Source of the DNA: Obelidium mucronatum | Lineage: Eukaryota; Chytridiomycota; Chytridiomycetes; Chytridiales; Chytriomycetaceae | Direction of reading: 5' to 3' | DNA length: 64,000 nucleotides | NCBI GenBank assembly: GCA_025765595.1 | Contig: JAIVFH010000114.1 | Location: 36,418-100,417 of the forward strand | Part shown: positions 1 to 64,000 of the stretch, piece after piece | Position numbering within the stretch: the first letter of the stretch is position 1 | Layout: each line of letters starts with the position of its first letter | Translations under genes and position numbers: made by a program | The notes under the pieces: model-generated | What the model saw: the letters and a program-made list of their open reading frames with translations, nothing else | Told to the model about the DNA's origin: nothing | The model's database searches: none

Positions 1-79
1 GAATAAAATATTTGCAAGTGAGAAAGGTAAGTGAAATTAAAATTATCTCAATTATTATTATATTCTTTCTGCAAATAAT

Positions 80-1858
80 ATGCCTGAATGTGTTATTATT
101 CCTGTTGGCCAATGTGGAAATCAAATTGCCGCACGATTCTATGACCTTGCCCTACAAGAAATGGCATCCGCCGATTTGTCACAGACTTTGGCGACATCAA
201 CATTCTTTGAGTTAGTTGCCTCTTTTTTTGTCTTCAAGTGCGTTTATTGAAGCACAACCAACCAGAAAACATGGTAAAGCTATTAGGGCTCGCGCAGTGC
301 TAGTCGATATGGAAGGTAGTATAGTCTGTAAACGGGTGCCCCAACTGAACTAATTGGGCAGAGGGCGTGCTTGGCCAAACACTCAACAGTCCACTTGGGC
401 CATTATTTGCCAGCCATCAAGTTGTAGCTGGTAATTCAGGAAGTGGGAACAATTGGGCTGTGGGTTACAACGAATATGGCAATGAAAGAGGCGAGGAGCT
501 TAGTGAAAAGGTATTGATCGAGTCTTCGCATTCTTCAAAGCACTCACCGTTCAAAAAAGATTCGAATTCAAGCCGAAGGATGCAATTCCCTTCAGTCATT
601 TTTTATTCTGAATTCTCTTGGGGGTGGAACTGGAAGTGGATTAGGCTCGTATATTATTGATCTGTTGAACGACGAATATCCGCAAGTGTATCGCTTTGCA
701 ACGGCCATATGCCCCTCAGAAGATGACGATGTAGTCACTTCTCCTTATAACTCAATGCTGTCAATGTCTCATTTGATCAAATCGGCCGATTGTATCCTGC
801 CTGTTGAAAACGAGGCGCTGATTGATATCTACAACAAGATTTCAGCGGGAGTCAAACGCGAAGTAGGATCCGAAGGAGTTCGAACGCGTGTGGTTGGTCA
901 GAGCGTGCCCATTCGGACCGTTGTCGACAGTGGACAGCGAGCGTTTGGGGGAATGTGCTCTGGAAAGCGAACAAAGCAACCTTTTGACGAAATGAATAAC
1001 ATTGTCGCGAACTTGATCATAAATATTACGAGGTTAGGCTGATTTTCATGTATTACTTGTTCCTTGTTGTTGGTTGATATTTTGCCGCCTAGTTCAATGC
1101 GTTTCGAAGGCACCATGAATGTGGATATCAATGATATTGTTACGAACTTGGTTCCATTTCCGCGCCGAAAATTCCTGCTTTCCAGTATGACGCCACTATA
1201 TACTCTTGCTGATGTGAACGTGCCAACGCGACGGTATTGATGCTCTCACAACTTGCAGTGCTGACGCTAGCTTTTAGACTGGATCAAATGTTTACCGATG
1301 CATTTTCAAAAGACTGCCAGCTTATAAAAGCTGATCCAAAGTCATCAACTTTCCTCGCATGTGCATTGATGATTCGTGGCCAAGTGGAGGTCTCTGATAT
1401 TAGAAGAAACGTTGATCGGTGATAAAATACCATAGTTGGCTCGTCCTTCTGTTAAATGCTTATTTTCTACTTCTAGGGCCAAATCATGGCTCAAATTCGC
1501 TGATTGGAACCAAGATGGATGGAAAACGGGTTTATGCTCAGTTCCCCCAATAGGACAAGTGAGGATGCAAGAATTGATTTCTTAAACTAACAAAATAACA
1601 ACTCATACAGACCCATAGCTTGCTGACGTTGTCCAATAATGTTTGCATCAGTGATTCTTTAGATCGAATGCGATGTCGTTTTGTGAAGCTGTACAAACGA
1701 AAAGTATTTCTCTAATATTGTTTTTTCGATCCTCCATAACTCCCAACTTATTTCTCCAGGCGAACTTGCATCACTATTTAAATTATATTGATAAAAATGA
1801 GTTTGATGAAGCATTGGAGAGTGTGCATTCGTTGATTCAGGAGTATCGAGTAAAATGA
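80..1858 (+). CDS. TUBE1: Epsilon-tubulin
   Basis: Epsilon-tubulin, a centriole and basal-body tubulin needed for triplet microtubules in flagellated eukaryotes. The ATG at 80 opens with the tubulin start VIIPVGQCGNQI. Nine exons join in frame through eight short introns (211-265, 316-361, 511-559, 1033-1092, 1234-1277, 1419-1476, 1559-1610, 1704-1759), all with GT..AG ends. Seen in order: the nucleotide-binding SGSGNNWAVGY and GGGTGSGLGS motifs, the epsilon-specific DDVVTSPYNS and PFDEMNNIVANL, then DQMFTDAFSKD and ADPKSSTFLACALMIRG, and finally the C-terminal LHHYL..LIQEY. These match my memory of animal TUBE1 along the whole length rather than alpha, beta or gamma tubulin. The frame is unbroken, and the stop TGA is at 1856. 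It supports a centriole-bearing, zoospore-forming organism. Confidence 0.93.
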
Positions 1859-2210
1859 CAAATAATTTAACAGGAAGCTTTCAGCCAAATCTTGCCATTT
1901 CCTATACTTCTAAAGTATAATTTGGTAGAATTCATAAATACGCGGGGGAATATGAGGTATTGGTGGTTTTGAATTAGTGAGGACTGGTATGACGGCAGGT
2001 TAAAGCAGTTTCCTCCCCAGCGAGTGACGTGATCTAAAAAGTGACTGGCACTTGCTCTTTTACTTCTTTAGAGTATCAGTCTTGGATGTGTGAGTGAGCT
2101 TGTTAGAGTTTGAAACCCATTGTTCTTTCTTTTTTTAAACCACCCTTCCCTGTCCTACCGTGAAACAAGAGGCAAGGGAACCTATCTCAAACCAAAAAAA
2201 AAAGTACAAA
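1859..2210. other. Intergenic, nothing recognised
   Basis: About 350 bases between epsilon-tubulin and the next plus-strand gene. I see a T-rich stretch near 2130, which would suit a 5' flank, and no RNA gene or repeat. Confidence 0.4.
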
Positions 2211-4362
2211 ATGATTCAAGTGTACTATAACAAGTCATTTTTCAGCTTTCAATCCTCGATATCAGTTTCCGAGCTCTTCCATATCCTAAAAGTTCGACGC
2301 GACCAATTCCCCTCCATCATCTCAATCGACAATTCACCACCACTCAGCGACCCTGAGGAAACTATTCCGGATGGAATCTACACACTTGTTGTTTTGGAGA
2401 AGAAGGAAGCGGAGCCCTTTGAAGTTGGGATTCCGAGGCATCAACGGCAGAATAGAGAGCACACACATACCCTCGACGGCCGCAGAATATCCAGTAGTCA
2501 TCGATTGAATATTCAGTCCGATGATGAGCTTTCTGAGCCATGGAAGCAGTGTAGTGGGGGCGAAACATGAAAAGCCACTTTGGACACAACAGCGAAACGA
2601 TCCAGAAAGACCAACAATTGATAAACCTTTCAAGAAATGGTACTTTCAACAATTTGGACGCGATTTTGAAGAGATACAGGCCCTCTCGAGGTCAACCTAT
2701 CGGCGAGAGGTACAGAGGGAATTGGGGGCTGGGAGACATGGAAAAAATGGCCGTGACAATGAATCGGATGCGGTATCAGCTGACTACTCGGATAGGTCTC
2801 AAAACGAACGCGATCAAGATGGAACCGAAACAGAGAGTCGTGACAGCAAAGATAGTTCTGTAACATCCAATCGACAAGAAACGAAACACAATTCCCCAAG
2901 AAAAAAGAAATCTGTTGAATTAAATGACTTGATTTGAAGAAGGAAGCACTGATGATGGAAATTCGTCTGGCACCAGTGATCAAGGCACGAAAGATGGGGA
3001 GGATTTGCCTTCTTTACCCAAGAAACACACCACAAACTCTGATAAAAGGAAGGAGAGTGGAAAATCCAGAAATAGCCGAAAGGGCTCAAGATCCGCCTCT
3101 CCAAGTAGTACATCAAGCGACATGGAGTTTCCTTTACCATCATCGAGGTCACGCTCCGCAAGAGTATCTCAAAAGAAAGCAAGTTCATTTACAATGAAAA
3201 AGACAGGATTTTTGATCAGGACATTCAAGCAGGAATTAAAGCAATGTCTGCGGGTATTTATCAAACTTGTGTGTGTGTATGTCACTTAATTATGTTTCTT
3301 TTTGGCAAGCTATTGCGTCCATACCAGAACGGTAAATATCCCACGAATATAATCCCATGAAACAAATGAACCCAATCACCACACACATAACCCTCAATTT
3401 TCACAGATACTTCAAATACAATGCGATCCTATCGGCCAAAATGGATAATGCACTTAAACGAGTCAACCTAATCAAAAAGGAGCTAGACCATTCTATTGAG
3501 CCCACAAAGTCCCGTGTCCTACAAGTTCAACTGTTGAGCCTCTTGCACGCCGTTTGGCGAACAGTTAAAGTTCAAACGCCTACACAACAAAACCAATAAC
3601 ACTTCGAAAAAAAAAAATAGGCATGGGCAAAATTCAGCCCGAAATCGCGTCTCTTGAAAACAACCCAAATCTCCGTCTCCCAAACAATCCAAGCCGAACA
3701 AGTCCTCAACAACCTCCACATGTGGCGAAGAATCGTTGAAACAGAGCACTCCCAGCATCATAATCATCATCGTCGTCGTCATTCTCCTCCACTTCTGGAA
3801 GGCTTGAAACTCATGAACGAGCAACCTACACACCTTTTCCGAAGAAGCCCGTATACACCACCGTATATATACTTGACTGGGTCGTCTACACGGGGGCGGC
3901 TGCATGACTGCGATGATGGGGATGATGGGGAGAAATCTGAATCTGAATTGATGAGTGAAATTAGAGTGGCGTTTTTGGATTTGGCTATGCGGGATGGTGT
4001 GTATCGCGATGATCAAGTTGGATGCCATCTTGGTGGATGTTATTGAAGCGTATCGAATCACGGAAGATGGTGCGTCGTCGTCTTCTTCGTCGTCAGAAGC
4101 AGTTTGGAATCGTATTTTGAGAAAGTTGCGACAAGAGTTTTGGTTGAGTAGCAAACCGGAACATTTGGTGGAGTTGATGGCAAAGTGGAATCAACCAAGA
4201 AAGAAACAGCTGAGAGGTGGGTCGGACAGTAGCAACAGCAGCGGAGCGAATACAGCATCTTTCGACAACAGCTCGGATGCATCCGACGAAGATCCAGAGC
4301 GGGAGACGCGGAACAAATCAAAGAATCGCGTCAGGTGGGACGAGGATAAATATTACAGTTAA
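2211..4362 (+). CDS. Hypothetical low-complexity protein, frame-broken
   Basis: Unrecognised protein. The ATG at 2211 opens a folded-looking N-terminal section of about 60 residues (beta-like, ending DGIYTLVVLEKKE), possibly ubiquitin-like but not assignable. A long charged Ser/Arg/Asp/Glu-rich middle part (about 2560-3190) follows, then short introns near 3240-3308 and 3331-3405. After these comes a helical segment containing KMDNALKRVNLIKKEL, then a Ser-run and an acidic/basic tail ending in RVRWDEDKYYS. The reading frame changes at 2550 (a GGGGG run), at about 2932, and near 3600 and 4000. Dropping one G at 2550 restores the frame, which suggests sequence errors rather than decay. It is convergent with ORC3, with 77 bp between the stops. 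The exon structure is approximate. Confidence 0.55.
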
Positions 4363-4439
4363 CAAGTCCACACAATCTTTATTTGAACTCACTTCCATAA
4401 ATACAAACTTGAAGAACCAAGTCCTATTTTCTCCCTTTT

Positions 4440-7400
4440 CTAAATCACAAAAAGCTGGCCGTCATTTTTAGACACGTGATCCGTTTTCCTTGCAGTTGGT
4501 TTGATGAATCCCATATATTCCAAATGTGTCAACCCTGCAGCAAATCGCACTCTTTTATGGTTGAAATACAAATATTATTTGCGAAGTGAAATCAAACAAA
4601 AAAAACAATATTCCTTACTGAATATCGGTCTGGCTTGGACAGGGACTCTCCTTTCTCAGCACTTGCTCAAAAGAAATGAACAAATCAAACAAGTTGATCA
4701 TATGTCCGCATTCCGAATGCAGTTTGTACAACAAACTAATGTCCAAAGCTTTAGGATGCAATACATCAGAAGCTTTACAGCATGTACAAGTCAAGTAATC
4801 AGAGGCAGCGCCCAGAGCTATTTGAGTTATAGGTCGGGGGTGTGGTTGGAAGTTCTGAAAAATTCGTCCAACTTAGTATTATTGTTTTTGAGGTTGTTGA
4901 CGAAACAAACCTTCATCAACACTTTGGCAGCTTCTTGGTAGTAATAAATCTCATTGAACAAGTAATCAGTGTGATGCTTCATCGTTTCCCTGATAAACAA
5001 ATCTTCATTAATGCACTTCCAACTACTACAAACAGTCAAATATGAACCTCACCCTAGAAACTTTTCAAATATCTGACAAGCTCGAAGCGCAAAGAAATCA
5101 TAGGAGTTTTTATCAGGTCCCAAAACACCAGCCTTGAGCGAAACTTTTGTCTTTCGTTGATTCGGCGTTCCCAATTGTGCCTTTTGAAACCTCAGCTCCT
5201 CATCGAAATCATCCCTGTCACTACCATCATCATCTCCGTCACATTCTCCGTCAGTCTTGTATTTGGATTCAAATTCCTTGAGCAATGCTTGTATCTCGGT
5301 GATGTAACTTTCGACTTGATTTTGCAAATTGCAATGTTGAAACAATTCGACCCAGAAACCAAGAATACCAGCAAGTTCCATCGGTTTGATCCATCTTTTT
5401 TGGAAAAAAATAAGAAAAGTATGGGTGAGCAGGTGAGGACATGTCCGAAAAATCAAAAGAAGTTTGAGGACACTCACTTGAGTTTTCTGACCATTTCTTG
5501 AACAAACGCCTCTCTTACAAAGCAGTCACTGCTCAAAACACGTGAATATATGTTATACACGGTATTTTGATTGTTTAATTTCAGCATTGCTCTGGTGCTT
5601 CGGAGTAGTTGAATTGTGAAGGCCATCATGAAATGGTAATTCCCAAGGTTCACTTTGGCCGCGTTGATCGTTTTGGTCAAATGATTGTCATCAAAGCATA
5701 AAAGTCTGACTTCTTCGTATTCCTCGGCAGCCAGCAGTGCCTTCACGTGACTAGAAATTGGGATATTCGCCGGTGTGTCAAATGAATATCCGCGAAGACA
5801 ACAAAAGACGAACCGATTAAACGACTTTTGTTTCCGCATCCTATCTAGAAGCTCTGGCTGTATTTGGGAAACGCCATCATGAGTAATCAAACTCGACAGT
5901 GAATCGCCATAAAAATGCTTCAAGGCAAAATACTAAAAATATTTTATCAATATTATTGACCTGGCAAGGGCATGGGACTCGTTTACCTGGATCGCGTCAC
6001 AAAGGGCAGTGACAGATCGATGGTTACTCTTGTAACTGTTGAAGATTAATGAAAAGGCATCATGATTGAGCTTGAATCCATCATGGTTCTTCAAGAACAC
6101 CTGAAGAAAGTTCTTTTCAATATTATGCCAACAAAGTAGGTATAGAAAGAGCGATGTCACCTCAGTCACAATTGCGTCAACGCAATCATCTGATTTGCTC
6201 AAAAAGAATCGTTCACATCGAAGAAGACGAATAACAGATCTGTGCAAGTTGTTTTGGATAATGTCGAGTGTTGTAGATATTCCCAGAATAAACACAAATG
6301 GAAGTGTATCCAAGCAAGAACTGTGTTTTGTGATTTTATAAGTATAAATGAGTTAAAAAAGACAATCCTCGGCCTTCGGCCGTAAACATCCGAACCTGCA
6401 AAGTTTAACAAGATCTTGAAAAACATCGGTATCAAATCGTTCAAACTCGGGAATAGAAATAACAAGAACAGTTGATTCTTTGGCCTTCTTGGACTTTCTA
6501 GAAAACCAAGATTCCAAAACACGAATATCATATGGCGAATATTTTCTTCCCTGTTGATGTGTGAAGAAGAATGAAGGGAGAGAAAGGTTACAAATGAAAA
6601 TAGACAAAAAAAAAGTGCAACACTGATATCAGTAATAGAATGCCGCCTTCGGCGGTAGGGTCCGTTTCCGGCGGAGTAAAAATCAATACATTCATACATT
6701 CTGATACAAAATACTGTCGGTAAAAGATTTGCCATCACCACCGCCAGCAAGACCATCCAGATCAAGATCTTCATCATCATCGGCGCGATTGATCGTGTCG
6801 AGCAATTCATCTTCAGCAGCAGTTCTAGAATTCTTGAGTGACTTTTCCATTTCTTGTTCGGCCTCAGCATTCAGCAAAGCCTTTGCCGCATAATAGCCAA
6901 TTTTTCCGCCAGGCGACATGACAGCATCACTGGCCGTTGATTTTGAAGCAGAATTACTCAAGAACTGGGCAATGAGTGATTTGATGCACGACTTGATGTC
7001 CTGCGAGTTCAACGGACGCAGAACGGCCAGATTGAAGCAGTCCTCCGCGCTTTCGGCCACCAGCTGTTGCGTCAGCGTGTGGAACATTTCGCCGTTGTCT
7101 TTTTTTGTTTTTGTTTTCCAATTTAGTTTTCGGACACGATGACTAATCACAGGCACAGAAACAACGCACCGCAGCGCAGCAGCGCCGCCGGCACTTCGCG
7201 GAGCGGCAGCTTCGGCGCGCCCTCGCTTCTGTGTCCGCGGCGCGCTGAAGGCGGCGACGTCCGCCAGCGTCGCGTTGTTGAGCGCCGCCAGCGCCGCCGC
7301 GACGCCCGCAGTCGCGCCGCTGCGGAACGCCGCGCTGCCGGCCACGCGCCGCGCCGCCGCCGCCGCGTCCTCGGCGCCCGCGAGCAGAGCCTCGAACGCA

Positions 7401-7548
7401 TTCTGATTGGCCAGCCGCCGCCGCTTGCCCGCTGGCGCTGGCGGGACAACGAGCTCGGCCGTCTGCGGGAGAACGAAAGAAGGGAGTCAGCGAGCGGCGA
7501 TCTGATTGGCGGAGAAGGTTGTACATCGACGGCGCGGGTCTGCAGCAT
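4440..7548 (-). CDS. ORC3: Origin recognition complex subunit 3
   Basis: ORC3, a non-catalytic subunit of the replication-origin licensing complex in the nucleus. The start is at 7548 (short first exon MLQTRAVD, intron with a CCCGCAG acceptor), followed by an Ala-rich GC-rich exon. Recognisable ORC3 blocks in order: DIKSCIKSLIAQFL; TVLVISIPEFERFDTDVFQD; LPFVFILGISTT; SVIRLLRCERFFL; the helical region with NHLTKTINAAKVNLGNYHFM; and the C-terminal wing with DYLTCTCC, ISLLYKLHSECGHMINLFD and a final exon LEYMGFIKPTARKTDHVS. The last block mirrors the human ending (ELELLGFIKPTKQKTDHV). There are about eight introns. The stop is at 4440-4442. The start codon lies only 16 bp from that of the plus-strand neighbour, so the two share a promoter region. 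The first coding kilobase is far richer in G+C than the rest. Confidence 0.88.
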
Positions 7549-7564
7549 TATTGAATAGGCGATA

Positions 7565-9058
7565 ATGGATAAACTAAATAAAAGAAATAATCAAAATAAA
7601 ATGATCAGCGCAAACAACGCAATCACTGACTTTGAAACCTTCATCAACAAGTCAATCAACAACGATATATCCCAGGAAATAGAAGCTATTCTGAGATCCT
7701 CAAATGGTCTCGGTGACGAAATCTAGGAAAATGAAATACCGCCCTGATGCTGATGCCCAACGACTCAGAGACACCTTGTACTCTGTGGCCACTAACTGCC
7801 ACCAGTGCTTCCACTGCCGCTGCCATCCCCTCTACAAACGCGTCTTTTGACCCTCATTATTCTAAACTTGATGTCCGTCAAACAAAACCTTTCGTCCCAC
7901 GTCATAGTTCTTTCAACTGCTCCAGTCATTGGTGATTCAAATACCTCTCCTCAAATTGATGCTCTCTCTGCGAAAATATCAGACATGCAACGACAGGTTT
8001 TTTTTATTCTTCCACCGAAGGTGTATTCTTTCCTTTTTCTTTCATTTGCCCCTATACCGCTGAAGCAGTTTTGTCTGCTTCTTCTATTTAGAATGAGCTT
8101 TCACGTTTTAACATACTCAAAATCAGATTGACAATCTAGCATCTGCTACTGGATCATCAGCATCAAACACCCCTCACATCATCAACACTCAACAAAAGAA
8201 ACCCACCACATCTACAAACGGAAACATTCCATCAAGTAAATTAGACGATGTCTGGAAAGAACTCCGTGAACTGCGGCAGTTGGTGGTTACAGCTTCGAAT
8301 GCCCCAAAACCGTCCAATTCATCAAACGCAAACGCCACAGCAGCACCAGCAGCAGCTGTTTCTTCTCAAATCAAATCCTACAGTCAAACGAGAAATCAGG
8401 AAACACGATGCTGAAATTATGGATTCCTTGATTCGCCCTGAAATTGCTAGAGAATTGGCTCGAATGGATGTCCGTTTTACTCAACGACTGGAAAGAATTA
8501 AACTGGATGGTAATGGTGGCAGCGGAAATCATCATTATTCCAAAGAAGATGACGTTGATGGAAACATGGGAAACCACACACATTATTATTCTCGCGAATC
8601 TCCTTCCATCAGAACCATTGAAGAGCAAAACAGCACCACAATCCAGACTTTTGATGAAAATGATTCCTCTGAATCGATCCACTGGGAAAAAACACCGCAC
8701 TCAAACCGCAAAGAAGCGTCAGCAACTAACAACAGCAACATCATCTCCATCTAAAAAGGCATCCCATAACCCAGTCAACCACAACGATCCTCACCGCCAC
8801 CAAAGATTCTTACCGTCTCCATCCACTTCCTCTGCCGAACGGGAATTGCATGATTTAATGGAACGTCTGAAACTAGATTTGGATCAACAACAAACAAAAT
8901 CAAAAAAGGGAGGGGTCCAAGTGGGTCGTGCCAGTATTAATACGCGCCAACAACCTTCTCATCGTACGCCATCAATGACGCTCGTTAAGCAACATTCTTA
9001 CACGCAACCCACTTTTTCATCGCGTTTGAAATCTCGAGGTACGCCCGTGTGGAAGTAG
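7565..9058 (+). CDS. Hypothetical protein with basic/low-complexity C-terminus
   Basis: Unrecognised. The ATG at 7565 starts MDKLNKRNNQNKMISANNA and precedes at least one clear intron (about 7997-8090, donor after AACGACAG, acceptor CTATTTAG). The later parts have a coiled-coil-like block (SSKLDDVWKELRELRQLV), a helical block (IMDSLIRPEIARELARMDV) and a Ser/Gln/His-rich tail ending SSRLKSRGTPVWK. The frame shifts near 7730, 8130, 8400 and 8690, the last beside an AAAAAA run. Removing one A there restores the frame, so assembly error is the simplest reading. It is divergent from ORC3, with 16 bp between start codons. No domain could be named. Confidence 0.45.
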
Positions 9059-9368
9059 TAGCACACAGGAAAACACAGCAAAAATAAAAGGGACTCGAGT
9101 TTTGCACAATAGCTCCGTTTTGCTTATCCCAAACCCCCTCTTCACCACCACACATTTCTAAAAAGGTGAATTTTATTGGAATTTCGACTCAATCAGTAAA
9201 AGTTGCTTGTTTGAACGGGAAATAATTCCAAGGGCGAGAAATCTAAAGAAAACAGTGGTGAAAAAAGGACAAAAAGGAATCAATTGCTGCGCTACATGGA
9301 AGACAGTACGTCAATGACAAAGGACGAAAGAAGAGAGAGAGAGAGAGATGGAGAGGTAAAAAAGAGAT

Positions 9369-9761
9369 TTATAGCCTCATAATGGCTTTGATGGGAACAC
9401 AACAAATGCGTCTTGTCAAAAACCCCCATTCCTTGTCTGGGAACTGTTTCTGCAGCTCAACCAATACAATTGGTTTCAATTGAGCCAGTTCTATGGCAGG
9501 TTCTGCTGAAGAAAACTGTTTGTCGCAAACCACACAACAGACTTGTTTTTCAACGGATTCCCAAGGAATACCGTTGATTAGGATGACGGGAAGATCTATC
9601 AGTTTGTGCTGTTGCTGTTGTTGTGTTGGCTCTTGATGTTGATGTTGTTGATGTTGGTCTTTGTGGTTTGGTTGTTGTTGGCGACAGCGATTCCATCGAA
9701 ACTTTGGTTTCTGTTCAACAGCGTTTGGCATGATGGAGTGAAGTGTGGCGGTGAACGTCAT
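9369..9761 (-). CDS. Small poly-Gln protein with CxxC motif
   Basis: Single-exon protein of 130 residues that I do not recognise. It has a Lys/Arg-rich start, a Gln/His-rich tract (residues about 28-50, encoded by CTG/TTG-type triplets on the opposite strand), then a compact-looking segment. That segment has INGIPWESVEKQ, a paired-cysteine motif CCVVCDKQF and, 40 residues on, a second CC near the C-terminus. Two CC/CxxC knuckles suggest a zinc-binding fold. It is on the same strand as CDC123 and starts 110 bp beyond that gene's stop. Confidence 0.55.
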   Translation of the reverse strand: MTFTATLHSIMPNAVEQKPKFRWNRCRQQQPNHKDQHQQHQHQEPTQQQQQHKLIDLPVILINGIPWESVEKQVCCVVCDKQFSSAEPAIELAQLKPIVLVELQKQFPDKEWGFLTRRICCVPIKAIMRL

Positions 9762-9871
9762 CTTTCATCAGACGTCGATCGGTATCTCGTTGCTTGATAT
9801 TGGAACTGAGAAAAAAAAATTGATGAGGCGTCGGAATTTTTTTGGCGGGGCACGTTTTTGGGGCACGCTAT

Positions 9872-11165
9872 TCAACAATTAGTCTTATTATTATTATTAT
9901 CGTCACTCTGAAAACTCCTAGCCACTTCTTCAGTCAGCAACTTGGCAAACTCTGCCAAAGTTTCCCCATCTGATAAATCGATAGCATCTTTTGGAAGTCG
10001 ATTCGTTGCATACATTGGTTGATGTGTCAGCCCACCACCAGCACAAGAAGACGCATCCGATACAACCCTCAATCCCAATCCACGACAACTCACTTGTCCC
10101 TCCGTCTTAGCTACATCATCAACCTTCTCCTCCTGCCGTCTCCTCAACAACTTGAACCTCAAGAATCTCGTCCCACGTGAACAACAAACTATCCGTATTC
10201 ACACTAAACGGATTAAAATCAATCAACCACACTTTCTGATTCCCCTTATTAACATACACATCAAACGTAAAGCAACTATTATCCGCGAAAAACTTGCCCC
10301 AGATTTCCAAATCATAAAACTGCTGAATCCGCGATTCAAGCACACTCCGAGACGCGGCCAGGAACGGGTAGAAATTGAGGTGGTCTCGCTGACTGATTGC
10401 AATCAATCTGTTTTCCTTGACAAAACAACGGAATTCCATGGATGGATGCAGGTCGTACCATTTCCGGAGTACGAGGTCATAGGATTCCGCGGTGGTTTCT
10501 GATGTGATTGGTTCGGCGGTGCATGCTTCGAATGGACATGTCAAGTCGTGGGTGATGAAGTCGGAGCTTTTCAGGAGGAGGAAGATTTCGCCGGCGGTTT
10601 GGCATTTCAGTGTTTGACCTAGTGCCATCCATGATGCATCCTTCGAAATAAATACAAAAACAAAGGTCTTGTCAATAACAAGTTTAAAAAAAAAGGCAAA
10701 GGAGCGGGGGTAAGACCTTTGGACTGCTCCAATTGAGTTTCGGAAACACTGATCCACCCAACGCTTCAATTTTGATTCGAATCTCTTCTTGAAACTCTGG
10801 AAAGTGAGGAATAGAACCCCAATCGCCATCTGCATCGTCGTCCTCTTCTTCTGCTTCAGATTCCGAGCCATCATCATCATCGTTTTTTGGGACTTGATAG
10901 CTTGGTTGCGGGAGACCATTGCTGCACAAAAAAAAGAGATCCGCCATAAGAAAGAGTGTTGAATTCAAGAGAAATGGGTTGTTATAGATGTGACGGTAGC
11001 TGACCTGTCCAAGGGTAGAAACACACCGTCTTGGTTCAAGTAGTCCAAGAAGGCTTGCGGGACTGGTATCACCTCTGACGCAAGTGTGACTTTCTTGAAT
11101 CTTGGGTACCATGAAGAAAACGAACAGTTCATTACTTGCTGAACTGTTAGAGGAGGGAATGACAT
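9872..11165 (-). CDS. CDC123: Cell division cycle protein 123 (eIF2 assembly factor)
   Basis: CDC123/D123, a cytosolic ATP-grasp protein that helps join eIF2 gamma with eIF2 alpha, so it controls translation initiation. It begins at 11165 with the family signature [20 protein letters not shown]. Next come the acidic linker, [82 protein letters not shown] (metal and nucleotide site) and the C-terminal [12 protein letters not shown] motif. The stop is at 9872-9874. At least two introns (about 10640-10715 and 10920-11005) separate the exons. One frame change near 10130, within GGAGGAGAAGG, separates the TWDEILEV block from the last 80 residues and is probably a sequence error. Confidence 0.9.
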
Positions 11166-11619
11166 TGGCAGGTTTCCTTGAGATCTCTATTTTTTTTTAT
11201 TTTTTTTTATTTACAATATTTACTGAAGCAGAAGCAAGAGAGAAAAAAGAACCAGTCAAAGATCTAGAATAGAACACGAAATAGTCAGTAACGCTGTTTG
11301 TGTTTTTGAATAGGAGGTGGGACGGGAAGTGCAGGAGCAGAAGAGAGAGATCAGGTTATTTAGGATTTTACTTTCACACAGAGTCCCGTCCAAAAACTGA
11401 ACGGATTTCTGTAACTCAATTGACACGCAATGAATGATTATTTAAGCATCTTGTCTCTTTTCAACTGGGGTATATGTGGTGGGGTGTATCGGAGATCAAT
11501 TGGAGGGAGAGAGAAACGCACCTTGCTTTTTTTTTTTTTAAGAAAATGGAAAAACGAAGAAAAGAAAGATAGATTTTTATTCTGGAAGGAAATCACCCGA
11601 TCATCTGTCGAAAACAACT
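11166..11619. other. Divergent intergenic region
   Basis: About 450 bases between the CDC123 start (minus) and the next plus-strand start. It holds A/T tracts (11191-11210, 11529-11540) and purine-rich stretches. I see no RNA gene. It probably holds both promoters. Confidence 0.4.
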
Positions 11620-14605
11620 ATGGACCCTCGCAAAGGATACAGCGATATATTCGTACGTCCCTCTTCTTCCTTCCTTTTTTCAACAACCCAACTTAAACAC
11701 ATTACCAAAACCAAAAAAATCCCAGGGCGTCCAAGTCGTTGCGATCCCACCAATCCCCCGCCCACACCGCAAAGACCTCCTCGAACCCTACGATGCCATC
11801 ATGCAACACCACCAAAAGAAAAAGAAACGCCTCGCACAGGAGTTTATCCGTGGCCTCAAAGTCTCTACCCCAGACACTCAGATTGTCTATCCATCCGCCC
11901 ATGAACGCGTCGTTTTCCTCGTCCAATCATGTCACGCATACCACTCGACCCCATATGAGACGCTACGAAAACTCTATTGCTGCTGCGATCGATGTTCCAG
12001 TTTATTGCCGATACCCGGATTCCATTACTGTTCACCCCCCACCGAGATTACCGCCGTGTTACGAAGCCCACTTGAAAGATATCCAAAAATTCAAAAAAGC
12101 ACTTGAAGAAGAAGAAGAGGAAAACGAGGAGGAAGTCTACGGAAACATTGCAGCGCCCGTCAGCAACGGAACACCAACAGCAACAACAACAACAACAACA
12201 AGACCAAATCAACACCCTCAACCTCAAATTCGACACCCACGTGACAGAGAAATTCACATCCTGGCCCTACCACATGGGCGAACCCGCCATCCTCAACATC
12301 TTCCACAAACCCAACGTCCACCTCCCCACAAACACGCAACTATCAAAAGCCGTCAAGGAACAAAAGGAATACGTTCAAATTGTTCCAGACGAAATACCCA
12401 ACCACAAAATCCACAAGACAACTTGGCTTCGCGATGTCACAAGGAATGGCGGGTCCAATACGTATGTGAAACGAAAGAATGAGTTGGGTGTGGATTCGAA
12501 TGCACTTGGTGGTGCGGTTGGGCAGATTATGGATTCAGTTGATACGGACCTGAATGGGATGTTGATGCCGTTTCTGAAGGCTGCTGCTGCGGCCAGTGGT
12601 GCCGCCACTGGTGTGAAAATGAAGGGGTCCGAGAGAAACGTGCCGTACATGTTGGATGTTTGGCAACGAGTCGAAGGGATAAATTTAGAAGCGATTCTTG
12701 GCCCCTTTCCCTGGCGGCGGCAGTCATGGCAATGGCAAAAAACGATCAAACAAGATCCCACCAATCACAACTCCATCTACTACCTACCACCACTACTACT
12801 ACCACAACGAGTCCTACCAAAAATCCCGCAGACTAGTACTACCACAGAATCAAACAGGGCCGCCACAACAACCGTGGAATTAAACACAACCCGCATCCAC
12901 CGATTTAAAACCACCCACACAACAGTCAGATGATGTAAAAGCTGCCACTCAAGAAACCAACATCTTCATCGTCATCTAAAAAGACGCTATCAAGCTCCAC
13001 ACTTGCGCTGCTCAAAAAACTTACCATCGATGCCAAAAACGCGGCTGCCATCGCGGCATATGGGTCCGAACAAGCCCTCACCGCTGAAGACGTGGATAAA
13101 CTGATGCGTCAAGTCCTGACTGGCGGTGGAGAGTCCTGGAAGCAATAATGCTGCTGCTGCTGCGACAGTATCTGTACTCGGAGTCGGGGGTAGCGCCAGC
13201 GGAAAAGTATCCGATGTTCCAAGAGAAAGGAAACGAAAATACAGGCTGAAAGCAAGCGGCGGGTTTGTATTGGATACCTTGGAAGGCACAGAAGAGAATT
13301 TCGAGTTGGTGTTACCGTTGCCAGATGAAATGCCATTGGATCCAGAGGATGCCATCACGGGCGGCGGTGGCGGTGGTGGTGGCGGTGGTGGTGGCGCTTA
13401 CAACAAAAGTGCATCTAGCTTTAAAGAGTCCACGAATCCAGAGTCAAGAGAAAAACGTGGTGCTGCTGGGGCTAAAGTAAATATAGCCTTTTCTCATTCT
13501 TTTTTTATCTTTTCTTTCGTTCTGGTCTTTGATATTCTCCTCCTCCCCTCCCTCCCTTTTTTATAGAGACTTGCAGAACAATTGGAAGCAAATCATACAA
13601 AAATTGTGTTGCAAGTGTTTCCACTGCCCGAGCTGTCAACTGCTAAAAACCCACCCCCTGAAAACGCCATCAACCTATCAAGACTAATAACCCTAAGTAA
13701 AAAACTGATATAATGGGCGATGATGCAGTTATCTAAATAACAATATTGAACAAAAATTTAGTCAATCGCCACAAAACCAGAGAATCGACAATAGTCAGCT
13801 ACAACACCACCACCGCCAACCCCAACAACAACACATCAAACACACCAGCACCACCACCAGAACAAATAAAAATCCAAGACATGTCCGACTTCCTCATGAC
13901 CCCCTACACCAACCTCGACCGCCTCCCCGACCCCAACACCCCCGCCTACTCCTGTCCTCTACCAAACCGCGCTCTGCTGCCTCCTCAGTCAAGAAAGCTG
14001 GGACCTCCGTTTCGAAGCCGCGCGGCATCCTAATCCTCCTCAACGACTTCAAATCCTTACCACGTTGGGAAGCCATTTCCTTCAAGACAATCTTGCATGA
14101 AGCCATTGCGACAGGGAACTCAGATGAAGGCTTCCTAGCGGGTGTTTGTCTATGTAACCTTGGGATCGTGGATTCCAAGACTGTGAGGAGGGTGAAGCAA
14201 GGGTTGGGGGATTTCCAGCGCGCGAAACGCAAGGTTGCGATGGAGTGTTTAGGGAATTTGGATATGAAGCATGCGAATGGAGTTATGGATATGTTGATTG
14301 CGGAGAGTAGTAATACGAGTTGGAGGGTTCGGTTGGATGTGATTGAGTTGATGAGGGTGTGGATGCAGAGGATTGATCCGGAGGAGTATGTTTGTCGGCA
14401 GTTGGATGCGGCTGCAGCTGCTGGAGGGGGAGGGGATGTGGCTAGGTCTGTGGATGCTATTAATGCAATGTCGAATCAGATTCATGCTGAGATGGAAGCG
14501 ACGGATGAGGAGGAGGAGGAGGAGGATGGGAATGAGAGTCGGCAGGGAAGTAGTGGAAAGCTTGTAGATTCGTCAACAGACAGACTCGCTACTCCTGCCA
14601 TTTAA
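11620..14605 (+). CDS. HEAT-repeat protein, frame-broken model
   Basis: Large plus-strand gene opening MDPRKGYSDIF, with an intron (donor GTACGT at about 11653, acceptor CCCAG at about 11727). Basic and Gln-rich segments follow, then an Ala/Gly-rich region with a 12-residue Gly run near 13370. The last part (about 13950-14500) has amphipathic helical pairs such as HEAIATGNSDEGFLAGVCL and NTSWRVRLDVIELMRVWMQR that read as HEAT repeats. The tail is acidic (EEEEEE) and ends TPAI. Another intron lies near 13480-13566. Reading frames change repeatedly (about 11980, 12230, 12830, 13140, 13700 and 13950), so the model is a join of open blocks. The layout recalls HEATR4-type proteins, but I cannot confirm that. 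Its stop codon is in the same frame as the transporter fragment that follows. Confidence 0.5.
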
Positions 14606-16245
14606 GACATCCTACTTTTGAAGGGAGTGTCAACAGGGCAGACATACGACATGAACAACGAACTATATTGCCACGGTATCTCAAATTCAGTTGCTGGTCT
14701 TTTTGGGGTCCCTCAAAACTATCTCGTGTATTCAAACTCATTGCTCGTTATGCGTTGTGGCGGGGACTCACGTATCGCAGGAGGACTCTTGACGTTAGGA
14801 ACACTAGCTCTATGGATCGCTGGTGGAGATATCATTCGCTACGTCCCCACCGTTCTCGTTGGATGTCTGATTTTCCATCTCGGTATTGATCCTCCTGCTG
14901 GAATCCGTGGTCGACACGCTGCATATGCCAATCACGCGTCTCGAGTACTTGACGGTCATTAGTATCGTAATTGTCATGGGCGTGCTCGGGTTCACTGAGG
15001 GGATCCTGCTTGGAATCTGTCTAGCGCTGTTGTTTTTCGTTGTTGAATATTCAAAAGAGAGTGTGATTTTGGAAACGTTTGATGGAAGTGCATCGATTGT
15101 TCGACGGTCCATTGACGTTCAAGAGTATTTGGAGGGACTGCGGAATAGTGTTCATGGAATCAAGGTGTATGGGTTTTTGTTTTTTGGTGTCATTTCCCAG
15201 ATTGAAACGCATTTGGAGAATGTTATTGGGGAGGGTGGGGTTCGGTTTGTTATTTTGGATTGTTCCTTGGTGAAGGGGATTGATGTGAGTGTGTGTGTGT
15301 GTGTGACTTTGCTTTCTTTTCAAAACTCATTTATTTTTTTCTTTCTGCCCGACTGCCTTAGTTCTCTGCACTCCAAGGATTCCAACGGCTAAAAGAAATG
15401 GCGAACGGCTATGGAATTCGGTTAATCTTTAGCGAAACTGGGAAACTGAGAGATATACTGGCAAAGGCGGGAATCTTTGCCACAAACAACGCAGATAGCA
15501 GCGACCTAGACTCTTCACTCCCTATTCTAGAGTTTGAGTCTACCCAAACTGCCTTGGAATACTGCGAAAACTTGGTGTTACAGCAAAGCCCGTTGATCAG
15601 GGCTGTTGCCGCAAATCATCATCACGGCCGACGAAAAACATCAACACAAATGACTTATTCATCTTCATCATCACCAAGCGGGAACCGAGGAGATGCTACT
15701 ATTCTCGTTGACATCTTCAAGTCACATATCCCTCCCATGAGCAGTAGTACGAAACGGGACATTTTCTTACACCATGTGATTAAGCGGTACTTTTCACTTG
15801 TCATGTATCCTCGAGGAGCGTCCGTGTGGGACATTGGGGATCCTTCCGAGTTTTTGATTGTTGTGGAAAGGGGGAGTTTTATGAGTAGTGGTAGTAGTTC
15901 TGTTGCTGGGAGTCATATTGAATCAGGATATAGGGAGAAGGATGCTCGATCGTATTTGCCGGGAAGCATGGTTTGTTTTCCTTTTTTTTTTTCTTTTTTT
16001 TTTTTTTTTTGCTTTTCTGTGGAGTTTTTTTTATACTTTTGTCTCACGCCAAAAAAACAAATATAAAACAGGTTGGAGAAGTTGAGTTATTTGCTGCATC
16101 ACAGCATTCAACGCATTTGATGGCCACAATAGACCAATCAACGGCATGGAAGATGAAGAGGTCGGATTTCCAAACTCTGTGTCAAGATTACCCTGAATTT
16201 AGTGTTCCGTTCATTCAAATTTGTTTGAAATATTCCAAGAAATAA
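14606..16245 (+). CDS. SulP/SLC26-like transporter with STAS and cyclic-nucleotide-binding domains, 5'-truncated
   Basis: The C-terminal part of a SulP-family membrane transporter, closest in architecture to fungal vacuolar Vsb1-like proteins (SulP, then STAS, then cNMP-binding). Seen: the late SulP core (DMNNELYCHGISNSVAGLFG, PQNYLVYSNSLL, YVPTVLVGCLIFHLGID), the last helices (ISIVIVMGVLGFTEGILLG, LLFFVVEYSKES), a STAS domain (HGIKVYGFLFFGVISQIE, RFVILDCSLVKGID), an intron with a (GT)n donor at about 15286, and a cNMP-like domain (LVMYPRGASVWDIGDPSEF). It ends at 16245. The first seven or so membrane helices are missing. Upstream in frame there is only the HEAT gene's TAA. One extra C near 14890 breaks the frame. 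It may be a truncated copy or a chimaeric join. Confidence 0.72.
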
Positions 16246-16468
16246 AAAAAAAACATAATTGATTCATACTTGCTGTTACGCAGTCCTGAACTGGACTTTG
16301 CGCATAAAAAGAATACGCAAAAAATGGAGATCAATAAGTGCGTTAACCAATCACATCGCAGCAACCACCCAACAGCTGTAATTAGCTGTCAGTTACATAT
16401 ATAACATCGTAACAATCATGCTATTTATTCTTATTATTTAAATGTTTAACAAGGAAACCATCACTCAA

Positions 16469-16756
16469 GATGGATCGCGAGGCTCCACAACCACAAGAGC
16501 CAGCTGCCCCGCTCATTTTCGACACCCATGTCGCCTTCCGTGTTGTTGAATTTACAACACAGACTTTGTAATCTTCTCCAGCTCGCTTGACGATTTTATC
16601 AGCAAACTCTTCACAGCTGCCCGTCCATATCTCAAGAAGAAAGCCCTTGTCGACACTTCAACAACACCTTATACATATTCTTGGGACGGACGTGGCGAAA
16701 ATATTGAGTTGACAATGCTTGGAGACTATCTTCAGTTTCACGACACCATTGGTTAG
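16469..16756 (+). pseudogene. Broken N-terminal ORF fragment
   Basis: The ATG at 16469 opens MDREAPQPQEPAAPLIFDT. After a one-base frame change near 16570, the text stays open (VIFSSSLDDFISKLF through to the TAG at 16754) and reads as coding. It stops exactly where the minus-strand transposase fragment begins. I do not recognise the family. It may be a gene 5' end cut off by a transposon. Confidence 0.3.
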
Positions 16757-17049
16757 AAAAAGTTCAGCCGCTTGTCAGGAGTTAACTTCCTGTATACTGT
16801 TTCAGCAGAGATTCGGCCAAGGACACCTGTAGCTTCGTACGTGTCGATCCAGGTCTTGACTGTTGACTTGGACTTTGAGAACATCCGTGCCAATCGTGCA
16901 GGCTTCAATCCCATGAAGTAGTACATGTAAAGGCATTTACATCCACTGATCCATGGGGGTTTTCGACAACACCTCTTATGTCCATTGGGTTGCAGCGCAG
17001 TTTTTTTATTTGGCGGAAATCCAATTTCGAAAAAAACAGCCAGTATCAA
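16753..17049 (-). mobile_element. Transposase N-terminal helix-turn-helix fragment
   Basis: A 98-codon open frame with a helix-turn-helix block, YYFMGLKPARLARMFSKSKS followed by TVKTWIDTYEATG. This is the pattern of the N-terminal DNA-binding domain of IS630/Tc1-mariner-like transposases. The DDE catalytic part is absent on either side, so this is a truncated remnant between the transporter and the Crinkler-like gene. Confidence 0.5.
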
Positions 17050-17086
17050 TTCTCAACAAAAACTTTTTTCTCATTTTTCACACGAA

Positions 17087-18746
17087 ATGAACGAAGCCAT
17101 GTTTGTCCGGCACAAACACAACCAACCCATCAAAATCGAAATAGAAACTTTTCAAGAGCGAAAGCGTCAAAGACCGCTGCTTGATGTCGATGATTTCATT
17201 GAGGCTGTCAAGAAAGCTCTTCCATTCCATCTGGGTATTTTTGATGCTAACCAGCTCACCCTCCATACCGGCGTTGAAACCCCCTCACTTGCGCCAGAGC
17301 TTCTCCTTTCGACTCTTACTACTGGATTCACAGCAAAGACGGCTCTTGTTATCAAGGCGGTGAGTGAGTGTGGTTGAGTCTGGACATGAACACTAAATCT
17401 TTTTTTTTTTTCAAAAGCCCCAAACCACAAACTTGAAGTTTTCTGACTTGCTTCACACGGTGCCAACTTCATGCACGAAATACAGGTACACACGCACATC
17501 AACAAGCCCAAAGGACTCTGTACCAACCTACCCTCGAGCCGCAAAAGAGTTTACCGTCTGGGAAACATTTGAAAAACAAGTACACGAGTTTTCCGAATCC
17601 CAAATCTCACCGTATATGTTGATGCCTTCCAATTTCAGAGATGGACATGCTGAAGTGATGCAGATGGCCAAAGAAGCTTCTTGTGAGCGTGATATCGAGT
17701 CTTCTTTAGAACTCTCTACATTTGAATTTTTGAAGGACCTTGTTGGAATGATGATGGGTGTTGGGTCTGCTTTTCGGAGAGGGATGGGGGACGTCACCAT
17801 TGTACTGCAGCCTGATTACCTTTGGAAGGTTTTTGAGGAGAGTAATGGGTGTGGTATTTATGGACAAGTGTGTCTGCCAATTGAAGTCAAGCGATTCTGG
17901 TTGTTTCCAGAAAACATCAATTTGGCAAGCCAGTATCACTTGGATTACGAGGAATCGCAAAAGAAGGCAGCAGGAGGAAACGACTCAAACGAGGCGTTAT
18001 CTGCTACCATCCTGGCCGTTAACCAAATGTTTGCGTATTCATTGTTTAATAACTGCCGTTACGCTGCCTTGACGACTCAACACGAGGTTCACTTTTTCAA
18101 ACGTTCCGATACAACTGGTGCTGTTGAAATATCTGATCCAATTCCGCTTCGCGGGATTTACTACGAAACGAACCATTTATCGTTCTTTACTTGCTGGTTA
18201 TTCTTGTTGTGGAATGCTCGCGAGAATGGAATCTACACACAACCTGTATGCATCACGCCTCTGAAACCAATCAACACACCAATTCAAAACCTGTATGACT
18301 TCCGTGAAATCAAAGCCGATCAAATTCACTTTGCGCTGGATTTAAAGATTGGGAAAGGTGCTGTTGGCACGGTTGTATCTGGCAACTTGATGAATGCATC
18401 CGGTTTAAAATTCAAATTGTATGATGTGTATCACGACCCAAACTATATTCGCATCAGTGCGAATGAAGTTGCAACGTACAAGTTGTTGGAGGGTTTGCAG
18501 GGGACAGTGATTCCAAAATTCTACGGCTACTTCAACTATCACGGGATTCTTATTATTGCATTGGAAGACTGTGGTCACCCACTTACAGTGGAAGAGTATC
18601 CCTTGTTTGAATCAAGAGTCAATTCTTGTGTTGCAGAGTTGTTGACGTTTGGTGTCAAGCATCAAGATTTGGAGGATCGTGACAACATGTATCCAAACAT
18701 CTTGAAGTTTGGGGATGATATTCGAATCATTGATTTTCATTTGTAG
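17087..18746 (+). CDS. Crinkler (CRN)-like protein: header, PD-(D/E)XK nuclease, kinase-like domain
   Basis: Two exons (17087-17359 and 17418-18746; intron GTGAGT..CAAAAG) give about 533 residues. The first 90 residues resemble the compact ubiquitin-like header of chytrid CRN proteins. Residues about 195-290 read as a restriction-endonuclease fold: GDVTIV (Asp216) and IEVK (Glu247, Lys249), then NQMFAY and LTTQHEVHFFKRSD. The C-terminal 180 residues resemble a protein kinase: glycine loop GKGAVGTV, NEVATYKLLEGLQG, catalytic-loop-like KHQDLEDRDN (His506, Asp508) and a terminal IIDFHL. This REase-plus-kinase order is the one described for Crinkler effectors and related inter-organismal conflict proteins. 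No signal peptide is visible. All the key motif residues are present and both exons are open, so it looks intact. Confidence 0.78.
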
Positions 18747-18869
18747 TTACTATAGTCGTTTTATCTGGATTATTGTGTTTGGTTTTTTGAAGACAAATGC
18801 GAATAATAATGGCTGTGCCTGTCAATTTGGAATAAATACTGATTGACAATTTGTATATTTTCCGACGTG

Positions 18870-20798
18870 ATGATCAACTCTGATGAACCAAGTCCCCCAG
18901 AGCTGCCGCGATACTATAAAATGGCTGAAACGGGTCCAGATTTACTGAGGAAAGTCCTGGAAAAGAATGGTTTGGTTGTCTTGGATTTTGCAAAGCCTTT
19001 CTTAACTTTGTCAAACAGGCTGGCTTCCTTACGTTGAGGGTGAAAGTCCGTATTGGAATCTGTCGTGGAAAGGTAAAATCAAAGAGAATATGCGTGTTCG
19101 GGCTGACGCTTTGATCCAAGGATCACGATACACTCAGGCAGAATATGAAACTTGTAAATCGTTCCAACGACTGAATCACTTTCCCAAAACTGCTGTCATA
19201 ACGCGAAAGGTATCAAAGCTTTCGAAAATGGCTGCTTAAATTGGAATGTTTCTGAAAGAAAAACAACGGTGCAACCATTATGGTCAACAGGACTGCTTGT
19301 TCAGGACTTTGAAAACTATGAAAGGAATCTATGGGAGCATATACAACTTTTTCCCGCAGTCATTCTCTCTTCCGAACGATTATATTCGCTTTGTTCGTGT
19401 ATACGCTGAGGAGGATGAGAAGGGATTGCGGGTAAATGATTATTCTTCAGAACATGTGACAGCTGCCATAACTTTTAAAACAATGACCAACAGTCAACTT
19501 GGATCTGCAAGCCTGCGGATTTGAGTCGGGGGCGAAAAATATTTGTATTCAAGAATTTGCAAGATCTTTCATATGACTGCAAGTTGGTTACATCCATGTT
19601 GACGTCACCCAACTCACATATATAATCCACAGTGCTGTACTTCAACGATACGTTCCAAATCCTATGCTTATCTCGGGATATAAATATGATTTGCGATGGT
19701 AAAATGTGTATCTTTGCTTTAAACAACCTCATACTTTTGAACCAAACAGTTATGTGTGCGTACGATCATTTTATCCGCTGAATATCTACCTGTATAATGA
19801 AGGATTGACACGCTTTGCGACCGTAAGTTTGATTGTTGATGGCGTTCATAAAAGCATTGAACAAAAAATACCACAGGTTCCCTACAACATGGATGACCTA
19901 TCGAATCGATACTCCCATCTGACAAACACATCCATTAATAAACACAGTCCAACGCTACATGAAGAGAAAGACAGCGTCGGACCTGGCTGCAAGTGGAATT
20001 TATCGCGACTTCGAGATTACTTCACAAGCCAAAGTCTATCCTTTTCAACCCTGTGGGATCAAATCAAAGGCATCATTATTTTGACCTTATTACCAGTCGC
20101 TGCGGAAGCCAAATCACCCTATGGAAGGCTGTTTTGAGCTGTATGGGTTTGATATAATTGTGGATAGTCAATTGAAGCCGTGGCTGTTGGAGGTGAACTT
20201 GAGTCCCGCTTTGAGCGTTGATTCGGAAGTCGATATTGCAGTCAAGTCGGTAAGTATGGGATAGAGGGTGTGGGTGTTTTACAAGTGGCTAAATCGCGTT
20301 CTTCAATTGAAGCCCCTCTTGGCGGATGTCGTGGAGCTTAGCGGTATCAGCCACAAAGATGCCCAGGCAGCCCAAGACTATATGGTTAATTTTTTTCGAC
20401 CCATTATTGTTTTCCCCATTCCCTCAAGAAATGACATCATCTAATAATTACAGAATGACCAGCATTTCATGAAAACAGAGCCTCGATTATACAAACGCCG
20501 AGGTGATTTCTCGCAAACATGTTCCAGAGTTATTTTTTGTTTACTGACGACTATCTATAGCATCAAGTGCTTCACTTTCACAACCGCAGCCTGCTCGAAA
20601 GACATCCCAACCAACCTTATACCCAGATCAAGTCGGTGGATTCGAAAAAATATTTCCATTCAATGACATGACTGCAAAATCCGGCGATTTTCAGATAGGA
20701 AAAGTACGTTTTATTTCTCGTTCTCCATTGAAGATTGACCCATCTCGTTACAGCCACATATGAAGAGTATAATTCAGGAAGTGAAACGAAGTTTTTGA
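18870..20798 (+). CDS. TTLL2: Tubulin tyrosine ligase-like protein, TTLL2 type
   Basis: TTLL-family ATP-grasp enzyme, probably a tubulin polyglutamylase acting on axonemal tubulin. Around ten short introns split it. Exons in order give [10 protein letters not shown] joined to [149 protein letters not shown] followed by [10 protein letters not shown], and a tail with [11 protein letters not shown] and [12 protein letters not shown]. The tail matches the TTLL2-specific C-terminus. With the introns removed the frame is open, so this is a gene rather than a pseudogene. The ATG at 18870 is the likely start. Together with epsilon-tubulin it points to flagellated zoospores. Confidence 0.82.
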
Positions 20799-20855
20799 CT
20801 GATATGATAGAATCAATCAAAAATATTACTTGTTTTAAGTGCTCCTAATATTAGT

Positions 20856-21794
20856 ATGCACCTCACTTCCCTTGCCCCGGAAGTCCTTCTCGATATTGCT
20901 CGCCACTTGAAACCAAAAACAGGAAGTCTTAAGGGAATCTACGACAAGCACGATGGCGTGCCTAGGCTCGATCGCTCACTACTTCACCTCTCACAAACTT
21001 GCAAAAGACTGCAGTTCCTCGCAAGTCACATCCTCATCGATGCCGGATTAGCCCAACACTTTCACCTTGTACCAGGAAGTGCGCCTTACCCGCCCAGCTA
21101 CATTGAAAGCATCACGATTCAAGGAAACGACTTCCGCCACAAAGTGATTCGGAGCACGACAGCTCATGTTGCCTTCATTGAATCCTTAACCAGACTGAAA
21201 CGTTTAACACTTTACAGCTCTAATGCTGCTGAGACGGAGGTCTTGGAGAACATTATTGCCGCTCTTCCAGCAAAAGCAGCCATCACAAGTCTCGCAGCAC
21301 ACGGCTTCGACGAGCAAGGTCATGATGGATCTCTAAACTTCCGCTTACAACCGCACTTGTTTGTGAATATTACCTCGTTGGATCTTTTTTGTATGGTGAA
21401 CCATGATGATTACCAGTCGATTGGGCAATGTGTCCACTTGGAGACACTTAAACTGCAATCTTGCTTTGATGATAATCGGGAAAAGATGTTCGATGCTAAA
21501 GATACAGTCATTGATTATAAAGGGCTTGTGAAGCTTCAAGATTTGATGTTGATGGGTTATGGAATTGGTCACACGCTTTGTTTCTGGAATGCACTTCCGG
21601 TTCAAGTACTCAAGAAGGCAGAGATTCTTATTTGGAGATATGAATATGATCAAGGTGATGATGATGCTGCAAAGGAGGAGGAGGATTGGGCCGAACGGGC
21701 TCAAGAGGAGTGGGATCTGGTGAAGAGCAAGCAGGCTGGAGCTGTAATTTCGTTTCGTATTTCTTTTGATTTTGATGAAGAGTGGTTTCCTTGA
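20856..21794 (+). CDS. F-box / leucine-rich-like protein
   Basis: Single exon, 312 residues. The N-terminus (LTSLAPEVLLDIARHL, then RSLLHLSQTCKRLQFLAS) is an F-box-like helix set, which would bind Skp1 in an SCF ubiquitin ligase. Leucine-rich segments follow (FIESLTRLKRLTLYSSNA, NITSLDLFCM, CVHLETLKLQSC), and the C-terminus is acidic. The substrate is unknown. A diverged, broken copy lies 0.6 kb downstream on the same strand (22438-22862), so this is the parent of a local tandem duplication. Confidence 0.72.
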   Translation: MHLTSLAPEVLLDIARHLKPKTGSLKGIYDKHDGVPRLDRSLLHLSQTCKRLQFLASHILIDAGLAQHFHLVPGSAPYPPSYIESITIQGNDFRHKVIRSTTAHVAFIESLTRLKRLTLYSSNAAETEVLENIIAALPAKAAITSLAAHGFDEQGHDGSLNFRLQPHLFVNITSLDLFCMVNHDDYQSIGQCVHLETLKLQSCFDDNREKMFDAKDTVIDYKGLVKLQDLMLMGYGIGHTLCFWNALPVQVLKKAEILIWRYEYDQGDDDAAKEEEDWAERAQEEWDLVKSKQAGAVISFRISFDFDEEWFP

Positions 21795-21978
21795 GAATTA
21801 ATAAATAAATTGATTGCTAACTTGACTGTTAATGACTGAGAAGAGAAATCTGCCTGAACGTAAAGGATCGAAAGTTACTAGTTAAGCCAATAGCAGGTTG
21901 GATACTTGCGATGCTAGAAGGAGTCAGCGGAGCATATTCAACAAAGAAGCAAATAAAGAAGAGTAGTTACCGTTCATT

Positions 21979-22400
21979 TCACGCACAGCCGTTATGTCGA
22001 CACCGATGTTGTCGGCAAGCGGGAAGAGTCGGGTGGTCGTATCTAATGCCGGAATTGAAGACGGGGGAAATCACACCGCCCTCAAGAGAAGCCAGCGCAG
22101 CGGCTAAGGCGGGCTTGAGCCTCGCGTGCGCCGCTTGCTCAGCCACCACCGCGTGATCGCGCAAGAAACTGTCGGCGCAAGGTAGATTACGTAATGCGCG
22201 GAATCAAACAATCAAATAATCAACAACGGGAACGCGTTGTTTCTGTCTTGCGGCGGCATCGGCTTCTGCTGCAAGCACGTCCGCAGGGTTGAGCGCCACG
22301 CCTGCCGCAATAGGATCGCCGGCAAGTCCGCCCAAGGCTTGCTGGCTTTGAGGATTCGAAAGTAGCGCAAGCGATGGAATGGGGTCGGTGTGGTTTTTTT
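21979..22400 (-). other. Possible GC-rich coding remnant
   Basis: On the minus strand two Ala-rich open blocks have coding-like composition: LNPADVLAAEADAAARQKQR (about 22225-22330) and FLRDHAVVAEQAAHARLKPA (about 22105-22164). An intron-like gap between them ends in GACAG. No start codon or family could be found. This could be the 5' GC island of a lost gene or an artefact. It lies between the two F-box copies. Confidence 0.2.
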
Positions 22401-22437
22401 AATGTTCGCCAAGAATTGTCCAAAAAGCAAATTTGGA

Positions 22438-22862
22438 ATGTATATGTGCCTCATCACTCACCTCGCTCCCGATGTCCTTCTCGTCATTGCTCACCACTTT
22501 AGGGCAACGAAATTACCCAGGAAAATTCTACTACGACTACGCGCGCTCGATCGCTCACTCCTTCGCCTCTCCCAAACGTGCACAAGATTACGATTCCTCG
22601 TCATCAACATACCCGCCTAGTCCACTACTTTCATCTTGTACCAGGCGACGCGCCTTACCCGCCCGCTTATATTCACGGCATTGAGATCGAAGGGAATGAT
22701 TTCCTTGTCAAAAAGTTGTGTCACACATTGCATTATTATTCCCTTTATTGAATCCTTGACAAAATTGAAAAGCTTGACTCTCTTTAGTTCCAATTCTGCG
22801 GATAGTGGCCTTGCATAATGCTATTGCGGCTTTGCCGGCAAAAGCGACCATCAAAAGTCTAA
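22438..22862 (+). pseudogene. Decayed copy of the upstream F-box gene
   Basis: The start (CLITHLAPDVLLVIAHHF, LDRSLLRLSQTCTRLRFL) parallels the intact F-box gene at 20856. Later pieces (YFHLVPGDAPYPP-like, FIESLTKLKSLTLFSSNSAD, LPAKATIKSL) appear in shifted frames. The copy stops 25 bp before tRNA-Pro. It has multiple frame breaks and loses its 3' half, so it is a truncated duplicate. Confidence 0.65.
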
Positions 22863-22887
22863 CGAACTCACGACCTTCCAAAACTAA

Positions 22888-22960
22888 GGGCCCAACCGGG
22901 AATTGAACCCGGGACCTCTCGCACCCGAAGCGAGCATCTTACTACTAGACCATTGGGCCC
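22888..22960 (-). tRNA. tRNA-Pro(CGG)
   Basis: The minus strand folds as a 73-nt cloverleaf. The acceptor GGGCCCA pairs with TGGGCCC, the anticodon arm is CTCGC-TTCGGGT-GCGAG with anticodon CGG, and the T arm is CCGGG-TTCAATT-CCCGG. No intron. The sequence is close to canonical eukaryotic tRNA-Pro. Confidence 0.93.
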
Positions 22961-23119
22961 TTATCGTTTTCAATTGGCAATAAATATATGAAACCAATTG
23001 TTTTGCCTTCTACCCTGGCTTCGACGGTAATGACTGGCGCAACCCAAAGATGCGTAAAAACCTACTTAATATTTTATCGGGTCTAAATCACTTAATCCAA
23101 GCAAAGGAAAGAGACAAAA

Positions 23120-24647
23120 ATGGCTCTCGCAAAACCAAACGACACCATTGAAATCGACGTTGCCATTATCGGCGGCGGAATCGCTGGACTGACGCTTGCA
23201 GCAGCCCTCGCAAAACAAACTGGAATCAAGGCAGTCGTGTTTGAGCAGTCGCACGAGGCCTCTTTTGGGGAAGGAACCGGGTGAGTGCTACGTCGGCTGC
23301 AGCCTCGCCCGCGCGTATTAAATTGAGCGAATGCGTCTAAAACACCAAAAATAGAGGCGCTATCGGGCTGTATGCAAATGGGCTTCAAGTACTTTGGGAT
23401 ATTGGCGAGGATCTTTTAGAGAGTGTCTGTAACCAGGGAATGCCATATGAACGCCGTCGATGGTACGAGTCTTTCCTTTTCTTTGAACATGAAGGCGTCT
23501 TACAGTCGGTTGTGGGTATAGGCTTCGTCATGATGGCACAGAATTTGCAACAGCCGATGAGACTCTCTTAATGCCTTCTCCACGCGAGGACAAGAGACTA
23601 CAGCCCATTGGAATACGTCGCTGGAAGTTTCAGAAAGAACTCTTACATTATGCCAAAAAGCTTGGAGTTTCGGTTCAATTTGGGAAGCGGTTGGAGAAAC
23701 TGGATATCTTGGAACGAAGAACACGTTTGCACTTTGTGAATAGCGAGCAATGTTTTGACGCGAAATTGGTTTTTGGAGCAGACGGTGTCAAGAGTCGCGT
23801 TCGGGAGTTTCTGTTCCCGGAAACGGAACAGCCAAGCTATACGGTGAATTCCACACTTTAGGATAATCCACAAAGAACTTATTATTTCTTTTAGGGAGTA
23901 ACAACTCTTATGGCTGTTTCGAAATCGGCATATTTGGGCCCAAATGCTCCTCCAAAACTTCGAGACGGCATCCATTTCATATCGTCAGTTACTTCAAAAT
24001 TCCATGCCTGCATGTATTCTCTGCCCAATAACGAAACAAACGTCCAAATTTACCTTCCCATGCCCGAAAACCCAGAATCTTGGGGAAAACTCAGTCCAGA
24101 AGCCATGAAAAAAGAAGCACTCGCCATGGAACAAAAACTCAGGAAGGATGGATGGAGTGAAACAGTTTATTGCCCCCTGGAAAGATCCGGAAAGTGTGAT
24201 ACGCGTTGGGCTGCGAGCGCGGCCTCCCTTAAAAAAGTGGTGTAAAGGCAAAGTCATTTTACTTGGAGATGCCGCACATCCACCTGTTCCTTACATTGGC
24301 CAAGGCGCGATGCAAGCTATTGAAGATGCTGGGGTTCTCTCGCTACTCATCCAAAGATTCTGTCCAAAAACCAACAATATGGTGGACTTTGAAGGAATTG
24401 ATGCGGTCATTGAAATTCTACGAGAAAATTCGCGTTCCGCGGTGTACCGAGGTTACTTCAACGAAGTCATACTTTGGGTGAAATGAATCAGAGACGTGCC
24501 GATTCTTGGTTGTACAATCTCAAATATGAATGGTCCATTTGGGGGCAGGTACAGCTGGAAGGGCATTTGCCGATTATGAAGCTTGGCGCTTGTTATGATT
24601 ATAAAAAGGATGTGGCGACTGTTGTGGCAAATAAATCGAAGTTGTGA
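23120..24647 (+). CDS. FAD-dependent monooxygenase (salicylate hydroxylase/zeaxanthin epoxidase type)
   Basis: Group A flavin monooxygenase. From the ATG at 23120 an exon gives the Rossmann dinucleotide motif VDVAIIGGGIAGLTLAAAL, then introns at about 23281-23354, 23464-23520 and 23848-23895. The middle part has RWKFQKELLHYAKKLGV and the second FAD/NAD(P)H motif GADGVKSRVREFLFPE. The C-terminal FAD-binding block GDAAHPPVPYIGQGAMQAIE is present. Frames change near 24170 and 24430. The substrate is unknown. A stop occurs at 24645, but it sits inside a strong donor-like GTGAGT, with an acceptor-like TATAAG at about 24717. The frame beyond it runs on into the glycosyltransferase, so the 3' boundary is uncertain. 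Confidence 0.8.
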
Positions 24648-24769
24648 GTCTGACCGACCCGCCAAAGAAACTTACCTGTCAAATCATCTAATCTACTATA
24701 ATCTAATATAATATAAGGCATGGGAATCACCTCGTATTTTGTGCTTTTCTTTCTGGCCGTAAGTTCTTG

Positions 24770-26615
24770 ATGGAGCTTCTAAAATCCGGTTTACTTTCAC
24801 ACATTCTATTTCGAATCGCTCAGAAAAAACAGTCAACCAATATCGATCTGCATTATCCAAGAACAAAAAACACCATCCCACTCGCGAAACTTAAAGCAAT
24901 CTATGCAGCTCTATCATTGGCTTGTGTCTTGATTTGCATCAATGGAATGGGGCATTTTGCAGTGACGAGCCCTCAGCATCCAATCAGACCACGCCTCCAA
25001 AATACCTTTCATCCAGACGAAACATCAAAGCCTTTGAACGAAAACGCTATCGTCACATTGTATTCCACCATCTCGGAATTGGAGAATTCATACAATGTCC
25101 AATTTGCTGATACGTTAATTCTCGCATACTCTCTGTTGCAGAGCCCAGAGACGCGTATAAAACCAAACGAAAATGTCGAATTCATCGTCGCCGTTGTAGG
25201 CGACCTCTCCAATGCCAAACGCACCTCACTCCTTAATCTGGGTGCGCGGTTGCTTTATCTTCCCGAACTTCCCTTCGCCGAATGCAACTCACAAAGCATG
25301 CTTCTCATGTTATTCGAAACTTAAATTATTTGGTATGGAAGGAGTCTTTCGAAATATCCTGTATTTGGACAGCAATATGCTTGTCCTGTAAACCCTGTCA
25401 CACCAATCTTTCAGTATGCGCAAAGATATGGCTTCCTACTTTGCCGCAGCTTCAATCGCTTGGGCTTTCTGAATCCACTTTCGACTCATCAGTAATGCTC
25501 TTCAAACCAACCCATTCTCTCTACGATGCTCTGCAAACTCTGTATGAAGAGCCAACTCTAGCATGACGACTATTACGCAGAGCAAGGGCTCTTAAATATT
25601 CACTTCAATACACGTAATACCATCCTTCAGCGGTGGAAACCGTTACCATTGCGATACAACGTTCAGCATCCGCATCTCCGAGACTCAAAGCACTTGAACA
25701 ATGCAATCCTGGTGCAGCATAACTTTTGGACAGAAAATTGCAATCACGTCCCCTGCCAACCCACATTCCAAGCCTGGCGGGATATTGTGACTGAGTTGTA
25801 TCACCACCAGGTCGAGAATATTGGGAGAAGTGACGTTGGATTTATTCCAGAAAAATTCAACGACCTTCAAACTTTGGTGAAAACTAATATGCTTGCTTCG
25901 AGGATAGTAATACACTCGCTGTTATCGGAAAGCCCCCGGAATCGGGCATTGAACAACATACGGATACCGCGAGTGAAGAGGAACAGAGACCGATACATTG
26001 AAAATTACAGTAACCTGTTCCACTTTTTTCAGGACAAGTCTGACCTGGAGATGGTGGTTTGGCAAAAGGCCTATGACGCAGAACAGTTGGTGGGGTTGTA
26101 CGATTGGATTTGGTTGCTTGATGCCGGAGACGCAATGATTATGAATGCCGATATTGATTTGAGAGTGTTGCTCGGCCGCTTGATCTTGGAAGCGGGCTAT
26201 ACCGCAGACATTGTGATTGCCAAGGATTTGAAGACTTTGAATGCAGGGTCCTTCTTTCTTCGTAGCTCAAAGTGGACGAAGGAATTTATTCTTGCTTGGA
26301 AGCGTTGGATGGATATTCCGCGAATGAATGAGCAGCATGCCATTGTGGGTATGACGGAAAAGAATGAACTGGAAATCAACAAACATATCCTTGTTGTTCC
26401 TCAATCACGCCAAAACTTATTCAATAGCTACTGTTTTGTGAGTGTTTCAGCTGCAAAATGGATCTTACTTTGTTTAATTTTTCTGTTTCTTCAAAGGGCA
26501 AGGAACCAACCTTCAAGAAGGGCGATTTTGTACTTCACGCTCCAAGCAAAGGGTACAACTACATGATTGAATGCATGGATAAGTTCAATGTTACTGAAGT
26601 AGGATTTGAATCTTA
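24770..26615 (+). CDS. Bifunctional-looking GT8-GT34 glycosyltransferase
   Basis: Type II membrane protein: a signal anchor (LKAIYAALSLACVLICING), then two glycosyltransferase domains. The first resembles GT8/glycogenin-like enzymes (ENAIVTLYS, FRNILYLDSNMLVL with the DxN/D-type metal motif, FDSSVMLFKP, EQGLLNIHF). The second (about 25820-26600) is GT34-like, of the fungal alpha-1,2-galactosyl/Mnn10 family: YDWIWLLDAGDAMIMNADID, LNAGSFFLRSSKWT, EQHAIVG, VPQSRQNLFNSYCF, an intron at about 26437-26496, and GDFVLHAPSKG. It probably acts in the Golgi on glycoprotein or cell-wall glycans. The GT8 part has three or four frame breaks in 300 bp (25300-25570), while the GT34 part is open. It could also be two genes. 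Confidence 0.68.
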
Positions 26616-26918
26616 AGTCTTGTTTGCAAGTGCAGAGTCTCGTTGTTGAATAATTGTATCTAACGTTTTGCAATCCCAAATATTATTATCATTGATAGTC
26701 TTTTTATTTCAAATATTTATTCAACTTTTCGATGTTCCAGCAGACTTTTGCGAAGGAAGCGACATTAAATAGAAGCTTTATATCAGTTTAGCATTATGTT
26801 AGGGCAGTAGGAGAGTCGCGTTAAGATTGTGTCCAAATAGTTCACCGCGTAAAAAAAGAAGCAGTGTGGTGGGCGGTTAGATCGTCTAAATAGGCTTAGA
26901 GGCCTTAATTAAAAGCAT

Positions 26919-28084
26919 TAACTCACCTGTTGCAGATACGGCTCTCCAAAAAAAAGTGCTCTCGAGTCGGCGCCGAAGCTCCAAACCATTCTGGCGCCGA
27001 AGCTCCAAAATGATTGACTCCATAAAAATAGATCTCAAACAGTCGGCGCCGAAGCTCCAAACCAAATTGACGCCGAAGCTTCAAAATGATTGACTTTGTT
27101 TGAATCACGTCTAAAATAGAAAGCGGAGTTAGAGGTCTTAAAAACAATATTTTTTGACCAACGCATCTTAACTCACCAGATACAACTCTTCAAAAAAAAG
27201 TACCCTCCAGTCGGCGCCGAAGCTCCAAACCAAATTGACGCCGAAGCTCCAAAATGATTGACTCGATAAAAATAGATCTCAAACAGTCGGCGCCGAAGCT
27301 CCAAACCAAATTGACGCCGAAGCTCCAAAATGATTGACTTTTGTTTGAATCACGTCTAAAATAGAAAGCGGAGTTAGAGGTCTTAAAAACAATATTTTTT
27401 GACCAACGCATCTTAACTCACCAGATACAACTCTTCAAAAAAAAAGTACCCTCGAGTCGGCGCCGAAGCTCCAAACCAAATTGACGCCGAAGCTCCAAAA
27501 TGATTGACTCGATAAAAATAGATCTCAAACAGTCGGCGCCGAAGCTCCAAACCAAATTGACGCCGAAGCTTCAAAATGATTGACTTTGTTTGAATCACGT
27601 CTAAAATAGAAAGCGGAGTTAGAGGCCTTAAAAGCAATATTTTGACCGAACGCATCTTAACTCACCAAATACAGTTCTCAAAAAAAAAGTACTCTCAAGT
27701 CGGCGCCGAAGCTCCAAACCATTCTGGCGCCGAAGCTCCAAAATGATTGACTCGATAAAAATAGATCTCAAACAGTCGGCGCCGAAGCTCCAAACCAAAT
27801 TGACGCCGAAGCTTCAAAATGATTGACTTTGTTTGAATCACGTCTAAAATAGAAAGCGGAGTTAGAGGCCTTAAAAGCAATATTTTGACCAACGCATCTT
27901 AACTCACCAGATACAGCTCTCCAAAAAAAAGTACTCTCGAGTCGGCGCCGAAGCTCCAAACCAAATTGACGCCGAAGCTCCAAAATGATTGACTCGATGA
28001 AAATAGATCTCAAACAGTCGGCGCCGAAGCTCCAAACCAAATTGACGCCAAAGCTCCAAAATGATTGACTTTGTTTGAATCAGC
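26919..28084. repeat. Tandem array, ~245-bp unit, about five copies
   Basis: A landmark GCGGAGTTAGAGG recurs at 27123, 27368, 27613 and 27856 (period 243-245). An older, diverged copy lies at the left edge. Each unit contains four copies of a GC-rich core (GGCGCCGAAGCTCC or GACGCCGAAGCT[CT]C), separated by AAATGATTGACT spacers and a CGATAAAAATAGATCTC spacer. On the minus strand every unit has TTTCTATTTTAG followed about 180 nt later by GGTGAGTTAAG, an acceptor and donor pair. The array occupies most of the 2.1 kb between the glycosyltransferase and the trihelix-like gene. Confidence 0.92.
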
Positions 28085-28100
28085 CGGAATTTTTTTTTTG

Positions 28101-28106
28101 GGAGGG

Positions 28107-28143
<37 letters not shown>
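28101..28143 (+). repeat. Poly-G tract
   Basis: An uninterrupted run of about 34 G (28110-28143), preceded by GGGAGGGGGA and a 10-T run. It sits directly at the right edge of the tandem array. The exact length is likely to be unreliable. Confidence 0.9.
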
Positions 28144-28326
28144 CTATGTGCGTTTGTTTGTGTATCAGAAATAAATAAATTAGACGCGTATGAGAATCAG
28201 CTTACTTTTCTTAGGCACTTCACATATGGGTTCAGAATTCAACTTTACTTGCTCCAAATAGAAGGTCTGAACAGATTCTGTCATAGGAATTTGACTGGGT
28301 TAGGAGGAATGAATACGACAAAGACA

Positions 28327-28530
28327 TTGTAACTTACCTGTGCCAAAAATTGGCCCGTCAAGTCGGTGCACGAAGCCCCAAAACCAAAGCTGGTGCGAGA
28401 AGCCCCAAAAATGATTGACTCGACGAAACGAAGCCCTGAACCAAGCTGGCGCAAAGATTGACTCAAACAGTCGGTGCACAAAGCCCCAAAACCAAAGTCG
28501 GTGCGAGAGCCCAAATGATTGACTGCCTGA
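28327..28530. repeat. Diverged unit(s) of the same repeat family
   Basis: It shares the order of motifs with the main array in altered form: GTCGGTGCACGAAGCCCC, AAATGATTGACTCGA and GTCGGTGCGAGAGCCC. The left edge again has a minus-strand donor, here CAGGTAAGTT. It is separated from the main array by about 240 bp. Confidence 0.7.
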
Positions 28531-28743
28531 GTCAAGCGAGTTTGATTGATGGAATGTTTGTTGGATGTTTTTCTTAAATAATTTTTTAGGGACGCGTTCT
28601 GTTTTCATCAATTGGCGATTTTACCAAGATAAACTTTTCAACTCACAACAACTTAGACGACGAGGTTTCCCCTGAATCATGGCTCAAATCTTTCTGCTCG
28701 GAGTATGGACCTTTCATTTGGTGGATTTGTGGAAAGTAACACT

Positions 28744-29723
28744 TCAATACGGGCACAAAAGCTTCGCAATGAGACTGTTGATCAATTGGTCTTGCTGTTG
28801 CTGGCGAAGTTTGTCCAATTCCAACCTGGCCTCCTCCAATTCAAGCTTACGACTCTGTAGATCCAGTTCCCTTGCTCGCAATCTTCGTTCCTCCATAGAA
28901 GATTCCTTGTCGGCGTGTCTATCTTCTTGAAAGGCGTCAAACAGACTTCTGGCAGTGGACTCCATTGAGGCCATCGTCTTTGCAGATGATGGGGCACGAG
29001 AGGATGACGATGGCGGCTCAGTATTCTCGTCAGTTTCATCAAGGCTTTTTTTTCGAGGGGTTTTCTTGTCTTTCAGCCGTAGGATTGCTGCCTCTCGGAT
29101 TTTAGCTCCATTCGCTTCCCTCTTTTCTGTATCCTTCTCTTTCTTTCCCTTCTTCTCTGCTTTTTCATCTTCAACTTCCTGAATCTGTAATAATAATAAT
29201 ATTAATGGTTGTTGTAGTAGATACGCAACATAAATTAAACAACAACAGCATTCCAAACCATTTCCCTGAGGTCCGTCAACAGCTGTTCACGCTCATCATA
29301 CTCTTCCTCAGTTCCCGACGCTCTCAGTGACTCCATTTCATCGGCTTTGAACTTCTTCATGAGTTCTTTGAACCGGTGTGCGCAGTTCTTTCCCGTTGCC
29401 TTCAATTCCGAAGTGGCAAACTCACACACCAAATTCACGTTACCTGCCACTCTGTCCCATGCCTCTTCTGTACGTCCATGTCCTGCACGGTAAGGCTCGA
29501 CGTTGATAATCTCCTTCAACAGAGCATTGTCGATTCGGACGTTGAAGCGGAATGCAGCCTTCCTTGACTTCGTAACTTGTACCTCCTGGTTGTCGTCATC
29601 AGAAATGACTTCAATCTGGCGCTTGCGGGTTGTGGTTGTGTTGGCGGGCTCTGCGTTGTTCATCCCGCTAACACTATTTTTTTTTCTTTGTGATTTTTTT
29701 TTATTGCAAATTTTGTTGGGCAT
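28744..29723 (-). CDS. Trihelix/Myb-SANT-like DNA-binding protein
   Basis: The start is at 29723 or at the in-frame ATG at 29663. One intron (about 29178-29261, ending TTACAG) joins the exons at DLREM and IQEVEDEK. The N-terminal 100 residues read as a Myb/SANT-like trihelix domain: LLKEIINVEPYRAGHGRTEE, AWDRVAGNVN, KATGKNCAHRFKELMKKFKA. The rest is a long charged coiled coil (EDEKAEKKGKKEKDTEKREA; RLRARELDLQSRKLELEEAR) ending DQLINSLIAKLLCPY. It is probably nuclear. The layout recalls Myb-like accessory proteins of PIF/Harbinger transposons as well as host regulators, and I cannot tell which. Confidence 0.62.
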
Positions 29724-29832
29724 TTTTCTTTGTGGCCACCACTAACACGAAAAATGAAAAATGAAAAATGAAATTTGTCGACTGCGAAACCTCTCTAATA
29801 AATGTGTTAAACTATTAAGAATAATTTTTCAT

Positions 29833-31164
29833 TTATTTCAATGCCAAACACTCAATCAACACATCTTTAAAAGATTGTGTCAATTCATTTCTCCATTGAA
29901 AAAAAGTCTCACTCGACGATTGCTGTTGAATATGATTCAAGACGCGATTGTCCTTCAACAGTGTTTTAAACACTTCCAAATGGCCCTCCTCTGCAGCCAA
30001 GTAACGAAATAAACCATTCAAATCGACCGGATTGACTCTTGTATCAGCCAAAAGAAGTTGGACAATTTCCGTGTGCCCATTCAGCACGGCACTGCGAAGG
30101 GCCGAATTCTCCAAGGCCCCAGGATTTGTTCGAGAGTCAGCCAAGAGCATACAAACAATTTCAACGCGATTATTTTGCGCCGCAAAACGAATGGACGAGT
30201 TTCCATTATGACTTGGATTCACACGAGGGTCCGTCAACAGTAGCTCCACAATTTCGTGGAATCCGTCTGAAGACGCGTTTTCAAGAGCAATGCTTTCGTC
30301 CACAGAAGGATCGACGCGTGGATCCTGCATCAGACGCTGAATCACATCAAATCTCCTGTCTTCTGTGGCGAGCCGGATCGCGTAGTTGTTTCCGGCGGCT
30401 GGATCAACACGCGGATCTTGCAATAAAAGCTCTACTACATCAAGGTGACCAAGTTCCGATGCTTTTTTGATGGCATAGTTGTCTTCCACTGTTGGATCCA
30501 AGCGGGGATCGGCCAGCAAGACACGAACGACATCCGCATTTCCCGCATTCACAGCATATTGAAGAAAGCCAGAGTCTCTTGTGGTGTTCACACGGGCATC
30601 CGCCAGCAGGAGCCGCACAATGTCTGGATGGTTGCCCTCGATGGCGCCAATGGTGGCCGCATTGTCCAGCGCGGCCGGGTCGACGCCTGGAAGCGGCAGC
30701 AGGCGCCGCACGACCCGCGCGTGGCCGAGGGCGCACATCCAGCGCAGCAGCCGGTCGCTCTGGCCGCCGACCGCAAACGCGTGCGCCAGCAGCACGCCGA
30801 CGACGGCGTCCGCGCGTGCGTCCGCCAGCGGCCAGCGGCGCGCGTCCATCAAATCAGCGCTCGCCGCGTCTGCGCCCGCCGCGTCCGCCGCCAGCGCCGC
30901 GCCGAGCACCGCCGCCTGGTGCGCCGCGGGCAGCGCCGCCCACGCCGCGCCGCGGACGCCCGCCGCGTCGAGAAACGCCCACATCGACGCCGCAGAACTC
31001 GCCGCATGCCGCCGCCGCACGTGGCGCCGCGCGAACGAAAACCGCGCAAGCACGGCGGCAAGCGTGCGGTGCGCAAGCCCGACACAAACGAGGAACCCGT
31101 CGATCGGGAGGTGGACTAGAATCTCCTGCACGACTTCCGCTGGCAGCGTCTCGAAGGCGATCAT
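29833..31164 (-). CDS. F-box and ankyrin-repeat protein
   Basis: Single exon, 443 residues. The F-box-like N-terminus FETLPAEVVQEILVHL is followed by an Ala-rich linker and about nine short ankyrin repeats from residue 150, each near 34 residues. Examples are GHARVVRRLLPLPGVDPAAL, GNADVVRVLLADPRLDPTVE, GHLDVVELLLQDPRVDPAAG and GHTEIVQLLLADTRVNPVDL. It is probably a substrate receptor for an SCF ubiquitin ligase. The first ~170 codons are extremely G+C-rich while the repeats are of ordinary composition. Confidence 0.85.
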   Translation of the reverse strand: MIAFETLPAEVVQEILVHLPIDGFLVCVGLAHRTLAAVLARFSFARRHVRRRHAASSAASMWAFLDAAGVRGAAWAALPAAHQAAVLGAALAADAAGADAASADLMDARRWPLADARADAVVGVLLAHAFAVGGQSDRLLRWMCALGHARVVRRLLPLPGVDPAALDNAATIGAIEGNHPDIVRLLLADARVNTTRDSGFLQYAVNAGNADVVRVLLADPRLDPTVEDNYAIKKASELGHLDVVELLLQDPRVDPAAGNNYAIRLATEDRRFDVIQRLMQDPRVDPSVDESIALENASSDGFHEIVELLLTDPRVNPSHNGNSSIRFAAQNNRVEIVCMLLADSRTNPGALENSALRSAVLNGHTEIVQLLLADTRVNPVDLNGLFRYLAAEEGHLEVFKTLLKDNRVLNHIQQQSSSETFFQWRNELTQSFKDVLIECLALK

Positions 31165-31266
31165 TTGTTTTTATCTGCTTTTATCGATTTATTCAATAAA
31201 TATTTACACAATTAATCACAGCAAACTCTTTGAGACGCGATGAATCAATTTATTCAATATTTACAA

Positions 31267-32642
31267 TCACAGCAAACTCTTTGGTGGAGCAGGAGGAACA
31301 GTCTTTAGCCAGTGATGCGCGAGCTCCTCCCTAGTGCAAACCCACACGCGCTCGAATCCAGAAACTAAAAGAGTCCAACGATAAAGGAATGATAAGTACA
31401 ATCAACATATATATAATAAAAAAAGGAAATACAGCACACACCATAATCCATAAACTGCTTCAAAGCTGCGATTCGGCCTGGCCTTCCCACCAATCGACAG
31501 TGCAACCCAATATTCATGAATTTGGGACTACCTCCGCTTTTCCCTTCCTCATACAGAACATCAAAAGTATTTTTGAGGTATTCAAAGAAATTTGAAGGTG
31601 CCGTAAAACCAGGTGGAACACAAAACTTCATATCGTTGGCGTCAAGTGTATAGGGAATAACCAAGTGGCTGCCCCCTTCAACATAATAAGGAATATCGTC
31701 GTTGTATGCGTCAGAGTCGTACAACAGTGGAAGCTTGAGCTTTTGGTATTCCTCGACAACAATCTAAAGTGGGCAAAACGTCTCACCTGACTGAGGGAAA
31801 TTCAAGATGCCGATTTTCATACCTGTCTGCTTCGCGGTGATATCCGACCAGTATACCATCCCACCGGGGGTTTTCCGATCGCGTTTTGAATCACCTTGAT
31901 ACACTGTTGGACATGACATCTCTCTTGTTCCTCTGTCAAGGTGGCATAATTAATCCAGCTGTTGGATGAATTTAGAAACGCTCATGCCCTGTTTTTATAT
32001 CTATGGCTATATAGTTTTTTTTTTTACCGGTAGTTGTGAGAAGCGATTTCGTGACCAGCCGACGCCATCGCCCTTACAGGTTCAGGATTTAATTCCACGG
32101 CTTTTCCAACTGCATAACAAGTGAACTTCCATCCCTTTTCTTCGAAAAGTCGCAGTATTCTCCACCTATACGAACGGCTATGATCAGAACCAAGTGCCTG
32201 GAATTACAATACGTACACTCCAGCTCGGGAACCGTACTCATACTGAGATTCCCTGATATTAAAGGAATTATTATTGGGCGGAAATGCGCTGAACATATCT
32301 TCCTTACATATTCATATCGCGTTGCGGGAGAGGTTGACCTCCAGGACACTATTTACAACAGCTCAGCCCTGTCAATAGACCATTAATCCAATACAATTTA
32401 CCAACCTCATTCAAGAAGACTTCAGAGTGACTGTCTCCGTTGAATACAGTGTTTTCTCCTCCTTCCTCATACTGTTGAAATTTTCGACCCCCGAGTTTAC
32501 TTTTACTTTTACTGTTTGCCTTCCTTAATACAGAGGTTGCGCTTACGTTGAGCACAAACGAAACAGCGATGAAGGAATCGTTCGGCCACTTGAAGTTGGG
32601 CGGGGTTCGACCATATCCTGCAAGGTCTCGTTTAGAAAACAT
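31267..32642 (-). CDS. puuE: Allantoinase, PuuE (polysaccharide-deacetylase-fold) type
   Basis: Hydrolyses allantoin to allantoate in ureide breakdown. From the ATG at 32642: RDLAGYGRTPPNFKWPNDSF, IAVSFVLN, YEEGGENTVFNGDSHSEVFL. Four or so short introns follow, and later exons give SRAGVWRILR-like residues, EIASHNY-like, YTLDANDMKFCVPPGF, LYEEGKSGG, GLHCRLVGRPGRIAALKQFM and a final exon VWVCTREELAHHW. These follow the bacterial/fungal PuuE allantoinase pattern, not the amidohydrolase DAL1 type. The start lies 20 bp from the divergent HIU hydrolase start, so the two must share a promoter. An insertion (about 25 Ser/Lys-rich residues) after the first block may be an unspliced intron or an error. 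Confidence 0.85.
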
Positions 32643-32662
32643 TTCAAAAAAAACATCATTCC

Positions 32663-33013
32663 ATGCTTGTAACTATCAGCACACATGTCTTGAACACTGC
32701 AACTGGGCTTCCAGAAGCCGGAGTCCCTCTGTCGTTGCAGAAGCTTAATGTTGGACACGCCGGGGATTGGCATGCGGTTGGGGGAGCTACTTTGACGAAT
32801 GGAGATGGGAGAATAGACAGTCCCTATAAAGTAGCTCTAGATCAGGAATCAACTACTTTCAAGCTGCGCTTTGAAACAAAGGGCGTGAGCGTGTTTTATC
32901 CATATGTTGAGATTGTTTTTATTGTGAAGGCGTTGGATTCAAAACCCCAGCAACACTTTCACATACCCTTGTTACTCTCACCCTTCGGTTATTCAACATA
33001 TCGCGGCAGTTGA
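32663..33013 (+). CDS. 5-hydroxyisourate hydrolase (transthyretin-related)
   Basis: Converts 5-hydroxyisourate to OHCU, the step after uricase. It is a single exon of 116 residues and the normal family length. It has the N-terminal signature ISTHVLNTATGLPEAGVP, a middle NGDGRID and the diagnostic C-terminal YRGS tetrapeptide just before the stop. No peroxisomal PTS1 tail is visible, since the last residues are RGS. The start codon is 20 bp from that of the divergent allantoinase, and the stop is 31 bp from the convergent allantoicase stop. Confidence 0.93.
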   Translation: MLVTISTHVLNTATGLPEAGVPLSLQKLNVGHAGDWHAVGGATLTNGDGRIDSPYKVALDQESTTFKLRFETKGVSVFYPYVEIVFIVKALDSKPQQHFHIPLLLSPFGYSTYRGS

Positions 33014-33044
33014 AAATCAAATAATAAAAATCCACTTTTTTAAT

Positions 33045-34913
<1,869 letters not shown>

Positions 34914-34945
34914 TTTTTTTTTTTTTTGGTTGTTTTTGTTTTTCC

Positions 34946-35575
34946 ATGCCACCTCGCGTGATAAAACTCGAACCACTTTCATCCAAAACATTCAATGATT
35001 TTGGAAGTGTTATAGAAGTTCCTTCTTCGGCCGACGCCACTACCATGAAATCCACTACCGCGAACCAAAGCACCGCCACAAAGTACTCACCGATATCCGT
35101 CCTCGCACAAACCTACACAACACCGAATGCACCTCGTCTCTCCCTCTTTGATTGCTCTCCCCGGAAACTATCAGGCGGTTTATTCCCTCTTCACATTATG
35201 GAGCGCCATCCCTTCACAACGCAGACTTTCTTGCCGTTAGGGCTGAGCAGCGCAAACGATCCTGATACGGCTTATCTTGTCATTGTGGCTCCTCCCAAAA
35301 AAGGAGCAGGAATCACAGAGGAAACTCCCGATATGAGTCGCGTTAGGGCGTTTCTTGCAAACGGGGGTCAAGGAGTAACGTACGGCGTTGGGGTATGGCA
35401 CAGTCCAATGGTGGTTGTGGGGAAAAACAGGGTCCAGTTTGCGGTCTTGCAGTGGGTGAATGGCGTTTCCAGAGATGAATGTACTGAATGTGAAATTGTT
35501 TCATCAGAGGCAGATGAATCAGATGGACTGGTTGTTGAGGTTCCTTCCGCGTTTGGTTTATATTCTCGATTATAA
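34946..35575 (+). CDS. DAL3: Ureidoglycolate lyase
   Basis: Splits ureidoglycolate into glyoxylate and urea, the last step of the cluster's pathway. The ATG at 34946 opens MPPRVIKLEPLSSKTFNDFG, with single-exon coding to 35575 (about 209 residues). The family blocks FPLHIMERHPFTTQTFLPLG, YLVIVAPP and VTYGVGVWHSPMVVVG are all visible. The start lies 32 bp from the divergent allantoicase start. An insertion of about 30 Ser/Thr/Ala residues follows the first block. Confidence 0.9.
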   Translation: MPPRVIKLEPLSSKTFNDFGSVIEVPSSADATTMKSTTANQSTATKYSPISVLAQTYTTPNAPRLSLFDCSPRKLSGGLFPLHIMERHPFTTQTFLPLGLSSANDPDTAYLVIVAPPKKGAGITEETPDMSRVRAFLANGGQGVTYGVGVWHSPMVVVGKNRVQFAVLQWVNGVSRDECTECEIVSSEADESDGLVVEVPSAFGLYSRL

Positions 35576-35718
35576 AAAAGTCGGAATGCATTGAATTATG
35601 TACATCATACGCGTGTGATGAATGAATGCAAAAAAACCAAATAAAAATGAAAATAAAAAAAAATAAAAAAAAAACAGAAACCCATAGCATACATTTAAAA
35701 ACATCACTTTGTCAGAAT

Positions 35719-37505
35719 TTATTCATCACCGTCGTCAATCAAAAACTCTTGAATCTTATCACGAAGTGCATCCACTGGAACAGGTTTCGGCGGTGCTGCA
35801 CACGACGTCACACATCCACCGGCATTTGAACAACATGAAGTCTCCGTAAAAACTCCCTTCTTTTGCTTCACCTGTCCCAGAAACCAGTCTCCACCAGGCA
35901 AAACAAAACGCTCCCGAACTTTCGCTTCGCGTCCCACATGCTGGCATCCATAACAGAGTAACGAGTCTGCCGTAGGGCTTGCTTCACTTGGCTGAGAAAC
36001 TTCTGATTTCGGAACGATGGCTTCAGATGTTGAGTCCGCCGGACCAGGGATGATATCAACCAACGAGGAAGTAGTATGAGAAGCACGCCAATTCTGAGAG
36101 CGCGGTTGAATTGGACTGATAAAAAAGAAAATAGAGATACATTTTAATGGAGAAAAAAAAACAATAACATAACTAAATACATACTTTGAACACAGTAAAC
36201 AAACATCTAATCCATCTTGATCCGCTCCAGTTTGAATTTTAAAGGCAGTTCTGGAGACTGTACTCACAGAATGTGGGAAATCCCTTTGAAGCCCTTTCAC
36301 AAAAGCTGGTGGGGAGGCCAACGTTAAAAAAATTAAGAAAGAGAGGGAACAATAAATCTAAAAAAAGGTCTTACAGGCAGCAAGATCTTGAATCGTCATT
36401 TTTGCAACACTCGCACCTTCAGTCCCAACACTCCCAACGACCCCACCAAAAAGCCCCTCACACATTGAAGCTACAGCCGGAAAATGGCTTATCCCGTCCA
36501 ATTCAATCAGTTTCTCTACTTCCGCAAACAAAAGGTCTCTAATAGGTCTGAATGTGATGATTTCTGAATTGGGAACCTTGTATTCACGAGATATCTCGTT
36601 TGGAAGATTGAATCCACCTCCAAGCGCGGTTTGAGTGACAATGATGGATGCGATGGAGGAAGCGTTTAGACCTGTGACGAGCGTTGTGCAGTTGTTTGAG
36701 GTGGCTGTGCGTCGAAGGAGTCGCGTTGTTAAGGTGTGTAGTAATGTGATTGGAGTTGTGGGGTTGGTGGCTGGAACAGTTTGGAATGAGGAGAATAGAC
36801 TCAATGTTTGGGAAACTGAGTCGACAGATCCTTTGGATGTTTGAAGTTTTAGACGCAGCATATCGGACGCTAACAAAAGAGAGGCACCCCATTAAAAAAC
36901 CGCGTCAAAAGCATATGGTAAAAACAGGAAACATACAAGATAAGTCGGCAACCAGAGAATTGTCGAGACTTCCAGTCTCATTCTCAAACGCTGATTCAAG
37001 AGGGACACGAAGAAACTTGAAATTACAAGATTCAACGATCGATTGCATCTTCTTCATATCGTCTTTAACAATCTGTCAGAGGTGCTGCTTGATGAGACAA
37101 ATGCCAGAAGCAAACAAAAACAGTCAACTTGTACCAATCGTCGGTCCTCAGACAAAAGACAAGAATAATCGACAACACACACAATCACAGAAGAGAATCG
37201 AGGAGAAACGTTCTGCTTCAGGTTCTTGTTCAAGAAAGAGTTCATGTAACTCAAGAGCAACGTTGACGAAAGTCCTCCAGACCAAGCAACGCACACTGCT
37301 TCTCCTCGAGGAAGGACAGATCCTTTTGCTGAGAAAGCTTTCGTGAATCGTGCAAACATGTCTGGTTTCAAACAGTCCCTACGAACATGGTCGATTCAGA
37401 TACTCGGGCCAAAGACACGCTTTTTGCACAAACTCACCCGCAATACTCTGACCCTCTCGTTTTAAATACGGCTTCATTCTGGGTGCACTTTTCGCATGTT
37501 GACAT
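35719..37505 (-). CDS. CTU2: Cytoplasmic tRNA 2-thiolation protein 2
   Basis: Ncs2/CTU2, partner of CTU1 in mcm5s2U34 thiolation of tRNA-Lys, -Glu and -Gln in the cytosol. The start is at 37505 with MSTCEKCTQNEAVFKTRGSE, a GTGAGT intron, then CLKPDMFARFTKAF and the PP-loop-like VAWSGGLSSTLLLSYM. Further exons carry ASIASIIVTQTALGGGFNLP, FRPIRDLL and the C-terminal cysteine pairs SLLCYGCQ, SCCSNAGGCVTSC. They end LRDKIQEFLIDDGDE at 35719. It is divergent from the NAA40-like gene, with 67 bp between start codons. Confidence 0.85.
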
Positions 37506-37572
37506 TCTACACTTTATGAAATAAATAAAGATAACAGAAAAAAAAACAAAAAAAAAACAAGAAAACAGATAA

Positions 37573-38454
37573 ATGACCATTGAGAGCGACACCAAACTCG
37601 TCTCAATCGCCAACGACCTCCAGAATAACGATGAAGTCATCAGAACTTTGAATTCACATCTTCCAAACTCCAACGCGTCGCCAGCGGTTTTCCATGTCCT
37701 TTTTCCATTTGCCGATTTACCAAAACCACTGTTTGAGTTTTGCTTCAACTTGGTCAAAAGCAACTTGTACACGCTGTTGAGTATTTTTTTGATTTGCCTT
37801 GTGGAGTTGCAAGGGTGCTCCTCTAACTCTGCTGCCAATCGAACTTTTACCAGGTATGTTGATGCTCAGGATACCGGATGGTCAGACAGGACAAAGAAGA
37901 GAGAAATGAGTGACAAGAACGGTCGATATATTATTGCCTTCAAACGAGCAAGCAATCAGTCCGATGGCAATTCAGAAGCTCCTGTTATTTCATCCGTCAT
38001 TGCTTCCGCCGACTATGTGCCTCATGTATCAGATATCCCACTTGGCTACTTGTATTACGTTTGCTGTATGGAAGATTCATATGATGATCAAGACGGGGGA
38101 ATGGATGGCGATGGAAAAGCTCCTGTAATCTACTGGTACACTACAACTATAGTTTTTGATGTACATTTTGATTAACGCCGCAAGAAACCTCCCAGTATGG
38201 AACTCCAATTGATTCCAGAAGCTCGAAATACAGGCTTGGGATCAATATTCATGAATTTTCACGAGCAAATTGGCTTGTTCTTTGGATTGCGAAAGTCTAT
38301 GCTCACCGTGTTTAAAAAGAATGAGGGGGCAATGCGTTTCTACAAGCGTCTTGGCTATTCGCCGGACAATATTTCACCGTCAATGTGTATGACTGAAAAA
38401 CGGGCAAGTCGCTTTTCTTATGAGATAATGAAAAAGGACCTGAAGCGTCTTTGA
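37573..38454 (+). CDS. NAA40: N-alpha-acetyltransferase 40-like (NatD)
   Basis: GNAT-fold enzyme. NatD acetylates the N-termini of histones H4 and H2A. The ATG at 37573 starts MTIESDTKLVSIANDLQNND. Family features are GWSDRTKKREMSDKNGRYII, LYYVCCMEDSY, and after an intron (about 38131-38194, GTACAC..CCCAG) the acetyl-CoA site MELQLIPEARNTGLGSIFM, SMLTVFKKNEGAMRFYKRLG and YSPDNISPS. A hydrophobic stretch (LLSIFLICLVELQGC) near residue 75 may be a mis-read intron. It ends at 38454, 75 bp before BRE1. Confidence 0.8.
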
Positions 38455-38528
38455 ATTTGTATTGTACAATACTACAATAATAACATTTTTTATTTATTTT
38501 ACTTTATTTTATTTATTTGTTGCATCAA

Positions 38529-41500
38529 ATGAAGCGCCTTTTCCTGCAGCCAAACGCGCAGAGCGGCGCAGCGAAAGCGCCGCGGGCAGAGGCCGACGAC
38601 GCTGACAGCGACTTTGATGTGCGCAGCCGGCTGGCGGACGCGGTGCGAGTCTCTTTCGTTCTTTCGCTGTTTCGTCTTTGCTCAAACAAAAACAAAACCA
38701 AAACCAAATCAACTAAAAACAACGCCTAAAACATCGCAGGACGCCACGGTCGCATTTACAAAGAACGCAATCTACCGCCGCATGCTCGAGTACCGCCGCC
38801 TGCACAGCGAGGCCGTGGCGCGCGCGCAGGCGCTGGAAGACAGGCAGCGCGACTTCGACGGGTGCGTGCGCGCATTCGTGCTGGCGCTGGGCCAGGTGTG
38901 TGTGGGCGTCGTGTGGGGCAAAACAACAACAAACAAACAACAATAACTGCAACTGCGCCAAATATTCACAGATTTCTACCGATCTATCCATAATACCCGG
39001 GCTGGACCTAAAGGCGGGCGGCGCCATCAACTCTGGTGGGCTTGTTTTCGCTTTTTTTCTGGCTGAGCTGGGGCTAATCCCACATATCCTTCAAGATTCA
39101 TCATTTGTGACTGCAATATTACAAGGCGCGGCACCAACTACAATCAACCAGTCCCTGGATTCTATCCGGTCCAATTTATCACAATCTATCGCGAAGGTCG
39201 CTTCTTTGATGTCATCGACTGGGGCACCTGGTGGTGAGCAGCTTGACAGGCTACGGTCTCAATGCCATACACTTTCTTCCGAGGTACGAATTTTCAGCAG
39301 ATACATATTATAATTTCTCAGCTTCATTCGTGTTTTTGTCCTTTACATCAATTTTGGTAGAACACGGACCTTAAAACAACAAACGCTTTTCAATCCAATC
39401 AAATTCAAGAACTGCTCACGGAACTTGAAACTGTTAAAGCTGCCAAAATTGTATCAGACCGCAAGTATGATCGACTTCGTTTGGCCGCGGATCCTGTACC
39501 GACACAACAGCCGAATGGATCCTCACAACAGCAACAACAACATAATCAACAAGGAGCAATACTTGGATCGGCGGGATCAAGCAGTACATCGCTCATTGCA
39601 AATGAGGCGGACGCAGCTTCTATGGCAGCATCGGCCGCCGCTTCAAGTGAATGGGAACTCCTCTGTCAATCCCGGCTAAAAGAAATTGAACAACTGACTG
39701 CTCAAAACCTGGAACTATCGCAACAATTTGAATCGTACAAAATCAACAATGTGAGAATTCTGTGGATTGGAAGAATTCATTTCTAGTTTTTCCTTACGGA
39801 CCGAAATTCTGAAAAATAATGCTTTAGGGATTCCAACAGGGGGAACCACTGGTTCGCCAGTCCGTCGTATTGGGATTGGAAGCGCGGTTGGAACAGGCGA
39901 ATCAATCATCTCTGCTGTATAAAAAACGCGCCGATGATTTACAAATTGAATTGTCTGAATTAAAAGCGGATCAAAGGAAATTCATGGATTCCATCGAGGT
40001 TTGCATTTTTCATCATTTTCGGGTCACGTTATTATCAGCTCAGAAGCTTTTCGGGATTAGAGTGAAGAACTTGCTCGCAGGAAAGTTCTTGAAAACGAAC
40101 TCAAAAAGATGGAAACGGATCTAGCACGAGTTCGAACGCATCGCGACAATTTAGCAGAACAAGCGCAACTGCAAAAAGAAAAGGACGCGTTTGAAGTGCA
40201 TCAGCACAAGGAAGTTATGTTTTTAGCTGGATCACAAAAGGTTTTTTTGGGGGGTTGTTTCTTTCATGGGGATGTACTGATGGACACTTTTTTTTTTGTT
40301 AGAGTAAAATTCAAGAGCTGGAGAGTAAAATCGAACGGTTAAAAATGAAGCTCGTGGCCAATGATGCAGACTCATTTCTTCGTGAGTTCTTTCTGGGCGG
40401 AGAAGAAGGAGAGGCAATGGAAACCGACGAAAATGTATTCTCGGAACTGAAGAAGCGACTCGAGTATGCTTATTTTTTTTCAATTCGGCCGCTGTTTCCT
40501 TAGAACCGGTTGTTAACTTTTACGAAATAATCAGTGCCTCTGAAGCAAAGGCAAATGAACTGGAACGCCTTTTGAGATCCTTTGAAAATGCGACCCGAGA
40601 CATGCGCGAAAAACAAGAAGTTTTGTTTTCTGAAAGCTCCTTGAGATCTGAACTAGAAAGAGTTCGAGCAGAGTTGGCCTCCTTGAACCCGGAAGCGAGT
40701 AAAACTGTTGCTGATTTGGAAGTGAAGATTGAACTTTACCAAAAGGTTATTTTTTTCTTTGCTGCTAAAGTTGTGGGCTTTGCTCATGCCTCTTTTTTCT
40801 TCGCGATTGTTGTTTAGAGTGAAGCTCGCTTGATTCAAGAAATCGAAATGCTTTCTGCAGCATGGACTGATTTGGAAACCCAAAATCAACGGAAGGTGTT
40901 TAATCTCGCTGAGAAGGAAGACCAAATCATAAAGTTGATTAGTGAGGTATGTGCAAGTATGAGATGCAATTATATATTTTTTTTCTGTCTTTAATCTGTT
41001 CGTCCCTATTATGCAGCGAACCAAGTTTGATCAAAAGTGTGAACGGCTTACAAAGGAACGAAATATGATCAATAACCAAGTAATTGCTCTGAAAAGGCAA
41101 TCAGAACGGCAACTGGAACAGATTCGAAAACTCGAAGAACGCGAGCGTGGTCTTAATGTTCAATTGGTGCGTTTTAGAGAGAGGGATGTCAGGTTGCTTT
41201 TGCCATAATTTTTTCTGTCTTTTAGCAAGCACTGGAAAAAGAGTTGGCGACAAAAACTGTAGCTGCAGATGTACATCGGCGGAAAGTCACTGAGCTGAAT
41301 CAGAAACAATCTGATTTGGTTGAGAAACTAGATAAACTGCATGCAAAGTTTACGGAGGTAAATGCCGAAATTTCGCAACCACACAGATGAGAGACATTAA
41401 AAACGCATTTTTTTTCAACCAAGGCTGAACGCGTATTAGGAGATAAGATGAAACAGTTGGCAGAGGAATCGCATACCCAAAAACGACTTTTGGAGAAGAT

Positions 41501-41834
41501 TGATGTTTTAAAGAAGCGGCTTGACAATCAGCCAAAGACGAGTGAAATGGCTGACTCTCATCTTCAGCAAGAAAACGAAGATCTCAAGGTTTGGCAGAAG
41601 CCTTGTTGTTTTTCCCTTTATTTTGTTGTGTTGTTCTGAAATATTACTTTACCCACACAGCTTTTAGTTAAATGTTCAAGTTGCAGCAACAATTTTAAAT
41701 CTCATATTCTCTTGAAATGTATGCACACATTTTGCAAGACTTGTTTGGATGATTTGGTAAATTCGCGGCAGCGAAAGTGTCCAAAGTGTGGGATTGGATT
41801 TGGGCAAGGAGATATTAAGCCCTTTTACTTATGA
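38529..41834 (+). CDS. BRE1: E3 ubiquitin-protein ligase BRE1
   Basis: RING E3 that, with Rad6, monoubiquitylates histone H2B. The ATG at 38529 (MKRLFLQPNAQSGAAKAPRA) lies in a GC-rich first exon. A dozen or so short introns follow. The body is continuous coiled coil (for example KALEKELATKTVAADVHRRK, KQLAEESHTQKRLLEKIDVL). The last exon carries a C3HC4 RING of BRE1 type: CSSCNNNFKSHILLKCMHTF, CKTCLDDLVNSRQRKCPKCG, ending GQGDIKPFYL at 41834, the invariant BRE1 C-terminus. Confidence 0.88.
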
Positions 41835-41942
41835 TTGATGATTTTTTTATACACGACTATATTATATGGCAGGGGGCCTTCTTGATGAGATGGGGTGGGG
41901 ATTTAAATTCGTTGAAAATAAAAAGAAAAGACTTGATAAAAA

Positions 41943-42923
41943 ATGTCTGACTATGAAAGCGGAGCAGAAGAAGTAGACGGATTCGAATGCAGAGGTAAAT
42001 CTAGCTGAATCCGCCTCAATCCATCACCTGAATTGCATCATCAGCCGAGTTTAAAGCCCTCTTGGACCGGATCTCAACATCCCAACAAATCATTGCCCAA
42101 CTGTCTGGCTTTGCCCTGAAGCGACCACACCGACCGCACGCAACCATCTTGTTCCAAGTCATTCGAGAACGTATTTCAACAACATCGACGCTGAACCGGC
42201 TGCCATTCTTGTACATTTTGGATTCAATCTGTCAAAAGCGGCAGAAGGAATGGATCAAACTTGTTGGAGGAGCGTTGATTGATATTGTGGCTGAAATCGT
42301 GCCGGATAAGGAACCTGTGAATGCAGCTCAGGTTAAGAAGGTAAACTTGAGATCTTTTTTAAAGCAACCTCACCAACAAACAATTGATTACAACCAAAAA
42401 AAAACAAAACACAAACAACAACAACAGTGCATCAAAGCCTGGAAAGCCAGATCTATTTTCCCAGCAGAAAGTCTTTCTTTACTGGAAACCAGAATAAATG
42501 AGTTATTGTCTCGGGCGCCTGCAATCGCGTAAGCAGTACTTGTCCATTGTTTTTTTCTCCTTTACCACTCACACAAAAAACAGGCCTGCAGAACGGACAT
42601 TCACGTCAAAAGAAATCATGCGACGGATAGAAGAAGACCGCGACCGGCATAAAAAAGCTCGCGAGGAAGGATGGTACCGACCTGATCCATCTTACGATGA
42701 CCCACATGCACCTGTCCCGCGATCTGGTTCGAAACAGAGGAGTAGTTCTGTAGGCAGTGGGTCTCGGGGATCGGGGTCCGCTGCTGGCGGTGTTGGAATG
42801 AGGGATGAATTCAGTGAAGCTTGGGATAAGATTCCGGCTCCTTCTTTAGAGGGAGATCGCGAATGGGATTTGATGAAGGAAGATTTGGATCGGTTTGATG
42901 CTGAACATGGTGGATATGTATAA
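41943..42923 (+). CDS. CTK3: CID-domain protein, CTD kinase gamma (CTK3)-like
   Basis: MSDYESGAEEVDGFECRG, then an intron to about 42043 (acceptor CATCATCAG) and a CID-like helical bundle: FKALLDRISTSQQIIAQLSG, ILFQVIRERISTTSTLNRLP, FLYILDSICQKRQ. The bundle continues across an intron (42341-42428) with CIKAWKARSIFPAESLSLLE. A third intron leads to the CTK3-typical basic helix MRRIEEDRDRHKKAREEGW and a Ser/Gly-rich acidic tail. CTK3 is the gamma subunit of the RNA polymerase II CTD kinase CTDK-I. RPRD-type proteins are the main alternative. Confidence 0.72.
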
Positions 42924-43165
42924 TAAAAAAAAAAAACTTGTAATTGCAAACACAATTTGTGGCTGTCTTATGCATCTCGCGATTGACAAGCTCGGGGTTT
43001 ACTCTTTTGGGTTTTTATAGCACAAAATTGTGTTTCAAGTGGTGCCAACCTTCCAAATATGACTCCTTAGCGAAATTGGACTTCAGTTCATATGATTTTT
43101 CAGTTGGAATCATAAATGATTTCCCTAACTCAGACTAATATGACTCCTTTAACTTTGAGTAACAT

Positions 43166-43237
43166 GACTCCTTGGCGCAACGGTAGCGCGTTCGTCTCCA
43201 AAGCGAAAGGTTGCGCGTTCAAATCGCGTAGGGGTCA
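43166..43237 (+). tRNA. tRNA-Trp(CCA)
   Basis: The acceptor GACTCCT pairs (with wobble) with AGGGGTC. The D arm is GGCGCAACGGTAGCGCG, the anticodon arm TTCGT-CTCCAAA-GCGAA (CCA), and the T arm GCGCG-TTCAAAT-CGCGT. No intron. The leading ATGACTCCTT decamer also occurs twice just upstream (about 43060 and 43139). Confidence 0.92.
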
Positions 43238-43540
43238 GACAGTGTTTTGGACTTGTAACAGACGAGACTCTTAAGATGGTGTTTGCCATGCAAAGCAAAG
43301 AGCGACTGTTACGAAACTGTTAATTGTTGGTAGACTGGCGTTTGCAGACCGATTGCCGTTTACGGAGAATACTGCGCCAGAGAGGACTACGTGCATGCAG
43401 TCTGTGCATGTTGCTTCTTTCAACAAGTTGCAGAATGTGAAGAGTATGGATCAATATTTTGTGAATGAAAGAAAGGGCCCTTGGCGCGTGGGGGTCAGAC
43501 CTTCTCCTTCATAAAAAAAAACTTCCGCAAATTCAAAGGA

Positions 43541-45525
43541 ATGCCACCACAAGTTCCATGCCACTTCTTCCGCACGGCAAGAGGATGCCGTGCTGGCGAT
43601 CGATGCCGCTTCGTTCATGAAACTCCTGTTATTGCAACACCGGAAACCACTGGGGAACCCAGAGAACGCAACGCCACCCAACTTGAACTACTCCCACCAC
43701 AAAATAATGAAGGAGACAAGGACGAGTTTGGACCCCTCAACACTATCGAGCCATACATTCTCCACAACCGTCTATCCCACAAACTCGGCCTCCAAACCCT
43801 CCAAAACGAAGCCCTTGCCAAAAACCCACGCGCAACACTCCACCAAGTGATGCCTCCCATCCACAAGAAAATGTTCAAACGCATCAAGGAATACGCTGAA
43901 TCCACTTCTGACCCCGTTGGCTGGCACCTCTTGGCAACCTATTATCAGTCCGGTTTTCATGGACCTCGAGACCCCCAAAAGGCCATTGAATGGTTCCGTC
44001 GTGCTGCTGATGCAGAGTGTGTCGGTGCCATGCACGATCTCGCACTTTGTTACAATACTGGGGCGGGTGTGCTAGAGAACCAGAGCACTGCGTTTGGGTG
44101 GTTCAAGAAGGCCGCGGAGGGTGGGTATCATCAGTCTCAATTGTATGTGGGGTTACGTTATTTGCAAGGAAATGGGGTCGGTGTGGATATGGAGGCTGCC
44201 GTTGAGTGGATCAAGAAGGCACGTGATGGAGGTTTGTTTTTGTGTCATGTTAAAAATTCCTCCGCCTTTCGGTGCTCACAAACTTTTATAGGAAACGAGC
44301 AAGCGGGAGAGTTTTTGAGTATGTACTCGGATGATGACGATGATAGTGACGAAGATGAGGACGAGGAGGATGACGAAGTTGGGTCCAAGGATGACTCCAA
44401 CGGTGGTAGTGAATCTGAAGTCGATCTCGTCTTACGTTTGATGGGTCTTGCAAATAGTGAAGGTTTGAGTGATGGTGTGATGAGGATGCAAGCAGTGATG
44501 GAAAAATTGGATTTCGGCTCCATTGCCCAGTTTCACCACGAAAACCCACACCTTTCCCGCGAGGATATTCTTCAAAGCCGACTTGCACAACAAATGCAGA
44601 TTCTTGCGGATGAAGGAGATCCCTTTGGCCTTCACCAAATGTCAGTGTTCTACTCTAACGGAAGCGCTGGAATCACCAAAGACCCCAAGAAAGCATTCGA
44701 GCTGAACAAGGAAGCTTCTGAAAAGGGATACCTCGCAGCAACACACGACCTGGCTCTTTGCTACCTCAACGGAGAAGGCGTTCAGAAGAATTCTAAACGA
44801 TCTGTGGAGCTCCTAACGATAGCGGCTGAAGGGGGATTTGTAATTTCGCAGCTTTCTCTTGCAAACAGATTGCTTGCTGGGGAAGGTGTGAAGCAAGATG
44901 AGAAGCTTGGATTCTCGTGGGTCAAAAGGGCAGCAGATGCTATTCTTTGGGTTTTTCTGAGCTTCGATATTTATTCAAACTTTGGATAGGGTACCTCAAT
45001 GCAATCTTCACGTTGGGTAAATGCCACTGGAACGGTCACGGAACATCACAAGACTACAACCTTGGTGTTCAATACTTTAAAGACGCAGCTTCAAAAGGAG
45101 ATAGTGAATCCAGCTTTTATCTCGGCCTCGCGTATGAAAACGGATTGGGTGGCTGCAAGAAAGACGCAGAAAGGGCATACCAGAGTTTTTTGGCTTGCGC
45201 AGAAGGCGAGCCAAACAAGGCCACACAAAACGCCATGTACAACTTGGGTGTTTTGTGCTTCAACAAGGTAACATCCACCGGAAGAAAATCCGATGCTACT
45301 GGGTGGTTTGAAGAGGCTGGGACTCCTCCGGCGCTTTATGTTCTTGGGTTCATGTATCGACTTGGGAATGGCGTGAGAAAAAATGGGAATCTGTCGCAAC
45401 AGTATTTTATGCGCGCATTTATGAATGGATACATGCCTGCTGCCGTTGCATTGAGCAACACTCGTGCCAGAATGCCTGCTCTTGGAACTCTTGCTTGCTG
45501 TTGCAATGCAATTTGTGGCCATTGA
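43541..45525 (+). CDS. CCCH zinc-finger protein with Sel1-like repeats
   Basis: The ATG at 43541 starts MPPQVPCHFFRTARGCRAGD. The spacing C-x8-C-x5-C-x3-H (CHFFRTARGCRAGDRCRFVH) is a CCCH finger of the RNA-binding type. Ten or so Sel1-like (TPR-type) repeats follow, for example GFHGPRDPQKAIEWFRRAAD, GAGVLENQSTAFGWFKKAAE, GEGVQKNSKRSVELLTIAAE and GHGTSQDYNLGVQYFKDAAS. A poly-Asp/Glu segment near 44340 separates two repeat groups. Introns lie at about 44232-44292 (in frame) and near 44960. It may be a scaffold for RNA or ER quality-control complexes; the real role is unknown. The combination of finger and Sel1 repeats is unusual. Confidence 0.75.
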
Positions 45526-45822
45526 TTTGTCCGTCTTTGAAGTTGCAGTCTTGATTTTCACATTTTCGTTATTTGGCTGTTTATTTTTGCTGCTGCAACA
45601 TGAGTTTCAAGAAGTGTTTTCTGAGATAGGCTCGGTCCAAGTCTGCTGGAAGGCAGCGCCATAGAGGGTGATAGCCCCGTAGGATCCTGCTTCTATTTCT
45701 TTATGAGGCATTCCTCTTCTTCGTTTCTATTCAATACAATATTACAAATTTGAGTGCATGGATTGATAATGTTCTATGATTTGGGGTAACAAGCATAATT
45801 CAATAGGTGATTGGGTCAAAAC

Positions 45823-45903
45823 GACAACGGCAGGATTTGAACCTGCGCTCCCAGAGGGAAGTAGATTTCTAGTCTACCGCCTTAACCGCTCGGCCACGTT
45901 GTT
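45823..45903 (-). tRNA. tRNA-Ser(AGA)
   Basis: The minus strand has the class II form. The D arm is GCCGAGCGGTTAAGGC, the anticodon arm GTAGA-CTAGAAA-TCTAC (AGA), the long variable arm TTCCCTCTGGGAGC, and the T arm GCAGG-TTCAAAT-CCTGC. Six of seven acceptor pairs form and the first is A-C. No intron. Confidence 0.88.
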
Positions 45904-46111
45904 ATGTTTTCTTTGAAAGATAATGGTGTATATATTGATAGTTTGTTTAAAATAAGTAAGTTTGACAGCTTAAAATCAAGCAAATTTCCTTTAATAAGCT
46001 GCGACTTACTTAGTCATTGCTTCTTGATACCTGACCTCCGTATCAACAAACTTGGAACTATTGTTCTTAAGAATGCACTTTTTTGACTCCGTTTAAAAAT
46101 TACTTCAAGCA

Positions 46112-47622
46112 ATGGCGTTTGTCTGGCACACTGCCAGCCGACTGGACGCGGCGATCGCGGAGTCGCTCGAGGGCAACAAGCCGCTGGTTGTCCTCGTCGG
46201 CAACGGCGGCGCGGAGACGGGGCAGCTGCAGACGCAGTTCGAGCGAGTCGTGCTCGGCGAGGCGCGCGCGGGGGCCGGCGGCGTGGTGCTGCTGTCGCTG
46301 GGCGCGGCGCCGGCGGCGGCGGCGCAGTTTGCGGCGGTGTTTGCGTTTCCGCGCGGCGCGGTGCCGGCGCTGCACGCGGTCGTCGGCGGCGCGCGGACGG
46401 GTTTTGTGCGCTGGCCGACGAGCGACGCCGGCCTGCGCGCGTTCGGCGCGGCGCACCTGGGGCTCCGTCCGGCGGCAGCGGGCGAAGAGACGCTGACGCT
46501 GGCCATCAAACTGTCGCATTCGGTCAACCCCGTCAAGGCACAGTTCAACCCCGCTGACTCTCTGAGTGTCGTTCGGCAGTACATTATTAAGGCGGGCTTT
46601 GTTGCAGACTTTGATCTGGTTCAGCCCTACCCGCTGAAAGTGTTTAGTCTGGAGGAAGAGGCGTCTTTAACTCTGGCTAGTCTTGGTTTTCCTAAAAGTG
46701 GTGGCTCTCTGGTTGTCAAGAAAAAGGAATATCGTACGCGCAAGATTGTGGATTCTTCGGTTGCAGAGAAACAGGGCAGTACTAGTGTCGTGAACACAGT
46801 TAAACCAGCCCCCATGTAAGACAAAACCTTCCATCGCGTCTTGTTTTTGTGGAAATGAATTCGTGCTGCCATTGTCGGTGGATCTATTTTCGTTGAGTCG
46901 TTGGATATGGAGAAACCCACTCACCACAATGTTTCATTATTTAGCTACGATTCTTCCGCCCTATCCATCAGAATGCCTGATGGATCCAATATTCGTTCCA
47001 AATTCGCTGCATCGGACACTCTTGCCTCTGTCCGCGAGTTTATTAAGCAAACTTTGGCCTCCACTTCATCCATTGCCGCTTTCGAAATCGTACAAGTCCA
47101 CCCAAGCAGGTTTTTTTCTATTTCTGATGAGGAAAGGAGTTTGAAAGGTGAGCCCAGATTTCACTCTGATTTAATATTGCATTCTAGTTTATAACGTCCA
47201 CATAACGTGCTATTATTTGCCAATAAGATCTCGACCTCCTTCCATCTGCATCCCTCCTTGTCAAATTCTCTTTGTCTCAATCAAGCGCATATCCAGCATC
47301 TTCTTCAGGAATAGTATCGACTCTGTTGACACCTTTCCAGATTTTATTCTCGTGGATTTCCCTCTTGTTCATCTGGCTTTCATCTCAATTACGCGCTCGC
47401 ACACCATCTTCCCAACAACGTGCAACTCTGACTGGTGATCATCCACAACAACAAAGTGCATCAAATACAGTAAACGATGCAAGAGCCGCCGCTGAGAAAC
47501 GAAATGAATCCAGATTCAAATCAATGGCTGATTTAAACCGTGAAAAGGAGGAAAAAGCGGCTGGAAAGGACTCCAAGAAGGAGAGTTCATATAATGGGAA
47601 TTCAACTGCTCAAGATTTTTGA
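46112..47622 (+). CDS. UBXN4: UBXN4/erasin-like protein with two UBX domains
   Basis: An ER-membrane Cdc48/p97 cofactor in ER-associated degradation. The ATG at 46112 opens a UAS/thioredoxin-like domain in a very GC-rich exon (KPLVVLVGNGGAETGQLQTQ). Then comes a first UBX domain (LTLAIKLSHSVNPVKAQFNP, DFDLVQPYPLKVFSLEEEAS). A donor GTAAGA at 46816 and an acceptor ATTTAG at 46946 join in phase to a second UBX domain (SALSIRMPDGSNIRSKFAAS, FEIVQVHPSRFFSISDEERS, LDLLPSASLLVKF). Another intron lies at about 47149-47226. The tail holds a membrane segment (LFSWISLLFIWLSS) and ends SYNGNSTAQDF, like the human WNGNSTQQM end. The human homologue has one UBX domain. Confidence 0.8.
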
Positions 47623-47794
47623 ACCAAAAAAGAATTTTAAAAAAAGTGTATGCTTGTGACTCTTTTTTTTTAACAAAATTAATGTTGAAGTATGACTGAC
47701 CACTGGAATTCAAAGTGATTAAGAGAGATGCAGACGTAGCCCGTTTTCTGAAAAATTGAGCTACTTGTATTACTAAGTCACAAAGTGTTCATAT

Positions 47795-47876
47795 GGGCAG
47801 ATGGCCGAGCGGTCTAAGGCGCTGCACTCAAGTTGCAGTCTAGTAATAGGCGTGGGTTCGAATCCCACTCTGCTCA
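47795..47876 (+). tRNA. tRNA-Leu(CAA)
   Basis: Class II tRNA. The acceptor GGGCAGA pairs with TCTGCTC, the D arm is GGCCGAGCGGTCTAAGGC, the anticodon arm CTGCA-CTCAAGT-TGCAG (CAA), the variable arm TCTAGTAATAGGC, and the T arm GTGGG-TTCGAAT-CCCAC. No intron is seen. Confidence 0.92.
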
Positions 47877-49600
47877 TGATAGGGTTTTCAATTGTGATAC
47901 TAGTTTGGTTGGAGTTGGTTGATAACCCAAATTTCTTGCTACTAAGTAATTCACAGCAAGCTTTCTTTGAACTTGTCCATGAATCCATTTGCACTGCCTC
48001 TCCTTGTTGTCTTGGCAGTTGCAGCCTGCAGGTCAAACAATGATTCTTGCCAGTGCTCCAAAATTCTGTGTTGAAATTCACAATCAGAACCTTCTCCTCA
48101 AATCCAGCCCCTCCCCAAAACTCATTTAGAAGTACATGAGAACAATGTCTGAATGGCACTTGGGACTGCGGCACTTCTTTTCCATCATTGAAAAATAAGA
48201 GCGGGACTGGATTGATATAATCTTGAAATCCAGAGTTTAGGGCCATGACTTATTGTATTACTTTCATATGTTCCTGGCAGCATAACTGCATGACCCTGAT
48301 ACAAAATAAGGTGTTTTGGTTGCTGTAGTTCTGTTGAAGGATGGCAGAGTTTATCAGAAAGGTTGTTGATGGGGTTCTGAGCTATATTAGAACCAGATAG
48401 TCAATAAAAAGACTTACGGGCTCAGAAGGCGCAAGGGTTTAGAATGCGCAAGGGCTTGACCAGTAACGACTTGAGATCATGAGAGACAGAATCATAAGAG
48501 TTACAATAATGTAATCAGTTTGGTGACGCAGCATGAGACAATCACAGCTGCTAGGTGTTGCATGGCTAAGAGGCAGAGTATTACTCTCAGGGAGAGGGGT
48601 GGTGTACATTGCTCGCGCACAAGCTTACTTCCCCAGAAGCAACAAGGGTGAAGTATCGTGCACACACACACTTATCCACATGTTTATCTGAAACACAGGG
48701 GGGTGCTGCTAGGACATCAAAAAGTCATGCTTTGCACACCTACAGATTCCAACCCTCCCCCAGTTCTGAACAATACAAATAGACTTCACTTGTAGCTGCT
48801 GCCTGTCTAGATAAACTCCCCCAATGCAATATCCAAGCAAACTTTGGTCAACAAACATCTGACTGTTTCTCAGTTAATTCTCCTTGGAGAACATGTAAAT
48901 ATGTCATACCAGAACGTCTACAATGACCAACAAAGATTTGGCAGACCAACAACTTGGTTTCAATATCCAAATTGTTTAAAGGGTCAGGAAATGTGATTGC
49001 AATCAATTACACCCTGCACTTTCCACTACCTTACATTCATTCACTTGCTAGATTCAGTTTTTTTTGTTCTCGTGCACTCACTCAACAAAAGCTGTATTGT
49101 CACTGAATCCAGCTACTGACATTGTCATATTGATATTAAAATCTTTTGCAAGAGAAAGCAATGTGTTTATCCACAAATTCTGGGTTACAAAACAATACTG
49201 CAGATTTTCCCATGAGCTTGAAAATCCAACTAGTTTGAATTTCCTGCATCCTTTCTCCAGCTCAGACGCATCTGTTAACTCATTATTGCATGGGCGGCAT
49301 TTTGCACATTTTTTCTCTTAAAAAGCAGATTTTCCCAGTACCTTACTTGTCATCACTTTCTAAAAATTTCCGCAAAGTTTAATGGGGATTCGGCTATGTT
49401 TGGCATGGTGCCCGCAGATGTGTTTATTTTTTGTTGGTCATTTTGACCAACTTTCATGTGCTGCCCATCCAATGGGTTAATCTAATCCAATATATCTACT
49501 TTGGAATAGTATTTGGCATATGAAAGTAACAATGCCCCAATCATAAGAATGCTTTACAATGTTTGGCACTTTCCAATTCCGCAGAGTTGGCTGGTTCGCA
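47877..49600. other. Repeat-relic region without intact genes
   Basis: About 1.7 kb downstream of tRNA-Leu. It holds only short open frames with no recognisable domain. It is probably the decayed 3' side of the minus-strand Copia relic that follows. Confidence 0.4.
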
Positions 49601-50070
49601 ATCACAGGTGCCTGCAAACTCACACTTAATGAGACTTGGACACATCCAAGGGTTGTTTGTTGTCTCTCTGAAAAGAATAATCAGCACTTGTCTCCATGAG
49701 AGTAGTGATCCCACTACACTTTTCTAGACCGATTGGTGAAGACATAGCTTTGATCTGACACATATTCTAGTTCAATTCCCAAATGATATTCACAACTTCC
49801 CTGATACTTGACTTCTACTTTTGACTCCGACGCAGCAGCAGCAACCACTCAATTCACAATCAATTCATGGCAGACAATGTGAATATTATTGATGCAGAAC
49901 AAGGCCCATATTGTTAACCCATCAACTACTTTGACATAGAAACAAGGCTCCTCAAATGTCTGTGAGAAACCAAGCTCAACAAGGATAGAACATAACTTGC
50001 AATACCAATGCAAACTAGTTTGCTTCAAGCCAAATAAGCCTTTGAGCAAACGCCAAATTTCTGTCCTTCA
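49600..50070 (-). mobile_element. Ty1/Copia reverse-transcriptase relic
   Basis: The minus strand reads LKGLFGLKQTSLHWYCKLCS followed by LVELGFSQTFEEPCFY. This is the Copia RT palm pattern (LYGLKQ..W...L...GF..d.C.y). A shifted frame further along (49800 to about 49650) gives EYHLGIELEYVSDQSYVFTN, the connection region. Stops and frame shifts throughout mark it as inactive. Confidence 0.65.
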
Positions 50071-50836
50071 TGTAACTCGGGGGGCAGTCAAACATGGATT
50101 GGTTGTTGTTGCAATTTTGCTTGACTATTGGTGACAATTCGAAAAATATTTTACAGACCTTCAAGTTGATGGAACAGTTCTTGACCAAGGAGTGGCAGGT
50201 ATTAAGAGGAATGGATTTTCCTTGATCTCTTTGGTCTCTTTATAATTGGCATTTGTAACACCCCCCTGTACATTTGACTTCTCAGGATTTGCCAACAAAG
50301 GGTGCTTAAATAAAGTAAAAGATCATGTTTACGGGTTCCAAAATGAAGTATTGAAGGTTTCTCTCAAACCATGAATGTCCCTGAAACAATCAATGTCTGG
50401 TCTTATTGCCAAAGGTTGATCATTGGAGAACCCTGCTACCAGATCCTCACATGACTCAAGGCTGTTGCAAGTGAGAAAGTAGACTTGTTGCTGGCTCCTC
50501 AGCACTCTGAAACAGAAACATGGTCCTCATTCAGACACTTGAAAGGTCAAAACTCTGTTAGAATCTGTAGGCATGCGGAGTGGCCTTAGAGTTCTTAGGA
50601 AACACCCCCGTGTTTCAGAGTTCTGAAGGTATAAATAGGAGGAAATGTTCTTCACCGGAAAAGGGACAAACATGCGGAGAAGTGTGCGTGTGCACAATAC
50701 TTTACCCTTGTCGCTTCTGCGGAAGCAAGCTTGTGCACGAGCAACGTCCACCGCCCCTTCCCCTGAGAGTTATAAGCTGTCTCTTAGCCATACAACATCT
50801 AGTGGCTGGATCGTCCGGTGCTGCGTCACCTACCGA

Positions 50837-51127
50837 TTATGATAAGTTATGAGCCCAAACAGCTCGGCTTATGTTGTGATGTGCATTATGAATGAGCAGG
50901 CTGTTTGGCTTCTTTTTTTCGGCGAGATCAAAGTGTTTGATCATTTGAGGCCTCAAAGTTTCAGGTGTTTCAGATGTAGTTATCACTGAGACTGGCGATG
51001 CCGTGTGGCGCCTGGATAGATCTGTGATCAGAACAAGTCCTTCAATGTCATCACCAAGTTTTGTGGACAAGCGCCTTGGGGCGCTGAAGCAGTTGACTTG
51101 TTTGTGGTTTGACAGGACATTGATCAT
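50837..51127 (-). mobile_element. Copia gag relic, inverted copy
   Basis: The minus strand encodes STKLGDDIEGLVLITDLSRR, which is nearly the same as the plus-strand gag relic at about 52285-52350 (SSKLGDDIERLVLITDLSRC). It is a second, more decayed copy in opposite orientation, about 1.2 kb away. Confidence 0.55.
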
Positions 51128-51612
51128 TACTCCCCAGTGTCAAGTTGCAGAATGCTCTGTAGATTTACAATCCTACTGATCATGTAACAAAACTCTGGCG
51201 GTTTTTCTGTAGGTTTGCATCTACGTGTGTTGTTGTGATGATAGTAGTGTTGCTAAATATAGATCACACAAGAGCAAACCCAACGTCGTCGAACTCATAA
51301 TAGAAAGTCTTCTCTATGTTTTAGTAGTTGTTTATTCAATAAATAGTTATCTCTAAGCTATGTAGTATGCAGAAAAGAGTATGTTTGGTTGGATCATTGT
51401 GCGCAATGATCACGTCCTCAGATGTGACGGCCTGCACCAAAATTGCTTTCAAAAGCAGATTTCCGGTGTTAAGAAGTATCTCTTGTGCAGAGGTGATTTC
51501 GAGGCTTCTCGCCATTGTTTGAATTTAACGCCGTCAGATTGTGTTATTGTTCTCCAAAACAAAGCATGTCAAAAGACCAAGACGCAAAGCCAGAGAGAAT
51601 CAGCGCATCCTC

Positions 51613-52412
51613 TTAAGTGACACTAACTATCCAGTCTGGAAATGTCTGACATTGACGGAGATAGGTCAGTTGAACGAAAGAACTCTGGACACGAAGTTTG
51701 TCCCATTTCGTAAACAAGCACGTTCGCCCAAACCGGCTGGAGGCATTGTTGCAGCAGCTCGCGTTGTTACCAGACAAAAGCGGGAAAACTATAGTGTCTG
51801 TCACCAGAGTCAGACGATGATGGCAACGACAATAACGAAGACGCGGAAGCTGTTGAAGCGGATGAAGTCCCATCAGCTCAAACAATCAAAGAGTGGAAAG
51901 CAGTCTACCAGCAGTTTGAACAGTTGGATAAGATCTGGCAGACCCTAGATTGCCGCGCAAAGGACAATGCAGATGCGGTTCAGAGGACTATGCGGGCCAT
52001 CAGAAGTGGATTGACACGGTCAATGCAAATTTCCTATTCTGGGTTTGCCACTCCTGCTGAGCTATGGGCGGAACTTCAACGTACAAAGGATCCTGCTAAT
52101 TGCAAGATGGATAGTTTGGTCATGGACACGTATAAGGCATTAGCGATACGCGCGAATCAGTCTATTCCTGATTATATCAAGGAGATTCGCGACATTGAAG
52201 ATAAGTGCACTTCTTTGGGTGAAACTCTACATTTGGGATTAGACTCACAAAAGAAGGTGCGCTTGCTTAGGGTTAGGGTTTCCAGCAAACTTGGTGATGA
52301 CATTGAAAGACTCGTTCTGATCACAGATCTATCAAGGTGCCACATGGCATCGCCAGTCTCAATGCAAGTTGCATGCGTTAGCCGAACTATTAGTAGTGAT
52401 GGCTTTAATTGA
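51613..52412 (+). mobile_element. Copia-type gag (UBN2-like) relic
   Basis: Plus strand. The gag start DTNYPVWKCLTLTEIG (about 51620-51670) follows the usual 'NY..W' pattern. After frame changes, a longer block opens at 51924 with DKIWQTLDCRAKDNADAVQR, FATPAELWAELQRTKDPANC and SIPDYIKEIRDIEDKC, which is the UBN2 gag core. Protease, integrase and RT do not follow. The AT-rich stretch at 51230-51365 just upstream could be LTR-derived but has no confirmed partner. Confidence 0.65.
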
Positions 52413-52555
52413 ACAGACTGTGCAGAGACCAGTTCGTATTTTGCGGATGGACAACAGGGAAATTGCAACCAATAATAGCTTCATAGAGCTCTGCAAAGTT
52501 AGAGGTATTACGGTTGAGACCATTGTGTAGCACAAGAGCAGTCTGATGGGCAGTT

Positions 52556-52627
52556 GCAGTAGTTGTATAGTGGTTATTATGCCTGCCTTCCAAGCATGCG
52601 ACCCGGGTTCGAATCCCGGCTACTGCA
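52556..52627 (+). tRNA. tRNA-Gly(TCC)
   Basis: The acceptor GCAGTAG pairs with CTACTGC 7/7. The D arm is GTATAGTGGTTATTATG, the anticodon loop CTTCCAA (TCC) with one mismatch in its stem, and the T arm CCGGG-TTCGAAT-CCCGG. No intron. Confidence 0.9.
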
Positions 52628-53125
52628 CTCTGTGCACACAGCAGTGCCTTATTGCTTGTCTTGAAGGGCAGTAACTCTATTGTTGCCTTCACCACCAAGT
52701 CATTTGACCTTTTGCTAACAAGCAAGCCAATCAGCGCAGTAGGTAATGATGTCTTTAGCCTATACTTAGCTGCTCTAGTACTACTGCTCCAGTTTTTTTA
52801 TTGACAGCAGATTGTGGCTCATGATGTCAGAATGAAATATCATCAAAAAGATGTGACAGGACCAAATTATGTGCACCAGAAGGCCAGAAAGCATGAATTG
52901 TGTTTTAGTCGATGAGGGAAAGTGTGAGGACAACGGCGACAGCTTTTATTTTTACAATTTGTCTGCAGACAAGAGCAAAGTCAAGTAAATGACACTGAGG
53001 GCTAAAAAAAAACAAAGAGCATGGATTGAGCCAGCTTTTGCTTAAGCAGCTAAGCAAAAGGTGGATTTCGGTTGTAGTACTGTTTAAGTTATAAACGGGT
53101 TTTCTCGAACCATCAGCCATTGCAG
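52628..53125. other. Intergenic, nothing recognised
   Basis: About 500 bases between the Gly and Ile tRNA genes. No coding frame with recognisable domains and no clear repeat. Confidence 0.4.
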
Positions 53126-53200
53126 GGCTCCATTAGCTCAGTTGGTTAGAGCGTGGTGCTAATAACGCCAAGGTCACAGGTTCGATCCCTGTATGGAGCA
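53126..53200 (+). tRNA. tRNA-Ile(AAT)
   Basis: The acceptor GGCTCCA pairs with TGGAGC(A). The D arm is AGCTCAGTTGGTTAGAGC, the anticodon arm TGGTG-CTAATAA-CGCCA (AAT), and the T arm ACAGG-TTCGATC-CCTGT. No intron. The sequence is close to canonical eukaryotic tRNA-Ile. Confidence 0.92.
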
Positions 53201-53952
53201 GACCAGTGGAGGATGTCAGTGGTGTGGAGCCTATGGAATGGCAATTGGCAGCTGGATGGAGCACACCAGACATTTTTAGACAAAATGCACAAGAAACATA
53301 TTAGACATCAAAAATGCACTATTTTTTTTCTGTCAGGATGAAAGTTGTTGGTGTGCAGCGCAACCCTATGTTTAAGAGTTTTAGGGGCCGGAAATGGTGG
53401 TACATGCAGGTGCAGTTCTGCAGACGCAAAGATATTTAAGCTCAACATTCTGTGAGCAAAATTGCTGCCCTTTTCTCTAAGAGTTATAAGCAGTCTTGGA
53501 CTACAATCTTGAAACGTGATAGTTCAGGTTGCTGCAAAATTCAACCGACAAAAGCAACTGTTCTCTAAGGGTAGTGGGACAGACAATCTGCAATCCAAGA
53601 AAGCAGGCTGCTGGATTGTATAATCTCCAAGATTGAGTAGGGACTCAGTGCGTAATGTAGGATGCTGGCCAGATGCTTGTTGGCAGAACTGTTGATATTG
53701 GGATCTCAGTCCAGGTTTCAGTTTCCAATGCAACAAACATGGCAACTAAGCAGGGTTTGCTTGACACAAAGTCTTGTTCACAGCAGAGCCAGCTGATCAG
53801 TCAGGTTGAGTTTGTGTGCAGCATGCTTGAAAAGAAATGTCATCTGTAAAGTTATCCTAATCAGCTAGTGGAAAGAAGCGCAGTTTGTTAGTATTTAAGT
53901 TTGGATAATCAAAATTGTGATGGTGTAGTAGTAAGTTTCAGCACAATCATGG
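53201..53952. other. Intergenic, nothing recognised
   Basis: About 750 bases between tRNA-Ile and the 5' half of the split tRNA-Asp. Only short frames without domains are present. Confidence 0.4.
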
Positions 53953-53970
53953 TCCCAGATAGTATAGTGG
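53953..53970 (+). tRNA. 5' half of a tRNA-Asp gene split by the mobile element
   Basis: TCCCAGATAGTATAGTGG matches the acceptor 5' strand and D arm of fungal tRNA-Asp. The acceptor TCCCAGA is complementary at 7/7 positions to TCTGGGA at 62243-62249, where the anticodon and T arms are found. The cloverleaf is broken in the D loop by about 8.2 kb. Confidence 0.85.
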
Positions 53971-53977
53971 CGAATAT

Positions 53978-54042
53978 GGGGTGAGAAAAAAGTCCCAACA
54001 AAAAATTTTGGGTGAAAAGAGTCCCGGGGACTCTTCTCACCC
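53978..54042. repeat. Left-end terminal repeat and hairpin
   Basis: GGGGTGAGAAAAAAGTCCC (53978), then a direct repeat GGGTGAAAAGAGTCCC (54010-54025) immediately followed by its inverted copy GGGGACTCTTCTCACCC (54026-54042). The last two form a near-perfect hairpin. Confidence 0.8.
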
Positions 54043-54423
54043 ACACACACATTTATTCGAGAACCGAACACAGCACAAGCGTCAAAGTTGCAGAATCGGG
54101 TGGGAGAGTCACCACCACCGGTTTGGCAGTGGGGGATGGAGCGGGGGGTGCTTTGGAGATGATGCGATTGCTCCCAAACCGATCCAGCGCGATCCAGCGC
54201 CCTCAAGTCCTCTCACCACTGCTCTGCACAGCCAGTGAGTCCAACCGATACAAGAAGAGGTTAGGTAAGGGGACTGCAGTTGGGGGTCAGGGGGAAGGGG
54301 AGGAAGGGAGGAGGGGAGGGGTACGGCGATCTTACATTGTTTCGAACTGAAAAAAATAATCTGATAAAAACTGAAAATAAAGCGAATAAGAAATAAATAT
54401 TTATTATTACTGTATCCCAGCTG

Positions 54424-56364
54424 CTATAATCCAATCTTTTTATAGTAAGCTATAACTTTGCCATTGGCTATAACTTTACTCTTTTGAAACCCCACGACTT
54501 GAAGCCCATCCAAAGAAACCGCTCGCGAGATAGCAACGTACACCTGGCCAGGTGCAAAGGTACGGCTCAAATCCACCTTTAGGTACCGTATGGTTTGGCC
54601 TTGGCTCTTGTGAATAGTCCTGAAAAAAGGAGTAGATGACGCTCAAAGGAGAGAATATTTTAAAAAAAAAAAGCTCACATCGCATAAGCAAGACAAAGAG
54701 GGATCTAATAAAAGAATGATTTACTGAAGAAGAAAATTAAACAAATCCCATACCTGCTCAAAGCTTGTCTCGATTCCTGTGAATGTATCTGAAAAGGACC
54801 ACACTTCTGGTTCCAGTGTCCTCGTTATTGCAGGCGCGGACCCAACGGCAGCAAACTTCACAGTGACTTTTCTATCGTTGATGCACACATCCTTGACTGT
54901 CCCGATGCTTCCGTTTGCAAGACCATCGCCGAGGTTCTTCACAAGCATAACCTGCGCGCCAACCTTCAACTCCAGCAGCTCTGGTGCAAGTACCCGGCCC
55001 ACCAGCTCCCGCAACTTCACAGCGTTTCCAGTTAATTTTGCAAAGAAGCCGAAAGTGTTCCCACTCAAGGCCTCAAGATGCCCCAAGTTGCAGCGATCGA
55101 CTTCGTCCCTTGTAGAAAACCTGCAAAGAGGAAATAGCTTAAGTAAATGAAAATAAAAAAGAACCACCCCAACTAACTGACAGCTGGGTCGGCTTCAGTC
55201 CATCTGGGCAAGCAAGTTCCCTGGAACAGGATTGCATCAGTGTTTCCGTTTTAGACGAAATCGCGTTTGCCCCATAACGAATTTCGTTGAGAGCGTCAAT
55301 AAAATCGGTTTCGGATTGGCGATATATCTTCGTGAGCTGCAGATAGAATTAAAACCCATAAGCGATGAGCAACAAATACATACCGCTACAACACCATCCT
55401 TGAACAAGGACGACCAAACGCCGCTCTCGAACGCAAACTGAGCCAGTTTGGGCGGCTTTACTACTGGGGGGAGTTGAAGGAAGTCTCCACAGACAATTAA
55501 CTAAAAAGAAGAAAATGAGTCAAGCAGCGCAATAAACAAAAAAAAAAAAACCTGGATTCCCCCAAACAGCCCGTGCTCCGTACGCAGCGAAGCTGCAACG
55601 GAATGAAGATCATCGAAGAACTGACCATTAACCATTGAAACTGGATTAGGAGTGAGAATAATTGTAGAGCGAAAACAATGAAGAGCTCACCTTCATCCAA
55701 GATAAGAACATTAACTTTCCTCCAGCGTTTCTTTGCCGCTTCGCTCATATTTTTAATCATGTCATAGGCATGTTCTGCACAAAATTGGTTAATTGGCAAC
55801 AGGGCGCGAGACAGGTTTTTTGTTATACATACCCTCTCCCAATCCACATCCAGCAAACGCATGAATAGTTTGCCCGTCAATTTGAAGTGCGGCGATCCCT
55901 AATTGGTAAGTGCGTTGAGCTAAAGGATCGCGATAACTATTCAAACATTACTAATTAACCCGTTGATGCTGTCACCGCTACCATCCCATCGTCAGGAAAC
56001 TGTTGACGACATAGGTGGATAATTCTTTTCAGAGTGTGAGACTTCCCCGCTCCTATTATTGGTAAACCGAAGGCCTTAATAAAATGAACAATACACCAAG
56101 CAGCGACGTAAAAAAAAAGAGCTCACCAGCTTTTCCAGTAAAGAATACGCTTTGACCTTGAGCAACTAGGGTGAGGATATGATGCTGCTGTGCAGAAAGG
56201 CCCTCCGCTATCGCTTGGGTAATAGTTATTTCTGGGTTCGTTGGTTGTTGCTGGCGCCGCTGTCGCTTAGGAAGAGATGGCTGTGAAGCGCTGGAGATAC
56301 TAGAGAAGACCGCATTGGTGCGAAGAGTTGCTAGGGACGTGTAGTGGGGAGAGAAGGTGGTCAT
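54424..56364 (-). CDS. Pif1-family DNA helicase (element-borne)
   Basis: 5'-3' superfamily 1B helicase. From the ATG at 56364: a Ser/Gln-rich lead, then the Q-motif region SAQQHHILTLVAQGQSVFFT. Walker A is GKAG, an intron, then AGKSHTLKRIIHLCRQQFPD. Motif Ia is VAVTASTG, an intron, then GIAALQIDGQTIHAFAGCGL. The DEAD-like box is VNVLILDE. Further on are MVNGQFFDDLHSVAA, LIVCGDFLQLPPVVK with KLAQFAFESGVWSS, the 2B-domain LKVGAQVMLVKNLGDGLANG, and the C-terminal TIHKSQGQTIRYLKVDL and VYVAISRAVSLDGLQV. The stop is at 54424. About seven short introns. All helicase motifs are present, so it is probably functional. It lies 127 bp downstream of the recombinase gene on the same strand. Confidence 0.85.
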
Positions 56365-56490
56365 TTTAAAAGAATATTCTTTTCCAAAAAAAAAAAATTA
56401 ACGTATTCTATTTCGATAACACTTAAAACTAAAAATGTATATAGAATATCACGAAAACAAGAATTGAAATTTTATTTCATCACAGAAATC

Positions 56491-59400
56491 TCACTTTAGT
56501 AACTTCATACTAACAGGAAGCGCAGAAGGAAAATTAGTCACTCTCGACATCGCAGAAATACTAAAAACATCAGCTTTTGTCAGCCGATCTGTCTTCAAGA
56601 ATCGAGGATCCACCATCAACTCAGCAAATGCAGTCTGAAGTTTCGCATTGCGAGAGTCAGCATCCAGCGCATCGTACTGCTCAAGAGTCAGTTGAGCCTT
56701 GTCAAGAACGAACCATCCAACCCTGTTGTAGTTCATGAACTGTTTCTGCTTCGCAGTATTGCCAAATATGGCTGTACCATGTCGACTACCAAGAACGCGA
56801 AAACAAAGACCAGGCCCGAGAAGAATTTGTGTGGCCTATTATATTTTAGCAAACTTCCAGCAGAAGAACACAGTATTACCTGAGCAAGACCAACAGAGCT
56901 GATAACTGGAAAGGTGACAGTAGGAACGTTATCTTTGCCGCGGTCACTGGGTGAGTAAGGACGAGCGTATGTGGCACAGAGGCCTTCAGCTTCGCTGTAG
57001 ACCGGTTGTAAGACAGGAGGAGGTTGGGCCCGAACAGTGCCAAAATGAGGAATGGCAGCAGGCGGCGGTTCTTCGACTTGAGGAGCGTCATGCGGATTAT
57101 TTTGAGTATCGTCATTGGCAATCAAATTAGATTGGGCGCGATCGGCAGGAGGCGCATTGCGGTCCATATCACTGCTGATGAGTGTGGCCATAACCCGCTC
57201 AAGAGCTCTCGTGTTTTCATGGAGCTGGTCTTTGTAGGGCAACAGAGCAGCCTCCAAAGCTTGGCGGATAATGTCGGGAAGGCCACTGATTTCGTCTTGG
57301 AGGTTTTGCGGCAAGCGTCCAAGCTGTAAACTAGCAACTTGTTCATCAGAGAGACGAACAACAGTCGCAGTGGGGGAAGTTGCAGTGTGCTGATTGGGTC
57401 TCTTTGCGGTACTCATTTGCAGTTTCCACGCAGCGTACTTTTGTTCTTCAACAAACACAGCGTTGTAGAAGTCTTTCCACTTGTCAGTATCGAAAACTCC
57501 GCCACCGCCAGCTTTAATGGCTTCAACTATTTGCAGAAAAATTAAATGAGGTCATATACATAAAAGAAAGATATAATACCAACCAATGTCTGGAGTAACG
57601 GCGGCAGACACAATTGGACACTTTGCAATATGGTAGAAAAGCGACGCCAAACCATAGAGGAAAGACTTGCGAATGTGGGCCAGAGTTCGTCCTAAAGCTG
57701 GCAGTGAAACAACCCCACTCTTTAAATGGTGGGCGTTAGCTTCGAGAACCTCGGCAGTAAGTTCGTCATCCGAATCCAAATCCATAAGACCAATAGCTTC
57801 GTTGTGATCTTCCACCTCATCCACGGTTTCACGAAAGATAGGGTCATCAGGGTTCTTGACCTTGTCCTCGAAGACGCGCCAGAGAGGAAAGAAATGCGCA
57901 AGCAGTGCTTCCGAAGGTTCGGGAGCACGGAACCTTGGAGCAATGAACTCGCCGTCTTGATTACCATGTGGCCACATTCCAGTACTATACTGGACAACTT
58001 CTCTTGGGTACTCTTTGAAGTAAGCCGTGTGGAATGCGGACTTGGTATTCTTGTTGTCACCAGTAAGCCAACCGATCCGCTCAATAGGCTCCGTTGGCAC
58101 GCCTGCTTCGCTCATTTTCTTTGGCTGAATCTTCCGGAAAATATGGAGACACTTGTTCATGATGGCGACTCCAAGCGCAAGATGCATATTCTTCACCGCT
58201 TCCGAGTGTGCTGAAGACGACATCTCCGATTTGACTGAAGCTGCTGTGAAAAGCTTGATATTTTTGATCACTGAGTATCCTTTCTGAAGTTCACGCGCTT
58301 TCTCTGGTCGGTTTTGCACATGTTGCTCAAAGTACTCCATGAACCCAACAGAGAATTCAAAGTCTCGTAAAGGATCAAAATGAGGTGCGACGATAATGTA
58401 GCGCTTGTCATTCTTCCCCTTTTCGGCTAAAAGAGACTAGAGAAGAATTTAGTCAACACAGTAATCAATAAATAAGAAATACATAGAGTCCACAAAGCCC
58501 AAGGGCCGCTCTATTATTCCGTTTGGAGTAATATCGCAAGTAAAGCGCCACATTCCCGTTTGGGAACATAGAACATCCAAGGACAAGGAGGGGTTTGATA
58601 CATAAAGGACAAAAACATACCGCAAGCTTGGTTCCATCAACCAGGATTTTGGTTGCCATTCGGCATTTGTGCGGATTTCATAAGGTTCCGAGAGTAGCCG
58701 AATGAGATTGAGGGAGCGCAGTTCAGATCCGCGACCACAGGAAACATGACTGAGGTTGTGCATGCACAAGTCTCTGGCGGCACCAGGATGTTGGTTGTTT
58801 CCCTTTTTAAGTAACCTTCCAAGAAAGTAGCAGCGGGACCGTATCTCGTAGTCCTCAGTAGTGTGCTGGAGAATTTGACGTTCGAAGTTGTCGTGAATAT
58901 CACGGTCCATCCTGTTGAAACGGTTTAGCAAACTATGTTAAGTACCTTAAATATAACATACATGTCCTTGCGACGTACAGACGACTTTGTTGCGGAGGTC
59001 TCAATGGCAACATGTGAGTCATGCTCCCGCTTATCTTCGCAACCAATAATTGTTTCAGCTTCATCTTGGGTCACAAAGCAATTGGACAGCTTAGCAATGA
59101 GACATAAGTGGAGATGCATTGCTTTTAATGCGCCCTTCATGTGTCAAAGTTAGTTATAAGGTGTGATCGAAGGCAGGACACATACCCACTTATCGCCTAG
59201 CTCAGTCGTTTGCTTGCCACTGCGATCCCGCTTGAAATCACTAGCAAAAGCTTCCATAACCAGAGTGACGTACTTTCCCTTCATGAGATACTTGTGGTCT
59301 TCGTACAGGTCGGGTGGGGCAGAGGCCTCCTTTAGTCGAATTTGTCGAATGATTCCGGGCATGTGATCCTGATGACCAATTAATTACGATTAAACAGAAA

Positions 59401-61113
59401 GAAAATAAGAAAAATACCATATAATCAACCCAGCAGCGGACAGCAGTACCGAAGCCATTAGCAGCTTTTTGGGGATCCTTCGAGGGTTTCGGTTTCCAAT
59501 AAGCCAATATTACTGAAACGCAATTTGCGCGAACAATTTGACGCTGGTTTATGTCCATCACAGTCATGAAATTGTCGGCAAGGTTGTTTATGAATGGCTC
59601 CAGTTGGGGAAACCCGCGGGTAAATAGGGCATGGGCATAGAGGAATGGTCGGTCGGCAATAAAAGTACCAGTAACTACGATAAAGCACATTAGCAATAAA
59701 GAATTGGTTTGGTGAGTGAACGACGTACCCTTTTCATCAATGCGGTCCCTCATTCGTTTCAATACTTGACCATGCTCAAATTGTTGTTGGTAGCCTTGAA
59801 GACCCGTGATAGTGATGATTCCAGCGAAAGCATCAGGAAGGTCCAGCTGCCAGAAATCGTTCGACCACGCATTTCGGGTATTCGGGAAGAACAGCTGCTT
59901 ATCGGCGGCAGTGAATTCGCGGCGCACGGGTGTATCCGGCGGGGAAGCTTGCCCAGTAGCAGCAGCCAAGTGAGACCCGAAAGAGGGTTGGTGCAGCTTG
60001 CGGCCACGCGGTACGGGCGGTGCTTGACTGGAATCAGCAGAATCAGCAGGACGGCGGCGGCGGGATGGCGGACCTGCAGCCTCTTCGTCTTCGTCACTGA
60101 AGTTCTCAGCATCGCCGTCGTTAGCCCGGGAACGCTTGCGCTGGCTTTGGTTGGGTTGGCGGGCAGCACGGGTGGGTCGCGAGGTAGGCTGTGATGCTTG
60201 CAGGGCGTGTGCGGGGGCTATCCCGCCGGCAAACTTGAGTGCAGGAGTGGATGAAGAGGGACCAGAGCCAATAGGAGCCACGGATGTAGAACTGGAGCCA
60301 GGGGCATTTTGCGAGCAGGGTAGACACTTGCCAAAAGTCGAGCAGCGCGAAGGAGGGCCGTGGACCCAGTGGATGTTACCGTCGTGGGATTGTTTGCACA
60401 AGTTCAGGAAACTGCCGTCGTTGGTGTTGGTGGTCTTGCATGCGGCGCACTTTGGGTGAGGGTGGAGTTTTTGTGAGTGTTTTCGGTTAGGCTTGACAGG
60501 TGAAATGAAAAAATTGAAAACATGGCGGGCAATTGGCAGTGCTTGGCAGGCACACATTGTGAAATGCAAATGAATCACTTACAAATCTTTGCCATGCATC
60601 CGCCTCTTCGTCATACTTCCATCCATTCTTAATGGTGCCATCAATGTGGCACCAACCATTTGCTTCTAGAAACGCGCGTTGGAACTTGCCGAGGACCTTA
60701 CCATCGGCAGAGAGACGGACAGGCGCCAAGATTGGTGGTGAGTCCGGTGTAATTGATGGCAACCAAGTTCCATCTGCTTGCTTGTGGGCCGCGACGATGG
60801 TCATTTCTTAAAATCATAAAGAGAAGTTTTTTTAAGTATTAAAACCAAGCATCACTTACTGACCTTCCATTAAGCTCTCGTGATAAGGACGCTCGCGGCT
60901 GTGCAACTCCAGGTATTTGTCGAGACCATCACTGTCATCGTCATCATCCCCGTCGTGGTCTGTGCTGTCAATATTCGAGGCGATATTGCGATAATACTCG
61001 GAGTCGCTGGAATCGATCGGGGGAGGGGGCTGAAACCGTTTGATTTGCGCTTGAATTGCGCTATGGTAGCGATTGTTGATTGCTGGAGGGATATACGCGA
61101 TTCTGTTGTACAT
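56491..61113 (-). CDS. Crypton/Ndc10-like tyrosine recombinase (element-borne)
   Basis: Starts at 61113 (MYNRIAYIPPAINNRYHSAI), with about ten short introns. The first 300 residues carry a small Trp/Asp-rich domain (WLPSITPDS, FLEANGWCHIDG) and a cysteine cluster (CAACKTTNTNDGSFLNLCKQ, CSTFGKCLPC). A basic linker with KRSR follows. Then come FPNTRNAWSNDFWQLDLPDA, LADNFMTVMDINQRQIVRAN, and the catalytic core HPGAARDLCMHNLSHVSCGR-GSELRSLNL (first Arg). The core continues with LLAEKGKNDKRYIIVAPHFD (Lys region) and GVPTEPIERIGWLTGDNKNT through AFHTAYFKEYPREVV (third Arg and candidate Tyr). Order and spacing follow Crypton and Ndc10/GCR1-type fungal recombinases. A coiled C-terminal tail ends at 56491. 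Family assignment is by motif order only; the exact catalytic residues need modelling. Confidence 0.65.
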
Positions 61114-61304
61114 TTGTGTTGCCCTTGCTACATTATTTATTTAGTACGTCGAAGCATGTTAGTACTTCGAAGCATGAAATCGTGAATTTAAATAAATGAA
61201 TTACTTTGAGACTTTGATTATCTTTGTTGTTCTTGTGTTTTGTTATTTTATCCTTTGTGTATTGGACACTACGCACGATGTTTTGACAACAACGGCGACG
61301 CCAA

Positions 61305-61740
61305 AAAAACTACTTTCGAAAGTTACAACGAATATAATAGATATATAAACGAACATACTTAAAGTTTGGGCGTCGATGGGTGGGTTTTCGTTGTGTGTTG
61401 GACTGTTGATACTAGTCAAGTTTCTCGGAAGTAGCGTTAGACTAAAATAACGCTGTTTTCGAAAGTTAGAACAAGGATAATAAATGTATAAAATAATAGT
61501 ACTTAAAGATCAAGGGTTGGTTGTGTCGTTGGCGGCCGGTGGTTAACTTTCTGGTTGCTGTGTATCCAAGGTCTCGGAAGTGGCAATAAAACACTAAAAA
61601 CCTATTTTCGAAAGTTAAAGCAGTAATAAAAACTATAAAACATTATGGTACTAGAAGCACAGGCGTTGGTTGGCCTTTGGTACGCTGTTGGGGAAGCGGC
61701 GGCAACGTCAACGAAAAGGCAAGTTAGCTGTTCATCATAG
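61305..61740. repeat. Three ~145-bp degenerate tandem repeats upstream of the recombinase
   Basis: TTTCGAAAGTTA occurs at 61314, 61457 and 61606 (spacing 143 and 149), each followed by an A-rich AATAA..TATAAA stretch, a GGTTGG/GTCGTTGG-type block and CTCGGAAGT. The core TTTCGAAA is palindromic. They lie between the recombinase start and the right-end palindromes. Confidence 0.7.
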
Positions 61741-61806
61741 AATGAAATACATTAGTAAATGATATGGCAGTAAAGGATTAGCTGAAAAGATTGACCAGTT
61801 AAGCGC

Positions 61807-61912
61807 GGACTTTCTTTGGCCAATACCCTGAACTCAAGGTATTGGCTGAAAAAAGTCCGGGACTTTTTTTGGCCAATACCCTGATGTCAAGGAATTGGCA
61901 GAAAAAAGTCCC
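61807..61912. repeat. Two tandem palindromes near the right end
   Basis: 61807-61858 and 61859-61912 are related imperfect inverted repeats. Each runs GG(G)ACTTT..TTTGGCCAATACC, a 10-nt loop (CTGAACTCAA or CTGATGTCAA), then GG(T/A)ATTGGC.GAAAAAAGTCC(C). The stems are about 20 bp each. Confidence 0.85.
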
Positions 61913-62196
61913 ACCCGGTCAACCACAAGGAAATCTCCCCCCCTTTCCACCACATAGGAAAAATAATGTAGCGATGGTTTTGGCAGAGTTTGGCACTTAT
62001 CCGACGAGTTTGAAATTTCCTCAACACATGGTATACACACTTGACACAACCCACCGTAACACCCCCAAACCACCCCCTACACCCCCCAAATCACTCCCCA
62101 TACCCTTCAGTAACATATAGATACTTTGTAGTGTGTTATATTATCGATTGTGTGTGTCTCTCTATTGGGACTTATCCTCACCATCATTATGGAGGG

Positions 62197-62250
62197 CCAG
62201 TATCCGCCCCTGTCACGGGCGAGACCGGGGTTCAATTCCCCGTCTGGGAG
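62197..62250 (+). tRNA. 3' part of the split tRNA-Asp(GTC) gene
   Basis: CCAGTATC completes the D arm, the anticodon arm CGCCC-CTGTCAC-GGGCG has anticodon GTC, and the T arm is CGGGG-TTCAATT-CCCCG. The acceptor 3' strand TCTGGGA and discriminator G end at 62250. The adjoining upstream bases (…CATTATGGAGGG) cannot form the 5' acceptor, whereas the segment at 53953 can. Confidence 0.88.
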
Positions 62251-62287
62251 GTCTACAATTAGCTTTTGCTTGTGGATGATAGGCAGG

Positions 62288-62730
62288 TAAGGTGAGAACG
62301 GGGCGGGGTTGGGGGCGAGGCAGGACTTTCCCCGCATCTCTGGGGGTCGGGGTCAGGATTTCCCCGCGCCATGCGGGGCAAGCCTCGGGGCTGTGGCTTA
62401 CCTCTGGCTGTGTGTGTATTTTAGAAATAAAAACAGAAAAACTTTTTTTTTTAATAAAATTCCAAAGAAAAAATTTTTTGTTTTTTTTTTCATAAAATAA
62501 ATAAAATTCAAAAGAAAAAATCCTAACTACAGTCAAATTGCTGCCCGAGAGCATGTAAGTGGCCAAAAATCACACTAAAATGCCAGCTAAATTGGCTTTT
62601 TATAGAGATTTTATCTTACCTCGTGGGAGTGCGGGGAGTGCGAGGCGGGGTTCAAGTCGACCCCTACCCCGGACCCCGGAGCTTTGGGGCAGGGGTGCCC
62701 TGCGGGGTGACCCCGCCCGTTCTCACCTTA
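62288..62730. mobile_element. 443-bp MITE with 8-bp target duplication
   Basis: The terminal inverted repeats are TAAGGTGAGAACGGGGCGGG at the left and, read from the right, TAAGGTGAGAACGGGCGGGG. They are flanked by the direct repeat TAGGCAGG at 62280-62287 and 62731-62738. GC-rich ends surround an A/T-rich centre with no coding frame. An 8-bp duplication fits hAT- or KDZ-type transposition. Confidence 0.88.
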
Positions 62731-62738
62731 TAGGCAGG

Positions 62739-63620
62739 AATATATAGTTGGAGAATACAGTTCACATTTTGGTATCTAATCCATGCAACGTTACAGTCTG
62801 TTTACAAACTATAACATGAACTATAACATTGCTTGAAAGTGTCTTTAGCCCAAAATGTAAGTGTTCTATGTGAGAGTAGATGTGTACCTATTATGGCAAG
62901 TCGCAACTTGAAATTGCTCCACTCCAACATATCCAGAGGCACAAGCAAATGATATATCAGTAAGGTAAAAATTCCATCACGTGGACTTCCAGGAGTTCTG
63001 GAAGCGCCGAGTGAAACGTCTTCTTGGCGCGCTTCGGAACATTTTGGAAAACCAGAGCAAAACAGAAATCTTGGTGATTTGGGATAGATAACACATTGTG
63101 TTTCAAATCACCAGGTGTGTACTTCAACATATTTACTTCACATATACATAATTAAGGGTTTTATGAAATAAACACATTGTGTTCCAAATCACTAGTATCA
63201 GAGAACACACACATCAATGTGGTGTAGATGCTGAAGCAATGGAGTCTCATCTTTGAAGATAGGATCATGACCTGCAACTTGCCTTGCTGTGCAACTCCTG
63301 TGGCGTAGCAATAGACTACATTACACAGAAAATCACAGAGTGAGTGTTGTGTGGCATTGTTTGGTGGCACTGGTGGACTTGAACCTGGGACCTAGGTGGG
63401 CAGAGTTGTAGCCATTGATTGTTGGAAGAAGATATTGTAACAAAATGAAAAAATGTTCTTTTGGACTATTGCAAATTTATTGGGAGAAAGGTGCCAGCTT
63501 GATAGAATTACTGCAGGCTACTTAGAGAATCATAGCTCAAGGCATAGGTTCTGTATGCACTACTAATGGGCTGCTCTGAGTAATTAATGTTTTCACTTGT
63601 TGTTTCTTATTCAAGGATAT
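62739..63620. other. Intergenic, nothing recognised
   Basis: Nearly 900 bases without a recognisable gene. A minus-strand T-arm-like GGTTCAAGTCC around 63371 is discussed under rejected items. Confidence 0.4.
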
Positions 63621-63693
63621 GGGCGTATGGCAAAATGGTTACCGCGCTTGACTACGAATCAAGAGATTCCAGGTTCGACCCCTGGTACGCTCG
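63621..63693 (+). tRNA. tRNA-Arg(ACG)
   Basis: The acceptor GGGCGTA pairs with TACGCTC (one G-T). The D arm is GGCAAAATGGTTACCGC, the anticodon arm CTTGA-CTACGAA-TCAAG (ACG), and the T arm CCAGG-TTCGACC-CCTGG. No intron. Confidence 0.92.
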
Positions 63694-63748
63694 TGTTTTG
63701 GATGGCTGGGAAGATATGGGGATTATAGGGTATAAACTGGATGTGCCA

Positions 63749-63819
63749 GGTCGTATCCGGATTCGAACCGGAGTTACTGGTATCAAAAACCAGGGTGATG
63801 ACCACTAAACTATACAACT
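63749..63819 (-). tRNA. tRNA-Gln(TTG)
   Basis: On the minus strand the D arm is AGTTTAGTGGTCATCAC, the anticodon arm CTGGT-TTTTGAT-ACCAG (TTG), and the T arm TCCGG-TTCGAAT-CCGGA. The acceptor pairs except for the first A-C position. It lies 55 bp from tRNA-Arg on the opposite strand. Confidence 0.87.
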
Positions 63820-64000
63820 CTAATTTAGCACTGGACCTGTTCTTAATTACAGCTTATGCCTGCCTGCAATCTAATGTCTCATGATCAGCAGGTTTTATGT
63901 GACATGAGCTGATTTTGCACCAGAGACATGTATTCATTCACATCATCTCTTTGCAATGCAGGCCGCAACTTGTTGGAGGGCAATGGAGGCACATGAAACT

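Follow-up and report, generated by a model that had tools for sequence, protein, structure and literature searches.

In this work we have analysed a 64,000-nucleotide stretch of the genome of the chytrid Obelidium mucronatum (the window), in which a 5' part and a 3' part of tRNA-Asp(GTC) enclose an intron-containing mobile element, El1, with a Pif1-type helicase gene and a probable tyrosine-recombinase (YR) gene. The features of the region are as follows.

52527..53952, + strand: left flank, tRNA-Asp locus type A, by similarity to the uninterrupted locus L015
53953..53970, + strand: tRNA-Asp(GTC) 5' part (acceptor strand, D stem, D loop to G19), TCCCAGATAGTATAGTGG
53969..53971, + strand: left-hand GGC of the 3-bp direct repeat, proposed crossover core, from the sequence and the uninterrupted genes
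53972..62197, no strand: mobile element El1, about 8.2 kb with GGC counted once, from the second copy, with boundaries from the uninterrupted genes
53980..53998, + strand: left inverted arm GGTGAGAAAAAAGTCCCAA, separated from the core by 8 bp
54009..54043, no strand: subterminal inverted repeat, arms 54009-54025 and 54027-54043, 94% complementary
54424..56364, - strand: Pif1-family helicase gene with introns, from Pfam matches
56491..61113, - strand: probable YR gene, about 1,336 aa encoded by 11 predicted exons, spliced frame without a stop
61807..61911, no strand: two 52-nt copies, each also self-complementary (D3, I1, I4, I5)
62165..62182, + strand: right inverted arm TTGGGACTTATCCTCACC, separated from the core by 12 bp
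62195..62197, + strand: right-hand GGC of the direct repeat, from the sequence
62198..62250, + strand: tRNA-Asp(GTC) 3' part, CAGTATCCGCC...CCCCGTCTGGGAG
62251..64000, + strand: right flank, locus type B; probably duplicates C56:22110-23868 at the contig end, and El1 may in truth have another neighbour

The tRNA-Asp halves and their flanks

The gap between the tRNA-Asp halves is 8.2 kb and the break falls in the D loop, directly after G18-G19, where uninterrupted tRNA-Asp genes read TAGT-GGC-(C/A..T)AG, that is TAGTGGCCAG or TAGTGGCTAG. No tRNA was reported at either half by ARAGORN in the whole window or by Rfam in 50000-64000, nor by ARAGORN when given each half alone; when the flanks were joined through a single GGC, ARAGORN called tRNA-Asp(GTC). 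The original prediction of two tRNA-Asp halves 8.2 kb apart is thus borne out by the sequence and by this check, for which tRNAscan-SE had been proposed. The 5' half is not a chance match, since the 48.3-Mb genome has 22 occurrences of its exact 18-mer and none of the reversed control. The 3' part has at least 24 tRNA-Asp matches genome-wide, plus one read as tRNA-Glu; 20 of the tRNA-Asp matches listed are uninterrupted genes, and the orphan parts (four 3' and two 5') are all broken at one spot in the D loop.

Were the two halves in the window once a single gene? Their acceptor strands, TCCCAGA (53953-53959) and TCTGGGA (62243-62249), are complementary at 7/7 positions, and this had been taken to mean that they belong to one interrupted gene. 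The pairing is no proof of that, because the acceptor stem is identical in 20/20 uninterrupted tRNA-Asp genes found. The left flank with the 5' half (52527-53970) shows 91.5% identity over 1,476 columns to an uninterrupted tRNA-Asp gene at C56:230414 (L015), and the right flank resembles an uninterrupted tRNA-Asp array in contig C114 (L003, L005 and L010). Uninterrupted genes with the flanks of the window do exist, as had been anticipated, but they represent two different tRNA-Asp loci, so that the idea of one interrupted gene is not supported for the halves in the window. For the same reason, the assembly shows no clean single-gene insertion of the El family. A tRNA intron was rejected as an explanation, as the stretch is 8 kb long, codes for proteins and has a second copy elsewhere.

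The right flank after 62198 is probably a contig-end assembly chimera. Positions 62199-64000 correspond to C56:22110-23868 with zero substitutions and four single-base indels, yet the element itself is about 3% diverged, and C114 ends at 64000. A parallel case is found in C205 compared with C161, where 10 substitutions in about 1 kb give way to 0 in 3.9 kb; there the switch falls inside the element and the part with zero substitutions reaches the contig end. We think it probable that the right junction of the window is an assembly artefact and that the real neighbour of El1 is either the type-A 3' half with its flank or a tandem element of a second family, YR2, at the same site. A type-A tRNA-Asp 3' half is found in C205, bordered by YR2. 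It must be said that the switch in the window lies near the tRNA junction, and a biological exchange could have taken place there as well.

Further copies and related families

A second full copy, El2, lies at C56:13748-22110 and is mostly 95-99% identical to El1 per 250-bp bin. Its start, too, lies in the D loop of a tRNA-Asp, at the same nucleotide as that of El1, next to a different left flank, type C (C56:13748), which has 83% identity over 114 columns to L022. The flanks of El1 are thus of types A and B, and those of El2 of types C and B. A strict rule that every copy sits in a tRNA agrees with the start of El2 and fails for El3, a truncated copy whose left end lies outside the tRNA, some 75 bp upstream of a tRNA-Asp gene. 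The broken right part of El3 is joined to a tRNA-Asp 3' half. This layout, with the left end outside the tRNA and the right break at the tRNA junction, speaks against the targeting model.

Two other families break different tRNA genes at the same place in the D loop. The C144 family splits a tRNA-Cys(GCA) gene within one contig (GCTCAGT-GGTA, an element of 7,786 bp, GGTA-GAGCG), and 14/15 tRNA-Cys genes are uninterrupted. YR2 splits a tRNA-Gly(TCC) gene in C161 (GG-TTAT, element, TTAT-TATGCC), where 18/19 tRNA-Gly 3' halves are uninterrupted, and adjoins a tRNA-Asp 3' half in C205. The direct repeats are GGC (3 bp) for El, GGTA (4 bp) for C144 and TTAT (4 bp) for YR2. El and C144 share their arm layout, 12-GGC-8 and 13-GGTA-8, and no clear inverted arms were seen in YR2. 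In C366, a C144-type copy is rearranged at one end and shows no split tRNA, and the ends of the C66/C176 and C16 relatives were looked for and not found. That integration is targeted into tRNA D loops is well supported, because El2 starts in a tRNA-Asp gene and tRNA-Cys and tRNA-Gly are interrupted at the corresponding position by two further families.

The proteins of the element

For the helicase gene, the ORF at 54721-55167 matches Pif1_2B_dom (PF21530, E=2e-8), the first exon of the gene contains the Walker A motif GKAG, and P0002, the predicted protein of a partial copy, matches PIF1 (PF05970, E=3.5e-17). The second protein is represented in El2 by P0001 (1,319 aa), 95% identical to the window protein over the searched region; the two predictions differ in the splice choice near 58480-58650. 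Among 7,994 and 2,689 candidates scored, the only protein relatives of El were P0001 and P0002 from this genome and P0003 from Rhizoclosmatium sp. JEL0117.

We regard the El protein as a probable YR on the strength of R, HxxR, W and Y residues conserved across three related families. The El and C144 recombinases are homologous by hhalign (97.4%, E 1.2e-11), as are those of El and C66 (94.3%, E 9.7e-8). Only G, H, R, W and Y (HxxR..W..Y) are invariant in the aligned block across these families, and R..E.R is invariant in the block upstream. The YR2 protein carries the motifs GLRMDEL..HTFR..ARHKTMNTSMRY and matches XerC/XerD weakly around the first catalytic R (E 0.0041-0.0045, with 0.025 for the best control among five unrelated proteins and six shuffles). 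In profile comparisons with canonical YRs, the El and C144 proteins reached E 0.02-0.4, no better than controls, and they matched no Pfam recombinase family; P0001 and P0003 matched nothing in Pfam at E<=1, including GCR1_C, DUF3435 and transposases. PHROGs gave a weak integrase match for the C144 protein (E 0.12) and otherwise nothing informative; a sequence search of solved structures, tblastn in phages and a comparison with viral contigs yielded nothing useful. The AlphaFold models (A1 and A3) had pLDDT values of 28.6 and 31.3, too low to use, and a purpose-made motif scan missed Cre and lambda Int and so proves nothing. KDZ and Helitron elements were rejected for want of any match; the scanned proteins gave no match to the Helitron HUH Rep domain, the Pif1 helicase alone being found.

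Discussion

We consider it quite probable that these 8.2 kb form an autonomous DNA transposon which is mobilised by a YR and uses the tRNA D loop as its attachment site. The element would exit as a double-stranded circle, in whose junction the two inverted arms would surround a short core (arm-12 bp-GGC-8 bp-arm), with the predicted sequence arm-ATCATTATGGAG-GGC-GAATATGG-arm. The recombinase would then recombine this core with an identical stretch of 3-4 bp in the D loop, around G18-G19-N20 of tRNA-Asp. Such an insertion would split the gene after the A-box half, leaving a short direct repeat on each side and costing the cell one tRNA copy, a loss that should be tolerable where tRNA-Asp genes number more than 20. 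Perhaps the Pif1 helicase is an accessory factor, for instance in replication of the circle. The junctions, direct repeats and arms, the repeated use of the D-loop site by El2 and by two other families, and the uninterrupted gene copies are read from the sequence, whereas the circle, the chemistry of recombination and the role of the helicase are inferred. As for the eukaryotic recombinase element foreseen in the original prediction, its place in the D loop, the tRNA left broken and the sequence-targeted integration all stand and the recombinase is probable; what is not supported is the origin of both halves in the window from a single gene.

Could a different enzyme have produced the same picture? 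Dada transposons, which are cut-and-paste elements of the DDE type with targets in tRNA or snRNA genes, insert in tRNA genes including tRNA-Asp, as described in PMC8869645, and in the present genome the targets are tRNA-Asp, tRNA-Gly and tRNA-Cys. If El were of this kind, its direct repeats would be target-site duplications; inverted arms are present, and short direct repeats suit both mechanisms. However, the Dada group specific for tRNA-Val is described there as inserting in the anticodon arm, whereas the breaks here are in the D loop. The arms of El and C144 stand 8 bp from the core at one end and 12-13 bp at the other, the residues that do not vary between families are R..E.R, H..R, W and Y, as in a YR, and the aspartate of the El motif 'VDGSKL' is missing in C144. 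Dada duplications measure 6-7 bp, whereas the repeats here are of 3-4 bp, and the Dada enzyme is a DDD/E transposase of animals. We think a Dada-type origin unlikely. Slightly less likely still, in our opinion, is ectopic recombination among the many tRNA-Asp copies, which would have joined tRNA halves to an element without target specificity. It would account for the flanks from two loci around El1 (A/B) and El2 (C/B) and for the right break of El3, likewise at the tRNA junction, but it leaves unexplained why tRNA-Cys and tRNA-Gly are broken at the same D-loop position, within single contigs and with 4-bp repeats, and why symmetric arms surround the core.

If El is a YR transposon, how does it relate to those already described? 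Cryptons are YR DNA transposons of fungi and other organisms that have short direct repeats at their ends and are proposed to pass through a circular intermediate (Goodwin 2003; Kojima and Jurka 2011, PMC3212892), and El, with its probable YR, its short repeats and its postulated circle, would resemble them. In contrast to El and C144, which have inverted arms near both ends, Cryptons lack terminal inverted repeats. The direct repeats of Cryptons are of 4-6 bp, and those here measure 3 bp (El) or 4 bp (C144, YR2). El also differs in its Pif1 helicase gene, its many introns and its D-loop target (neither 'tRNA' nor 'helicase' occurs in the main text of PMC3212892), and the GCR1_C DNA-binding domain of the fungal CryptonF was not matched in P0001 or P0003. 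Starships, above all the 5S rDNA-targeting Osiris navis, are fungal YR elements which fragment a multicopy Pol III gene and have direct and often inverted repeats (PMC12153272), features that El, with its probable YR, would share. Unlike El, with 8.2 kb and two recognised genes in a chytrid, Starships are large cargo carriers of Ascomycota (Pezizomycotina) with a DUF3435 captain; P0001 and P0003 showed no DUF3435 match, and the target is a tRNA and not 5S. To our knowledge, YR elements that break tRNA genes at a fixed spot are familiar from bacterial islands and hardly known in fungi. Bacterial islands with YR integrases likewise use a tRNA gene as attachment site, but usually restore the tRNA with a piece that they carry, whereas here the tRNA stays broken. 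We found no fungal tRNA-targeting YR transposon in print in the one open-access collection searched, which is no proof of absence.

If our reading is correct, site-specific YRs make use of tRNA genes in fungi as well as in bacteria, here in the D loop, a different place, and with more than one family in one genome. They would then be a third kind of enzyme with which safe-harbour targeting of multicopy RNA genes has arisen, besides those of non-LTR retrotransposons and the Dada DDE type, and compact recombinases with defined short cores would be on offer. It may be, and we would put the chances at about even, that three or more YR transposon families form a guild in Obelidium, all using D loops as attachment sites (those of tRNA-Asp, tRNA-Gly and tRNA-Cys), with tRNA genes as hot spots and El1 and YR2 perhaps in tandem in one tRNA-Asp gene, an accretion island of the bacterial kind. 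The targeting would offer a testable view on why tRNA clusters rearrange in the Obelidium mucronatum genome. The relatives found for the YR2 protein were two metagenome proteins (29-31%).

Results

The element El1 lies between two tRNA-Asp halves of the window (bare positions are window positions; C114, whose positions 36418-100417 make up the window, C56 and the like are contigs of the same assembly), and we compared it with the whole genome, 48.3 Mb in 694 contigs. The original prediction that tRNA-Asp halves lie on both sides of the element was confirmed: a tRNA-Asp(GTC) 5' part is present at 53953-53970 and a 3' part at 62198-62250, their acceptor strands pair 7/7, neither half was called as a tRNA by the scanners, and the joined flanks were called as tRNA-Asp. 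The exact 5' 18-mer occurs 22 times genome-wide (reversed control, 0) and the 3' part has at least 24 tRNA-Asp matches, plus one which reads as tRNA-Glu; 20 uninterrupted tRNA-Asp genes are among the genome matches. The orphan parts share a break point, 3' of TAGTGG and 5' of (C/T)AGTATCC or AGTATCC.

Orphan tRNA-Asp parts
5' parts (n = 2): window; C56:13748
3' parts (n = 4): window; C56:22012; C205:38179; C56:4065

Three intact tRNA-Asp genes stand in tandem at C114:17538, 22255 and 26942 (loci L010, L011), spaced by ~4.7 kb, and tRNA genes here form duplicated clusters which are frequently inverted.

El1 carries two genes between the tRNA halves.

Genes of El1
61113-56491, minus strand: gene 1, probable tyrosine recombinase, predicted 11 exons, about 1,336 aa
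56364-54424, minus strand: gene 2, Pif1-family helicase

The predicted gene 1 protein is 95% identical to P0001, the predicted protein of El2 (NCBI: Obelidium mucronatum BDR26DRAFT_936782). El1 and El2, the latter on C56, are the two full copies in the genome (four places by left-end search; four, at two loci, by right-end search), and C56 also carries a truncated one, El3, whose body occupies C56:4117-7718 and whose left tip lies at C56:13620-13667. El1 and El2 both start directly 3' of TCCCAGATAGTATAGTGG and their left flanks differ, being of tRNA-Asp flank type A for El1 and type C for El2 (83% over 114 columns to locus L022), so by sequence they represent two insertions at the same nucleotide of different tRNA-Asp genes. 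El1 is bounded by the direct repeat GGC (53969-53971 and 62195-62197); if the El ends were joined as a circle, the arms TTGGGACTTATCCTCACC and GGTGAGAAAAAAGTCCCAA would be opposed, separated by 12 bp, one GGC and a further 8 bp. Near the right end, at 61807-61911, are two 52-nt self-complementary copies with weak miRNA-family matches, scoring far under gathering.

That the two halves belong to one interrupted gene, as first argued, is not supported. The left flank (52527-53970) shares 91.5% identity with L015 (C56:230414), an intact tRNA-Asp locus of type A, while the right flank matches the uninterrupted type B tandem array at C114:17538/22255/26942 (95.6% identity for its initial 90 bases, then 96.3% for 1,273 bases past a 0.44-kb insertion), so the two flanks derive from different loci. 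El1 and El2 diverge by ~3% along the element, their final differences being at 61956 (A/G), 62174 (indel) and 62198 (C/T), and from 62199 to 64000, the final base of both window and C114, the window and C56 show no substitutions and four single-base indels. The pair C205/C161 repeats this switch, but inside the element: 10 substitutions fall within 38364-39238 of C205, and within 46075-50000 there are none, with three single-base indels. Such substitution-free ends in two pairs favour contig-end chimeras, and the sequence to the right of El1 in the window may thus not be its true neighbour. C205:46075-50828, identical to C161 bar single-base indels (compared by letter to 50000), is probably an assembly chimera. 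The 0.44-kb insertion itself (62287-62729), 36 bp 3' of the tRNA 3' half and absent from paralogous type B loci, has 20-bp inverted ends, TAAGGTGAGAACGGGGCGGG / CCCCGCCCGTTCTCACCTTA, and contains GGTGAGAA, which resembles an El arm.

Two further element families break other tRNA genes. Querying the genome with an exon of the window's probable recombinase returned 13 matches, including C144, where, within a 74.8-kb contig, an element breaks tRNA-Cys(GCA) as GCTCAGT-GGTA, 7,786 bp, GGTA-GAGCG; its arms, AGCAAATGTCCC/GGGACATTTGCT, enclose 13 bp, then GGTA, then 8 bp. The tRNA-Cys halves number 15 5' and 15 3', 14 adjacent and one split. At C144:47243-50395 (L062) this element has two recombinase-like genes on opposite strands, with 37-38% mutual identity. 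On C205 a type A tRNA-Asp 3' half adjoins a different element, YR2, whose second copy, on C161 (read without its middle, C161:30001-36699), breaks tRNA-Gly(TCC) as GG-TTAT, about 8.5 kb, TTAT-TATGCC. There are 19 5' and 19 3' tRNA-Gly halves; 18 genes are uninterrupted (the C88 one with a variant first base), another, on C161, is split, and a 5' half on C205 is part of the contig-end duplicate. The C144 and C161 flanks, joined, read as tRNA-Cys and tRNA-Gly. In all three families the D loop is broken at most about four bases 3' of G18 (our numbering), and the proposal of targeted, tRNA-breaking integration is therefore well supported by El1 and El2 in tRNA-Asp, C144 in tRNA-Cys and YR2 in tRNA-Gly.

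The left end of El3 lies ~75 bp upstream of a tRNA-Asp, where uninterrupted loci read GATAGTATCC, so the El family is not strictly confined to D loops. Its body is cut at window position 58183 and fused directly to a tRNA-Asp 3' half, which is unexplained. El3 also holds a 5.9-kb insertion (C56:7719-13619; L029 5220-10000, L009 1-820; read without C56:12500-12799) with CAGGGGGGTGGTGATC-type inverted ends and an apparent 9-bp target duplication, CTCTTTTCA. On C366 the C144 family has a rearranged copy, with an intact tRNA-Cys ~570 bp off; C366:1-6679 (L063) has an inverted-repeat layout, which may reflect rearrangement of the copy or a palindrome introduced by the assembly. Element ends were sought for the C66/C176 and C16 relatives and none found; weaker El-like matches on C33 and C203 are broken by stops.

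Discussion

Are these proteins tyrosine recombinases? The El protein is homologous to that of C144 (hhalign probability 97.4%, E 1.2e-11) and to a C66 ORF (94.3%, E 9.7e-8). Across six sequences of these three families only G, H..R, W and Y are invariant in the aligned block, and R..E.R is found upstream in five; such residues are the catalytic ones of tyrosine recombinases, and since the block was centred by eye on HxxR and the upstream R, only W, Y and E are independent evidence. The YR2 protein has the motifs GLRMDEL, HTFRK and ARHKTMNTSMRY. R-H-R-Y are described as the catalytic residues of tyrosine recombinases in PMC3212892. At the first box, YR2 is similar to XerC/XerD (E 0.0041-0.0045 vs 0.025 for the best control), whereas the El and C144 proteins gave 0.02-0.4 in the same test, no better than controls. 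YR2 and C144 proteins did not match each other, and AlphaFold yielded no usable recombinase model. Taken together, YR2 likely encodes a tyrosine recombinase, and El and C144 probably do.

No fungal tRNA-targeting tyrosine recombinase transposon was found in the one open-access library searched. Among fungal tyrosine recombinase elements, Starships are a precedent for the fragmentation of a multicopy Pol III gene, 5S rDNA (PMC12153272), and Dada targets tRNA genes through a different enzyme (PMC8869645). GCR1_C was not found in El, which differs from Cryptons in its inverted arms and Pif1 gene, and we therefore do not file it as CryptonF. By analogy, El would nevertheless work like a Crypton, which it resembles in its probable recombinase, short direct repeats and presumed circle.
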